Source of the DNA: Acidimicrobiia bacterium
Lineage (GTDB): Bacteria > Actinomycetota > Acidimicrobiia > Spongiisociales > UBA11373
Reading direction: 5' to 3'
DNA: 46,226 nucleotides
NCBI GenBank assembly: GCA_040902765.1
Contig: JBBDWO010000001.1
Span: 1 to 46,226, forward strand
Numbering within the stretch: position 1 is the stretch's first letter; each line of letters starts with the position of its first letter. The notes under the pieces were generated by a model. The model saw only the letters and a list, made by a program, of their open reading frames with translations, was not told the origin of the DNA and did not search any database. Position numbers and translations under genes: made by a program. This document shows positions 1 to 46,226 of the stretch, piece by piece.

Positions 1-62
1 ATTGCGAATTGCGAATTGCGAATTGCGAATTGCGAATTGCGAATTGCGAATTGCGAATTGCG
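1..62. repeat. Tandem heptamer array (ATTGCGA)n
   Basis: The window opens inside an array of ATTGCGA units, eight full copies and a partial ninth with no mismatch. It probably continues to the left of the window. A second short array with unit GCTGGTA follows at 87-107. Both lie downstream of the LCP gene stop codon. They belong to the period-7 arrays seen throughout this window. Confidence 0.95.
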
Positions 63-86
63 GCTTCTCTCTCTGTGTGGCGGGTC

Positions 87-107
87 GCTGGTAGCTGGTA
101 GCTGGCG
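87..107. repeat. Tandem heptamer array (GCTGGTA)3
   Basis: Two exact GCTGGTA units and one variant end just before the stop codon of the minus-strand LCP gene. The unit is the reverse complement of a rotation of CTACCAG, the heptamer of the array at 33993-34045, so the same heptamer family recurs 34 kb away. Confidence 0.8.
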
Positions 108-113
108 GCTCGA

Positions 114-1337
114 TCAGCCGCCGGGCGGCTGATCGAAGAACCCATCATCCAAGTCCCTGAACATCTCCTCGGAGCGGGTCTCGTCGAGGACCACGACCGA
201 GGCGCCTCCCCGGGTGGTGACCGTTCCGAGCAGGACCTTGTTCTCGACCGTGGCCGGATCCACGACGAATCCGGCGGCGCCGAGGGTGAGCAGGTTGCCG
301 GGGCTCAGGTTGGTCCAGGTGTGACGGGTGAGGATCGACAACAGCTCGGGGAGTCGGGTGATGTCCCCACCGGCGATCTCGCCGAGAGCGGCGAGCATCA
401 CCACACCCTGATGGCCGGATCGGGTGAAGTCGCCGCCGGGAATGCTGCGGATTCGGCTGAAGGCCAGCGCCGCCTCCCCCCACAGCCGCTGGGTGCCGGA
501 GAACAGGTTGGCTTCGGCTCGCCAGTCGTTCATCCGGTAGGGCACGTCCACCACGACGCCACCGAAGTCGTTTACAAGCCGGATGAACCCGAGGAACCCG
601 GTCAGCAGGTAGCCGTCGATGGGGAGACCACTCAGTTCGGCGGCGATGTCCACCATCTCCTCGGTGTGGCGGTCGGAGAGGGCGTTGACGTGGGTGAACT
701 TGTCCGTGCCGTACGACGCCTGCACATAGGCATCGCGGGGAAAGCCGAGGACCGCCCCGCGTGCCTCGGAGAGATTCGCGGAGAGGATGTGGATGCTGTC
801 GGCTCGGAACAGCTCCTGGGACTGGCCGGGCCGGGCGTCGGTACCGACGACCAGTAGATGGCGCACCGGCTCTCCGTACCAGGCGTCCATGTCGAACCGG
901 GGCAGGTGTGCCCCGACCACCTTCCATCCGCTCCCATCGTCGGCGAGCAGGACGATGTCGTCGTCGGCCGTGGCGACCCCGACCCGGCCCAGCTCTTTCT
1001 CGAGCTCGGCCGTCACGAGGGTGGCCTCGACGGCGAGGTGTCGGTCGGGTTCCAGGGCACCGACCGCCTCCAGCAGGCCACTCGGGATGTCGGGCTCGGC
1101 GAGGGTCCGATCGCCGAGCCAGCCGTAGAAGGCGGCCAGGGCCGGGCGGGCGTTCGGATCTCCGTCGAGGGCGACGTCGATGATGTACGCCTCTCGCTGC
1201 GGCGGCAGCGACGTCGTCGTGGACGACGCCGCGGTCGCGGTGGTGGTTGTCACCGGGTCCTCGGCGGCCGGGCTGTTGCACGCGGCGACCACGGCGAGAG
1301 CGAGGACGGCAGTCAGGGCGCGGCGAAAGGTGCTCAT
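114..1337 (-). CDS. LytR-CpsA-Psr (LCP) family lipoprotein, cell-wall glycopolymer ligase
   Basis: A 407-residue protein. LCP proteins transfer polyprenyl-phosphate-linked glycopolymers to peptidoglycan on the outer face of the membrane. The N-terminus (FRRALTAVLALAVVAAC) is a lipoprotein signal with the lipobox cysteine at residue 20, followed by a Thr/Ser-rich linker. The LCP domain occupies the C-terminal two thirds and shows the family hallmarks: GTDAR, RADS, a PRD motif, KFTHVNA, the DGYLLTGFLGF helix and FSRIRSIPGGDFTRSGHQ. Most LCP proteins are anchored by a transmembrane helix, so lipid anchoring is somewhat unusual. I chose the ATG at 1337 rather than the upstream one at 1379, because it begins the signal peptide and lies 11 nt after a TAGGGT -10 box. 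The gene is divergent from trkA. The exact polymer substrate cannot be read from sequence. Confidence 0.9.
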   Translation of the reverse strand: MSTFRRALTAVLALAVVAACNSPAAEDPVTTTTATAASSTTTSLPPQREAYIIDVALDGDPNARPALAAFYGWLGDRTLAEPDIPSGLLEAVGALEPDRHLAVEATLVTAELEKELGRVGVATADDDIVLLADDGSGWKVVGAHLPRFDMDAWYGEPVRHLLVVGTDARPGQSQELFRADSIHILSANLSEARGAVLGFPRDAYVQASYGTDKFTHVNALSDRHTEEMVDIAAELSGLPIDGYLLTGFLGFIRLVNDFGGVVVDVPYRMNDWRAEANLFSGTQRLWGEAALAFSRIRSIPGGDFTRSGHQGVVMLAALGEIAGGDITRLPELLSILTRHTWTNLSPGNLLTLGAAGFVVDPATVENKVLLGTVTTRGGASVVVLDETRSEEMFRDLDDGFFDQPPGG

Positions 1338-1348
1338 GAGCGGACGGA

Positions 1349-1354
1349 ACCCTA
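1349..1354 (-). promoter_or_regulatory. Putative -10 box (TAGGGT) of the LCP gene
   Basis: On the minus strand TAGGGT is preceded by CCGG and lies 11 nt before the ATG at 1337. The same CCGGTAGGGT string precedes radA at 43370-43379. The expected transcription start is about 4 nt before the start codon, so the mRNA would have almost no leader. Confidence 0.5.
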
Positions 1355-1400
1355 CCGGCCCGGAACCGCTACGAGCCACAGGGCGTCGGCGGGGCAGGGC

Positions 1401-1406
1401 TAGGCT
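1401..1406 (+). promoter_or_regulatory. Putative -10 box (TAGGCT) of the trk operon
   Basis: TAGGCT lies 31 nt before the trkA ATG. A GAGG ribosome-binding site is present at 1430-1433, so this transcript would carry a short leader. The divergent LCP promoter is about 50 bp away, so the two could share regulation. Confidence 0.45.
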
Positions 1407-1437
1407 CGGTCGGTCAGCGCCCGCTGCGTGAGGTCAT

Positions 1438-2763
1438 ATGAGGATCGTCATCGTCGGGGCCGGAGCCGTCGGCTCGTATCTCGCCGAACGCCTTGCCACC
1501 GAAGGCCAGGACGTGGTCGTCGTCGAGTCGAATCCCGCTCGGGCGGAGGAACTCCAGGCGTCGGTCGACTGCATGGTGGTCACCGCCAACGGTGCCAGCT
1601 CGCAGGCGCTCGAGGATGCCGGCTTGTCGGGCGCCGACCTGCTGATCGCGGTCACCTCGTCGGATGCGGTCAACATCCTCGCCTGCCAGGCAGCGGCGCG
1701 GATCGGCGTCCGCACGAGGGTTGCTCGGGTCGAGGATCCCACCCTGCGTGAGGACCTGGAATTGCACGGCGTCAGCGTGGTCATCGACCCGGTCGAGGCC
1801 CTCACCCGCGAGCTGCTGCTGCTCGCCCGGCGCGGTGGGGTCTCCGAGGTGGTCGAGTTCGCCGACGGGCAGATCGGCCTGTACGGCGGGTACGTCCAGC
1901 CGGGTGCCCCGCTCGACGGGAGCAGCCTGGCCGAGCTCCGCACCAGGGTGAAGGGGTGGGACTGGATCGTGGCCGCCCTCGTCCGCGACGACAAGACGAT
2001 CATCGCTCGGGGTGACTCGGCCTTGCAGTCCGGCGACCACGTGTTGGTGGTGACCAGCCAGGGCGCCGAGGAGGCGCTCACCCTCATGGGGGTGGAGGAG
2101 CATCGGGCGAAGAAGGTCTTCGTGCTCGGGGCCACCCGTCTGGCCACAATGACCGCAGAGGCGCTGGTGCAGGCGGGGGTCCACACGGTGCTCGTCGACA
2201 GCGAGGCGGAGCGGTTCGGGGACCTGGCCGCCAAGTACGACCGCCTGGTGGTGGTCAAGGGGGACCCGACCGACCCGGAGGTGCTGGCATCCGAGGGCAT
2301 CGCCAACGCCGACGTCGTCTTCGGGCTGTCGGGCTGGGACGAGGTGAACATCCTCGGCTGCATGGTGGCCAAGGCGCTCGGTGTGCACACGGTCGTCTCA
2401 CGATTCCACAACCTCGCCTACGTCGGTCTGCTCGCCGGGCACGGCATCGACGCCGGCGTCTCGACTCGACTCGCCGCCGCCAATGAGATCCTGCGGCTGG
2501 TGCGGCGTGGAACGATCCACTCGGTGATCACCTTTCAAGACACAGATGCCGAAGCCATCGAACTCCAGGTCGGACCGTCGAGCGACGCCGTGGGCAAGAT
2601 GCTGAGCGACGTCGGACTCCCGAAGGCGGCGATCATCGGGGGGATCGTGCGCGGTAAACGCGCCTTCATCCCGCACGGCGACACGGTGGTCGAAGCGGGC
2701 GACCGACTCATAGCCGTCGCCCTCCCCAAGGCGATCCCCGCCGTCGAGAGGCTGTTCGGGTGA
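1438..2763 (+). CDS. trkA: Trk K+ uptake regulatory subunit TrkA (two RCK domains)
   Basis: A 441-residue cytoplasmic protein that gates the TrkH channel by binding nucleotides. It has the duplicated TrkA architecture: a Rossmann TrkA-N domain with a GxGxxG motif (IVIVGAGAVGSYLA, residues 3-16), a TrkA-C domain, a second TrkA-N domain starting near residue 225 (KVFVLGATRLATMTAEAL), and a second TrkA-C ending in GDRLIAVALPKAIPAVERLFG. The second Rossmann has GATRLA in place of GxGxxG, so its nucleotide site may be altered. The length agrees with the roughly 450-460 residues of two-domain TrkA proteins. The ATG follows GAGG by 4 nt. trkH begins 16 nt after the stop, which indicates one operon. 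Confidence 0.95.
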   Translation: MRIVIVGAGAVGSYLAERLATEGQDVVVVESNPARAEELQASVDCMVVTANGASSQALEDAGLSGADLLIAVTSSDAVNILACQAAARIGVRTRVARVEDPTLREDLELHGVSVVIDPVEALTRELLLLARRGGVSEVVEFADGQIGLYGGYVQPGAPLDGSSLAELRTRVKGWDWIVAALVRDDKTIIARGDSALQSGDHVLVVTSQGAEEALTLMGVEEHRAKKVFVLGATRLATMTAEALVQAGVHTVLVDSEAERFGDLAAKYDRLVVVKGDPTDPEVLASEGIANADVVFGLSGWDEVNILGCMVAKALGVHTVVSRFHNLAYVGLLAGHGIDAGVSTRLAAANEILRLVRRGTIHSVITFQDTDAEAIELQVGPSSDAVGKMLSDVGLPKAAIIGGIVRGKRAFIPHGDTVVEAGDRLIAVALPKAIPAVERLFG

Positions 2764-2779
2764 CCGCGGCGGAGACCTG

Positions 2780-4228
2780 ATGTCACTGCGGCGCCTCGTG
2801 TTCATCGTCGCCGCCGTCGTCGAGGGAACGGCCGCCGCCATGCTCACCGCTTCGGTCGTCGCCATCGTCTACCGGGAGTGGGACGAGGCGCTGTCGATCA
2901 CAGTGGGTGCCGTCGTGGTGCTGGTCCTCGCCGACCTGGTCCGGAGGGGCGCGGCGCGTACCGGGGAGCTCACCATGCGCGAGGGGTTCGCCGCCGTTGG
3001 GTTGTCCTGGTGTGCCATGGTGGCCGTGGGGACTATCCCGTTTCTCGTGACCGGCACCGTCGGCGGGTTCACCGAGATCTTCTTCGAGACCGCGTCGGGG
3101 TTCACCACGACCGGGGCTTCGGTGATTGCGACCCCCGAAGTTCTGTCGCGCTCGGTCCTGTGGTGGCGGGCCCTCACGCAATGGATTGGAGGCATGGGCA
3201 TCATCGTCCTGTCCATCGCCATCCTCCCGCTGCTCGGTGTCGGTGGCATGCAGTTGGCCAGGGCCGAGTATCCGGGAGGTCAGCCCGACCGCTTGACTCC
3301 TCGATTTAGGGAGACGGCGAAGCGCCTGTGGCTGGTTTACGCCGCGTTGACCGCGGCAGCGGCCGTGGCCTATGCCGTCGCCGGGATGGGAGTGTTCGAC
3401 GCGCTCACCCATTCTTTCACGACCTTGTCGACCGGTGGGTTCAGCACGAGCAGCTCGTCACTCGCCGGATTCAGCGTGTCGGTGCAGTGGGTGGCGATCG
3501 TGTTCATGACGATGAGTGGCGCGTCGTTCGCGCTTCACCTGCGGGCGCTGAAGCGGCCTACCGAGTACCTCCGAAGCGCCGAGCTCCGGCTGTACGGCAT
3601 GGTCACGGCGGCGGCGGCGGCGTTGGTCATCGTCGGCACCTGGGGTGGTGCGCCGGTCGACACCATCAGGAGCGGCCTCTTCAGCGTTGTGTCCCTGGTC
3701 ACCACGACCGGGTACGGCGTGGCCGACTGGAACCTGTGGAGCGGGGGTCTTCAGGTCCTCGTGGTGGGCCTCATGTTCGTGGGGGGAATGGCCGGGTCCA
3801 CGGCGGGGTCGATCAAGGTGTACCGACTGGGCATCCTCTATCAGAGTTCGCGGGCGGATATGCGGCGACTGATCCATCCTCGGGGCGTCTTCGTCACGCG
3901 GCTCGGCCATCAGCAGGTTCCCGACAGGGTCGCCGAGAGCGTCCAGTCGTTCTTCATCCTCTACATGTTCCTGTTCATGACCGGGACGTTGTTGTTCGCG
4001 GCCATCGAGTCTTTGGCAGGCGTGCAGGTGGACTTGGCGACGTCGGTGTCGGCAGTCGCCACTTCGATTGGGAACATCGGCCCGGGCCTTGCCGCGGTGG
4101 GGCCTACTGATACCTTCGCCAGCGTCCCGACCGCCGGCAAGTGGCTCCTCTCATTCCTGATGATCGTGGGGCGCCTCGAGATCTTCCCGATCGTGTTGCT
4201 GTTCACCAGGGAGATGTGGCGGCGATAG
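2780..4228 (+). CDS. trkH: Trk K+ uptake channel subunit TrkH
   Basis: A 482-residue polytopic membrane protein that forms the K+-translocating pore of the Trk system. Four M1-P-M2 repeats are visible through their pore loops: TASGFTTTGASV, TTLSTGGFSTSSS, SLVTTTGYGVADWN and TSIGNIGPGLAAVGP. Each contains the conserved glycine of the SKT family filter. The C-terminus, MIVGRLEIFPIVLLFTREMW, is typical. The order trkA-trkH in one operon gives channel and gating ring together. The stop codon is 2 nt before the ATG of the pyrophosphatase-like gene, so the next gene is very probably co-transcribed. Confidence 0.95.
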   Translation: MSLRRLVFIVAAVVEGTAAAMLTASVVAIVYREWDEALSITVGAVVVLVLADLVRRGAARTGELTMREGFAAVGLSWCAMVAVGTIPFLVTGTVGGFTEIFFETASGFTTTGASVIATPEVLSRSVLWWRALTQWIGGMGIIVLSIAILPLLGVGGMQLARAEYPGGQPDRLTPRFRETAKRLWLVYAALTAAAAVAYAVAGMGVFDALTHSFTTLSTGGFSTSSSSLAGFSVSVQWVAIVFMTMSGASFALHLRALKRPTEYLRSAELRLYGMVTAAAAALVIVGTWGGAPVDTIRSGLFSVVSLVTTTGYGVADWNLWSGGLQVLVVGLMFVGGMAGSTAGSIKVYRLGILYQSSRADMRRLIHPRGVFVTRLGHQQVPDRVAESVQSFFILYMFLFMTGTLLFAAIESLAGVQVDLATSVSAVATSIGNIGPGLAAVGPTDTFASVPTAGKWLLSFLMIVGRLEIFPIVLLFTREMWRR

Positions 4229-4230
4229 GG

Positions 4231-6291
4231 ATGGCCGATCTCGCCACCGCCGTGCCCTTCCTGTGGGTGCTGGTCGCCGTCGGCATCCTCGCCGTCGGTG
4301 CCGCGCTCGTCCACGCCGTTCGGCTGGGCACGGGAGCCGACCGGGACACGACGACACCTGACGCCGCGGTGCGTCACGGCGTCGCTCGAGTGGTCGGCCG
4401 ACAACGGGTGCTCGCGCTGGCGATCGGCGCCGCCGTGGTCGCGGCGCTGATCCTGCTCGCTGGCGGTACCGCCCCTTGGTGGTCCCTGGGTTCCTACCTG
4501 GCGGGAGCCGGGGCCGCGCTCGGTGTCGGCGGCGGTGTCGTCGCCGTGACCGCGCACAGTCCCCGCCGCACTGCGGACGCGGCCCGCGACCGCGGGTCGG
4601 TAGCGGCGATGGCGGTCGCGGCAGGGGGAGGTACGGGCGCCGCTCTGATCCTCGTTGGCGTCGCCTCCACCATGCTGGCCGGCGGCTACCTGATCGCTGA
4701 CGCCGCCCTGTCGCTGCCGGAGGTGTGGCGTCTGCTGGTGCCCGCAGGGCTCGGGGTGTCGACGGTGGCCATCGTCGCCCGAGTCGGCAGCGGCGTCTTC
4801 GCCAAGAGCACCGATGTGGCGTCCCACACGACGAGTCGGCTCGAGGCGAGAGGCGCCGACCGCTACGGGCGCAACCCGGTCACGATCGCCGATCTCGTGG
4901 GGGACTCGCTGGCGGGCACGAACGGCGCCGCCATCGATCTGCTCGACACCCTGTTCATATCGGTGGCGGCAACGACAGTGCTGGCTTGGGACCTCTCCGG
5001 AGGCCCGTCAGTCACGCTGTGGGCGGTGCTGCTGCCGCTGGTGGTCGCCGGCTCTGGGATCGTCGGGTCGTTCCTGGCGACGCTCGTCGTCCGCACTCGC
5101 GGGAGCCATCTGTCGGCGACGCTGCGACTCGGTCCGGCGGTATGTGGTGCCTACGTGCTCGTCGTTGGGTACGCCTACCTCCGATGGCCGCTGGTCGATA
5201 CGCCGGGAACGATCGACCCCTGGGGCGCCTTCGCCAGCACGGCGTGTGGCGTGGTAGTCGGCATCGGCATCGGCCACCTCTCGGAGCTGTTCACCAGCGA
5301 CCGCTGGCGGCAGGTGAAGAACCTCGCCCGTGAGGCAGACCGGGGGGCGGCTCCAGTAGTTCTCGCCGGTGTGGTGGACGGGCTGCGCACCTCCGTGATC
5401 CTGGTGGCGGTCCTCGGTGGCGGTGTGGCCGTCGCCTTCTGGGGTGGGGAAGCCATGGTGGAGGGTGGCGGGGCCTACGGGGTGGCTCTGGGCGCGGTGG
5501 CCGCGGCGGCGTCGCTGGGGGTGATCGCACGGGTCGCTGCCTTCGGGCCCGTGGCCGACACCGCACGCGGGATTGCTGACATGACCGGCATGCCGGTGGA
5601 GGCCCGCGAGGTGGCGTCCGCCCTGGACTCCCTAGGCAACGCCGTCGCCGGGATGGTGCGGGGGTTCTCCCTCGGCGCCGGAGGCTGGGCGGCGGTGGCG
5701 GCGATCCTGGCATTGCACCGGACGGCGGACATCGGCGCGGTCGACCTGTTCCGTCCGCTCGCCCTCGGGTCCCTGCTCGTCGGAGCCGCGGTCCCGATGG
5801 TGGTCGCCGCCTCGGCGATGCGTTCGGTGACCGCGACCGCCGCATCGATCGTGGACGAAGCCGGACGCCGGGTCGCCGGGCAGCGCGGTCGCCGGAAGAC
5901 CCGTACTCCGGTCGACGAGGTGTGGTGCGTCGACCTGGCGGCCGCCGCCGCCCACCGGGCGGTGGTGCTGCCGATCTCGCTGGCCGTGGTCCTGCCGATC
6001 GGGCTCGGTTTATTCGACGTGGCTGCGCTCGCCGCCCTCCTCGTCGGGGGCCTCGTGAGCGGGCTGTTGCTCGCCGCATTCTTGGCGTCATCGGGAGGAT
6101 CGTGGGACAACGCTCGCAAGCTCGTCGAGGCCGGCGCCTACGGAGGGCGCGGCTCCGACGCCGACCTGGCCACCAGCGTGGGAGACGCCGTCGGGGATCC
6201 GTTCAAGGACGCCGCGATGCCGGCGGTGCTGGTGGTGGTCAAGGGTTTGGCGATCGCGGCGCTCGCCTTCTTGCCCGCGTTCCTCGGGTGA
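4231..6291 (+). CDS. Divergent membrane pyrophosphatase (HppA) homologue with altered active-site motifs
   Basis: A 686-residue, multi-spanning membrane protein. The fold is clearly that of the membrane proton/sodium-pumping pyrophosphatases: FAKSTDV (residues 190-196), RNPVTIADLVGD (214-225), AFGPVADTARGIADMTGMP, DSLGNAVAGMVRGFSLG, SGGSWDNARKLVEAGAYGG and VGDAVGDPFKDAAMP all align with HppA motifs. Several residues conserved in the family as I know it are changed. The DVGADLVGK segment reads DVASHTTSR, so an Asp is His199 and the Lys is Arg203. NVGDNVGD reads LVGDSLAG, losing one Asp at Gly229, and GNTT becomes GNAV. The C-terminal catalytic aspartates and the DPFKD lysine are kept. I infer a paralogue with altered or lost PPi hydrolysis, perhaps a Trk-associated ion-coupling partner. 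The ATG at 4231 starts the first hydrophobic segment; an in-frame start at 4141 would overlap trkH by 88 nt. Confidence 0.82.
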   Translation: MADLATAVPFLWVLVAVGILAVGAALVHAVRLGTGADRDTTTPDAAVRHGVARVVGRQRVLALAIGAAVVAALILLAGGTAPWWSLGSYLAGAGAALGVGGGVVAVTAHSPRRTADAARDRGSVAAMAVAAGGGTGAALILVGVASTMLAGGYLIADAALSLPEVWRLLVPAGLGVSTVAIVARVGSGVFAKSTDVASHTTSRLEARGADRYGRNPVTIADLVGDSLAGTNGAAIDLLDTLFISVAATTVLAWDLSGGPSVTLWAVLLPLVVAGSGIVGSFLATLVVRTRGSHLSATLRLGPAVCGAYVLVVGYAYLRWPLVDTPGTIDPWGAFASTACGVVVGIGIGHLSELFTSDRWRQVKNLAREADRGAAPVVLAGVVDGLRTSVILVAVLGGGVAVAFWGGEAMVEGGGAYGVALGAVAAAASLGVIARVAAFGPVADTARGIADMTGMPVEAREVASALDSLGNAVAGMVRGFSLGAGGWAAVAAILALHRTADIGAVDLFRPLALGSLLVGAAVPMVVAASAMRSVTATAASIVDEAGRRVAGQRGRRKTRTPVDEVWCVDLAAAAAHRAVVLPISLAVVLPIGLGLFDVAALAALLVGGLVSGLLLAAFLASSGGSWDNARKLVEAGAYGGRGSDADLATSVGDAVGDPFKDAAMPAVLVVVKGLAIAALAFLPAFLG

Positions 6292-6317
6292 TCGAACACG
6301 AGCACCGAACGCAGCCG

Positions 6318-6323
6318 TAGGCT
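6318..6323 (+). promoter_or_regulatory. Putative -10 box (TAGGCT) giving a leaderless transcript
   Basis: TAGGCT is followed after 6 nt by the ATG at 6330, so transcription would start at or next to the start codon. This argues for the ATG rather than the in-frame GTG at 6324. Confidence 0.5.
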
Positions 6324-6329
6324 GTGGGC

Positions 6330-6548
6330 ATGGAGTTGTCGATCCTGGCCGGTCAGCAGGACGGAGGCTTCACGCTTCCTTCAGATCCCGGTGCCGCCGC
6401 GGTGTGGGGAATCACGCTGGCGGTCATCGTGGGTCTCTACCTGCTCGTGAAGAGGACACGCCGGCGCGCCGACGAGGCGTTCCGTGAGCGGATCGCTCGC
6501 CGCGACTCGCCGCGGGACCGGACCGAAGATCCGAGAGACGAGGGGTGA
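6330..6548 (+). CDS. Small single-pass membrane protein of unknown function
   Basis: A 72-residue protein not assigned to a family. A short N-terminal part rich in Gly and Asp is followed by one hydrophobic helix (WGITLAVIVGLYLLVK, about residues 27-42). The tail is strongly charged and Arg/Asp/Glu-rich (RRRADEAFRERIARRD), predicted to be cytoplasmic. It lies 38 nt after the pyrophosphatase-like gene, with its own TAGGCT box, and 25 nt before the histidine phosphatase. It may be a small regulatory or assembly subunit, but nothing in the sequence proves this. Confidence 0.65.
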   Translation: MELSILAGQQDGGFTLPSDPGAAAVWGITLAVIVGLYLLVKRTRRRADEAFRERIARRDSPRDRTEDPRDEG

Positions 6549-6573
6549 TCTTGGCCACCGCAGGAGGGCGTGG

Positions 6574-7773
6574 ATGAGGCGCGTCACCCTCATCCGCCAC
6601 GCCGAGACCGACGCCAACGCCGCCGGGGTGTGGCAGGGCCGGAGTTCCACGGCGCTGAGCGAGACCGGCCGTCTTCAAGCGAAACGTCTGCGCGAGGATT
6701 TGGCCCGGATCGAGCCGACCCGGGCCGTCGCCTCCGATCTGTCCCGGACCCTCGAGACCGCCGAGGTGGCCGGTCTGGAGGTGACTCCCGACCCGCGATG
6801 GCGCGAGATGGACATCGGTCGGTGGGAGGGCCTCACCCGCGACGAGGTCGCCCGCCGCTACCCCGAGGAGATGGACACGCTGCGTCGTGGCGGGGACGTG
6901 CGGATGGGCGGCGGCGAGACCTGGTCCGACCTCGCCGAGCGGGTCCGAGCGGTGTTCACCGACCTGGTCGACTCGATGCTCGACGGTGAGCACGCCGTGG
7001 TGATCACCCATGGCGGGGTGATCCACACCTTGGTCGCCGCCCTCGTCGGGACGCCGGTGGGCACCGGAGTGGCACCGATCGATCGGGTCCGCAACGCCTC
7101 GATGACCGATCTGCTGATCGACGAGCGCATCGTTCTGGACCGCTTCAACGCCGGCGGCGACTCCGACGTGGTGCCTGAGGAGCGCACCAGCGTCGTCCTC
7201 ATCAGGCACGGCGAGTCGGAAGCCAACCTCCGCGGCGAGTGGCACGGCCGTACCGACGGCCCGCTCTCCGAGCTGGGCCTCCGTCAGGCAGAAGGCCTCG
7301 TGTCCCGGGTACCGCCGGTGCACGGTGTCTACTCGTCGCCGCTGGCCCGTGCCCGGGGAACCGCCGGCCCGCTCGCTGCCTCCCTGGGCCTGGACATCGC
7401 AGCGCACCCGGGGCTCGCCGAGATGGACATCGGCGAATGGGAGGGCATGACCTACGAGGAGATCCTGGAGGTGTGCGCCGAGTTGATGGGAACCATCCGG
7501 CGTGACTTCGTCGACCTCCCGCGGGGGCACACCGGCGAGACCATGGCCGCCACCGCGGCACGCGGCCGGGCCGCCGTGGACGAGATCGCCCGCCGACATC
7601 AGGGACAGCGCGTAGCGGTGGTCACCCACGGCATGCTCATCAGGGCCCTGGTGGGCGACGTGCTGGGAGTCGGCTGGCCCGGTTCCGAGTCACTCGCCAT
7701 CCCCTCGAACGCGTCGGTGACCCACCTCCGGTTCGCCGCGAGGGGCCCGGTGCTCGTGGACTACAACGTATGA
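6574..7773 (+). CDS. Tandem histidine phosphatase (two phosphoglycerate mutase-like domains)
   Basis: A 399-residue protein with two complete histidine-phosphatase domains in a row. Domain 1 has the LIRHAETDANAAGVWQGR motif at residues 5-22, an REMDIGRWEG segment and the second histidine in VVITHGG. Domain 2 begins near residue 209 with LIRHGESEANLRGEWHGR, then AEMDIGEWEG and VVTHGM. Both keep the phospho-accepting RH and the distal H, so both could be active. Substrates of this superfamily range from phosphosugars to nucleotides and cannot be chosen here. A GGAGGG site 6 nt upstream fixes the ATG at 6574; an in-frame start at 6484 would lie inside the previous gene. The stop codon is followed by a heptamer array. 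Confidence 0.88.
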   Translation: MRRVTLIRHAETDANAAGVWQGRSSTALSETGRLQAKRLREDLARIEPTRAVASDLSRTLETAEVAGLEVTPDPRWREMDIGRWEGLTRDEVARRYPEEMDTLRRGGDVRMGGGETWSDLAERVRAVFTDLVDSMLDGEHAVVITHGGVIHTLVAALVGTPVGTGVAPIDRVRNASMTDLLIDERIVLDRFNAGGDSDVVPEERTSVVLIRHGESEANLRGEWHGRTDGPLSELGLRQAEGLVSRVPPVHGVYSSPLARARGTAGPLAASLGLDIAAHPGLAEMDIGEWEGMTYEEILEVCAELMGTIRRDFVDLPRGHTGETMAATAARGRAAVDEIARRHQGQRVAVVTHGMLIRALVGDVLGVGWPGSESLAIPSNASVTHLRFAARGPVLVDYNV

Positions 7774-7776
7774 GGA

Positions 7777-7811
7777 GCCAGTTGCCAGTTGCCAGTCGCC
7801 AGTCACCAGCT
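7777..7811. repeat. Tandem heptamer array (GCCAGTT/GCCAGTC)
   Basis: Five degenerate 7-bp units (GCCAGTT twice, GCCAGTC twice, ACCAGCT) fill the gap between the histidine phosphatase stop and the glycosyltransferase start. Confidence 0.85.
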
Positions 7812-7843
7812 AGACGACCGCGAAGTGCCCTGGGGTGCAGTCT

Positions 7844-8914
7844 GTGAAAGTCCTCCTCGTCACCAACGACTATCCGCCCAAGCCGGGGGGAATCCAGCAG
7901 TACCTGGCCGGGTTGGTTCGCTCTCTCCCCGGCGAGGTCAGGGTGATGGCTCCCCGGGACGGCGCCGCTGTCGAGAACGGGGTGGTTCGTGGGCGGGCGC
8001 GCTGGATGCTCCCGACCCGCCGCGTGCGCCGCTGGATCCAGCGTGAGATCGAGGCGTTCTCGCCGGACATCCTCGTGTTCGGGGCACCGACCCCGCTGGC
8101 GTACCTCGGCCCGGGCCTCCGGCGGCGCACCGGTGTGCCCTACGCGGTGCTCTGCTACGGAGCCGAGGTCACGCTCCCCGCGGCTTTCCCGATCGCCCGG
8201 CAACTGGTCGCCTGGCCGCTGCGTCGCGCCGACGCCGTGTTGGGGCTGTCGGCGTACACGGCTTGGCGGGTCGAGCGGCTGGTGGGCAGGCCGGTGCCAA
8301 GGATGGGTGCCGGCATCGGCCCGCGCTTCAGCCCGACGGAGGACCGCCCGGCAGGGCATGTGGTCGGGTGCGTCAGCCGGTTCGTGCCGCGCAAGGGCCA
8401 GGCGAGGGTGCTGCGCGCCGTGGACCGCCTTCGGCGGGAAGGCACGGACGTGTCGCTCCTGCTGGTCGGTACGGGACGCGACGAGCAGCGGCTTCGCCGG
8501 CTCGCCGACCGCCTGGGGGTCCCGACCCGGTTCGAAGTGGGGGTCCCATACGATCGCCTACCCGGCATGTATCGCCAGATGTCGGTGTTCGCCATGCCAT
8601 CGCGGTCGCGGTGGTTCGGGCTGGAGGTGGAGGGGCTCGGTCTGGTGTACCTGGAAGCTTCGGCCACCGGTGTTCCCGTGGTCACCGGCGACTCCGGTGG
8701 GGCGCCGGAGACGGTGCTTCCCGGGGTCACCGGTTTCGTCGCCGATAGCGACGAAACGCTGCTCGACGCGCTCAGGCTCCTGACATCCGATCCGGATCGC
8801 GCCCGGGAAATGGGCGAGGCCGGGACCCGCTGGGTGGCCGAGGAGTACTCATGGGCGGCGGTCGCCGGGCGCTGTGTGGCATCCTTCGAGGCGGTCCTCT
8901 CACCGTCCGACTGA
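7844..8914 (+). CDS. GT4-family glycosyltransferase, PimB'-like
   Basis: A 356-residue GT-B glycosyltransferase. The N-terminal acceptor domain starts with VKVLLVTNDYPPKPGGIQQYL. The donor domain has SRFVPRKGQ, the E-x7-E region VEGLGLVYLEASATGVPVV, and SGGAPETV. The order of these motifs, including the NDYPPKPGGIQ start and VEGLG, closely resembles the mycobacterial/corynebacterial phosphatidylinositol-monomannoside mannosyltransferase PimB'. A GDP-mannose donor and a phosphoinositide acceptor at the inner membrane leaflet are therefore plausible but inferred. GTG starts are possible at 7835 and 7844; I chose the latter because it begins the beta-strand directly. No strong ribosome-binding site is visible. 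The gene stands alone between two heptamer-free promoters. Confidence 0.85.
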   Translation: MKVLLVTNDYPPKPGGIQQYLAGLVRSLPGEVRVMAPRDGAAVENGVVRGRARWMLPTRRVRRWIQREIEAFSPDILVFGAPTPLAYLGPGLRRRTGVPYAVLCYGAEVTLPAAFPIARQLVAWPLRRADAVLGLSAYTAWRVERLVGRPVPRMGAGIGPRFSPTEDRPAGHVVGCVSRFVPRKGQARVLRAVDRLRREGTDVSLLLVGTGRDEQRLRRLADRLGVPTRFEVGVPYDRLPGMYRQMSVFAMPSRSRWFGLEVEGLGLVYLEASATGVPVVTGDSGGAPETVLPGVTGFVADSDETLLDALRLLTSDPDRAREMGEAGTRWVAEEYSWAAVAGRCVASFEAVLSPSD

Positions 8915-8925
8915 CGATCGATGTC

Positions 8926-8954
8926 TTGACAATCGCGCTGACCCGTCGTAAACC
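8926..8954 (+). promoter_or_regulatory. Putative housekeeping promoter of topA
   Basis: A perfect TTGACA -35 box (8926-8931) is followed after 17 bp by TAAACC (8949-8954), with a predicted start near 8961 and topA at 8983. It is the only consensus TTGACA with correct spacing that I noticed in the window. Confidence 0.5.
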
Positions 8955-8982
8955 CTGAACCGTCCCGTCCCCTCCTGAGGTC

Positions 8983-11556
8983 ATGTCGACCAAACTCGTC
9001 ATCGTCGAGTCGCCTGCGAAGGCGCGCACCATATCGGGCTTTCTCGGCCCGGACTTCGTCGTGGAGTCGTCGATCGGCCACATCCGCGACCTGCCGCGCA
9101 GTGCTTCAGACCTTCCGGAGGAATACCGACGCTACGGCGTCGACGTCGACAACGGCTTCAAGCCCTATTACGTCGTGTCCGATTCGAGGAAGCGGCAGAT
9201 CACCCAGCTGAAGCGCGCTCTCAAGGATGCCGACGAGGTACTGCTCGCCACCGACGAGGACCGCGAGGGTGAGGCCATCGCATGGCACCTCGTCGAGGTC
9301 CTCCAGCCGAAGGTACCGGTGAGCCGCATGGTGTTCCACGAGATCACCCGGTCGGCGATCGAGGCCGCAATCGACAACCGCCGGGACATCGACCGTCGGC
9401 TGGTGGACGCGCAGGAGACCCGTCGCATCCTGGACCGCCTCTACGGCTACGAAGTGTCGTCGGTGGTGTGGAAGCGGGTGAAGCCCAAATTGTCGGCCGG
9501 GCGGGTGCAGAGCCCGGCGGTGCGGCTCGTCGTCGAGCGCGAGCGCGAGCGAATCGCCTTCACCGCAGCCTCGTACTGGGATGTGGAGGGTCGGTTCGCC
9601 GTCGACGCTGGCTCGTTCGACGCCACGCTGGTCGCCCTCGACGGGACGCGGATCGCCACCGGCAAGGACTTCGATCGCTCCGGCGTCGTCACCAAGGGCG
9701 ATGTCGTGGTGCTCGATCGGGAGGGGGCCGAAGCAGTCGTCACCGACTTCGGCGACGCCGACTTCGCCATCAGGTCGGTGGAGAGCAAGCCCTTCCGTCG
9801 GTCGCCCTACCCGCCGTTTCGCACCTCGACGCTCCAGCAGGAAGCGGGTCGCAAACTGCGGTTCGGCTCGCAGCGGACCATGCGCGCCGCGCAGAAACTG
9901 TACGAGAACGGCCTCATCACCTACATGAGAACCGACAGCACCGAGCTGTCCTCGGCTGCGGTAGCGGCGGCGCGCCGGCAGGTGGAGGAGATGTACGGTG
10001 CCGAGTACCTCCCCGAGCAGCCCCGGCGCTACCGATCGAACGTCAAGAGCGCCCAGGAGGCGCACGAGGCGATTCGCCCCGCCGGCGACTCGTTCCCGCT
10101 CCCCGACGCGGTCGCCCGCAGTGTGGGGTCGGACGAGGCGAAGGTGTACGAGCTGATCTGGAAGCGCACCATCGCCTCGCAGATGGCCGATGCCGTCGGT
10201 GAGAGCGTGCAGGTGCGCCTCAGCGGCGCAGGAGCCTCGGGGCGCTACGGCGAGTTCGCCACCTCTGGGCGCACGATCACCTTCCCTGGATTCCTGCGTG
10301 CCTACGTGGAGGGTTCGGACGACCCGGATGCCCAGTTGGAGGACCAGGAGCGCCCGCTTCCGCCCCTCGCCGAGGAGCAGGCCACGAGCGTCGAGTCCCT
10401 GGAGGCGGTCGGCCGCGAGACCAAGCCGCCCGCCCGGTACACGGAGGCTTCCCTGGTCAAACGACTGGAGGAGCTGGGCATCGGGCGACCGTCCACCTAC
10501 GCATCGATCATGGAGACCATCCAGGATCGAGGGTACGTGGTCAAGAAGGGCACGGCGCTGGTCCCGACCTCGACCGCCTTCGCCGTCGTGCAGTTGCTCG
10601 AACAGCACTTCGCCGACCTCGTCGACTACGGGTTTACCGCGTCGATGGAGGAGGACCTCGACAAGATCGCCCGCGGCGAGGGTGAGATGGTCCCGTACCT
10701 CCACGCCTTCTTTCACGGTAACGGCCACCCGGGGCTGGTCGCCATCGCTGAGGCGGCCCTGGAGAACGCCGATGCGCGTGAGGTGAACACGCTCCCGCTC
10801 CGGGGGAGTGAGGGTGTCGTGCTGCGCAACGGCCGATATGGCCCCTACCTGCAGGTCGGTGACGACCGGGTGTCCATCCCGGAGGACATCCCACTCGATG
10901 AGCTCACGCCCGAAAGGGTGAAGGAGCTCCTGGAGGCACCCAGCGGAGATCGCGTGCTCGGTGAGCATCCCGAGTCGGGTGAGACGGTTCAGGTGAAGGT
11001 GGGCCGATATGGGCCCTATGTCCAGGTCGGCGAGCACGAGGAGGGGAGTCGGGCGAAGCCGCCGACGGCGTCACTCTTCAAGGACATGGACCCGGCCACC
11101 GTCACCCTCGAGGATGCGATCCAGCTGCTGTCTCTGCCGAGGACCGTCGGTGAGGACCCTGAGTCGGGCGAGTCGATCACGGCTCAGAGCGGTCGCTACG
11201 GCCCCTACCTCAAGAAGGGTGACGATACCCGCAACCTCGAGAACGAACGCGACCTATTCACCGTCGACCTCGACGGGGCTCTCGCGCTGTTCGCCGAGCC
11301 GAAGCGTCGCCGCGGTCAGACGGCAGCGGCGCCGTTGCGGGACCTCGGCGCCGATCCCACCACCGGGTGCCGGATGGTGGTGAAGGACGGGCGCTTCGGT
11401 CTCTACGTCACTGACGGATCGGTGAACGCATCACTCCCCAAGGGCGAATCACCTGAGACGCTCGCCGTCGCACGGGCCTCCGAGCTGCTCGCCGCCCGTC
11501 GGGCGAAGATGAAAGAGCAGGGCAAGACCGTCAAGCCCTGCAAGCCGATGGCCTAG
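8983..11556 (+). CDS. topA: DNA topoisomerase I (type IA)
   Basis: An 857-residue enzyme that relaxes negatively supercoiled DNA through a tyrosyl-DNA intermediate. The TOPRIM domain shows the catalytic Glu9 (VIVESPAKART) and the DxD triad in ATDEDREGEAIAW (Asp91, Asp93, Glu95). The active-site tyrosine is Tyr314 in GLITYMRTDST. After the core come several actinobacterial-type C-terminal repeats, each marked by RYGPYL or RFGLYV (near residues 620, 670, 738 and 805). These replace the cysteine zinc fingers of enterobacterial TopA. A short lysine-rich tail (RRAKMKEQGKTVKPCKP) ends the protein. The ATG follows CCTGAGG. The CTCCAGG heptamer array begins 2 nt after the stop codon. Confidence 0.97.
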   Translation: MSTKLVIVESPAKARTISGFLGPDFVVESSIGHIRDLPRSASDLPEEYRRYGVDVDNGFKPYYVVSDSRKRQITQLKRALKDADEVLLATDEDREGEAIAWHLVEVLQPKVPVSRMVFHEITRSAIEAAIDNRRDIDRRLVDAQETRRILDRLYGYEVSSVVWKRVKPKLSAGRVQSPAVRLVVERERERIAFTAASYWDVEGRFAVDAGSFDATLVALDGTRIATGKDFDRSGVVTKGDVVVLDREGAEAVVTDFGDADFAIRSVESKPFRRSPYPPFRTSTLQQEAGRKLRFGSQRTMRAAQKLYENGLITYMRTDSTELSSAAVAAARRQVEEMYGAEYLPEQPRRYRSNVKSAQEAHEAIRPAGDSFPLPDAVARSVGSDEAKVYELIWKRTIASQMADAVGESVQVRLSGAGASGRYGEFATSGRTITFPGFLRAYVEGSDDPDAQLEDQERPLPPLAEEQATSVESLEAVGRETKPPARYTEASLVKRLEELGIGRPSTYASIMETIQDRGYVVKKGTALVPTSTAFAVVQLLEQHFADLVDYGFTASMEEDLDKIARGEGEMVPYLHAFFHGNGHPGLVAIAEAALENADAREVNTLPLRGSEGVVLRNGRYGPYLQVGDDRVSIPEDIPLDELTPERVKELLEAPSGDRVLGEHPESGETVQVKVGRYGPYVQVGEHEEGSRAKPPTASLFKDMDPATVTLEDAIQLLSLPRTVGEDPESGESITAQSGRYGPYLKKGDDTRNLENERDLFTVDLDGALALFAEPKRRRGQTAAAPLRDLGADPTTGCRMVVKDGRFGLYVTDGSVNASLPKGESPETLAVARASELLAARRAKMKEQGKTVKPCKPMA

Positions 11557-11557
11557 C

Positions 11558-11613
11558 CTCCAGGCTCCAGGCTCCAGGCTCCAGGCTCCAGGCTCCAGGC
11601 TCCAGGCTCCAGG
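11558..11613. repeat. Tandem heptamer array (CTCCAGG)8
   Basis: Exactly eight perfect CTCCAGG units begin just after the topA stop codon. A degenerate relative (GGCTCCA/GGCCCCA) is found after hpt at 24871-24898. Confidence 0.95.
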
Positions 11614-11703
11614 CAATCGAGGGGATTCGCCTCCCGAACCCGACTGAAGGGGACGTCCGCTTAGGGAAGTGCCTATTTGGCGCACCGGGTCTTGACGGCG
11701 GCA

Positions 11704-11709
11704 TACTGT
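11704..11709 (+). promoter_or_regulatory. Putative -10 box (TACTGT) of the MFS gene
   Basis: TACTGT lies 39 nt before the GTG at 11749 that I take as the MFS start. If used, it excludes the longer reading frame beginning at 11677. No convincing -35 box is seen. Confidence 0.35.
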
Positions 11710-11748
11710 CAGGCTCAATGTGTCCCGCACCGCTCCGGCTGTCCCACC

Positions 11749-13176
11749 GTGCCTACTTCGACTGAGGCGCCCCCGCGCTCGGCGTGGAGCCTGCTGAAGA
11801 CCGGGCCGTTTTCACGGCTGTGGCGCGCCGGACTGGTGAGCAGCACCGGCGACTGGATCTCGATCCTGGCGACGCTGTCGCTCGCCGAGGAGCTCGCCGG
11901 TGGTAGCGGGATCGTGCTCGCCCTCACCTCGCGCATCCTCCCCGGGCTGTTCTTCGCCGCCATCGGCGGGATCATCGCCGATCGCTTCAACCGCAAGTTC
12001 GTGATGATGTTCACCGAGGTCGGTCGGGCCGGGCTGGTCTTGAGTCTGGCCTTCGCCAGTTCGATCACCCATCTCATCCTGGTCAACCTGCTGATCGAGG
12101 CGCTCACGCTCCTGTTCCAGCCGGCGAAGGAGGCGACGGTGCCGCGCCTGGTGCAGCGAAACGAGCTGGTCCAGGCGAACAGCCTGTCGCTGAGTGCCGC
12201 CTACGGGACCTTCCCCATCGGTGCGCTCATCTTCCTCGCCATCGCTCCGTGGGGGGACAACGTGACCCTGGGCGGGCTGCTGCCCGGCACCCATCAGAGC
12301 CTCGCCTTCCTCTGCGATGCGGTGACCTACCTGGTGTCGTTCGCCATCCTCACCACCCTGCCGTCCCTCCCCTCCGCCAGGAGGCGGCGGCCCAAGGACG
12401 GGCGGGGGCGATGGCATCCGATGGCAGCGGTCCTCGACTTCAAGGAAGGCGTCGCCTTCGTGGCGAAACACAAGCGCGTCCGCAACGTGGTGCTCGCCAT
12501 GACGGTGGCGCTCGCCGGTGGTGGGATCGTCGTCGTGCTCGGCAAGCCCTTCTCCCGCGACGTGCTCCTGACCGGCGCCGTCGGCTTCCCCGCTCTGCTC
12601 ACTGCCTTCGGCCTCGGCGCGGCTCTCGGCATCGTGATGGTGACGATCTTCGCCACCCGGTTCCAGTTCAAGGACATCCTGTTCGCCCTCGCGCTGGTCC
12701 TCTCCGGGTCTTCGCTCGCCGCCGCGGCGTTCGTCACCTCCCTGTCCGGGGCCGTCGGATGGATCGGGGCGATGGGGTTCGGTGCCGGTGCGGCGTATGT
12801 CCTCGGGTTCGCCCATCTTCACGAGCAGGCGGAGGACGAGGTCCGCGGCCGTGCTTTCGCCGCGCTGTTCTCGCTCATGCGGATCGGGCTGCTGACTGCG
12901 ATGATGCTCGCCCTTCCCCTGGCTCGTCTGTTCCAGGGTTGGCTGCCGGGGATCCTCGCCGATGGTCGCCGCATGGTCCTGTTCGTCGGCGGGCTCACCA
13001 TGCTGTTCGGCGGCGTCGTCACCCTCTGGCGGGTCCGAGCCAATCTGATCGCCCTCGGCAAGATCGGTGGTGAGGGTCCGACGGTGTCGGCGGCGACGAC
13101 CGCCCTGAAGTCCCATCAGCGTGCCGTCAGCGGGATCGACAGCCCCGACGAGTTCGACTCCGAGGACGAGCCATGA
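11749..13176 (+). CDS. Major facilitator superfamily transporter (MFS_3-like)
   Basis: A 475-residue membrane protein with about twelve hydrophobic helices. It begins with a short polar region and RLWRAGLVSSTGDWISILA, the usual start of the MFS exporters related to enterobactin and macrolide efflux proteins. The A-like loop motif is GGIIADRFNRKFVMM (residues 75-89), and FQPAKEATVPRLV follows TM4. The substrate cannot be told; export of a small molecule is most likely. The GTG at 11749 is chosen over 11677, because the region upstream reads like non-coding sequence and contains the -10 box. The stop overlaps the tmk start (ATGA), so it is translationally coupled to tmk and holB, although there is no evident functional link. 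Confidence 0.85.
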   Translation: MPTSTEAPPRSAWSLLKTGPFSRLWRAGLVSSTGDWISILATLSLAEELAGGSGIVLALTSRILPGLFFAAIGGIIADRFNRKFVMMFTEVGRAGLVLSLAFASSITHLILVNLLIEALTLLFQPAKEATVPRLVQRNELVQANSLSLSAAYGTFPIGALIFLAIAPWGDNVTLGGLLPGTHQSLAFLCDAVTYLVSFAILTTLPSLPSARRRRPKDGRGRWHPMAAVLDFKEGVAFVAKHKRVRNVVLAMTVALAGGGIVVVLGKPFSRDVLLTGAVGFPALLTAFGLGAALGIVMVTIFATRFQFKDILFALALVLSGSSLAAAAFVTSLSGAVGWIGAMGFGAGAAYVLGFAHLHEQAEDEVRGRAFAALFSLMRIGLLTAMMLALPLARLFQGWLPGILADGRRMVLFVGGLTMLFGGVVTLWRVRANLIALGKIGGEGPTVSAATTALKSHQRAVSGIDSPDEFDSEDEP

Positions 13177-13778
13177 CGGTCCGATACGTCGCCTTCGAGG
13201 GCATCGACGGGGCGGGGAAGTCGACGGTATGCCGCCGGGTAGCCGAGGGGCTCGAGGCGGCCGGCTGGCGGACGATGGTGGTGAGGGAGCCGGGGGGCAC
13301 CGAAGTCGGGGAAGCCCTGAGAAGCGTCCTGCTCGATCATCCCGGGCACGTCGACGACTGGGCCGAAGCGCTCCTCTTCGCCGCCGCTCGTGCCCAACTG
13401 GTCACCGAGCTGGTCGGCCCGGCGCTCGCCGAAGGGCGGACCGTGTTGTCGGATCGGTCGGTGTACTCGTCCCTCGCCTATCAGGGCGGTGCCCGCGGCC
13501 TCGGCGTGGACCTGGTGCGGCAGGTGAACGAGGTGGGCCTGAGGGGCGTGTGGCCGGAGGTCGTGGTGCTGCTGCGGCTGGAGCCCGAGAGCGGGCTGGA
13601 ACGCGAGGACGGTGCCGACCGGATCTCGAGTGCGGGCATCGCCCTCCAGCAGCGAGTCGCCGCTGCGTACGATGCCCTCGCCGCAGAAGAGAGCGAGCGG
13701 TTCGTGATCGTCGATGCGCGTGATCCCCTCGACGAGGTGGTCGGGTCGGTGCTCGCCGAACTGGAGCGACGGTGGTGA
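13173..13778 (+). CDS. tmk: Thymidylate kinase
   Basis: A 201-residue enzyme phosphorylating dTMP to dTDP with ATP. The P-loop is EGIDGAGKST (residues 9-18). REPGGTEVGE (residues 39-48) contacts the nucleotide, and the DRSVYSSLAYQG motif (about residues 92-103) carries the DR pair and the thymine-binding region. The LID segment after LERE is short and acidic (DGADRIS). The start overlaps the MFS stop by four bases and the end overlaps holB by seven. The tmk-holB pairing is widespread in bacteria. Confidence 0.96.
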   Translation: MTVRYVAFEGIDGAGKSTVCRRVAEGLEAAGWRTMVVREPGGTEVGEALRSVLLDHPGHVDDWAEALLFAAARAQLVTELVGPALAEGRTVLSDRSVYSSLAYQGGARGLGVDLVRQVNEVGLRGVWPEVVVLLRLEPESGLEREDGADRISSAGIALQQRVAAAYDALAAEESERFVIVDARDPLDEVVGSVLAELERRW

Positions 13779-14836
13779 CGCCATTCGGCGACGTCATCGG
13801 CCACGAGGCCGTGCTGACGAACCTGCGCGCCGATCTGGAGCGGCCGTCCCACGCCTATCTGTTCCTCGGCCCGGCCAGCGTTGGTAAGGCCACCGTGGCC
13901 CGACGGTTCGCCGCTGCGCTGCTCTGCGGTGACGATGCATCCGGCATCCGCCGGGTCATGGACGGCAATCACCCGGACCTGGAGGTCGTCGAGCCCGACG
14001 GCCGGACCGCCCTGACGGTGGATCGGGCCCGAGAGGCGGTGGCCCGGGCGGTACGCACGCCGGTCGAGGCGGACCGCAAAGTGTTCCTCTTCGAGGATGC
14101 CGGGCTCATGAACGACGAGGCGGCGAATGCACTCCTCAAGACTCTCGAGGAGCCGACAGCCACCACCATCTTTCTCCTCGTGGCCGAGTCGGAGGCCGAC
14201 CTCCCACTGACGGTGGCCAGCCGCTGCCGCGTGGTCGTGTTCGGCCGGGTCCCCGAAGGCCAGATCGGTGACGGCTTGGTAGCCACCGGTGTCGCCGAGA
14301 CGCAGGCCCGAGGCGCCGCCACCGCGTCGGGGGGCCGGCCCGGGCTGGCGCTGACGCTCGCTACGCGACCGGAGGTGGCCCGGTTCCGCGAGGCCTGGTT
14401 GGGGGTGCCCAAGCGGATCGACGGGACCGCGGGCGGTGCGGTGCGCCTGGCCGGGGAGTTGGTGGCTTCTGTGGAACCACTGATCCAGGGCCTGACCGAG
14501 TCTCAGGAGGCGCAGGTCGAGCAGGCCCGTACCGAGGGCTATGACACCAAGGCGATGCAGGACCGGCATGACCGGGAGCGGCGCAGGGCGGTGATCGCCC
14601 TCCACCGGGGGGGTCTGGAGATCCTCGCCTCGTGGTACCGCGATGCCGCGGTGGCCCAGTTCGGCGGTCCGGTGCGCAACACCGACGTTCCCGGCACCGA
14701 CTTTGCCGGGAGGTCGGCAGCGCGCGCCGTCGCCGACGCCGGGCGGGTACTCGAGGCGATCGAGTCCTTGGAACGCAACCAGCGTCCCGAGTTGGCGTTC
14801 ACCGCGCTCCTTTCGGACCTTGGAACCTCGTCGTAA
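13772..14836 (+). CDS. holB: DNA polymerase III delta' subunit (clamp loader)
   Basis: A 354-residue AAA+ protein of the replication clamp loader. It begins FGDVIGHEAVLTNL and has a Walker A-like GPASVGKAT (about residues 31-39), DGNHPDLEVVEPDG, a DAGLMNDEAANALLKTLEEP segment and the SRC sensor/finger (LTVASRCRVVVFG). The zinc-binding cysteine module normally between Walker A and NHPDL is missing; only one cysteine (LLCGDD) remains. The C-terminal collar region is poorly conserved, as in other actinobacteria. Two GTG codons (13772 and 13775) could start translation. It overlaps tmk, so coupled expression is expected. Confidence 0.9.
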   Translation: MVTPFGDVIGHEAVLTNLRADLERPSHAYLFLGPASVGKATVARRFAAALLCGDDASGIRRVMDGNHPDLEVVEPDGRTALTVDRAREAVARAVRTPVEADRKVFLFEDAGLMNDEAANALLKTLEEPTATTIFLLVAESEADLPLTVASRCRVVVFGRVPEGQIGDGLVATGVAETQARGAATASGGRPGLALTLATRPEVARFREAWLGVPKRIDGTAGGAVRLAGELVASVEPLIQGLTESQEAQVEQARTEGYDTKAMQDRHDRERRRAVIALHRGGLEILASWYRDAAVAQFGGPVRNTDVPGTDFAGRSAARAVADAGRVLEAIESLERNQRPELAFTALLSDLGTSS

Positions 14837-14861
14837 CCCCGGCTTCCCGGCCGGTGCGCTC

Positions 14862-15458
14862 GTGACACTGCGAGAGGCGATCCCCGCCGTTCGGAGGATG
14901 GCTCGGTGGTGGACCGACTTCGAGGTCTCCGGCCCGCCGCTGCCGGCGGGTCCGGTGGTCGTCGCTGCCAATCATTTGTCCCACGTGGATCCGCTCGTGG
15001 TCACCATGGCCGTCGACCGTCCGGTCCGGTTCCTCGCCCTCGACGAGCTGTTCGGTCACCAGCGAGCTTTCGACGACCTGCTCCTGTGGCTCGGGTCGAT
15101 CCCGCTGACGAGGACCGGCATTCCCCTGTCGGCGATGCGGACCGCGCTCGGTGAGCTCGCTGGGGGCGGAGCCGTAGCGATGTTCCCCGAGGGGCGCCGG
15201 GTGGCTGCCTGGGGCGACGAGTGGCCGCGGCGCGGGGCCGCCTGGTTGTCCGTGAGGTCAGGTACGCCGCTGGCACCGGTGGCGATCACCGGCAGCGGCG
15301 GCGTCATGGGCCTCGAGGACAAGAAGCTGCAGCGCCACCCGGTGTCGGTCGTCCGCTGCGAGCCCCTCCACCCCGACGAGTTCCGGAACCTCGACGATCC
15401 CGTCGCCGCCATGACCGAAGAGTGGGCACTGCGCATCGGGGAGGCGCTGAGGAAGTAG
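14862..15458 (+). CDS. PlsC-family 1-acyl-glycerol-3-phosphate acyltransferase
   Basis: A 198-residue membrane-associated acyltransferase, probably in phospholipid synthesis. The HX4D catalytic motif is NHLSHVDPL (about residues 32-40). The substrate-binding FPEGRR motif follows near residue 108, then the RRGAAWLSVRSGTPLAPVAI strand. The family also contains enzymes acylating other lipids, so the acceptor is not certain. The GTG at 14862 is preferred; the open frame extends upstream into holB only as an overlap. It starts 25 nt after holB. The stop codon is overlapped by the first unit of a GCGAGGG heptamer array. Confidence 0.88.
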   Translation: MTLREAIPAVRRMARWWTDFEVSGPPLPAGPVVVAANHLSHVDPLVVTMAVDRPVRFLALDELFGHQRAFDDLLLWLGSIPLTRTGIPLSAMRTALGELAGGGAVAMFPEGRRVAAWGDEWPRRGAAWLSVRSGTPLAPVAITGSGGVMGLEDKKLQRHPVSVVRCEPLHPDEFRNLDDPVAAMTEEWALRIGEALRK

Positions 15459-15527
15459 CGAGGGGCGAGGGGCGAGGGGCGAGGGGCGAGGAGCGAGGGG
15501 CGAGGGGCGAGGGGCGAGGAGCGAGGG
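15458..15527. repeat. Tandem heptamer array (GCGAGGG)10
   Basis: Ten contiguous 7-bp units, GCGAGGG with two GCGAGGA variants, start on the last base of the acyltransferase stop codon. They lead directly into the dispersed composite element at 15551. Confidence 0.93.
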
Positions 15528-15550
15528 CGGGTGGCCGGGCAGGGGTCCAG

Positions 15551-15813
15551 ACTCTCTCCCCCCGAAGGGGGGAGTACCTGACGGCGTAGCCGTCAGGGGA
15601 GGGGGGAGGGCGAACCCTTCGTGGGCCTCGCGACGCGCTTGGCCTCCCCCTCCGTCAGCGACCTGCGGTCGCTGCCACCTCCCCCTACAGGGGAGGGAAC
15701 CGTGTGACGGTGCCCCTTTGCGGTTCCTCCCCCGAGGGGGGTAGTACCGCCGGGAGCGGAGCGAGCGGCGGGGAGGGGGGAGGGCGAACCCTTCGTGGGC
15801 CCGGCGACGCGCT
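15551..15813. repeat. Dispersed composite hairpin element, copy A (one full plus one partial unit)
   Basis: This gap of about 390 bp holds no gene. Unit 1 (15551-15702) starts with the CTCTCCCCCCGAAGGGGGGAG hairpin. The hairpin CTGACGGC-GTA-GCCGTCAG follows, then GGGGAGGGGGGAGGGCGA, GTGGGCCTCGCGACGCG, the CAGCGAC/GTCGCTG hairpin and a terminal CCTCCCC/GGGGAGG hairpin. Unit 2 (15724-15813) repeats the first half with a different internal hairpin (CCGCCGGGAGCGGAGCGAG). Related copies lie at 18094-18165, 28749-28903 (opposite orientation) and 42152-42309. Confidence 0.85.
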
Positions 15814-15827
15814 TCTCCTTCCACCGT

Positions 15828-15839
15828 AACGGTACCGTT
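15828..15839 (+). promoter_or_regulatory. Palindrome overlapping a TACCGT -10 box
   Basis: AACGGTACCGTT is a perfect 12-bp palindrome. It contains TACCGT (15833-15838), which lies 7 nt before the epimerase ATG, so the transcript is probably leaderless. A palindrome on the -10 box is a natural repressor site; this is inference. Confidence 0.45.
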
Positions 15840-15845
15840 CCCCTC

Positions 15846-16766
15846 ATGCGCATCCTGCTCGCTGGGTCTACGGGTCTCCTGGGATCGGCTTTGCGCAGCG
15901 CCCTCATCGAGAGGGGCGACGAGGTAGTGCGGCTCACTCGTCCGGAAACCACCGGCGCGTCCGGGATCCTGTGGGATCCGGCGTCGCCGGAGCCGTTGGA
16001 TCCAGACGTCCTCACCGGCTTCGATGCCGTGGTGAACTTCGCCGGTCGGAGTATCGGCGAGAAGCGCTGGTCCGATCGGGAAAAGGCAGCCCTCTGGGCC
16101 AGCCGGGTCGACTTCAGCGCTGGTCTCGCCCGCGCCATCGCGGCGTCACCCAAGCCGAAGGTGTGGATCAACGCATCGGCGGTGGGCTTCTACGGCGACC
16201 GCGGCGACGACATCGTCACCGAGGACGATCCACAGGGGGGCGGTTTCCTCGCCGAGCTGACGGCGTCGTGGGAGGCGGCGACGGCACCGGCGGCTGAGGC
16301 AGGGGTCCGGGTGGTCCTGATGCGCAACGGCATCGTGTTGAGCGCCGACGGTGGTGCTCTCGGGCGTCTTCTGGCGCCGTTCGGGCCGCGCTGGCTCAGC
16401 CCCTACCGATGGGGACTCGGCGGGCCGGTGGGCAAGGGCACGCAGTACTGGTCGTGGGTGTCGCTCGACGACCACACGCGCGCCACCCTCCACGCACTCG
16501 ACGGCGAGATCGCCGGACCCATCAACGTGGTGGCTCCCAACCCGGTCATGCATCGGACTTTCATCAGGGCCCTGGGCCGGGTGTTGCGCCGCCCCACCGT
16601 CATGCCGGTCCCGCGGCTCGTCCTCGATGCCGTGCTCGGTCGGGAGCTGGCCGCTGCGCTGGTCCACGAAGGGCAGCGCGTGATGCCGGAACGGCTGGCC
16701 GCAGACGGTTTCGAGTTCCACGACACCGATGTGGAGTCGGCGCTGCGGCAGGCGCTGGCCGGCTGA
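15846..16766 (+). CDS. TIGR01777-family NAD(P)-dependent epimerase (YfcH-like)
   Basis: A 306-residue extended short-chain dehydrogenase. The Rossmann motif is MRILLAGSTGLLGSALRSAL (residues 1-20). The family signatures follow: NFAGRSIGEKRWSD, INASAVGFYGDRGD, a WSWVSLDDH region and INVVAPNPV. The C-terminal DUF1731 domain has the usual PVPRLVLDAVLG and ERLAADGFEFHDTDVESAL. The catalytic role is not established for this family; links to cell division or sugar metabolism have been proposed for relatives. The ATG at 15846 is fixed by the -10 box 7 nt upstream. The reading frame opens earlier, inside repeat element A. Confidence 0.9.
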   Translation: MRILLAGSTGLLGSALRSALIERGDEVVRLTRPETTGASGILWDPASPEPLDPDVLTGFDAVVNFAGRSIGEKRWSDREKAALWASRVDFSAGLARAIAASPKPKVWINASAVGFYGDRGDDIVTEDDPQGGGFLAELTASWEAATAPAAEAGVRVVLMRNGIVLSADGGALGRLLAPFGPRWLSPYRWGLGGPVGKGTQYWSWVSLDDHTRATLHALDGEIAGPINVVAPNPVMHRTFIRALGRVLRRPTVMPVPRLVLDAVLGRELAAALVHEGQRVMPERLAADGFEFHDTDVESALRQALAG

Positions 16767-16839
16767 GGCGTGGGGCGGGTGACCGCCGTAGTCTCGTTCG
16801 GGGTCGTTCGGCCCTGGGTGGAGTGCCTCCCACATGTGC

Positions 16840-16845
16840 CACAAT
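16840..16845 (+). promoter_or_regulatory. Putative -10 box (CACAAT) of the acyl-CoA dehydrogenase
   Basis: CACAAT is followed after 7 nt by the ATG at 16853, consistent with a leaderless mRNA. Confidence 0.4.
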
Positions 16846-16852
16846 CGTGGAC

Positions 16853-18037
16853 ATGACGACCACTGACGTGGACTTCAAGGCCAGGATCGAGAGCGCGCTC
16901 GACGAGTTGTTGACCGACTTCGACGCCGCCGCCGCCACCGCCGAGCCGTCCGAGTTCCTCGGTAAGCGCTTCGACCTGGGTCTCGCCTGGGCGTGGTTCC
17001 CCGAAGGCGTCGGTGGCATGGGGGCGCCGCGGTCGTCCCAGGCGATGATCGAGACCCGCCTCGGCGAGGTCGGCGCGCCGACCTCGCGCAACCTGCTCGG
17101 CGTAGGCATGGGGGCCCCGGTCCTCGCCGAATACGGCAGCCGTGAGCAGCAGGAGCGGTGGCTACGCCCGATGTTCACCGAGCAGGAGATCTGGTGTCAG
17201 ATGTTTAGCGAGCCGGGCGCCGGCTCCGACGTCGCCGGGCTGGCGGCACGAGGCGTCCGCGACGGTGACGAGTGGGTGGTCAACGGCCAGAAGGTGTGGA
17301 CCACCATCGCCCACCTCTCCAAGTGGGGGATGCTCATCGTGCGCACCGACCCCGACGTTCCCAAACACCGTGGCCTCACCTACTTCATCGTCGACATGAA
17401 GGCCGAGGGTGTGGAGGTGCGGCCACTACGCCAGGCCACCGGCGAGGCCGAGTTCAACGAGGTGTACTTCACTGACGTCCGCATCCCCGACGAGAACCGC
17501 ATCGGCGGCGTCGGCGACGGGTGGCGGGTGGCGGTGGCCACGCTGATGAACGAGCGGGTGGCGATCGGTGGGAGCGTTTCCCCGCGGAATTCGGGAGCCA
17601 TCGGCGTGGCTCTCGACGTGTGGAAGGAGTACGGCCACGATGACCCGGCTCTGCGCGACGACTTGATGCGCCTGTGGGTGGAGGCCGAGGCGGCCCGGCT
17701 CACAAATCTGCGGGCAACGCAGATGATGTCGAAGGGCACTCCAGGTCCCGAGGGGTCGCTGGCCAAGCTGGTCTATGCCGAACTCAACAAGCGGATCTTT
17801 GAGATGGTCGTCGACCTGATGGGCCCCGACGGGATGCTCTACGACACCTACGACATGGCGCGGCCGGGTGAGTTCCCCGAGCACATTCCCCAGAAGGCGT
17901 TCATCCGATCGCGGGCGAACTCCATCGAGGGCGGAACCTCGGAGATCATGAAGAACATCGTCGGCGAGCGGATCCTCGGCCTTCCCGGCGAGCCCCGAGT
18001 CGACAAAGACCTCCCCTGGAGCGAGGTACCGCGCTAG
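16853..18037 (+). CDS. Acyl-CoA dehydrogenase family protein
   Basis: A 394-residue flavoprotein expected to use FAD to make an alpha,beta double bond in an acyl-CoA. The FAD/substrate signature MFSEPGAGSDVAGLA lies near residues 118-132, with WVVNGQKVWTT after it, and the middle beta-domain ends FTDVRIP. The C-terminal domain has the second signature, SIEGGTSEIMKNIVGERILGLP. A conventional catalytic Glu could not be placed with certainty, and chain-length preference is unknown. It resembles the FadE-type enzymes of actinobacteria used for unusual acyl-CoAs, including sterol side chains. The ATG at 16853 fits a leaderless promoter; an open frame extending to 16409 overlaps the epimerase and is discarded. 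The gene is monocistronic and followed by heptamers. Confidence 0.92.
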   Translation: MTTTDVDFKARIESALDELLTDFDAAAATAEPSEFLGKRFDLGLAWAWFPEGVGGMGAPRSSQAMIETRLGEVGAPTSRNLLGVGMGAPVLAEYGSREQQERWLRPMFTEQEIWCQMFSEPGAGSDVAGLAARGVRDGDEWVVNGQKVWTTIAHLSKWGMLIVRTDPDVPKHRGLTYFIVDMKAEGVEVRPLRQATGEAEFNEVYFTDVRIPDENRIGGVGDGWRVAVATLMNERVAIGGSVSPRNSGAIGVALDVWKEYGHDDPALRDDLMRLWVEAEAARLTNLRATQMMSKGTPGPEGSLAKLVYAELNKRIFEMVVDLMGPDGMLYDTYDMARPGEFPEHIPQKAFIRSRANSIEGGTSEIMKNIVGERILGLPGEPRVDKDLPWSEVPR

Positions 18038-18060
18038 CGATTCGCGATTCGCGATTCGCT
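18037..18060. repeat. Tandem heptamer array (GCGATTC)3
   Basis: Three exact GCGATTC units start on the last base of the acyl-CoA dehydrogenase stop codon. The array flanks composite element B on its left, with a GCGAATT/GCGAATC array on the right. Confidence 0.85.
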
Positions 18061-18093
18061 ATCCGTGAGCCAGGCGGCACAGTCCGGCCCTGA

Positions 18094-18165
18094 ACTCTCT
18101 CCCCCCGAAGGGGGGAGTACCTGACGGCGTAGCCGTCAGGGGAGGGGGGAGGGCGATCACTACGC
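18094..18165. repeat. Dispersed composite hairpin element, copy B (5' half)
   Basis: It is almost identical to the first 70 bp of copy A: the CTCTCCCCCC/GGGGGGAG hairpin, the CTGACGGC-GTA-GCCGTCAG hairpin and the GGGGAGGGGGGAGGGCGA segment. It then diverges, lacking the second half with the CCTCCCC terminal hairpin. Confidence 0.85.
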
Positions 18166-18193
18166 ATACCCTGCCCCGCGACTCTTGCGACTC

Positions 18194-18217
18194 GCGAATT
18201 GCGAATCGCGAATTGCG
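18194..18217. repeat. Tandem heptamer array (GCGAATT/GCGAATC)
   Basis: Three units (GCGAATT, GCGAATC, GCGAATT) and a partial fourth. The unit is the same as the array at 1-62 in another phase. It contains GAATCGC, the reverse complement of the GCGATTC array on the other side of element B. Confidence 0.85.
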
Positions 18218-18254
18218 CCCTGCCTCAAATCCCAGCCCGGCGCGCGGGTCTCCA

Positions 18255-18285
18255 TACAATCACAGGGTTGTCACTCGTCGAGGAG
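18255..18285 (+). promoter_or_regulatory. Putative -10 box and ribosome-binding site of the 99-residue protein
   Basis: TACAAT (18255-18260) is a good -10 box and GAGGAG (18280-18285) lies 5 nt before the ATG at 18291. This unusually clear site decides the start. Confidence 0.5.
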
Positions 18286-18290
18286 CATCG

Positions 18291-18590
18291 ATGCCGACTC
18301 TGGGAGAGCGCCTTTCGCGCCGATCGTGGCGGCGTGCCGTCGCCGCCGAGCTGGTCGACCGACTCGACCACGAAGGCGATCTCTTCTTCTCCGGGTCGGG
18401 CTACGAGGACCGCGACGAGATGCTCCGGATCGCCCGACTGCTCCCCAGCGACGTGGTCGCCGAGCTCTACGAGGATCCGGCCTACCCCGGCTACACCTTT
18501 ATGGAGGTGCGCCTCATCGACGCTCCCTATGCCTATGACGACGGGTACGACCACGACGACGAATGGGATGTCCGTCGCCATGCCATGTGA
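18291..18590 (+). CDS. Hypothetical small acidic protein
   Basis: A 99-residue soluble protein I do not recognise. The first part is helical and basic (LGERLSRRSWRRAVAAELVDRL). The middle reads DRDEMLRIARLLPSDVVAELYEDP. The C-terminus is remarkably rich in Asp and Tyr (APYAYDDGYDHDDEWDVRRHAM) and could bind metal or remain disordered. The start at 18291 is supported by GAGGAG; the open frame continues upstream to 18213. It appears monocistronic, upstream of the cytochrome c gene, which has its own promoter. Confidence 0.65.
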   Translation: MPTLGERLSRRSWRRAVAAELVDRLDHEGDLFFSGSGYEDRDEMLRIARLLPSDVVAELYEDPAYPGYTFMEVRLIDAPYAYDDGYDHDDEWDVRRHAM

Positions 18591-18619
18591 CCTGTTGTTT
18601 CGGACCGCTGACACGCCGG

Positions 18620-18625
18620 TAGGCT
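18620..18625 (+). promoter_or_regulatory. Putative -10 box (TAGGCT) of the cytochrome c gene
   Basis: TAGGCT lies 9 nt before the ATG at 18635 and is the same box as upstream of trkA and the small membrane protein at 6330. Confidence 0.45.
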
Positions 18626-18634
18626 GAGTCCAGG

Positions 18635-19087
18635 ATGTCGCGCCGACGCCGACCGCCACCGCCCTCTGACGGGGGTCCTCGACGGTTCCCGTCGTGGGTC
18701 ATATGGGTTGGGCTGGCTGTCGTGGTCGGTGGGATCGTCGCTGTGGCGGTGACGCTCGCCGGTGAGGAGCCGGGTTCGGGCGCGAGTCAGGGTGACGTCG
18801 CCGTTGGCGAGGTGCTTTTCCTCCAGAACTGCGCGGCATGCCACGGCGCCGACCTTCTGGGGACTGTGCAGGGTCCACCATTTCTCGACGTCATCTACGC
18901 GCCGAACCATCACTCCGATGAGGCATTCCAGCGTGCCATCGCCTTCGGGGTGATACCGCACCACTGGAACTTTGGACCGATGCCGGCGATCCCCGGGTTG
19001 CCCCGTGATGAGGTGGCGTCGATCATCGCCTTCGTGCGCCTCCAACAGCAGGCAGCTGGCATCGTGCGCGATCCGAGCCATCCCTGA
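18635..19087 (+). CDS. Membrane-anchored mono-haem cytochrome c family protein
   Basis: A 150-residue protein. After a basic, proline-rich cytoplasmic tail there is one transmembrane helix (WVIWVGLAVVVGGIVAVAVTL, about residues 21-41). The periplasm-facing class I cytochrome c domain follows, with the CAACH haem motif (Cys66, Cys69, His70). The likely distal ligand is the methionine of FGPMPAIPGL. A His-rich segment (NHHSDE, PHHWNFGP) precedes it. It ends with the usual DEVASIIAFVRLQQQ helix. It could hand electrons to a terminal oxidase or a copper enzyme. The ceramidase-like gene starts 8 nt after its stop, so they are co-transcribed. Confidence 0.9.
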   Translation: MSRRRRPPPPSDGGPRRFPSWVIWVGLAVVVGGIVAVAVTLAGEEPGSGASQGDVAVGEVLFLQNCAACHGADLLGTVQGPPFLDVIYAPNHHSDEAFQRAIAFGVIPHHWNFGPMPAIPGLPRDEVASIIAFVRLQQQAAGIVRDPSHP

Positions 19088-19095
19088 GGCCGGTC

Positions 19096-19923
19096 GTGCG
19101 TCGACACCGTGATCTGATCCTCGGGCTGGTGGTGGTCGCGGCCGTCTTCGCCGGATTCGCCGCGCTGTCGATGGGTGGGTATCCCGGCGGTCCCGACGAG
19201 TGTTTGGCGCTCGGCGATTGTTACTGCGAGGCACCCCGCGGGGGCATGGCGGAACAGCCGGCCAATGCCTGGTCCAATCTCGGCTTCGTCGTGGTCGGCC
19301 TCCTCGTGCTGGCCGACACCGCCCGGCGCCGCACCCCGTCGGCGGTTCGTATGGAGTCCGACCTCCGCTATCCCCGCCTCTACGGATCGGTTGCCATCTT
19401 CCTCGGTGTCGGCTCGTTCGCCTTCCACGGGTCGTTGAAGGCGTGGGGTGGGTACATCGACGTCCAGTCCATGCACGCCTTCATCGGGTTCGTCATCGCC
19501 TACGACCTCGCCCGGATCCACGACTGGTCGTGGGGGCGGTTCGTCGGTTGGTTCGTAGGACTGCTCGCCGTGTTCTCGGTGCTGATCGGCCTGCTGCCGC
19601 CCGAGCACGGGAAGACGATGTTCGGCGTGGTGGTCGGATTCACCCTGCTCCTCGAGGCCGCGGTGTCGTATCCACGCCTGCGCCCGTGGGCACCACGGCC
19701 GATCCACCCGCGTCGCATGCCCTGGTTTTGGGCCGGACTCGGCTCCTTCGCGGCCGCCTTCGGGGTGTGGACCGTGTCTCGTACCGGCGGTCCGTGGTGC
19801 GATCCTCACAGCCTGGCCCAGGGCCATGCCCTGTGGCACCTGCTCACCGCGCTATCGGTGTGGTGCTTCTACCGCTACTTCCGCGCGGAGACCCGAGTGC
19901 AACAGCTGGCTGGAGACGCGTGA
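19096..19923 (+). CDS. Ceramidase-like (CREST superfamily) integral membrane protein
   Basis: A 275-residue protein with about seven hydrophobic helices. It contains the hallmark pattern of the alkaline ceramidase/PAQR-type CREST hydrolases: CEAPRGG followed by QPANAWSNLGF (about residues 44-67), a conserved Ser and His in GSFAFHGSLK, an Asp in DVQSMH, and two His in QGHALWHLLTALSVW near the C-terminus. These Ser, Asp and three His residues match the zinc site known for the superfamily, so hydrolase activity on an amide-linked lipid is plausible. It is unclear whether the host makes ceramides. The GTG at 19096 is 8 nt after the cytochrome c stop. Confidence 0.8.
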   Translation: MRRHRDLILGLVVVAAVFAGFAALSMGGYPGGPDECLALGDCYCEAPRGGMAEQPANAWSNLGFVVVGLLVLADTARRRTPSAVRMESDLRYPRLYGSVAIFLGVGSFAFHGSLKAWGGYIDVQSMHAFIGFVIAYDLARIHDWSWGRFVGWFVGLLAVFSVLIGLLPPEHGKTMFGVVVGFTLLLEAAVSYPRLRPWAPRPIHPRRMPWFWAGLGSFAAAFGVWTVSRTGGPWCDPHSLAQGHALWHLLTALSVWCFYRYFRAETRVQQLAGDA

Positions 19924-19935
19924 CCGGTGGCTGAT

Positions 19936-20010
19936 TGGAGCCGGAGCGGGGATTTGAACCCCGGACCTACGCCTTACGAGGGCGTTGCTCTACCCCTGAG
20001 CTACTCCGGC
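19936..20010 (-). tRNA. tRNA-Thr (anticodon CGT)
   Basis: The minus strand folds into a full cloverleaf: acceptor GCCGGAG/CTCCGGC, D arm GCTC...GAGC, anticodon stem ACGCC/GGCGT with loop CTCGTAA, and T arm CGGGG-TTCAAAT-CCCCG. The discriminator base is T and the 3' CCA is encoded. The anticodon CGT decodes ACG threonine codons. Confidence 0.96.
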
Positions 20011-20048
20011 GAGGACCGGCATAGTACGGCATCCACTGACACCTTTGC

Positions 20049-20446
20049 TCAGATGGTGCGGTAGTCGGCCGCCCAACGGATGCCGAGCTGCTGCCTGTTG
20101 AGCGGCTCTGCCAAGCGGAGCGTCACCTCATGCTCGTTTGCCTCTTGAATCGGTAGGTAGTAGCAGGAGTCGGTGCTTTCGTCCCAGACGGCAATCCACT
20201 CGACCATGTCTGGCCCGTAGCTGTACTGCACCCACTCCGACCTGGAGTCGCAGCGGATCTTCAACACGCGACCGTTCGACCGCGTGTGCTTGACCTGCAC
20301 CCGCTCGAGGCTCGCGTCTTGGCGCACCAGAACCAGGTCAAAGGGATGGGCATGGCCTGTAGGCCAGGCGACTCCCAAGCCGCGCGCTGATAGTCAGCGG
20401 CGACCTTGTGTTCAGCGGTAGCGGCGAGTTGGAGTCGTGTATTCAA
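20049..20446 (-). pseudogene. PD-(D/E)XK endonuclease-like protein, frameshifted
   Basis: Two overlapping frames on the minus strand together make one protein. From a TTG at 20446 the N-terminal part reads NTRLQLAATAEHKVAADYQRAAWE. The rest, from about 20370, reads VAWPTGHAHPFDLVLV, LERVQVKHTRSNG, then a beta-rich domain to the stop at 20049. The D and QVK arrangement (FDLVLV...RVQVKH) matches the PD-(D/E)XK nuclease family related to group I intron endonucleases. The frames join if one G is added in TGGGAGTCGCC (20367-20377), giving WEVAWPTGHAHPFD. It is thus either a real pseudogene with a single-base deletion or a sequencing error. It lies just upstream of tRNA-Thr on the same strand. Its isolated position suggests a mobile origin, but no element boundary is visible. 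Confidence 0.65.
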
Positions 20447-20569
20447 GGTGCGGGTGCCTCTCTTGCAACTCCCTCCCACCTTATGTTGCGGGTATGACGC
20501 GCCATCACCGACGTGCGACCTGCCAGCCATTTCTCGTGGTGCCATCGATGCCGTGCTCGAAGACTCCAC

Positions 20570-20610
20570 CGTCTGCCGTCTGCCGTCTGCCGTCTGCCAT
20601 CTGCCGTCTC
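20570..20610. repeat. Tandem heptamer array (CGTCTGC)n
   Basis: Four exact CGTCTGC units are followed by CATCTGC and CGTCTCG. The array lies in the otherwise gene-free stretch 20447-20725, just upstream of the ECF-type promoter of the sigma factor. Confidence 0.92.
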
Positions 20611-20625
20611 GAGCGAAGTGAGTTT

Positions 20626-20655
20626 GGGAACCAAAACACCCCCTTTCGCCGTCAT
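20626..20655 (+). promoter_or_regulatory. Putative ECF-type (autoregulatory) promoter of the sigma factor gene
   Basis: GGGAACC (20626-20632), a 17-bp spacer and CGTCAT (20650-20655) match the GGAAC-N16/17-CGTC/GTT layout of ECF sigma promoters. Since it precedes an ECF sigma gene by about 70 nt, autoregulation is likely. A TATCGT box at 20683-20688 could provide a second, basal promoter. Confidence 0.5.
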
Positions 20656-20725
20656 AACTCGGATGGGGAGTGGCACACAGGTATCGTCTTCGCTCCGATC
20701 CCGAACTGAGGGGACCGTGAGTCTC

Positions 20726-21286
20726 ATGGCCGACAGGGCCACGTTCGTCGACGACGCCATGCAGTATGCGCCGCAGCTGTACTCGGCCGCGCTGCGCATG
20801 ACCCGCAACCCGACCGACGCTGAGGACCTCCTCCAGGAAACCTTCCTCAAGGCGTACCGCGGGTATCACACGTTCAAGCAGGGCACCAACCTGCGTGCCT
20901 GGCTGTACCGGATCCTCACCAACACCTTCATCAACGAGTACCGCAAGAGGACTCGTCGACCCACCGAAGTCGAGCTGGGCGAGCTCGAGGACATGTACCT
21001 GTTCAATCGGCTCGGTGATGCCGGCGGCGGTGCCGCCCGCAGCGCCGAGGACGAGGCCCTGGAGCGCTTCGTCGACGAGGACATCAAGACCGCCTTGGAG
21101 GACCTGCCCGAGATCTTTCGCATCCCGGTGCTCCTCGCCGATGTCGACGGCTTCTCCTACAAGGAGATCGCCGAGATCGTCGACATCCCCATGGGCACGG
21201 TCATGTCACGCCTCCACCGTGGAAGAAATGCGCTGCAGAAAGCGTTGTGGGACAAGACCGAACAGCGAAGGGCATCTGGCGCATGA
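20726..21286 (+). CDS. ECF RNA polymerase sigma factor, SigR/SigH-like
   Basis: A 186-residue group 4 sigma factor. Region 2 runs from [29 protein letters not shown] through [32 protein letters not shown]. This pattern, with [14 protein letters not shown], is characteristic of the SigR/SigH thiol-stress group. Region 4 has the [29 protein letters not shown] helix-turn-helix. The ATG at 20726 is preferred; a GTG at 20717 is also possible but sits only 3 nt from the GAGGGG site. The gene overlaps its zinc anti-sigma partner by four bases. By analogy it would respond to disulphide stress; this is inferred from family and neighbour. Confidence 0.92.
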
Positions 21287-21558
21287 ACTGCAACGAGGCC
21301 TACGACCGCCGCTATCGATACCTCGACCAGGAGATGACCGTGGTGCGGCGTCTGCGCCTCACCCTCCATCTGCGCCGCTGCCCGCCCTGCGCTGACGGGT
21401 TCGCCTTCGAACAGAAACTCAGAATTCGGATCGCGCAGGGTTGTGTCGATCCCTATCCCACGGAGCTGCACGAACGACTCGTGTCGCTCATCCGCCATAC
21501 CGATACCGATGGGACCGAAACCGGTGGCCTCGCCGCCGGACTCGGCCCGGGAGGTTGA
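21283..21558 (+). CDS. Zinc-binding anti-sigma factor (RsrA-like ZAS domain)
   Basis: A 91-residue protein with the H-x3-C-x2-C signature HLRRCPPC (His29, Cys33, Cys36) and an upstream Cys3, the four zinc ligands of the ZAS anti-sigma family. In RsrA, oxidation of these cysteines releases zinc and SigR. The helix after the motif ([18 protein letters not shown]) also matches RsrA. The ATG at 21283 overlaps the sigma gene stop (ATGA), so the two are made together. The C-terminal tail is short and Gly/Thr-rich. The start at 21247 would extend into the sigma gene and is not needed. Confidence 0.88.
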
Positions 21559-21560
21559 CC

Positions 21561-21755
21561 ATGTCCGAAATCCTGAAAGGCAACAAGGTCCAGGGCAAGT
21601 TGCGCGCCCCGCGCGCTCTCGACGAGATTCGTCGGTGCGAGAGCGACGGGTGCGAGACGCTGCTCTCCCGCTACAACAAGCGGACCTACTGCTACGCCCA
21701 CGCCCCCACGCGGTTCCCCCGCCTGCGCGGTCGTGTCGTTCCCGAGAGTCAGTAG
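21561..21755 (+). CDS. Small zinc-ribbon-like protein of the sigma factor operon
   Basis: A 64-residue basic protein with likely metal ligands Cys26, Cys31, Cys44 and His47 in CESDGC...LLSRYNKRTYCYAH. The C-x4-C...SRYN...C-x2-H pattern occurs in small actinobacterial proteins of unknown function. GGGAGG lies 6 nt before the ATG, and the gene starts 2 nt after the anti-sigma stop, so it is the third gene of the sigma operon. It might be a redox or nucleic-acid-binding cofactor of the stress response; no function is established. Confidence 0.75.
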   Translation: MSEILKGNKVQGKLRAPRALDEIRRCESDGCETLLSRYNKRTYCYAHAPTRFPRLRGRVVPESQ

Positions 21756-21810
21756 TCGGACCGACCCGTTCCCTGCCGGCGCTCTCCGACGGGTTCGGCC
21801 GTCGTCCGGG

Positions 21811-21816
21811 TAATCT
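21811..21816 (+). promoter_or_regulatory. Putative -10 box (TAATCT) giving a leaderless transcript
   Basis: TAATCT is followed after 7 nt by the GTG at 21824, which decides that start over the in-frame ATG at 21848. Confidence 0.45.
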
Positions 21817-21823
21817 GGCTGCC

Positions 21824-22084
21824 GTGCGCCGATACACCATCACCGCGATGCTCGCTGTCGCCGTCCTGAGCCTCGGGGTCGGAAGCGCCTTCGCTGGAGA
21901 GGGTGTGCCGCCCGGTGACGGACCCGCCGTGACGCAGGTCGAGCCGCCGGCACTCGCCGAAGACGATGCCTGGACGTTTCGGTACCTCGTGCCCACACTG
22001 CTCGCCATGGGCGTCCTGGCTGTCGTCGTGACCGCCCTCGCCTACGGTCGCAGGGTGAAGGGCCGCTATCGGCTGGCACGGTGA
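21824..22084 (+). CDS. Small exported/membrane protein of unknown function
   Basis: An 86-residue protein. An N-terminal signal-like hydrophobic segment (ITAMLAVAVLSLGVGSAFAG) could be cleaved after AFA. A Pro/Gly-rich external stretch follows, then a second helix (YLVPTLLAMGVLAVVVTALAY) and a basic cytoplasmic end (RRVKGRYRLAR). No family is recognised. Its last codons overlap the GTG of the DUF2342 gene (GTGA), so it heads the operon 21.8-24.9 kb with DUF2342, tilS and hpt. Confidence 0.7.
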   Translation: MRRYTITAMLAVAVLSLGVGSAFAGEGVPPGDGPAVTQVEPPALAEDDAWTFRYLVPTLLAMGVLAVVVTALAYGRRVKGRYRLAR

Positions 22085-23115
22085 CCAGTTCGATCCACTG
22101 GCCGCTCGCCTCCCGAATCGCTCAGAGCGCGGCCGGATCGGATCCCTTCGAAGACTCGTACCACTTCTCCCGGTTCGCCGCCGACGCCGACGACCTGGTC
22201 GCTCGTGCCGCCCCGGCGGTGGCGGCCGAGATGGGCATGGAATGGGCGTCGGACCCCACCGTACGGGTGGTCACCAGGCGGCAATGGGCCGAAGCCAACA
22301 TCGACGGGTTCAGTCGTCTACTCGCCCCGGCAGAGGAGCTGCTCGTCAAGCCGGGCGGGCTCGGCATCGGCCGTGCCCTCGCCAGCCGACTCCTCGCCGC
22401 CGAAGTGGGTGCCCTCGTCGGGATCCTGGGTCGGCGGGTGCTCGGACAGTACGAACTGGTACTGCCGTCGGGCGATGACGGTGACACGATCCTGTTCGTC
22501 GGGGCCAACGCTCTGCTCATGGAGCGTCAGAACGAGTTTCGCCCCTCCGAGTTCCGTTACTGGGTGGCCCTGCACGAGTGCACCCATCGGCTGCAGTTCA
22601 CGGGTGTGCCGTGGCTCCGTGGGTACTTCCTTGGTCTCGTCGAGGACCTCATCGAGGCATCGAAGCCCCAGCCGGGGCGGTCGCGCCGGTGGGTCGCCGA
22701 CCTGCGCGCCGCGGCGCGAGAGGGCCGCCCTATGGTCGGCGAGGCCGGCCTGATGGGGCTCTTCGCCACCCCCGACCAGCGTCGCGTCCTGGATCAGGTA
22801 CAAGCACTGATGGCACTGCTCGAGGGTCACGGTCACGTGGTGATGGACCGGATCGGCGCCCGTGAACTGGTGACTCAGCACACGATGTCGCGCGTGCTCA
22901 AGCAGCGCCGCAAGGATCCTCGCACCGCTGCGTTCTTCAGGATCACCGGCCTCGAACTCAAGATGAAGCAGTACGAGATGGGGGAGCGGTTCATCCTGGA
23001 CGTGGAGCGCCGGGCCGGGTTCCAGGCCCTCGACGCCGTGTGGACCGAGCCCGACGCACTCCCCACTCTCGCCGAGATCTCGGAGCCGCAGCGGTGGCTC
23101 GAACGGGTGGGCTGA
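22081..23115 (+). CDS. DUF2342-family zinc metalloprotease-like protein (F420-associated)
   Basis: A 344-residue protein of the actinobacterial DUF2342 family, one branch of which is named coenzyme F420 biosynthesis-associated. A metalloprotease-type H-E-x2-H motif is present at His165-His169 (ALHECTHRLQF), with EGHGHVVMD near residue 243 likely providing further metal ligands. The C-terminal half has the family block FRITGLELKMKQYEMGERF. No protease substrate is known. The position directly upstream of tilS and hpt is conserved in mycobacteria. The GTG start overlaps the previous stop, and its own last bases overlap the tilS start. Confidence 0.85.
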   Translation: MTSSIHWPLASRIAQSAAGSDPFEDSYHFSRFAADADDLVARAAPAVAAEMGMEWASDPTVRVVTRRQWAEANIDGFSRLLAPAEELLVKPGGLGIGRALASRLLAAEVGALVGILGRRVLGQYELVLPSGDDGDTILFVGANALLMERQNEFRPSEFRYWVALHECTHRLQFTGVPWLRGYFLGLVEDLIEASKPQPGRSRRWVADLRAAAREGRPMVGEAGLMGLFATPDQRRVLDQVQALMALLEGHGHVVMDRIGARELVTQHTMSRVLKQRRKDPRTAAFFRITGLELKMKQYEMGERFILDVERRAGFQALDAVWTEPDALPTLAEISEPQRWLERVG

Positions 23116-24353
23116 CCGCCGCTCAGGAGACGGTGCTGCGGGCCGTCGACGCCGCGGTGCCCGCCGGTCACCTCGTGGTGGCTCTGAGTGGCGGCGCCGA
23201 CAGCGCCTCCCTGGCCTGGGCGGTGGCGACCCTCCGGGCTCCCGTCAGGGCGGTCAGTGTGGATCACGGCCTCCCCGGATCGGCTCGGCTGATGACCGCG
23301 GCGTCGGCCATCGCGGCGAGGCTCGGTCTTCAGCACGACACGATCTCGGTCCGTACCGAGGGCACCGGCGAGACGGTCCTGCGTACCGCACGGCTCGCCG
23401 CCCTCGAGTCCGCGGTCGGTGTCGACGAGACGATCCTCACCGGTCACACCGCCGACGATCAAGCCGAGACGGTGCTGGGGAACCTGATTCGAGGAGCCGG
23501 GGCCGCTGGTCTCGCCGGCATCCCGCGACGCCGTGGCCCATTCGCCCGACCGCTCCTCGGTGTCCGTCGCCAGGTCGCCCGCACCGCCGCCGCCGAACTC
23601 GGGCTGCCCTTCGTGGACGACCCGGACAATGCCGACCTGTCGATCAGGCGCAACCGACTCCGCCTGCAGACGCTCCCGCATCTTGGCGAGTACAACCCGC
23701 AGGTCGTCGAGGCGATCGCGAGGAGCGCCCGCCTCGTGGAGGCCGACGACGCCTACCTGGAGGCGTTGGCCGCTGCCGTGTCCGTGAGCCGTGACGAGGA
23801 GGCCATCACGGTGCCCGCGGCGGTCCTGACGACCCTCGCCGCACCCGTCGCCACTCGGGTCGTTCGGGGGATGTTGCGCGCCGCCGACGGCCCGTACGCC
23901 GGCGAGGCCGCCGATGTGGACGCGGTCATGTCGGTGGCGGCCACCGGGGTGTCCGCCTCGCTCTCGGGGGATCTCCTCGCGGTTCGAGAGCGCGCTCTGG
24001 TGGTGATCCACCCCAACCGGCCGGTCTCACCCCCCGAACCGGTCTCGCTGGAGACCGCCGGCGCCGCCCGGTTCGGGCCGTGGACCATCCAGGCTGACGC
24101 CACCGGTGTTCGGGTGCCGGTGGGCGACCGCGCTGTGGTGCGCGCGCCTGTGGCCGGGGATCGGATCTCCATCGGCGGGGGGCGGCACAAGACGGTGTCC
24201 GACGCTCTCCAGGAGGCCGGTGTGCCGGTGCGGCTGCGTCCCCGTTGGCCGCTGGTGGTCGACGGTGACAGAATCGCCTGGATCGTCGGCGTGCGGACCG
24301 CTCCCGACGATGGAGAGAATCGGACGCTGTCGGCGACGAAGGAGGAGCGGTGA
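23094..24353 (+). CDS. tilS: tRNA(Ile)-lysidine synthase
   Basis: A 419-residue enzyme that converts C34 of tRNA-Ile(CAT) to lysidine with ATP. The PP-loop is SGGADS at residues 32-37. SVDHGLPG, TGHTADDQAETVLGNLIRG and PLLGVRRQ are the usual ATPase-domain blocks, and DNADLSIRRNRLR marks the RNA-contact region. A TilS C-terminal domain is present (GDRISIGGGRHKTVSDALQEAGVP...IAWIVGVR). I chose the GTG at 23094, which overlaps the previous gene by 22 nt; a CTG at 23112 overlapping the stop (CTGA) is an alternative. The gene overlaps hpt by GTGA. Confidence 0.93.
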   Translation: MARTGGLTAAQETVLRAVDAAVPAGHLVVALSGGADSASLAWAVATLRAPVRAVSVDHGLPGSARLMTAASAIAARLGLQHDTISVRTEGTGETVLRTARLAALESAVGVDETILTGHTADDQAETVLGNLIRGAGAAGLAGIPRRRGPFARPLLGVRRQVARTAAAELGLPFVDDPDNADLSIRRNRLRLQTLPHLGEYNPQVVEAIARSARLVEADDAYLEALAAAVSVSRDEEAITVPAAVLTTLAAPVATRVVRGMLRAADGPYAGEAADVDAVMSVAATGVSASLSGDLLAVRERALVVIHPNRPVSPPEPVSLETAGAARFGPWTIQADATGVRVPVGDRAVVRAPVAGDRISIGGGRHKTVSDALQEAGVPVRLRPRWPLVVDGDRIAWIVGVRTAPDDGENRTLSATKEER

Positions 24354-24871
24354 AGGTCGGGCGGGTCCTCGTCGACGAGCAGCAGATCGCTCAGCGGCTC
24401 ATCGAGATGGGAGCCGAGATCACCCGCGACTACCAGGGCAAGGACCTGCTCCTGGTCGCCGTGCTCAAGGGGGCCTTCATGGTGATGGCCGACCTGTCAC
24501 GGCGGATCGACCTGCCCGTCGACATCGACTTCATGGCGGTGTCGTCGTACGGGGATTCCACCACCACGTCCGGGGTGGTGCGCATCATCAAGGACCTGGA
24601 TCGGGAGATCACCGGCCGCCACGTGCTGATCGTCGAGGACATCATCGACAGCGGACTCACCCTCGACTACCTGCGCCGCAATCTGGAGGTGCGCCAGCCG
24701 GCGTCGCTCGAGGTGGCGGCCCTGCTGGTGAAGGGCGGCATCCAGCGCACTCAGGTCGACGTCAAGTACGTCGGATTCGAGATCCCACCGGACTTCGTCA
24801 TCGGCTACGGCCTCGACCTCCAGGGAACCATGCGGAACCTCCCGTATGTGGCGGTGATGGAGGAGGAGTAG
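24350..24871 (+). CDS. hpt: Hypoxanthine(-guanine) phosphoribosyltransferase
   Basis: A 173-residue purine-salvage enzyme converting hypoxanthine or guanine and PRPP to the nucleotide. The LLLVAVLKGAFMVMADLSR segment and the flexible loop SSYGDSTTTSG are characteristic. The PRPP-binding loop is VLIVEDIIDSGLTL (about residues 93-106), and VKYVGFEIPPDFVIGYGLD closes the active site. Length is typical of the bacterial 6-oxopurine enzymes. It follows tilS with a GTGA overlap, the order seen in many Gram-positive and actinobacterial genomes. Confidence 0.96.
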   Translation: MKVGRVLVDEQQIAQRLIEMGAEITRDYQGKDLLLVAVLKGAFMVMADLSRRIDLPVDIDFMAVSSYGDSTTTSGVVRIIKDLDREITGRHVLIVEDIIDSGLTLDYLRRNLEVRQPASLEVAALLVKGGIQRTQVDVKYVGFEIPPDFVIGYGLDLQGTMRNLPYVAVMEEE

Positions 24872-24898
24872 GCCCCAGGCTCCAGGCCCCGGGCTCCA
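24871..24898. repeat. Degenerate heptamer array (GGCTCCA/GGCCCCA)
   Basis: Four imperfect units begin on the last base of the hpt stop codon. The unit is a rotation of the CTCCAGG heptamer found after topA. Confidence 0.8.
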
Positions 24899-24952
24899 GC
24901 CATTCGCTTCGCTCGGACGCCCGGTCCTATATCTGGTGCCTGGGGCCTGGCT

Positions 24953-24972
24953 CGACGGCCCATAGGCCGTCG
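24953..24972 (+). terminator. Hairpin between hpt and ftsH
   Basis: CGACGGCC-CATA-GGCCGTCG is a perfect 8-bp stem. It has no T-run behind it and ends 7 nt before the TACCAT box of ftsH. It could end the tilS-hpt transcript or act as an operator at the ftsH promoter; the sequence does not decide. Confidence 0.45.
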
Positions 24973-24979
24973 GCGCCGA

Positions 24980-24985
24980 TACCAT
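24980..24985 (+). promoter_or_regulatory. Putative -10 box (TACCAT) of ftsH
   Basis: TACCAT overlaps an in-frame ATG at 24984. If this box is used, that ATG cannot be the start, and translation begins at the GTG at 25023, which has GGAG 8 nt upstream. Confidence 0.45.
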
Positions 24986-25022
24986 GCCCTACGCTGCCGA
25001 GTTCCCGGGCGGAGATTCCAGC

Positions 25023-26942
<1,920 letters not shown>

Positions 26943-27007
26943 CGACCACAGCCCGATTCGACGGTTGGCGATCGCGCCGAACCGGATGGAACGGCACACC
27001 GGCGGTC

Positions 27008-27805
27008 GTGCTCATGGGGGTACTCAACGTCACTCCCGACTCCTTCTCCGACGGCGGCAGGTTCTCTGATCCCGACCAGGCGATCGCTGTCGGCCTCACC
27101 ATGTGGGACGACGGAGCCGACATCGTCGACGTCGGTGGTGAGTCCACCCGACCCGGATCCGACGGCGTCGATGCCGCCACCGAGATCGACCGGGTGCTTC
27201 CGGTCGTGTCGGCATTGGCTGCCGGCGGGGTGGCCGTCTCGATCGACACCTCCAAGCCCGAGGTCGCCGCGGCGGCACTCGACGCCGGTGCCGTCGTGGT
27301 CAACGACGTGACCGCCTTTTCCGACGTGGCGATGGCTCAGGTGGCGGCCTCGAGCGGGTGCGGCGTGGTCTTGATGCACATGCTGGGGGAGCCCCGCACC
27401 ATGCAGCAGGAACCGACCTACGGGGACGTCGTGCAGGAGGTGCGCGACCATCTGGTGGGCCGAGCCGCCGACGTCATCGCCGCCGGGGTCGATCCGTTCC
27501 ACATCGCGCTCGACCCGGGGATCGGGTTCGGCAAGACCGTCGACCACAACCTCCGGTTGCTCTCGGAGGGCGTTCGGACGCTCGCCGCCACTGGCCATCC
27601 GGTACTCGTCGGCGCCTCACGCAAGTCGTTCCTCGGTGCCATCACCGGGGAAGCGGAGGCCGCCGAACGTGCCCCGGAGACGATCGCCGCGCATGCCCTG
27701 GCGATCGCTGCGGGCGCCTCCATCATCCGCACCCATGACGTCGCCTTCGGGGTGCGTTCCAGTCTCGTGGCCACCGCTATCGTGCGCGGGGTGGTGGAGC
27801 AGTGA
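27008..27805 (+). CDS. folP: Dihydropteroate synthase
   Basis: At least 265 residues; joins 6-hydroxymethyl-dihydropterin pyrophosphate to p-aminobenzoate. The TIM-barrel signatures are MGVLNVTPDSFSDGG, DIVDVGGESTRPG, VSIDTSKPEVA, VNDVTAF, LDPGIGFGKT, LVGASRKSF and the C-terminal RTHDV. The start is uncertain. The frame is open and protein-like upstream (RFDGWRSRRTGWNGTPAVV), but the only start-like codon before 27008 that does not lie deep in ftsH is a CTG at 26939 overlapping the ftsH stop (CTGA). I report the GTG at 27008 as the conservative start; an ATG at 27014 is also possible. folE, which separates ftsH and folP in mycobacteria, is absent. Confidence 0.93.
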   Translation: MLMGVLNVTPDSFSDGGRFSDPDQAIAVGLTMWDDGADIVDVGGESTRPGSDGVDAATEIDRVLPVVSALAAGGVAVSIDTSKPEVAAAALDAGAVVVNDVTAFSDVAMAQVAASSGCGVVLMHMLGEPRTMQQEPTYGDVVQEVRDHLVGRAADVIAAGVDPFHIALDPGIGFGKTVDHNLRLLSEGVRTLAATGHPVLVGASRKSFLGAITGEAEAAERAPETIAAHALAIAAGASIIRTHDVAFGVRSSLVATAIVRGVVEQ

Positions 27806-28281
27806 TGACGGGTCTCGAACCCCGCGACTTCACATGGGTGATCTCCGGTCGGCTGGCCGTGTCAGAACGCATCGGCGGCTACGGTTTTCAGCATCGGCGG
27901 GTGCGCCGTGAAGAGGAGATCACCTGGATCAAACGCGCCGGGGTCAACACCGTCCTGTCGCTTCTCGAGGGAAATCAGAACATCGCCGCCTACGAAGAAG
28001 CCGGCCTGCGGGCTCACAGTGTCCCGCTCCTCGAGGTCGATCGTGAGGCCGCCGAGCCCGTCTACAGGGCGATCGGCCAGCTGCTCGCCGAGCCCCGCAT
28101 CGTGCTCCTGGTGCACCGCGACATCATCGACGACGCCGTAGCCGGGGTCCTGGCCGGCTACCTCGTGTACTCGGGGAAGGTGACCGATCCGATCATGGCC
28201 ACCGCCGTGGTCCAGGAGATCCTGGGCCGGCCGCTCGGTCCCGACGCTCGGGCGCTGATCCCGCAACCTTCGGGGGCCTGA
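27805..28281 (+). CDS. Dual-specificity-phosphatase-like protein without catalytic residues, in the folB position
   Basis: A 158-residue protein. Its layout follows small tyrosine/dual-specificity phosphatases: FTWVISGRLAVSERIGG at the start, REEEITWIKRAGVNTVLSLLE, YEEAGLRAHSVPLLE, then the loop VLLVHRDIIDDAVAGVLAGYL and a helix-rich end. In active relatives this loop reads HCxxGxxR. Here it is HRDIIDDAV, so the catalytic cysteine and arginine are both missing and phosphatase activity is unlikely. The gene begins on the folP stop (TGATG) and precedes folK, exactly where mycobacteria and many others carry folB, dihydroneopterin aldolase. It may be a binding or regulatory protein, or it may replace FolB; both are inference. 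Confidence 0.7.
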   Translation: MTGLEPRDFTWVISGRLAVSERIGGYGFQHRRVRREEEITWIKRAGVNTVLSLLEGNQNIAAYEEAGLRAHSVPLLEVDREAAEPVYRAIGQLLAEPRIVLLVHRDIIDDAVAGVLAGYLVYSGKVTDPIMATAVVQEILGRPLGPDARALIPQPSGA

Positions 28282-28282
28282 G

Positions 28283-28762
28283 ACGCGGGCCGCCATCGGC
28301 CTCGGGTCGAACCTCGGTGATCGCCTGGCAGTGCTGACGGGCGCGGTGGGAGAGTTCCGACGCCTGGGTGAGGTGGTGGCGGTGTCGGGAGTGTGGGAGA
28401 CCGCGCCGATCGGCGGACCGCCCCAGGACGACTACCTGAACGCGGTGGTCGTGGTGCGCACCGTGCTCGGCCCGGTGCCGCTGATGCAACGGCTGCTCGC
28501 CATCGAAGCCGCGGCGGGAAGAGAGCGTGGCGAGCGCTCGGCGCCGCGCACGCTCGACCTCGACCTGCTGCTGTACGGCGATGCCGAGATCGACGCCCCC
28601 GGCCTCACCGTCCCCCACCCCCGCATGCACGCCCGACGCTTCGTCTTGGAACCCCTCGCCGAGGCGTGGCCCGGAGTCGTGATCCCTGGCCACGGCACCG
28701 TGGAGGAACTGTTGGAGAGTGTTCAGGATCAGCGGGCCTCATCACGCGGTCCCCTCCCCTGA
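28283..28762 (+). CDS. folK: 2-amino-4-hydroxy-6-hydroxymethyldihydropteridine pyrophosphokinase, start codon damaged
   Basis: The enzyme pyrophosphorylates 6-hydroxymethyl-dihydropterin for FolP. The frame reads TRAAIGLGSNLGDR from 28283, the normal N-terminus of HPPK. GVWETAPIGGPPQDDYLNAVV and the metal/ATP motif RTLDLDLLLYGD follow, then VPHPRMHARRFVLEPLAE. No ATG, GTG, TTG or CTG exists between the in-frame stop at 28256 and this motif. The first usable start (GTG at 28331) would remove GLGSNLGD. The bases around the previous stop are CCTGAGACGCGG; one added T would give TGATGACG, the same junction as folP/27805. The last residues and the stop codon lie in repeat element C. Confidence 0.85.
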   Translation, partial: TRAAIGLGSNLGDRLAVLTGAVGEFRRLGEVVAVSGVWETAPIGGPPQDDYLNAVVVVRTVLGPVPLMQRLLAIEAAAGRERGERSAPRTLDLDLLLYGDAEIDAPGLTVPHPRMHARRFVLEPLAEAWPGVVIPGHGTVEELLESVQDQRASSRGPLP

Positions 28763-28903
28763 AGGGGGAGGTGGCAGCGGCCGCAGGTCGCTGACGGAGG
28801 GGGAGGGTTGGCGCGTCGCGAGGTTCACGTAGTGATCGCCCTCCCCCCTCCCCGCCGCTCGCTCCGCTCCCGGCGGTACTCCCCCCTTCGGGGGGAGGAA
28901 CCG
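28749..28903. repeat. Dispersed composite hairpin element, copy C (reverse orientation)
   Basis: It carries the same modules as copies A and D in reverse: the CCTCCCC-TGAA-GGGGAGG type hairpin first, then CAGCG/CGCTG, the GGCGCGTCGCGAGG segment, CGCCCTCCCCCCTCCCC, the GCTCGCTCCGCTCC internal hairpin and the CTCCCCCCTTCGGGGGGAG end. The folK TGA stop forms part of the first hairpin loop, so this copy may serve as the folK terminator. Confidence 0.85.
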
Positions 28904-28935
28904 CAGGGGGGCTAGGCGGCCGACGGCCACACGCT

Positions 28936-28956
28936 CAACGGGCAACCGGCAACAGG
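28936..28956. repeat. Degenerate heptamer array (CAACNGG)3
   Basis: CAACGGG, CAACCGG and CAACAGG form three imperfect 7-bp units between element C and the DUF2520 gene. Confidence 0.65.
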
Positions 28957-28997
28957 TAACCTCTCACTTGGCTGGTACCCATAGAGGACTGGAACCC

Positions 28998-29807
28998 ATG
29001 GATCTCATCGTGCTCGGCCCGGGACGGGCCGGGACTGCCATCGGCCTCGTCGCCGTTGCCTCCGGACACCGCATCGTCGGTGTCGCCGCGCGCGACACCG
29101 ACGCCGCCGAAACGGCCGCCGAGCGCCTCGGGTCGCGGCCGCTCGTCTGGGGTGACCGGCTTCCGACCGCCGACCTCCTGGTGGTCGCGGTGCGCGACGG
29201 GGCGATCGCCGAGGTGGCCGACGAGTACGCCGACCGGGCGGCCAGCGTCGAGGGAGCCACGCACCTCTCCGGCCTCGTCCCGCCCGACGCGCTGTCCCCC
29301 CTCGGTGTTCCCGTCGCTGCCTTCCATCCCCTCCAGACGATCCCGACGGCCGAGGCTGGCGCCGAGCGCCTTCCCGGCGCCTTCATCGGGATCACTTCGG
29401 ACGACGACCTCCTCAGCGACCGTCTGTTCGGTCTGGCGCGTTCGTTCGGTTCCCGGCCGTTCGAGTTGCCCAATGAGGCGCGGGCCGTCTATCACGCGGC
29501 TGCGGCCGCTTCCGCCAACTACACGATCGCCGCCCTCGCCGTGGCCCACCGGCTGTTTGCTGCCGCCGGTGTGGACTCCGCGGTGGCCGAGCCCCTGGTG
29601 CGGGCCGTCGTCGACAACGCCCTCGCCATGGGCCCGCTGGAAGCCCTGACCGGCCCGATCGCCCGCCACGACGTCGAGACGGTTCGGGCTCAGGTGGAAG
29701 CGGTGCGCGCGGCCGCGCCCGACGTCGCCGGGGCCTTCGAGGCAATGGCGATCGCCACCGGCATCGTGGCCGATGCCACCGACACGGTGAGGGAGGCACT
29801 GCGATGA
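28998..29807 (+). CDS. Rossmann-like and DUF2520 domain-containing protein
   Basis: A 269-residue protein with an N-terminal nucleotide-binding fold (MDLIVLGPGRAGTAIGLVA, GxGxxG-like) and the C-terminal DUF2520 helical domain (NEARAVYHAAAAASANYTIAALAVAHRLFAAAGVD). The arrangement resembles ketopantoate reductase/6-phosphogluconate-dehydrogenase-type enzymes. As the host must reduce ketopantoate to supply PanC, and the gene overlaps panC (ATGA), a role as a pantoate-forming or related reductase is plausible but unproven. In mycobacteria the homologue is also next to panC. The ATG at 28998 has GAGGA upstream; an in-frame start at 28968 is less likely. Confidence 0.88.
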   Translation: MDLIVLGPGRAGTAIGLVAVASGHRIVGVAARDTDAAETAAERLGSRPLVWGDRLPTADLLVVAVRDGAIAEVADEYADRAASVEGATHLSGLVPPDALSPLGVPVAAFHPLQTIPTAEAGAERLPGAFIGITSDDDLLSDRLFGLARSFGSRPFELPNEARAVYHAAAAASANYTIAALAVAHRLFAAAGVDSAVAEPLVRAVVDNALAMGPLEALTGPIARHDVETVRAQVEAVRAAAPDVAGAFEAMAIATGIVADATDTVREALR

Positions 29808-30682
29808 GGGTGGCTCGAACGTTTGGCGAGGCCCGCACCACCGCGGATGGCCGGGTCGCTCTCATCCCCACCATGGGTGCCCTTCACGAGGGGCACCTGG
29901 CGCTGGTCGACACCGCCCGCGCTGCCGACCCGGACACGGTGATGATGAGCGTCTTCGTCAACCCGATCCAGTTCGACGACCCCGCCGACCTAGAACGCTA
30001 TCCCCGCGACCTGGAGCGCGACACCGCCCTCGCCGAAGCGGCCGGGGTGGGTGTTCTCTTCGCTCCATCCGTCGAGGAGATGTACCCGCAGGAGCCGGTG
30101 GTCCGGGTGAGTGCCGGGCCGTTGGGTGAGCCGATGGAGGGCCGCCGCAAGGGGCACTTCGACGGGGTCGCCACCGTGGTGACCAAGCTGTTCGCTGGGC
30201 TACAGCCCTCGGCGGCGGTCTTCGGGCGCAAGGACGCCCAGCAGGTGGCGGTGATCCGACGTCTCGTCGTCGACCTGTCGTTCCCGGTCCGGGTGCTGCC
30301 AGCCCCGACGCTGCGGGAGCCCGACGGCCTCGCCCTGTCGAGCCGCAATGTGTTCCTCGACGACCGCGAGGGGGCACTGGGCCTGTCGCGTGGGCTGTTT
30401 GCCGCGGCTGACGCCATCGAGGGCGGTCTCGAGGATGGCTCGGCTGCCGAAGCGATCGTCGCCGAAGCGGTCGCAGACGCCGGGGCGCAGCTCCACTACG
30501 CCAGCCTCGTCGACGCCGCCACGCTGGAACCCGTCGATCGGGTTCGTGATGGCACCGTTCTCGCCGTGGCCGCCCAGGTGGGCGAGGTTCGACTCATCGA
30601 CAACGTGCACATCGACGGCGACGGGACCGTGGACCGCGGCCGTCTCCTGACCCGGCCCTCGACCCTCACCGGAGGTGGATAG
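29804..30682 (+). CDS. panC: Pantothenate synthetase
   Basis: A 292-residue enzyme condensing pantoate and beta-alanine with ATP. The HIGH-like motif is IPTMGALHEGHLALV (about residues 22-36), with FVNPIQF, YPRDLERD, GHFDGVATVVTKLF and VFGRKDAQQ following. The KMSKS-like segment is DGLALSSRNVFL. Length is close to other actinobacterial PanC proteins. panD, which follows panC in mycobacteria, is missing here, and coaX starts directly after the stop codon (TAGATG). It is translationally coupled to the DUF2520 gene. Confidence 0.96.
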   Translation: MRVARTFGEARTTADGRVALIPTMGALHEGHLALVDTARAADPDTVMMSVFVNPIQFDDPADLERYPRDLERDTALAEAAGVGVLFAPSVEEMYPQEPVVRVSAGPLGEPMEGRRKGHFDGVATVVTKLFAGLQPSAAVFGRKDAQQVAVIRRLVVDLSFPVRVLPAPTLREPDGLALSSRNVFLDDREGALGLSRGLFAAADAIEGGLEDGSAAEAIVAEAVADAGAQLHYASLVDAATLEPVDRVRDGTVLAVAAQVGEVRLIDNVHIDGDGTVDRGRLLTRPSTLTGGG

Positions 30683-31456
30683 ATGTTGATCGCGGTGGAT
30701 GTCGGCAACACGCAGACCGTCGTCGGTCTCTACGACGGTGAGACGATGGTCGACTCGTGGCGACTGTCGACCGTGCGCGAGCGGACCGCAGACGAGTACC
30801 GGCTGTTCCTCACCGGGCTGCTCCGTCAGGACGGCCATCGCCTCGAAGACCTGGAGGGAGCGGTGCTGGCCAGCGTGGTCCCGTCGGCGAAGGCGGCGAT
30901 GATCGAGGTGGCTACCGAGCTGGTGGGCGAAGACGCCCTGGTGGTGGTCGGTCCCGGGATCAAGACCGGCATGCCGATCAACATCGACAACCCCCGTGAG
31001 GCCGGCGCCGACCGGGTGGCCAACGCGGTGGCGGCGCTCACCAAGTACGGCGCTCCGGTGGTGTCGGTCGACTTCGGCACATCGACGAACGTCGACGCCG
31101 TCGACGCTACGGGTGCTCTCGTCGGTGCCTCCATCGCCCCCGGTCTCGAGGTGTCGCTCAACGCCCTCATCTCGGGGACTGCGGCGCTGCGTTGGGTCGA
31201 CTTGACGCCCCCACCCGCCGCCATCGGACGCAACACCGTCGAAGCCATTCAGAGCGGGCTCTTGTTCGGACACGCCGGCATGGTCGACGGGCTCGTCGAG
31301 CGCTTCGTCGGGGAGCTGGGTGGCTCGCCGGCGGTCATCGCCACCGGCGGCCTCGCCTCTACCATCGTCCCCCACTGCCGCACCGTGTCGACGGTCGACC
31401 ACGACCTGACCCTCGACGGGCTGCGGATCATCTACGAGATGAACATCGGAGCGTGA
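30683..31456 (+). CDS. coaX: Type III pantothenate kinase
   Basis: A 257-residue kinase for the first step of CoA synthesis. The N-terminal phosphate-binding motif is AVDVGNTQTVVGLYDG (residues 4-19). GADRVANAVAALTKYG carries the catalytic Asp, and VVSVDFGTSTNVDAVD is the second ATPase motif, with GTSTN instead of the more usual GTATT. PGLEVSLNALISGTAAL and GHAGMVDGLVERF complete the ASKHA fold. It follows panC without a gap, so pantothenate synthesis and phosphorylation are expressed together. lysS begins 2 nt after the stop. Confidence 0.95.
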   Translation: MLIAVDVGNTQTVVGLYDGETMVDSWRLSTVRERTADEYRLFLTGLLRQDGHRLEDLEGAVLASVVPSAKAAMIEVATELVGEDALVVVGPGIKTGMPINIDNPREAGADRVANAVAALTKYGAPVVSVDFGTSTNVDAVDATGALVGASIAPGLEVSLNALISGTAALRWVDLTPPPAAIGRNTVEAIQSGLLFGHAGMVDGLVERFVGELGGSPAVIATGGLASTIVPHCRTVSTVDHDLTLDGLRIIYEMNIGA

Positions 31457-31458
31457 CC

Positions 31459-32970
31459 ATGGCGGACGACGAGGCGGCGATCGGCGCGGAGGCCGACGAG
31501 TCGGCGCTCGATCGGATCATGGCCGATCGTCAGGCCAGGGTCGATGCCGTCCGCGATGCTGGCGGCGACCCGTACCCGGTCAGGTTCGACCGGACCGCCG
31601 TCGCCGCCGACCTCCACGCAGAGCATGGCGGCCTCGACCCTCAGACCAACACCGGATCGAGCGTGGTGGTGGCCGGACGGGTCATGTCGAAGCGCGAGCT
31701 CGGCGCGGTGGCGTTCGCCGTTCTCCAGGACGGATCCGGTCGCATCCAGCTGTTCGCCGAGGAGAAGGTACTGGGGGAGCGCATGGCCGACTTCGCCGCT
31801 CTCGACGTGGGGGACTGGGTGGGTGCCTCGGGTGAGGTGGTGACCACCCGCACGGGGGAGCTGTCGGTGCGGGTAGATGACTTCACCCTGCTCTCCAAGG
31901 CCCTGCGCCCTCTGCCGGAGAAGTGGCATGGCCTCACCGACACCGAGCAGCGCTACCGCCGGCGGTACGTCGACCTGATGGTCAATCCGGACTCGATGCG
32001 GGTGGCGCGCGCCCGGGTGGCGACAGTCGCGTCGGTTCGGGACTCCCTGATCAGCCGTGGGTTCATCGAGGTCGAGACGCCGGTCCTCCACGACCTGCCG
32101 ACCGGTGGGCTGGCCACGCCTTTCACCACCCACCATGCCGCGCTCGACCAGACGATGTACTTGCGGATCGCCCTGGAACTCCACCTCAAGCGGCTGGTCG
32201 TGGGTGGCATGGAGCGGGTGTTCGAGATCGGCCGCGTCTTTCGCAACGAGGGCCTATCGCCCCGTCACAACCCGGAGTTCACCATGCTCGAGGCCTATCA
32301 GGCTCTCGCCGACTACGGCGACATGGTCGACCTCACCGAGGCGATCGTGGTCGAAGCGGCCGAGGCGGTGGCAGGTACCACCAGGCTCACCTATCAGGGC
32401 CGCCCGCTGTCACTCACGGCTCCCTGGAAGCTCATCGACTACGTCGGGGCCACCACCGAGATCAGCGGCGTCGAGTGGGACCCGGTCATGCTGGTCGAGG
32501 ACGCCCGCGCGGCCGCCGATACTGCTGGCATCGAGTACGACGGGTCCTGGGGCACCGGGCGGATCATCGCCGAGGCGTTCGAGCACTTCGTGGAGCCCAC
32601 CCTCTGGGAGCCGACCGTGGTCCTCGACTTCCCCGAGGAGATCTCCCCGCTTGCCCGCCTCCACCGGTCTCGGCCCGGGCTCACCGAGCGATTCGAGGTG
32701 ATCGTCGCCGGCCACGAGCTGGCGAACGCCTTCTCCGAACTCAACGACCCGGTGGATCAACGCCGTCGCTTCGAGGCACAGGCCGCCGCCCGCGCCGCTG
32801 GCGATACCGAGGCGCACCCGATGGACGAGGACTACCTGCGAGCCCTCGAATACGGCCTCCCTCCCACCGGCGGCATGGGGCTCGGCATCGACCGCCTGGT
32901 GATGCTCCTCACCGACCAGGCGGCGATCCGCGACGTACTGCTGTTCCCGCATCTCCGGAGGGAGAGCTAG
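31459..32970 (+). CDS. lysS: Lysyl-tRNA synthetase (class II)
   Basis: A 503-residue enzyme. After an acidic N-terminus, the OB-fold anticodon-binding domain runs to about residue 155 (VVVAGRVMSKRELGAVAFAVLQDGSG). The class II core follows: motif 1 region SLISRGFIEVETPVLHDLPTGGLATPF, motif 2 FRNEGLSPRHNPEFTMLEAY, and motif 3 GMGLGIDRLVMLLTD near the C-terminus. The ELNDPVDQRRRFEAQ block is typical of LysRS. The ATG at 31459 lies 2 nt after coaX; upstream in-frame codons lie inside coaX. It converges with the prenyl synthase gene, with only 9 bp between stops. Confidence 0.97.
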   Translation: MADDEAAIGAEADESALDRIMADRQARVDAVRDAGGDPYPVRFDRTAVAADLHAEHGGLDPQTNTGSSVVVAGRVMSKRELGAVAFAVLQDGSGRIQLFAEEKVLGERMADFAALDVGDWVGASGEVVTTRTGELSVRVDDFTLLSKALRPLPEKWHGLTDTEQRYRRRYVDLMVNPDSMRVARARVATVASVRDSLISRGFIEVETPVLHDLPTGGLATPFTTHHAALDQTMYLRIALELHLKRLVVGGMERVFEIGRVFRNEGLSPRHNPEFTMLEAYQALADYGDMVDLTEAIVVEAAEAVAGTTRLTYQGRPLSLTAPWKLIDYVGATTEISGVEWDPVMLVEDARAAADTAGIEYDGSWGTGRIIAEAFEHFVEPTLWEPTVVLDFPEEISPLARLHRSRPGLTERFEVIVAGHELANAFSELNDPVDQRRRFEAQAAARAAGDTEAHPMDEDYLRALEYGLPPTGGMGLGIDRLVMLLTDQAAIRDVLLFPHLRRES

Positions 32971-32979
32971 AAACGTCTT

Positions 32980-33972
32980 CTACGCGCTGCGGGCCGCTTC
33001 GACTCGCTGGACCAGGTAACGACCGAGTCCGCCGAGCACGTCTCTTACCTGCCCGGTAGGTAGCGCGGCAACGGCCCGCTCGGCCCTTGCGATGTGGGCA
33101 TCGACGTGGCTCAAGGCGATATCGACATGCCCTCCCTTGCGCACCAGGTCGATCACTTCGGCGACGGCATCGGGGTCGTACGGCTTGCCTCCCGACAGGA
33201 GGCGTTCGATGCGGTCACTGTCGTCACCTTGCGCCGCCAGGAGCACCGGCAGCGTGAAGGTTCCCTCGAAGATGTCGGAGCCTGCTGGCTTGCCGAGGAA
33301 GTCCTCGGTGGCCACGAGGTCGAGGATGTCGTCGGCCAGCTGGAACACCATCCCGACCTGGTAGCCCCAGGAGGTCGCGGTCTCGATCTCGGCCGGGGAG
33401 GCCCCACCGGCCATCGCGCCGAGGCGCGCCGAGGTCCGGATGAGGCTGGCGGTCTTTTTGTCGATCACCCGGAAGTAGTCGTCGGGATCGGTGTCGAGGC
33501 GGTTCGCCAGCGTCAGTTCGAGCATCTGGCCCTCACAGAGCAAGGCGTAGGTGCGCGCCAGCAGGGCCACCGCCTCGGTGCCCAGGGGTGCGGCGACCTC
33601 CGAAGCGCGAGCGAGCAGGAAGTCGCCAGCGAGGATCGCCACCGTGTTCGACCAGTTGGCATTCACCGAGTCGACTCCACGGCGACTGTCGGCCTCGTCG
33701 ATCACGTCGTCGTGGTAGAGGCTCCCCACGTGGATGAGTTCCACCGCCACCGCCGCCTCTACCGGGTCGTTGCCAGCGACCGCGCCGAGCTCCGAGGTGA
33801 CGAGAGCCAGCAGCGGCCGGTAACGCTTGCCGCCGCCCATGAGGTGCTGGAGGATGTCGGTGAGTCCGTCCTCCTCCGAGCTGGTGGCCTCGAGGAGCCG
33901 GTGTTCGACGGAGGCCATCCTCTTCCACACGCGGTCGATGGGGACCAGGTCCCGTATCGGCGGGGTGTTCAT
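32980..33972 (-). CDS. Long-chain polyprenyl diphosphate synthase (GrcC/IspB-like)
   Basis: A 330-residue trans-prenyltransferase. The first aspartate-rich motif is DDVID at residues 88-92 in VGSLYHDDVIDEA, and the second is DDILD at 214-218. GGGKRYRPLL carries the conserved Lys-Arg contacts to IPP. The absence of a bulky aromatic residue 4-5 positions before the first motif suggests a long chain product, probably the menaquinone side chain, as for mycobacterial GrcC-type enzymes. The start at 33972 has a TACCCT box 6 nt upstream on the same strand. It ends tail-to-tail with lysS. Confidence 0.92.
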   Translation of the reverse strand: MNTPPIRDLVPIDRVWKRMASVEHRLLEATSSEEDGLTDILQHLMGGGKRYRPLLALVTSELGAVAGNDPVEAAVAVELIHVGSLYHDDVIDEADSRRGVDSVNANWSNTVAILAGDFLLARASEVAAPLGTEAVALLARTYALLCEGQMLELTLANRLDTDPDDYFRVIDKKTASLIRTSARLGAMAGGASPAEIETATSWGYQVGMVFQLADDILDLVATEDFLGKPAGSDIFEGTFTLPVLLAAQGDDSDRIERLLSGGKPYDPDAVAEVIDLVRKGGHVDIALSHVDAHIARAERAVAALPTGQVRDVLGGLGRYLVQRVEAARSA

Positions 33973-33978
33973 GGGTCA

Positions 33979-33984
33979 AGGGTA
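33979..33984 (-). promoter_or_regulatory. Putative -10 box (TACCCT) giving a leaderless transcript
   Basis: On the minus strand TACCCT is followed by 6 nt and the ATG at 33972. No ribosome-binding site is seen, in agreement with leaderless initiation. Confidence 0.45.
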
Positions 33985-33992
33985 CCGAGCCG

Positions 33993-34045
33993 CGACCAGC
34001 TACCAGCTTCCAGCTACCAGCTACCAGCTACCAGCTACCAGCCAG
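33993..34045. repeat. Tandem heptamer array (CTACCAG)n
   Basis: Seven units (CGACCAG, five CTACCAG, one CTTCCAG) plus a partial one lie between the divergent prenyl synthase and clpC genes. A second array with unit CCGGTAG follows at 34069-34089. Confidence 0.92.
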
Positions 34046-34068
34046 ACTCTGAACCCTGTCGATGCGTG

Positions 34069-34089
34069 CCGGTAGCCGGTAGCCGGTAG
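34069..34089. repeat. Tandem heptamer array (CCGGTAG)3
   Basis: Three exact CCGGTAG units stand 24 bp after the CTACCAG array. Confidence 0.85.
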
Positions 34090-34136
34090 CAGCGATGGCT
34101 CCTTCAGTTAGGGAAGCATTCGGCCGACGGATCTGT

Positions 34137-34149
34137 TACACCCGGTGTA
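34137..34149. promoter_or_regulatory. Inverted repeat upstream of clpC
   Basis: TACACC-C-GGTGTA is a perfect inverted repeat about 37 bp before a TATAGT box (34187-34192) and about 100 bp before the clpC start. It is a candidate operator for a dimeric regulator of the heat-shock gene. It does not match the regulator sites I can recall for clpC. Confidence 0.4.
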
Positions 34150-34186
34150 CCCGAGGCGCCGCATGAGGCTTGATCGGGGCCGCCGC

Positions 34187-34192
34187 TATAGT
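34187..34192 (+). promoter_or_regulatory. Putative -10 box (TATAGT) of clpC
   Basis: TATAGT is the closest match to TATAAT in this gap, 56 nt before the clpC start. A TTGATC at 34170-34175 is too near (11 bp) to be its -35 box. Confidence 0.35.
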
Positions 34193-34248
34193 CGCTAGGG
34201 CGGTCCGGCGAGCCCGTCGGTACCCCAGGAACGGTCCGAGGAGTCACA

Positions 34249-36729
<2,481 letters not shown>

Positions 36730-36794
36730 CCGCCCCGGTCGTCGCGTTTCAAGGGTGGTTCTCGCGGTTCGGGGCGGTGGTCTGTCGTCCCCGT

Positions 36795-36800
36795 TACACT
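36795..36800 (+). promoter_or_regulatory. Putative -10 box (TACACT) of the BMP transporter operon
   Basis: TACACT lies 56 nt before the lipoprotein ATG. Just upstream, ACCGCCCC (36730-36737) and GGGGCGGT (36771-36778) are perfect inverted arms with a 33-nt loop, which could be a clpC terminator or an operator. Confidence 0.45.
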
Positions 36801-36856
36801 CCGTTTATGCCTACCTGGGCGAACAACTCGGACCTATGCATAGGAGTCAGACAACC

Positions 36857-37996
36857 ATGTTGAGAAAACGCTTTGCTTTCGCCGCGCTCATCGTGGCCTT
36901 CGCCCTCGTGGCGGCGGCCTGCGGTGACAGCGGCGGCGATGGCACGACTACCACAGGAGCCGGCAACGGCGTTGTCGTACCCGACTTCTGTCCCGAGATT
37001 CTCGGAGCTGCTGAGGCAGACGCCGACGGATCGGGCGTCAACGTCGGCCTGACGTACGACCTGCTCGGCCGTGGTGACCAGTCGTTCAACGATGCCGCCG
37101 CGTGTGGCGCCGACTGGGCGCGGTTTTACCTCGGCGTCTCCGTCTCGGAGATCACGCCGACCGATGCGGCCGCCCGAGCCACCGACCTGCAGCTGCAGGC
37201 GGAGAACTCGTCGATCGTCATCGGCAACGGCTTCTCGTTTGATGTCGCGTTCCCGGACGTATGTGTCAACAACCCGGAGGTGGACTTCGCCATCACCGAC
37301 ACCGGCCTGCTCGACTTCTCGCAGGACCCGCCTGTGCCTTACTGCGACAACGGTCGCGGCATGGTGTTCGCCGAGCACGAGGGATCGTTCCTCGTCGGTG
37401 TGGCCGCAGCCCTCAAGACCGAGACCGGCACGGTCGGCTTCATCGGTGGTGTGAGCGGCATCGGTCTCATCGAGAAGTTCCAGGCCGGCTTCATCGCCGG
37501 TGTCCACGCGGTGGATCCGACGATCGAGGTCGTCTCTTCGTACATCAGCGAGTTCCCCGACTTCGCCGGCTTCGAGTCTCCGGACCGTGGCCGTGAGATC
37601 GCCCTCGCCATGTACGGCGAAGGTGCGGACATCGTGTATGCCGCCGCCGGTCTGTCCGGCTCCGGCATGTTCGCTGCCGCCAAGGAGTACACCGAGGCCA
37701 ACGGTTCGAAGGTGTGGGGTATCGGAGTCGACTCCGACCAGTACAACACTGTCGATCCCGACCAGCGGGAGTACGTCCTGACCTCGATGCTCAAGCGGGT
37801 GGACGTGGCGGTGTTCTACGCCATCTACGACCACTTGACGGGCAACTTCACCGGGGGTCCGACCGAGTACAACCTCGCGGCCGACGGCGTTGGATACGCC
37901 ACCAGCGGTGGATTCGTCGATGACATCGTCGACCAGTTGGAGGACTTCAAGGCTCGCATCGTGTCGGGTGAGATCGTCGTTCCGACGGCACCGTAG
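36857..37996 (+). CDS. BMP/PnrA-family ABC transporter substrate-binding lipoprotein
   Basis: A 379-residue lipoprotein with signal peptide and lipobox cysteine 22 (ALIVAFALVAAAC), then a Gly/Thr linker. The basic-membrane-protein fold is shown by VGLTYDLLGRGDQSFNDAA, an aromatic/Asp-rich centre, AEHEGSFLVGVAAALKTETGTVGFIGGVSGIGLIEKFQAGFIAGV and WGIGVDSDQYN. Proteins of this family (Med/PnrA) bind purine nucleosides or related compounds, which suggests, but does not prove, nucleoside uptake. AGGAG lies 10 nt before the ATG at 36857, so the upstream in-frame ATG at 36836 is less likely. It is followed by one ATPase and two permeases, a complete importer. Confidence 0.93.
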   Translation: MLRKRFAFAALIVAFALVAAACGDSGGDGTTTTGAGNGVVVPDFCPEILGAAEADADGSGVNVGLTYDLLGRGDQSFNDAAACGADWARFYLGVSVSEITPTDAAARATDLQLQAENSSIVIGNGFSFDVAFPDVCVNNPEVDFAITDTGLLDFSQDPPVPYCDNGRGMVFAEHEGSFLVGVAAALKTETGTVGFIGGVSGIGLIEKFQAGFIAGVHAVDPTIEVVSSYISEFPDFAGFESPDRGREIALAMYGEGADIVYAAAGLSGSGMFAAAKEYTEANGSKVWGIGVDSDQYNTVDPDQREYVLTSMLKRVDVAVFYAIYDHLTGNFTGGPTEYNLAADGVGYATSGGFVDDIVDQLEDFKARIVSGEIVVPTAP

Positions 37997-38001
37997 GACG
38001 T

Positions 38002-38029
38002 CGGTTCGGATGAGAGATCACCCGAACCG
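38002..38029 (+). terminator. Intercistronic hairpin after the binding-protein gene
   Basis: CGGTTCGG and CCGAACCG are perfect 8-bp arms with a 12-nt loop, starting 6 nt after the lipoprotein stop and followed by TTAGAAGG. Such a hairpin commonly reduces transcription past the abundant binding-protein gene into the ATPase and permease genes. Confidence 0.5.
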
Positions 38030-38048
38030 TTAGAAGGCGAGGCAGGGC

Positions 38049-38071
38049 GGGACCGGGCTAATCTCGGTCCC
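38049..38071 (+). promoter_or_regulatory. TAATCT -10 box inside an inverted repeat, upstream of the ABC ATPase
   Basis: GGGACCG and CGGTCCC (7 bp each) enclose 9 nt that contain TAATCT (38059-38064). The ATPase GTG is 47 nt further on. This could be an operator covering an internal promoter, or a second attenuating hairpin. Confidence 0.45.
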
Positions 38072-38111
38072 GCTCTGCGCGTCCAAGATCGATTCGACGG
38101 GAGGCACACCG

Positions 38112-39638
38112 GTGTCGTACGCCATCGAGATGGAAGGGGTCACCAAGACCTTTCCCGGTGTCGTGGCCAACGATCGTGTCTCAATGAAGGTCGAACAGGG
38201 CGAGATCCATGCCATCTGCGGCGAGAACGGCGCTGGCAAGTCGACCCTGATGAAGATCCTCTACGGGATGCTCCAGCCGGACTCAGGCAGGATCCTGGTC
38301 GACGGCGAAGAGGTGCACTTCCGTTCCCCGAGCGACGCCATCGCCAAGGGCATCGGCATGGTCCACCAGCATTTCATGCTCGCCGATCAGCTCACGGTGC
38401 TCGAGAACGTCATCCTCGGTAGCGAACCGACCAGGTCGCTGGGGCGCATCGACTTTCGGGCCGCAGGCCAGCACTTCGTCGATGTCAGCCTCTCTTACGG
38501 GCTGAGCGTCGACCCCGATGAGCTCGTCGAGACTCTGGAGGTGGGGGAGCGGCAGCGCGTCGAGATCATCAAAGTGCTGTTCCGGGGAGCCCGGATCCTC
38601 ATTCTCGACGAACCGACCTCGGTGTTGGTGCCCCACGAGGTGGAAGAGCTGTTTCGCAACATGCGCGATCTGAAGGAAGCAGGCTCGACGATCATCTTCA
38701 TCGATCACAAGCTCGAGGAGGTGCTCGAAATCGCCGACTCGATCACCGTGCTGCGCCAGGGCAAGACGGTGGCGACGGTCAAGCCCTCCGATGTCACCGC
38801 CTCGGACCTGGCGGAACTCATGGTCGGTTCCGAATTGCCGACGCCGGCGACGACGACCTCGACCGTGACCGACATTGTCGCCCTGTCGGTGAGGGGGGTA
38901 ACCGTGCTCGACGAAGACGAGCGGGCGGTGGTGCGGGACGTCTCCTTCGACGTGCGCCGGGGAGAGATCTTCGGGATCGCCGGGGTGGAGGGCAACGGAC
39001 AGACCGAACTCATCGATGCCCTGGTCGGCACGCGGGTCCTGGCGTCGGGAACCATCGAGTTCAACGGTGCCGATGCGACCCTGTGGAACGTACGCCGCCG
39101 CCGGGAGCACGGGTTGGCGTACATCCCACAGGATCGTCACCGCGAGGGTCTGCTGCTCCACTCGCCGCTGTGGGAGAACGCCGCCTTGGGTCATCAGACG
39201 CTGCCGCCGTTCTCCCGAGGTATCTGGTTCGACCGCAAGGGGGCGCGGGGCCGCACCGACGAGATCGTGGCGACCTTCGACGTACGGACGCCGAGCATCG
39301 AGGTGGCGGCGCATGCGCTATCCGGGGGCAACCAGCAAAAGATGATCGTCGGGCGGGAGATGGTGTCCGACCCCAAGGTACTCATCGCCGCCCATCCGAC
39401 CCGGGGTATCGACGTGGGCGCCCAGGCGGATGTGTGGCGGGAGTTGCGGCGGGCGCGTGCTGAAGGCATGGCCACGGTGCTCGTCTCGGCCGACCTCGAG
39501 GAGTTGATCGGCCTCTCGGACACGCTCGTCGTCATGCTTCGCGGGCAGATCGTCGCCACGCTCGACCCGGAGACGGTGACGCCGCGCGACCTCGGTTCGT
39601 ACATGACCGGCGCCGCCCTCGGGGACGCGGTGGCATGA
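38112..39638 (+). CDS. BMP-type ABC transporter ATP-binding protein (two ATPase domains)
   Basis: A 508-residue tandem ATPase of the sugar/nucleoside (RbsA/YufO-like) group. Domain 1 has Walker A GENGAGKST, a signature of the form VGERQRVEIIKVL and Walker B ILILDEPTSVL. Domain 2 has the family's degenerate Walker A GVEGNGQTEL lacking the lysine, the canonical signature LSGGNQQKMIVGREM and VLIAAHPTRGID. Only the first site is expected to hydrolyse ATP efficiently, as is common in this group. GGGAGG stands before the GTG at 38112. The gene overlaps the first permease (ATGA). Confidence 0.95.
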   Translation: MSYAIEMEGVTKTFPGVVANDRVSMKVEQGEIHAICGENGAGKSTLMKILYGMLQPDSGRILVDGEEVHFRSPSDAIAKGIGMVHQHFMLADQLTVLENVILGSEPTRSLGRIDFRAAGQHFVDVSLSYGLSVDPDELVETLEVGERQRVEIIKVLFRGARILILDEPTSVLVPHEVEELFRNMRDLKEAGSTIIFIDHKLEEVLEIADSITVLRQGKTVATVKPSDVTASDLAELMVGSELPTPATTTSTVTDIVALSVRGVTVLDEDERAVVRDVSFDVRRGEIFGIAGVEGNGQTELIDALVGTRVLASGTIEFNGADATLWNVRRRREHGLAYIPQDRHREGLLLHSPLWENAALGHQTLPPFSRGIWFDRKGARGRTDEIVATFDVRTPSIEVAAHALSGGNQQKMIVGREMVSDPKVLIAAHPTRGIDVGAQADVWRELRRARAEGMATVLVSADLEELIGLSDTLVVMLRGQIVATLDPETVTPRDLGSYMTGAALGDAVA

Positions 39639-40813
39639 CCGACAAGCCCCGGGTCTCCGATCCCGACGAGACCCCGCGGATTCCCAAGCAGCGCCACGTG
39701 GTCGGTGCCGGCCGTCGTGCGGTGCTCGCCCTGTCAGCCCCGGTGATCGCCATCGTGTTCGCCCTGGCGCTCTCCTCGGTGGTCCTCCTCGTATCCGGCA
39801 GTAGTCCGCTCGCGGCCTACGCCGACATGATCCGCGCCGGTACCCGACTGGAGAGCATCGTCGACATGCTCAACCGGGCGACACCCCTGTACCTGTCCGG
39901 CATCGCAGCGGCCATCGGCTTCAGGATGAACCTGTTCAACATCGGGGTGGAGGGGCAGTACACGCTGGCCGCCTTCTTTGCCGCGGTCGTCGGCGCTCAC
40001 ATCGTCCTGCCGGCCTTCTTCCACATCACCGTGATTGTCCTGGTGGCGATGATCGTCGGCGCCCTGTGGTCCGGCCTCGCCGGATGGCTCAAGGTGGCGC
40101 GCGGGGTCAACGAGGTGATCGGGACGATCATGCTCAACTTCATCGCCATCGGCGGGGCCGTGGCCTGGCTCGCCGTCCAGTGGCGCGAGGGCCCGCTGAC
40201 GCCGAACTCAGGCACCAAGTTCATCCCCGAGTCGGGCCGACTGCCAGACATCAACGCGGTGCTCGAGATCTTCACCCGGGAGATCACCGGTGGCCGTCAC
40301 CTGTCGGCGGTGCTCCTGCTGGCGATCATCGGCGGCATCGTGTTCCACGTCTTCGTCAACCGCACCCGGTTGGGCTTCGACCTGCGGGCCACCGGCTACA
40401 ACTTTCACGCGGCGCGCGCCGGCGGCGTGTCGGCCAACCGGATGGTCATCGTGGCGATGGTGTATTCGGGTGCGATGGCCGGTCTCGTCGGTATGGTCGA
40501 CGTGCTGAGCCGCAACCATCGGTTCGACGCCGAATTCTTTTCCGGCCTCGGCTTCGCCGGGATCGCCGTTGCTCTCCTCGGGCGCAACCATGCGGTCGGT
40601 CTCGCCATCGGCGCCATGCTCTTCGCCTTCATGGACGTCTCGTCCCCGATCCTCCAGATCACCGGATCGGCGACCCGCGAGATCGTGGTCATCATGCAGG
40701 GGATCATCCTGTTGGCCGCAGTCGTCGCCTACGAGTCGGTGCGGCGTTACCGGGAGCGCGACGAAGTCCGCCGCGCCGCTGCCGCCCTGGCCCACGGGGA
40801 TGACGGGATATGA
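39635..40813 (+). CDS. ABC transporter permease 1 (BPD_transp_2)
   Basis: A 392-residue permease with eight to ten hydrophobic helices after a polar N-terminus. The family blocks are ATPLYLSGIAAAIGFRMNLFNIGVEGQYTLAAFFAAVVG and KVARGVNEVIGTIMLNFIA. The coupling region is LRATGYNFHAARAGGVSANRMVIVAMVYSGAMAGLVGM, then FFSGLGFAGIAVALLGRNHAVGLAIGAMLF. These are the signatures of YufP/NupP-like nucleoside importers. ATGA overlaps on both sides couple it to the ATPase and to permease 2. Confidence 0.93.
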   Translation: MTDKPRVSDPDETPRIPKQRHVVGAGRRAVLALSAPVIAIVFALALSSVVLLVSGSSPLAAYADMIRAGTRLESIVDMLNRATPLYLSGIAAAIGFRMNLFNIGVEGQYTLAAFFAAVVGAHIVLPAFFHITVIVLVAMIVGALWSGLAGWLKVARGVNEVIGTIMLNFIAIGGAVAWLAVQWREGPLTPNSGTKFIPESGRLPDINAVLEIFTREITGGRHLSAVLLLAIIGGIVFHVFVNRTRLGFDLRATGYNFHAARAGGVSANRMVIVAMVYSGAMAGLVGMVDVLSRNHRFDAEFFSGLGFAGIAVALLGRNHAVGLAIGAMLFAFMDVSSPILQITGSATREIVVIMQGIILLAAVVAYESVRRYRERDEVRRAAAALAHGDDGI

Positions 40814-42081
40814 CCTGGGCGCGCCAGTTCGGTCGGCTTCCTGCCTGGGCCCGCTACGGCATCGCCGCCGCCGTTGGCATGTTGGTACTCACCGTCGTGC
40901 AGTCACTCGAACCGGGGGGCCTCGATCGGCTGACGTCGCAGAACGCATCCGGAGCCATGCTGCGCTGGGGCATGCCGATCCTCCTCGCCGGTCTCGGCGG
41001 CCTCTACTCGGAACGGGCCGGAGTGGTCAACATCGGGCTCGACGGCATGATGATCCTCGGTACGTGGTTCGGTGCGTGGGGTGTCCTCCAAGGTGGACCG
41101 TGGATGGGTCTGGTCTACGGTCTCGCTGGCGGCGCCCTCGGTGGCCTGGTTCACGCCGTGGCCACGGTCACCTTCAAAGTGGATCACATCGTGTCCGGGG
41201 TTGCCATCAACATCCTCGCCCCGGGTGTGGTCCGCTATCTGTCGTCCGAGTTGTTCACCGAGTACGCCGGCGGTTCCATCACACAGTCGCCGTCGATCAC
41301 CGGCCTGGGCAACATCACCCTTCCGTTCCTGGCGGGCGGCAACATCTTCGGCTGGAAGTCGCCGGACATTCTCGGTGTTGTCGACCGATGGGACGCCTTC
41401 TTCATCTCCGACGTGGCCGGGTTCTTGCGGGGCTTCGTCGCCAACGTCAACATCTTCTCGCTGATCGCTCTCGCTGTGGTCCCGGCTTCCGCCTGGTTGA
41501 TCTGGCGGACCAGATTCGGGCTGCGCCTGCGGATCGCCGGTGAACATCCGACGGCCGGCGAATCGCTGGGCATCAACATCTACTGGCAGAAGTACAAGGG
41601 CGTCATCATCAGCGGTGCCCTGTCCGGGCTGGGCGGGGCGTTCATCGCCATGGAGCTCACCGGCTTCTACCGGGAGGGTCAGGTGCAGGGCCGCGGGTTC
41701 ATCGGTCTCGCCGCCCTCATCTTCGGGAACTGGCGGCCCGGGGGGATCCTGGTGGCGGCGTTCGTGTTCGGTTACCCCTTCGGGACCGCCCTGCGCGATC
41801 TCGACGGGCGGTCCACCCACGCCCTGATGCTGCTCATCGTGGTGGGGCTGGCGGTGATGCTCGTGGTGTCGATCAGGCGGGCCAAGCCGTTCGACGCGGT
41901 CCTCGCCGGTGTGCTCGCGGCCACCTTCCTCGTCTGGTATCTGCTCACCGACAGCGCCCCCTCCTTCCTCCCCAATGCCCTGCCGTTCGCCACCGTGCTC
42001 CTGGTGCTCATCTTCGCCGGGCAGCGATTGCGCATGCCCGCAGCGGACGGGAAACGGTATGAGAAGGGGCAGGAGCTTTAA
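40810..42081 (+). CDS. ABC transporter permease 2 (BPD_transp_2)
   Basis: A 423-residue permease of the YufQ/NupQ type. GMPILLAGLGGLYSERAGVVNIGLDGMMILG, KVDHIVSGVAINILAPGVVRYL and LRLRIAGEHPTAGESLGINIYWQKYKGVIISGALSGLGGAF are characteristic. There is a long hydrophilic loop in the middle (residues 150-215) and two additional C-terminal hydrophobic segments (FDAVLAGVLAATFLVWYLL, FLPNALPFATVLLVLIFAGQ). It heterodimerises with permease 1. The operon ends here in a GC-rich hairpin. Confidence 0.93.
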   Translation: MTWARQFGRLPAWARYGIAAAVGMLVLTVVQSLEPGGLDRLTSQNASGAMLRWGMPILLAGLGGLYSERAGVVNIGLDGMMILGTWFGAWGVLQGGPWMGLVYGLAGGALGGLVHAVATVTFKVDHIVSGVAINILAPGVVRYLSSELFTEYAGGSITQSPSITGLGNITLPFLAGGNIFGWKSPDILGVVDRWDAFFISDVAGFLRGFVANVNIFSLIALAVVPASAWLIWRTRFGLRLRIAGEHPTAGESLGINIYWQKYKGVIISGALSGLGGAFIAMELTGFYREGQVQGRGFIGLAALIFGNWRPGGILVAAFVFGYPFGTALRDLDGRSTHALMLLIVVGLAVMLVVSIRRAKPFDAVLAGVLAATFLVWYLLTDSAPSFLPNALPFATVLLVLIFAGQRLRMPAADGKRYEKGQEL

Positions 42082-42083
42082 GA

Positions 42084-42100
42084 GCGGGCCTTCGGCCCGC
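42084..42100 (+). terminator. Hairpin after the ABC transporter operon
   Basis: GCGGGCC-TTC-GGCCCGC starts 2 nt after the stop codon of permease 2. There is no T-run, as is frequent for actinobacterial terminators. A TTC-loop hairpin of the same kind follows disA. Confidence 0.55.
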
Positions 42101-42102
42101 GG

Positions 42103-42123
42103 GTACTTGGTACTTGGTAGTTG
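42103..42123. repeat. Tandem heptamer array (GTACTTG)3
   Basis: Two exact GTACTTG units and GTAGTTG lie to the left of element D. The same unit recurs at 45942-45963 and, inverted as CAAGTAC, at 42341-42369 to the right of element D. Confidence 0.88.
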
Positions 42124-42151
42124 GCACATCAGCGGATAGGTGTCGACTGGA

Positions 42152-42309
42152 AACTCTCTCCCCCCGGAAGGGGGGAGTCCCGCAGGGAGCGGAGCGACCG
42201 GAGGGGAGGGGGGAGGGCGAACGCTACGTGGGCCTCGCGACGCGTCTGGCCTCCCCCTCCGTCATCGGCCTTCGGCCGCTGCCACCTCCCCCTGCGGGGG
42301 AGGAGAGTC
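42152..42309. repeat. Dispersed composite hairpin element, copy D
   Basis: A full-length copy with an internal GGGAGCGGAGCGACCGG segment instead of the CTGACGGC hairpin of copy A. The CTCTCCCCCC/GGGGGGAG start, GGCCTCGCGACGCG, the CGGCC-TTC-GGCCG hairpin and the CCTCCCC/GGGGAGG end are kept. The 300-bp gap between permease 2 and the next gene consists only of this element and its two flanking heptamer arrays. Confidence 0.88.
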
Positions 42310-42340
42310 AAAACGGGCTGGACCCTCTCCGCGCGCTGTC

Positions 42341-42369
42341 CAAGTACTAAGTACCAAGTACTAAGTACC
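42341..42369. repeat. Tandem heptamer array (CAAGTAC/TAAGTAC)
   Basis: Four alternating CAAGTAC and TAAGTAC units lie to the right of element D. They are the reverse complement of the GTACTTG array on its left. Confidence 0.88.
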
Positions 42370-42378
42370 GGCTTTGCC

Positions 42379-43242
42379 TCACGGTGTCGGAACGGGCCGT
42401 CCGAAGAAGCTGACGCTCTGCAGAGCCAGCTCGGTGAACGGCTCCTGCCCTTCACAGCTCGACCCCGGATGGGCGCTGGTGATGGTCATCACCACCCGGC
42501 TGGTGTTGAGGCTGTTGAGGTCGATGCGCTGGATCTCACGGGTGTCGAGGAGGTTGGCGATCTGGAGCTGGGGCCGGTCGTTGATCTCGATCTCGACGGC
42601 CCTGATCCGGGCGTTGCGCAGGAACCGGCACTCGTCTTGGAGATTCTCGATCCACATCTGGGTGATCTGCACCGCTGGCTGGAAGTAGAAGGTGACCTCG
42701 GTGTTGATCCCGCCGTCGACGGCATTCCATGACGTCTCGCCGTTGCCGTCTATGAGCGCTGCACACGGATACGAGGGAAGCTCAGAGTCGCACTCGACCC
42801 GGATCGGGGTGAGCTGCACCTGCTCGGTGGCCACCGTGGTTTCGGTCGTCACGGTGGTGGTGGTCTCCTCCGGGGACCCGCCGACTACGTTGAAGACGAG
42901 GGCGAGCAGGGCGACGGCGAGGACCACGCCGGCGAGCACGATCAGCGCCCGCGCTCCAGCGGTGGTGCGGAGCATCGGCTGCGGGGCCACCGGCATCTGG
43001 CTGCGGGTGAGGCGTGCCCCGCACTCGTCGCAATGCCGGTTGCCGGAGTGATTCACCGTCCCGCACGAAGGACACAGGATGGCCGAGTGTCCCGCCGTCG
43101 TGATCGACAGTGGTGCGTCGTCGGCACTTACGGGCACGGTGCGCGGCTGTCGTGGCTGTGGCGCGTCCTCCTGATCGGGCTCTCCTTCGAGATCGAAGGG
43201 CTCGAAGAGATCGTCGAAGGGGTCGATGGGTCGGTCGTCCAT
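42379..43242 (-). CDS. Zinc-ribbon membrane protein with discoidin-like C-terminal domain
   Basis: A 287-residue protein. An acidic, Asp/Pro-rich N-terminus is followed by a four-cysteine zinc ribbon (Cys57, Cys60, Cys71, Cys74 in CPSCGTVNHSGNRHCDECG). A transmembrane helix (about 98-120) and a Thr-rich spacer come next. The exported domain (from about 140) reads CAALIDGNGETSWNA, VTFYFQPAVQITQMWIENL, RIRAVEIEIND and VVMTITSAHPGSSCEGQEPFTELALQSVSFFG. This pattern of a DGNxxTxW loop and a final ALQSVSFFG strand is typical of discoidin/F5-8C-type carbohydrate-binding modules. It may bind an envelope glycan. The ATG at 43242 follows AGAGGA immediately; an upstream in-frame start at 43305 is possible. 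It is divergent from radA. Confidence 0.75.
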   Translation of the reverse strand: MDDRPIDPFDDLFEPFDLEGEPDQEDAPQPRQPRTVPVSADDAPLSITTAGHSAILCPSCGTVNHSGNRHCDECGARLTRSQMPVAPQPMLRTTAGARALIVLAGVVLAVALLALVFNVVGGSPEETTTTVTTETTVATEQVQLTPIRVECDSELPSYPCAALIDGNGETSWNAVDGGINTEVTFYFQPAVQITQMWIENLQDECRFLRNARIRAVEIEINDRPQLQIANLLDTREIQRIDLNSLNTSRVVMTITSAHPGSSCEGQEPFTELALQSVSFFGRPVPTP

Positions 43243-43373
43243 TCCTCTGCCCGATCTGACAGTGCGCGGGCTCGGCCATTCTGCCATGGGCCGGGAGCCA
43301 CGCATCGTCTCCTCGGTCCGAACCCTGCCAGGAGGGGCCGGGGCAGCCCGCCGGACCTGTCATGGTCGGCCGG

Positions 43374-43379
43374 TAGGGT
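43374..43379 (+). promoter_or_regulatory. Putative -10 box (TAGGGT) of radA
   Basis: TAGGGT lies 9 nt before the radA ATG and is embedded in the same CCGGTAGGGT string as the LCP promoter. No leader sequence with a ribosome-binding site fits between it and the start codon. Confidence 0.5.
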
Positions 43380-43388
43380 CCTTCCTAC

Positions 43389-44696
43389 ATGCGCTACCGG
43401 TGCACCGAATGCGGCTTCGAGACGCCCAAGTGGATGGGCTTCTGTCCCCAGTGTCGGTCGGACGGTGAGCTGGTCGGGGTCCCCGATCCGAAGCGAGGTC
43501 GGAGCAAACCGGCCTCCGCCGGCACGGTGGTCCCGGTCTCAGAAGTCGCCACCTCGGCCGCCGAGCGACGCTCCACCGGCCTGTCGGAGGTGGACCGCGT
43601 CCTCGGGGGCGGGCTGGTGCGTGGTGCGGCGATCCTGCTCGGTGGGGAACCGGGAGTGGGGAAGTCCACGCTCCTGCTTCAGATCGCTGGAGGTCTCGCC
43701 GCCGGCGGCGCGGGAGTCCTGGTGGCGTCTTCCGAAGAGTCGCTCGATCAGCTGGCGCTCCGGGCCGGTCGACTCGGTATCGACGTCGGATCCGTGCTCG
43801 TCACCTCCGAGCGTGATGTCGATGCCATCGTCGCCGCAGGGGACGAGCGACGACCCGAGTTGCTCATCGTCGATTCCATTCAGACGATCGCCGCCAAGGA
43901 GGTGAGCGGAGCACCGGGAGGCGTCGCTCAAGTCAGGGAGGCTGCGGCGCGACTGGTTCACTTCGCCAAGGAGTCGGGCGTGGCGGTGGTGATCGTCGGC
44001 CACGTCACCAAGGATGGGAGCATCGCCGGACCGAAGCTGTTGGAGCACACCGTGGACGTGGTCCTGTATCTCGAGGGCGACGTCGACCGCGGCCTGCGCG
44101 TGCTGCGCAGCCTCAAGAACCGGTTCGGGCCGGCCAACCAGGTGGGACTGTTCGAGATGGCGAGCGCGGGCCTCATCGAGGTCACCGACCCTGCGGGCGT
44201 GCTGCTCAGCGGAGATGCGGGGGCCGCCGCCGGCAGCGTTGTCTTTCCGGCGATGGATGGGCGGCGGCCGCTGCTCGTCGAGGTACAGGCGCTGGTCGCG
44301 GGGTCGTCCCTGACTCAGCCGCGCCGCTCGGTCAAGGGACTGGAGGCTGCTCGGCTCCATCAGATCATTGCGGTGCTCGAGCGCCACGGGCGGCTGTCGT
44401 TCGCCGGTTCGGACGTGTACGTGAGCGTCGTCGGGGGCCTCAGGCTCCGCGATCCGGGCGCAGACCTGGCCATGGCGTTGGCGCTCGCATCATCCTTGCT
44501 CGACCGTCCGCTGGGCCCTGTCGCCGCCTGGGGGGAGGTCGGCCTCACCGGCGAGGTACGGGCGGTACCCCATGCAGACGTGCGCGCTGCCGAGGCGAAG
44601 CGACTGGGCATCGAGCGCATCCATGGTCCCAACGGCAAGGGCCGGGCCCGGCTCGCCGACGTCCTCGCTGATGCGGGAGTAGCGAGTAGCGAGTAG
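43389..44696 (+). CDS. radA: DNA repair protein RadA
   Basis: A 435-residue RecA-like branch-migration helicase. The N-terminal zinc finger is Cys5, Cys8, Cys19, Cys22 (RCTECGFETPKWMGFCPQC). Walker A is GEPGVGKST (residues 86-94). The RadA-specific KNRFG motif is in LRSLKNRFGPANQVGLFEM. The Lon-like C-terminal domain ends VGLTGEVRAVPHADVRAAEAKRLG. The final residues ADAGVASSE and the stop codon are encoded by the GAGTAGC heptamer array, so the repeat has entered the coding sequence. The disA gene follows, as in many actinobacteria and firmicutes. Confidence 0.96.
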   Translation: MRYRCTECGFETPKWMGFCPQCRSDGELVGVPDPKRGRSKPASAGTVVPVSEVATSAAERRSTGLSEVDRVLGGGLVRGAAILLGGEPGVGKSTLLLQIAGGLAAGGAGVLVASSEESLDQLALRAGRLGIDVGSVLVTSERDVDAIVAAGDERRPELLIVDSIQTIAAKEVSGAPGGVAQVREAAARLVHFAKESGVAVVIVGHVTKDGSIAGPKLLEHTVDVVLYLEGDVDRGLRVLRSLKNRFGPANQVGLFEMASAGLIEVTDPAGVLLSGDAGAAAGSVVFPAMDGRRPLLVEVQALVAGSSLTQPRRSVKGLEAARLHQIIAVLERHGRLSFAGSDVYVSVVGGLRLRDPGADLAMALALASSLLDRPLGPVAAWGEVGLTGEVRAVPHADVRAAEAKRLGIERIHGPNGKGRARLADVLADAGVASSE

Positions 44697-44700
44697 CGAG
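44677..44700. repeat. Tandem heptamer array (GAGTAGC)3 overlapping the radA 3' end
   Basis: Three exact GAGTAGC units and a partial unit cover the last six codons and the stop of radA. Confidence 0.9.
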
Positions 44701-44716
44701 GGCGGGATACGACGCT

Positions 44717-44765
44717 CGGTTGACGGTTGACGGTTGACGGTTGACGGTTGACGGTTGACGGTTGG
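44717..44765. repeat. Tandem heptamer array (CGGTTGA)n
   Basis: Six exact CGGTTGA units plus a partial seventh stand between radA and disA, 35 bp before the disA -10 box. The unit contains TTGAC, so the array offers several -35-like sequences. Confidence 0.93.
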
Positions 44766-44799
44766 CTCTCTCGGCCTGTCCCATAACGGGTGTCCCGAC

Positions 44800-44805
44800 T
44801 ACCCT
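44800..44805 (+). promoter_or_regulatory. Putative -10 box (TACCCT) of disA
   Basis: TACCCT lies 11 nt before the disA ATG at 44817. The transcript would have only a few leader bases. Confidence 0.45.
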
Positions 44806-44816
44806 CGCCCTTTCCA

Positions 44817-45878
44817 ATGGTTCAGCGCGATCCCACCATCGACATTCGCCGGGCGCTCGCCCCGGGCATGCCGCTGCGCAATGCGGTGGAGCTCATTCTC
44901 CGTCAGCGCACGGGTGCGCTCATCGTGCTCGGGTACGGTCGGGACGTCGAAAGCATCTGTAACGGCGGGTTCCACCTCGACGGTGCCGACTTCGGCGCGG
45001 CGAGACTCGCCGAGCTCGCCAAGATGGACGGGGCGGTGATCACTGACGCGGCCGCCGAGGTGATCTATCGCGCCAACGTGCAGCTGGTGCCCGACTCGGA
45101 GATCGCCACAAGTGAGACCGGAACCCGGCACCGGACCGCCGAGCGGGTGGCGGTCCAGACCGGCCGACCGTGCGTGGTGGTGAGTGAGGAGCGCCAGACG
45201 GTCACCGTGTACGTGGGGACCACCCAGTTCGAGCTGCGGAGTCCGACGAATCTGCTTGCCCAGGCGAACCAGAACCTGCTGACCCTCGAGCGGCTACGCC
45301 GCCGCCTCGACGACGACGAGGAACATCTGACCACGCTCGAAGTGGACGACATCGTTACCTACCGGGACGTGGTTCGCCTGTTGCACCGGGCCGCGCTCGT
45401 CCGTCGCGTAGGCGCCGACCTCGACCAATACGCGGTGGAGCTCGGCGGTGACGGTCAGCTGATCGGGATCCAGATCGGAGACCTGCTGCTCGGCGTGGAC
45501 GACATGGCCGCGCTGGTGTACAGCGACTACGTGCGCAAGTACCCGTCCAAGACCAAGCAGCCCCTCGACCTGCTCAACACACTCACCACTGAGCAACTCT
45601 CCGACGAGAGCCGGGTGGCGAGCGCCATCAACCTGGGCTCCCAGGATGCCCAGGCACATCCGCGGGGGTACCGACTGCTGAGCCGCGTGCCGCGGCTCCC
45701 CGACGCGGTCGAGGACTCGCTGATCGGCCGATTTGAAAACCTGCAGGGCCTGCTGCACGCCAAGACTGGGGATCTGGACCAGGTCGACGGTGTCGGCCGG
45801 GCTCGCGCTCGACAGCTGCGTCACTACTTCGATCGTCTCCTCGAGAGAACCCGCATGTGGGAGAGCGACGAGGACTGA
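44817..45878 (+). CDS. disA: DNA integrity scanning diadenylate cyclase DisA
   Basis: A 353-residue octameric enzyme that makes c-di-AMP from two ATP and scans DNA for branched structures. The diadenylate cyclase domain shows the DGA motif at Asp71-Ala73 (KMDGAVITD) and the RHRTA motif at residues 104-108 (GTRHRTAERVA). A helical linker (NLLTLERLRRRLDDDEEHL) follows. The C-terminal helix-hairpin-helix DNA-binding part contains LQGLLHAKTGDLDQVDGVGRARARQLRHYFDRL. The DAC start at 44817 fits the leaderless promoter; an upstream in-frame GTG at 44790 lies before the -10 box. RadA is known in Bacillus and mycobacteria to affect DisA, and the pair is adjacent here. Confidence 0.96.
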   Translation: MVQRDPTIDIRRALAPGMPLRNAVELILRQRTGALIVLGYGRDVESICNGGFHLDGADFGAARLAELAKMDGAVITDAAAEVIYRANVQLVPDSEIATSETGTRHRTAERVAVQTGRPCVVVSEERQTVTVYVGTTQFELRSPTNLLAQANQNLLTLERLRRRLDDDEEHLTTLEVDDIVTYRDVVRLLHRAALVRRVGADLDQYAVELGGDGQLIGIQIGDLLLGVDDMAALVYSDYVRKYPSKTKQPLDLLNTLTTEQLSDESRVASAINLGSQDAQAHPRGYRLLSRVPRLPDAVEDSLIGRFENLQGLLHAKTGDLDQVDGVGRARARQLRHYFDRLLERTRMWESDED

Positions 45879-45879
45879 T

Positions 45880-45894
45880 GGCGCCTTCGGCGCC
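45880..45894 (+). terminator. Hairpin after disA
   Basis: GGCGCC-TTC-GGCGCC begins 1 nt after the disA stop codon. There is no T-run. Confidence 0.5.
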
Positions 45895-45896
45895 GC

Positions 45897-45935
45897 CTAA
45901 CAGCTAACAGCTAACAGCTAACAGCTAACAGCCAG
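45897..45935. repeat. Tandem heptamer array (CTAACAG)5
   Basis: Five exact CTAACAG units and a partial sixth stand directly after the disA hairpin. A GTACTTG array follows at 45942. Confidence 0.92.
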
Positions 45936-45941
45936 AGCCGG

Positions 45942-45963
45942 GTACTTGGTACTTGGTACTTGG
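45942..45963. repeat. Tandem heptamer array (GTACTTG)3
   Basis: Three exact GTACTTG units, the same heptamer as at 42103-42123. Confidence 0.92.
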
Positions 45964-46039
45964 AGGACCGACCGGCCATAGCGCGGGATGACCTCTGGCT
46001 GGTAGCTCCTCAGGCTGTGGGCTGTCTGCTCGTCTGCTG

Positions 46040-46045
46040 TACACT
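46040..46045 (+). promoter_or_regulatory. Putative -10 box (TACACT) of the Lys/Ala-rich gene
   Basis: TACACT lies 27 nt before the ATG at 46073 and is identical to the box of the BMP transporter operon. GAGCCGAGG precedes the ATG. Confidence 0.4.
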
Positions 46046-46072
46046 TCGCCCTTCCCCACCCCGAGCCGAGGC

Positions 46073-46226
46073 ATGACCGCGAAGAAACCCGCATCGGGTA
46101 AGACCGCATCCGCGAAGAAGGCATCTGCGAAGAAGCCCGCTCCCGTGAAGCCCGCTGCGAAGAAGGCTCCGGCGAAGAAGGCTCCGGCGAAGAAGGCTCC
46201 GGCGAAGAAGGCTCCGGCGAAGAAGG
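46073..46226 (+). CDS. Lys/Ala/Pro-rich basic protein, N-terminal part (cut by window end)
   Basis: The first 51 residues read as a very basic, low-complexity tail: TAKKPASGKTASAKKASAKK and then repeated KKAPA units encoded by a perfect 15-bp DNA repeat (GCGAAGAAGGCTCCG). Such tails occur in histone H1-like proteins, some actinobacterial HU proteins, and the N-terminus of some DksA/TraR-type zinc proteins. The folded domain lies beyond the window, so the family cannot be chosen. Binding of nucleic acid through the tail is likely. Confidence 0.7.
   Translation, partial: MTAKKPASGKTASAKKASAKKPAPVKPAAKKAPAKKAPAKKAPAKKAPAKK

Follow-up and report, generated by a model that had tools for sequence, protein, structure and literature searches.

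Within the window, which is the whole stretch of 46,226 nucleotides analysed here, a predicted membrane pyrophosphatase (mPPase) gene lies between the Trk potassium-uptake genes and a histidine phosphatase gene:

1438..2763, forward strand: trkA (TrkA_N/TrkA_C, NF007039 above cut-off), first gene of the ancestral trkA-trkH-hppA order
2780..4228, forward strand: trkH (TrkH, PF02386), ending 2 nt upstream of the start of the pseudo-mPPase gene
4231..6291, forward strand: putative degenerate membrane pyrophosphatase (pseudo-mPPase), 686 amino acids with 16 predicted transmembrane (TM) helices
6574..7773, forward strand: two-domain histidine phosphatase (His_Phos_1, two stretches), by synteny the conserved downstream neighbour of hppA

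The frame at 4231-6291 (+) is uninterrupted for 686 codons from an ATG 2 nt past the trkH stop. Its product matches the H_PPase profile PF03030 over its full length (residues 45-678 to profile positions 29-643 of 645), scoring 370 bits (E 3.6e-110) against a gathering score of 29.7, and falls under every cut-off of the NCBIfam mPPase models (sodium-translocating pyrophosphatase equivalogs; best 384 vs 546). An AlphaFold2 model of the protein had a pTM of 0.84 and a mean pLDDT of 77.8, and its pLDDT was lowest in a few loops, among them the active-site loop 206-213. When this model was compared with the PDB, all 36 matches with E <= 0.001 were mPPases, with TM-scores of 0.82-0.91. By profile match and predicted structure, the window protein is a member of the mPPase superfamily with the 16-TM fold. 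The sequence-only reading had likewise described an HppA-fold gene 2 nt after trkH, in agreement with the intact frame and the PF03030 match. Between this gene and the histidine phosphatase gene there is a small open reading frame (about 6330-6550, +) of about 70 amino acids, comprising one hydrophobic helix and a charged tail; nothing clearly corresponding to it was seen in the relatives inspected.

An ancestral locus with a divergent gene

The gene order LCP / trkA-trkH-hppA-hisphos-GT-topA-MFS-tmk-holB is conserved, by synteny, in the Acidimicrobiia family of the window genome, relatives in which include RBG_16_68_21, UBA11373 and NC_groundwater_1810; all genomes compared are draft assemblies. 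In most of these relatives the hppA gene at the conserved locus is canonical, and it combines A12.46 with E6.53, making it a K+-dependent pump of the Na+-PPase type under published subfamily rules (Ala 12.46, Glu 6.53; PMC9408878, PMC6882861). No other mPPase copy of the K+-dependent type was found in the window genome. Because the window gene occupies the exact ancestral place and is the sole copy of its type in the genome, it is, judged from synteny and sequence, the positional, vertically inherited, in-place orthologue of canonical hppA and not an extra gene.

The divergence of this gene is large. Canonical hppA proteins of the family are 78-93% identical among themselves, whereas the window protein shares only 36-39% identity, over nearly its full length, with canonical syntenic hppA proteins (for example, those of G008 and G009) that have the same locus and neighbours. 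Flanking genes of the window genome are mostly 49-76% identical to those of relatives (43-48% for the histidine phosphatase). In trees, the window gene sits on a branch of 6-8 substitutions per site, where the median is near 0.2. Elsewhere in the family, the sole mPPase of two members (G012 and G013, loci L013 and L015) is of another, K+-independent type, about 46% identical to the second pump of the window genome described below, and a K+-dependent copy was not found in either. At two further loci (L116 and L117), the hisphos-GT-topA genes are kept and no mPPase was found upstream.

Catalytic residues lost and kept

We compared the window protein with 65 canonical type-A orthologues, which are invariant at the catalytic sites compared. 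The positions that matter most lie as follows, all called by alignment:

4825..4827, forward strand: His199, replacing invariant D5.65 (Vr D257)
4915..4917, forward strand: Gly229, replacing invariant D6.43 (Vr D287 / Tm D236; PMC5150537)
4945..4947, forward strand: Asp239, replacing the gate Glu E6.53 (Tm E246)
5659..5661, forward strand: Arg477, replacing K12.50 (Vr K541), the resting-state ion-pair partner of D6.43 (PMC5150537)
6106..6108, forward strand: Asp626, the retained D15.61 in GGSWDNARK
6181..6210, forward strand: retained GDAVGDPFKD (D16.31, D16.35, K16.38, D16.39)

Twelve acidic residues are listed for the hydrolytic centre of mPPases (PMC6882861). Eight of these are kept in the window protein, one is conservatively changed (E5.76D) and three are lost (D5.65H, D5.77R and D6.43G). 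The broken motifs reported from the sequence alone (DVGADLVGK to DVASHTTSR, NVGDNVGD to LVGDSLAG and GNTT to GNAV) are all present in the gene. The accompanying estimate that half of the acidic site remains was right about partial loss but too low, as about two thirds (8/12) remain. Other changes relative to the 65 canonical sequences are K12.50R, K5.69R, E6.53D, S6.54T, K15.64R and N16.46L, and the residues kept are R5.50, K5.58, D5.61, D6.35, D6.39, D6.50, D11.57, N12.43, D15.61, D16.31, D16.35, K16.38, D16.39 and K16.50. At the sites of the K+-dependent subfamily, A12.46 is kept (Ala473), with Val at A/G12.49 and Asp at E6.53.

The same pattern emerges from comparison with pumps of known structure. 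The K+-dependent Na+-PPase of Thermotoga maritima (4AV3/5LZQ/8B21), which has the K+-site Ala12.46 and gate Glu 6.53 in common with the canonical syntenic relatives, has the 16-TM fold of the window protein (TM-score up to 0.91) at about 24% identity. Its D6.50, K16.50 and R5.50 are kept in the window protein, which differs by D6.43G, D5.65H, D5.77R, K12.50R, E6.53D and Leu 16.46. Relative to the H+-PPase of Vigna radiata (4A01), the window protein has the same fold and most of the residues lining the Mg2+/PPi site, but shows the same catalytic losses and is without the gate Glu at 6.57. The canonical syntenic proteins of G008 and G009, unlike the window protein, keep every catalytic residue.

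Both D6.43 and K12.50 are present in 65 of the 65 canonical type-A sequences. In solved mPPases, K12.50 holds D6.43 at rest and substrate binding releases it, D6.43 and D16.39 then jointly activating the nucleophilic water; an mPPase with D16.39 alone is described as inactive (PMC5150537; PMC5336470). Of this water-activating pair, the window protein keeps D16.39 and has Gly229 in place of D6.43, so that loss of hydrolysis would be expected. Because D6.43, K12.50, D5.65 and D5.77 are all lost, PPi hydrolysis by the window protein appears very unlikely, with residual activity conceivable given that most acidic residues remain, and we infer that it would not carry out PPi-driven pumping. An alternative is that the protein is still an active pump, or acts on another phosphate substrate, through rearranged chemistry. 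The retention of the eight acidic residues, K5.58, K16.38, D16.39 and the gate pair D6.50/K16.50 is what such a pump would have going for it. With one of the two water-activating residues gone, together with D5.65 and D5.77 (PMC5150537, PMC6882861), we consider continued activity very improbable, and the absence of a nucleophile-activating Asp makes it doubtful that the protein could split any phosphoanhydride by the known mechanism.

A second pump and recurrent degeneration

A second canonical hppA, whose existence in the genome had been raised as a check on the sequence-only reading, was indeed found (G000:C2:145521-147632). It scores 797 bits, and its GNTTKA motif identifies the K+-independent type; it is only 30-34% identical to the window protein. 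Close homologues of this second pump (78-89%) occur in 14 of 137 genomes of the order, the window genome included. Degenerate copies with open frames were found in five genomes (the window genome, G118, G112, G010 and G011), all of which are among the 14 carriers, and none was seen among non-carriers. The association between degeneration and carriage has a Fisher p of 3e-4 with about 48 examined non-carriers and of 9e-6 with 110, in both cases ignoring relatedness. Seven of the 14 carriers show no visible degeneration, six having complete canonical copies and one a copy split over contig ends; of the remainder, G113 shows no gene of this kind and the G123 copy is frameshifted. Because seven carriers keep both pumps without degeneration, the second pump is, on these genome counts, permissive for degeneration and not sufficient to force it. 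The G123 copy (L063, G123:C43, about 4811-6623) encodes a K+-dependent-type mPPase with canonical motifs in a second-pump genome, with a deletion and frameshift around DAYGPIADNAGG, and represents either a pseudogene or an assembly error.

The confinement of degenerate copies to second-pump genomes would also be expected if the window protein formed a heterodimer with the canonical second pump and regulated it as a pseudo-subunit, and a dimeric, asymmetric mechanism is established for mPPases (PMC6882861). The low identity between the two proteins speaks against such pairing, as does TM13, at the dimer interface, in which the window protein keeps only 38% of the canonical invariant residues. 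We therefore regard a pseudo-subunit as improbable.

The other degenerate copies differ in how far they have departed from canonical pumps. In G010 and G011, two species of another genus in the same family, the gene at this locus has degenerated further than in the window genome: the G011 copy lacks the catalytic loop that joins TM5 and TM6, its protein still scoring 74 bits against PF03030, and the G010 gene is assembled in its 3' part only. G112 and G118 belong to another family of the order. The G112 copy carries D6.43G and K12.50R and is up to 38% identical to canonical proteins; the G118 copy carries D6.43A and K12.50R, is 57% identical to canonical proteins and adjoins the histidine phosphatase gene. 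A pattern search for Gly, Ala or Val at D6.43 across 395 genomes of the class and 396 of the phylum revealed no recognizable mPPases beyond those of the window genome, G112 and G118. The single extra match in the phylum, G643, was judged by its matched codons only and not taken as an mPPase, and a divergent copy in G015 proved to be a canonical mPPase, though of a different type, and was not counted as a degenerate relative.

Degeneration of this kind is recurrent within one order. The trees do not settle a shared origin, nor the number of independent ones, because the branches are excessively long and no grouping of degenerate copies tried is rejected by AU tests. D6.43 and K12.50 are both changed in all three alignable copies, which a simple count does not make significant (P 0.17 for at least 2 of 28 sites). 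Given this value, and since K-to-R replacement is widespread in these genes, partly a composition effect, the joint change at aligned positions is suggestive only.

Constraint on the fold and possible roles

We simulated neutral evolution in 300 runs, starting from a canonical relative and proceeding down to 37% identity. All 17 hydrophobic cores are kept in the window protein, compared with a simulated mean of 3.3 and a maximum of 8, and polar residues make up 6.2% of the cores compared with 25% in the simulations. Simulated genes acquired a mean of 4.2 stops, with none in 2.3% of runs; the window gene has zero, and its codon-position GC pattern is normal throughout. The retained cores, open frame, codon pattern and AlphaFold2 model together suggest that selection maintained the membrane fold through most of the divergence. 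A scan of the genome contigs with the window protein found no close relative (no congeneric sequence). The initial view that the gene was selectively altered and that decay was less likely fits these results, in which the frame is intact and neutral decay is unlikely by simulation.

We conclude that the window gene probably encodes a pseudoenzyme of the mPPase type that has been kept as a folded membrane protein. A competing explanation is slow decay of a redundant, functionless gene on its way to loss. Decay could account for the length of the branches (6-10 substitutions per site, where the median is about 0.2), for the dispensability of the gene (the locus copy is absent in L116, L117 and G113 and frameshifted in G123) and for the fact that the copies of the congeners G010 and G011 are only 48% identical. 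It sits poorly with TM cores, codon pattern and open frame kept far above the neutral expectation, with frames intact in several genera, and with a dN/dS of 0.34 between the G010 and G011 copies (dN 0.44, dS 1.28, 153 codons; dS near saturation). On balance, decay seems unlikely.

A third possibility, close to the new Trk-tied role first proposed for this gene, is that the protein acts as a K+-sensing or ion-coupling subunit of TrkAH. The 2-nt spacing to trkH would permit translational coupling, and the ancestral pump is of a K+-dependent type that adjoins trkAH across much of the order. The trkAH-hppA order recurs in relatives, mostly with canonical pumps, so that co-occurrence with trkAH does not single out the altered protein. 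No trk genes were found in the 11-kb stretch that carries the G112 copy. In G011, trkAH is missing from the ancestral locus (L066, G011:C75, 5888-9075); an nhaA-type Na+/H+ antiporter gene on the opposite strand occupies its place, and the degenerate mPPase gene is retained there together with the hisphos, GT and topA genes. Because adjacency predates degeneration and the G011 gene persists without trkAH, a Trk-specific role is not supported, and we consider a Trk subunit very improbable; a link limited to the window species alone is conceivable. Our literature search returned nothing relevant on mPPases together with Trk.

Returning to the pseudoenzyme, a plausible course would start from a K+-dependent, Na+-PPase-type mPPase inherited vertically at the ancestral locus. 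As the lineage also carries a K+-independent H+-PPase-type pump, catalysis at the trk locus may have become dispensable and been lost, with the 16-helix membrane protein kept. The remaining eight acidic residues, K5.58 and K16.38 may still bind a phosphate/Mg2+ ligand, and binding could produce a conformational change at the largely kept ionic gate (R5.50, D6.50, D6.53 and K16.50). The window protein might thus be a membrane protein that responds to PPi or to ions without carrying out hydrolysis. More speculatively, K+-dependent mPPases in second-pump lineages could have been converted repeatedly to non-hydrolytic proteins, losing the D6.43-K12.50 'mousetrap' pair each time and yielding natural uncoupled mPPases that bind PPi unsplit and serve as PPi-gated ion channels or PPi sensors, a scenario we consider rather unlikely.

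No mPPase pseudoenzyme was described in the literature we searched. The window case resembles pseudoenzymes in general (for example, pseudopeptidases; PMC11266112) in that the fold is kept, catalytic residues are lost and an active paralogue is present in the cell. The copies form a graded natural series, from G118 (close to canonical apart from D6.43A/K12.50R and a handful of other changes) through the window gene and G112 to G010 and G011, with the catalytic loop gone. Such a series could be used to ask which parts of the pump are required for folding, ligand binding and ion gating, and could help to probe a debated proposal, namely that the ion is moved by PPi binding itself, ahead of hydrolysis. 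A further caution from these copies is that a PF03030 match, even beside ion-transport genes, need not mean a pump. In the two most degenerate copies (L118 and L111), the C-terminal stretch WENVRRLIETGAYGG..SRAHRAVVAAD is nearly identical despite divergence elsewhere in the protein, a hint that some local function has been kept.
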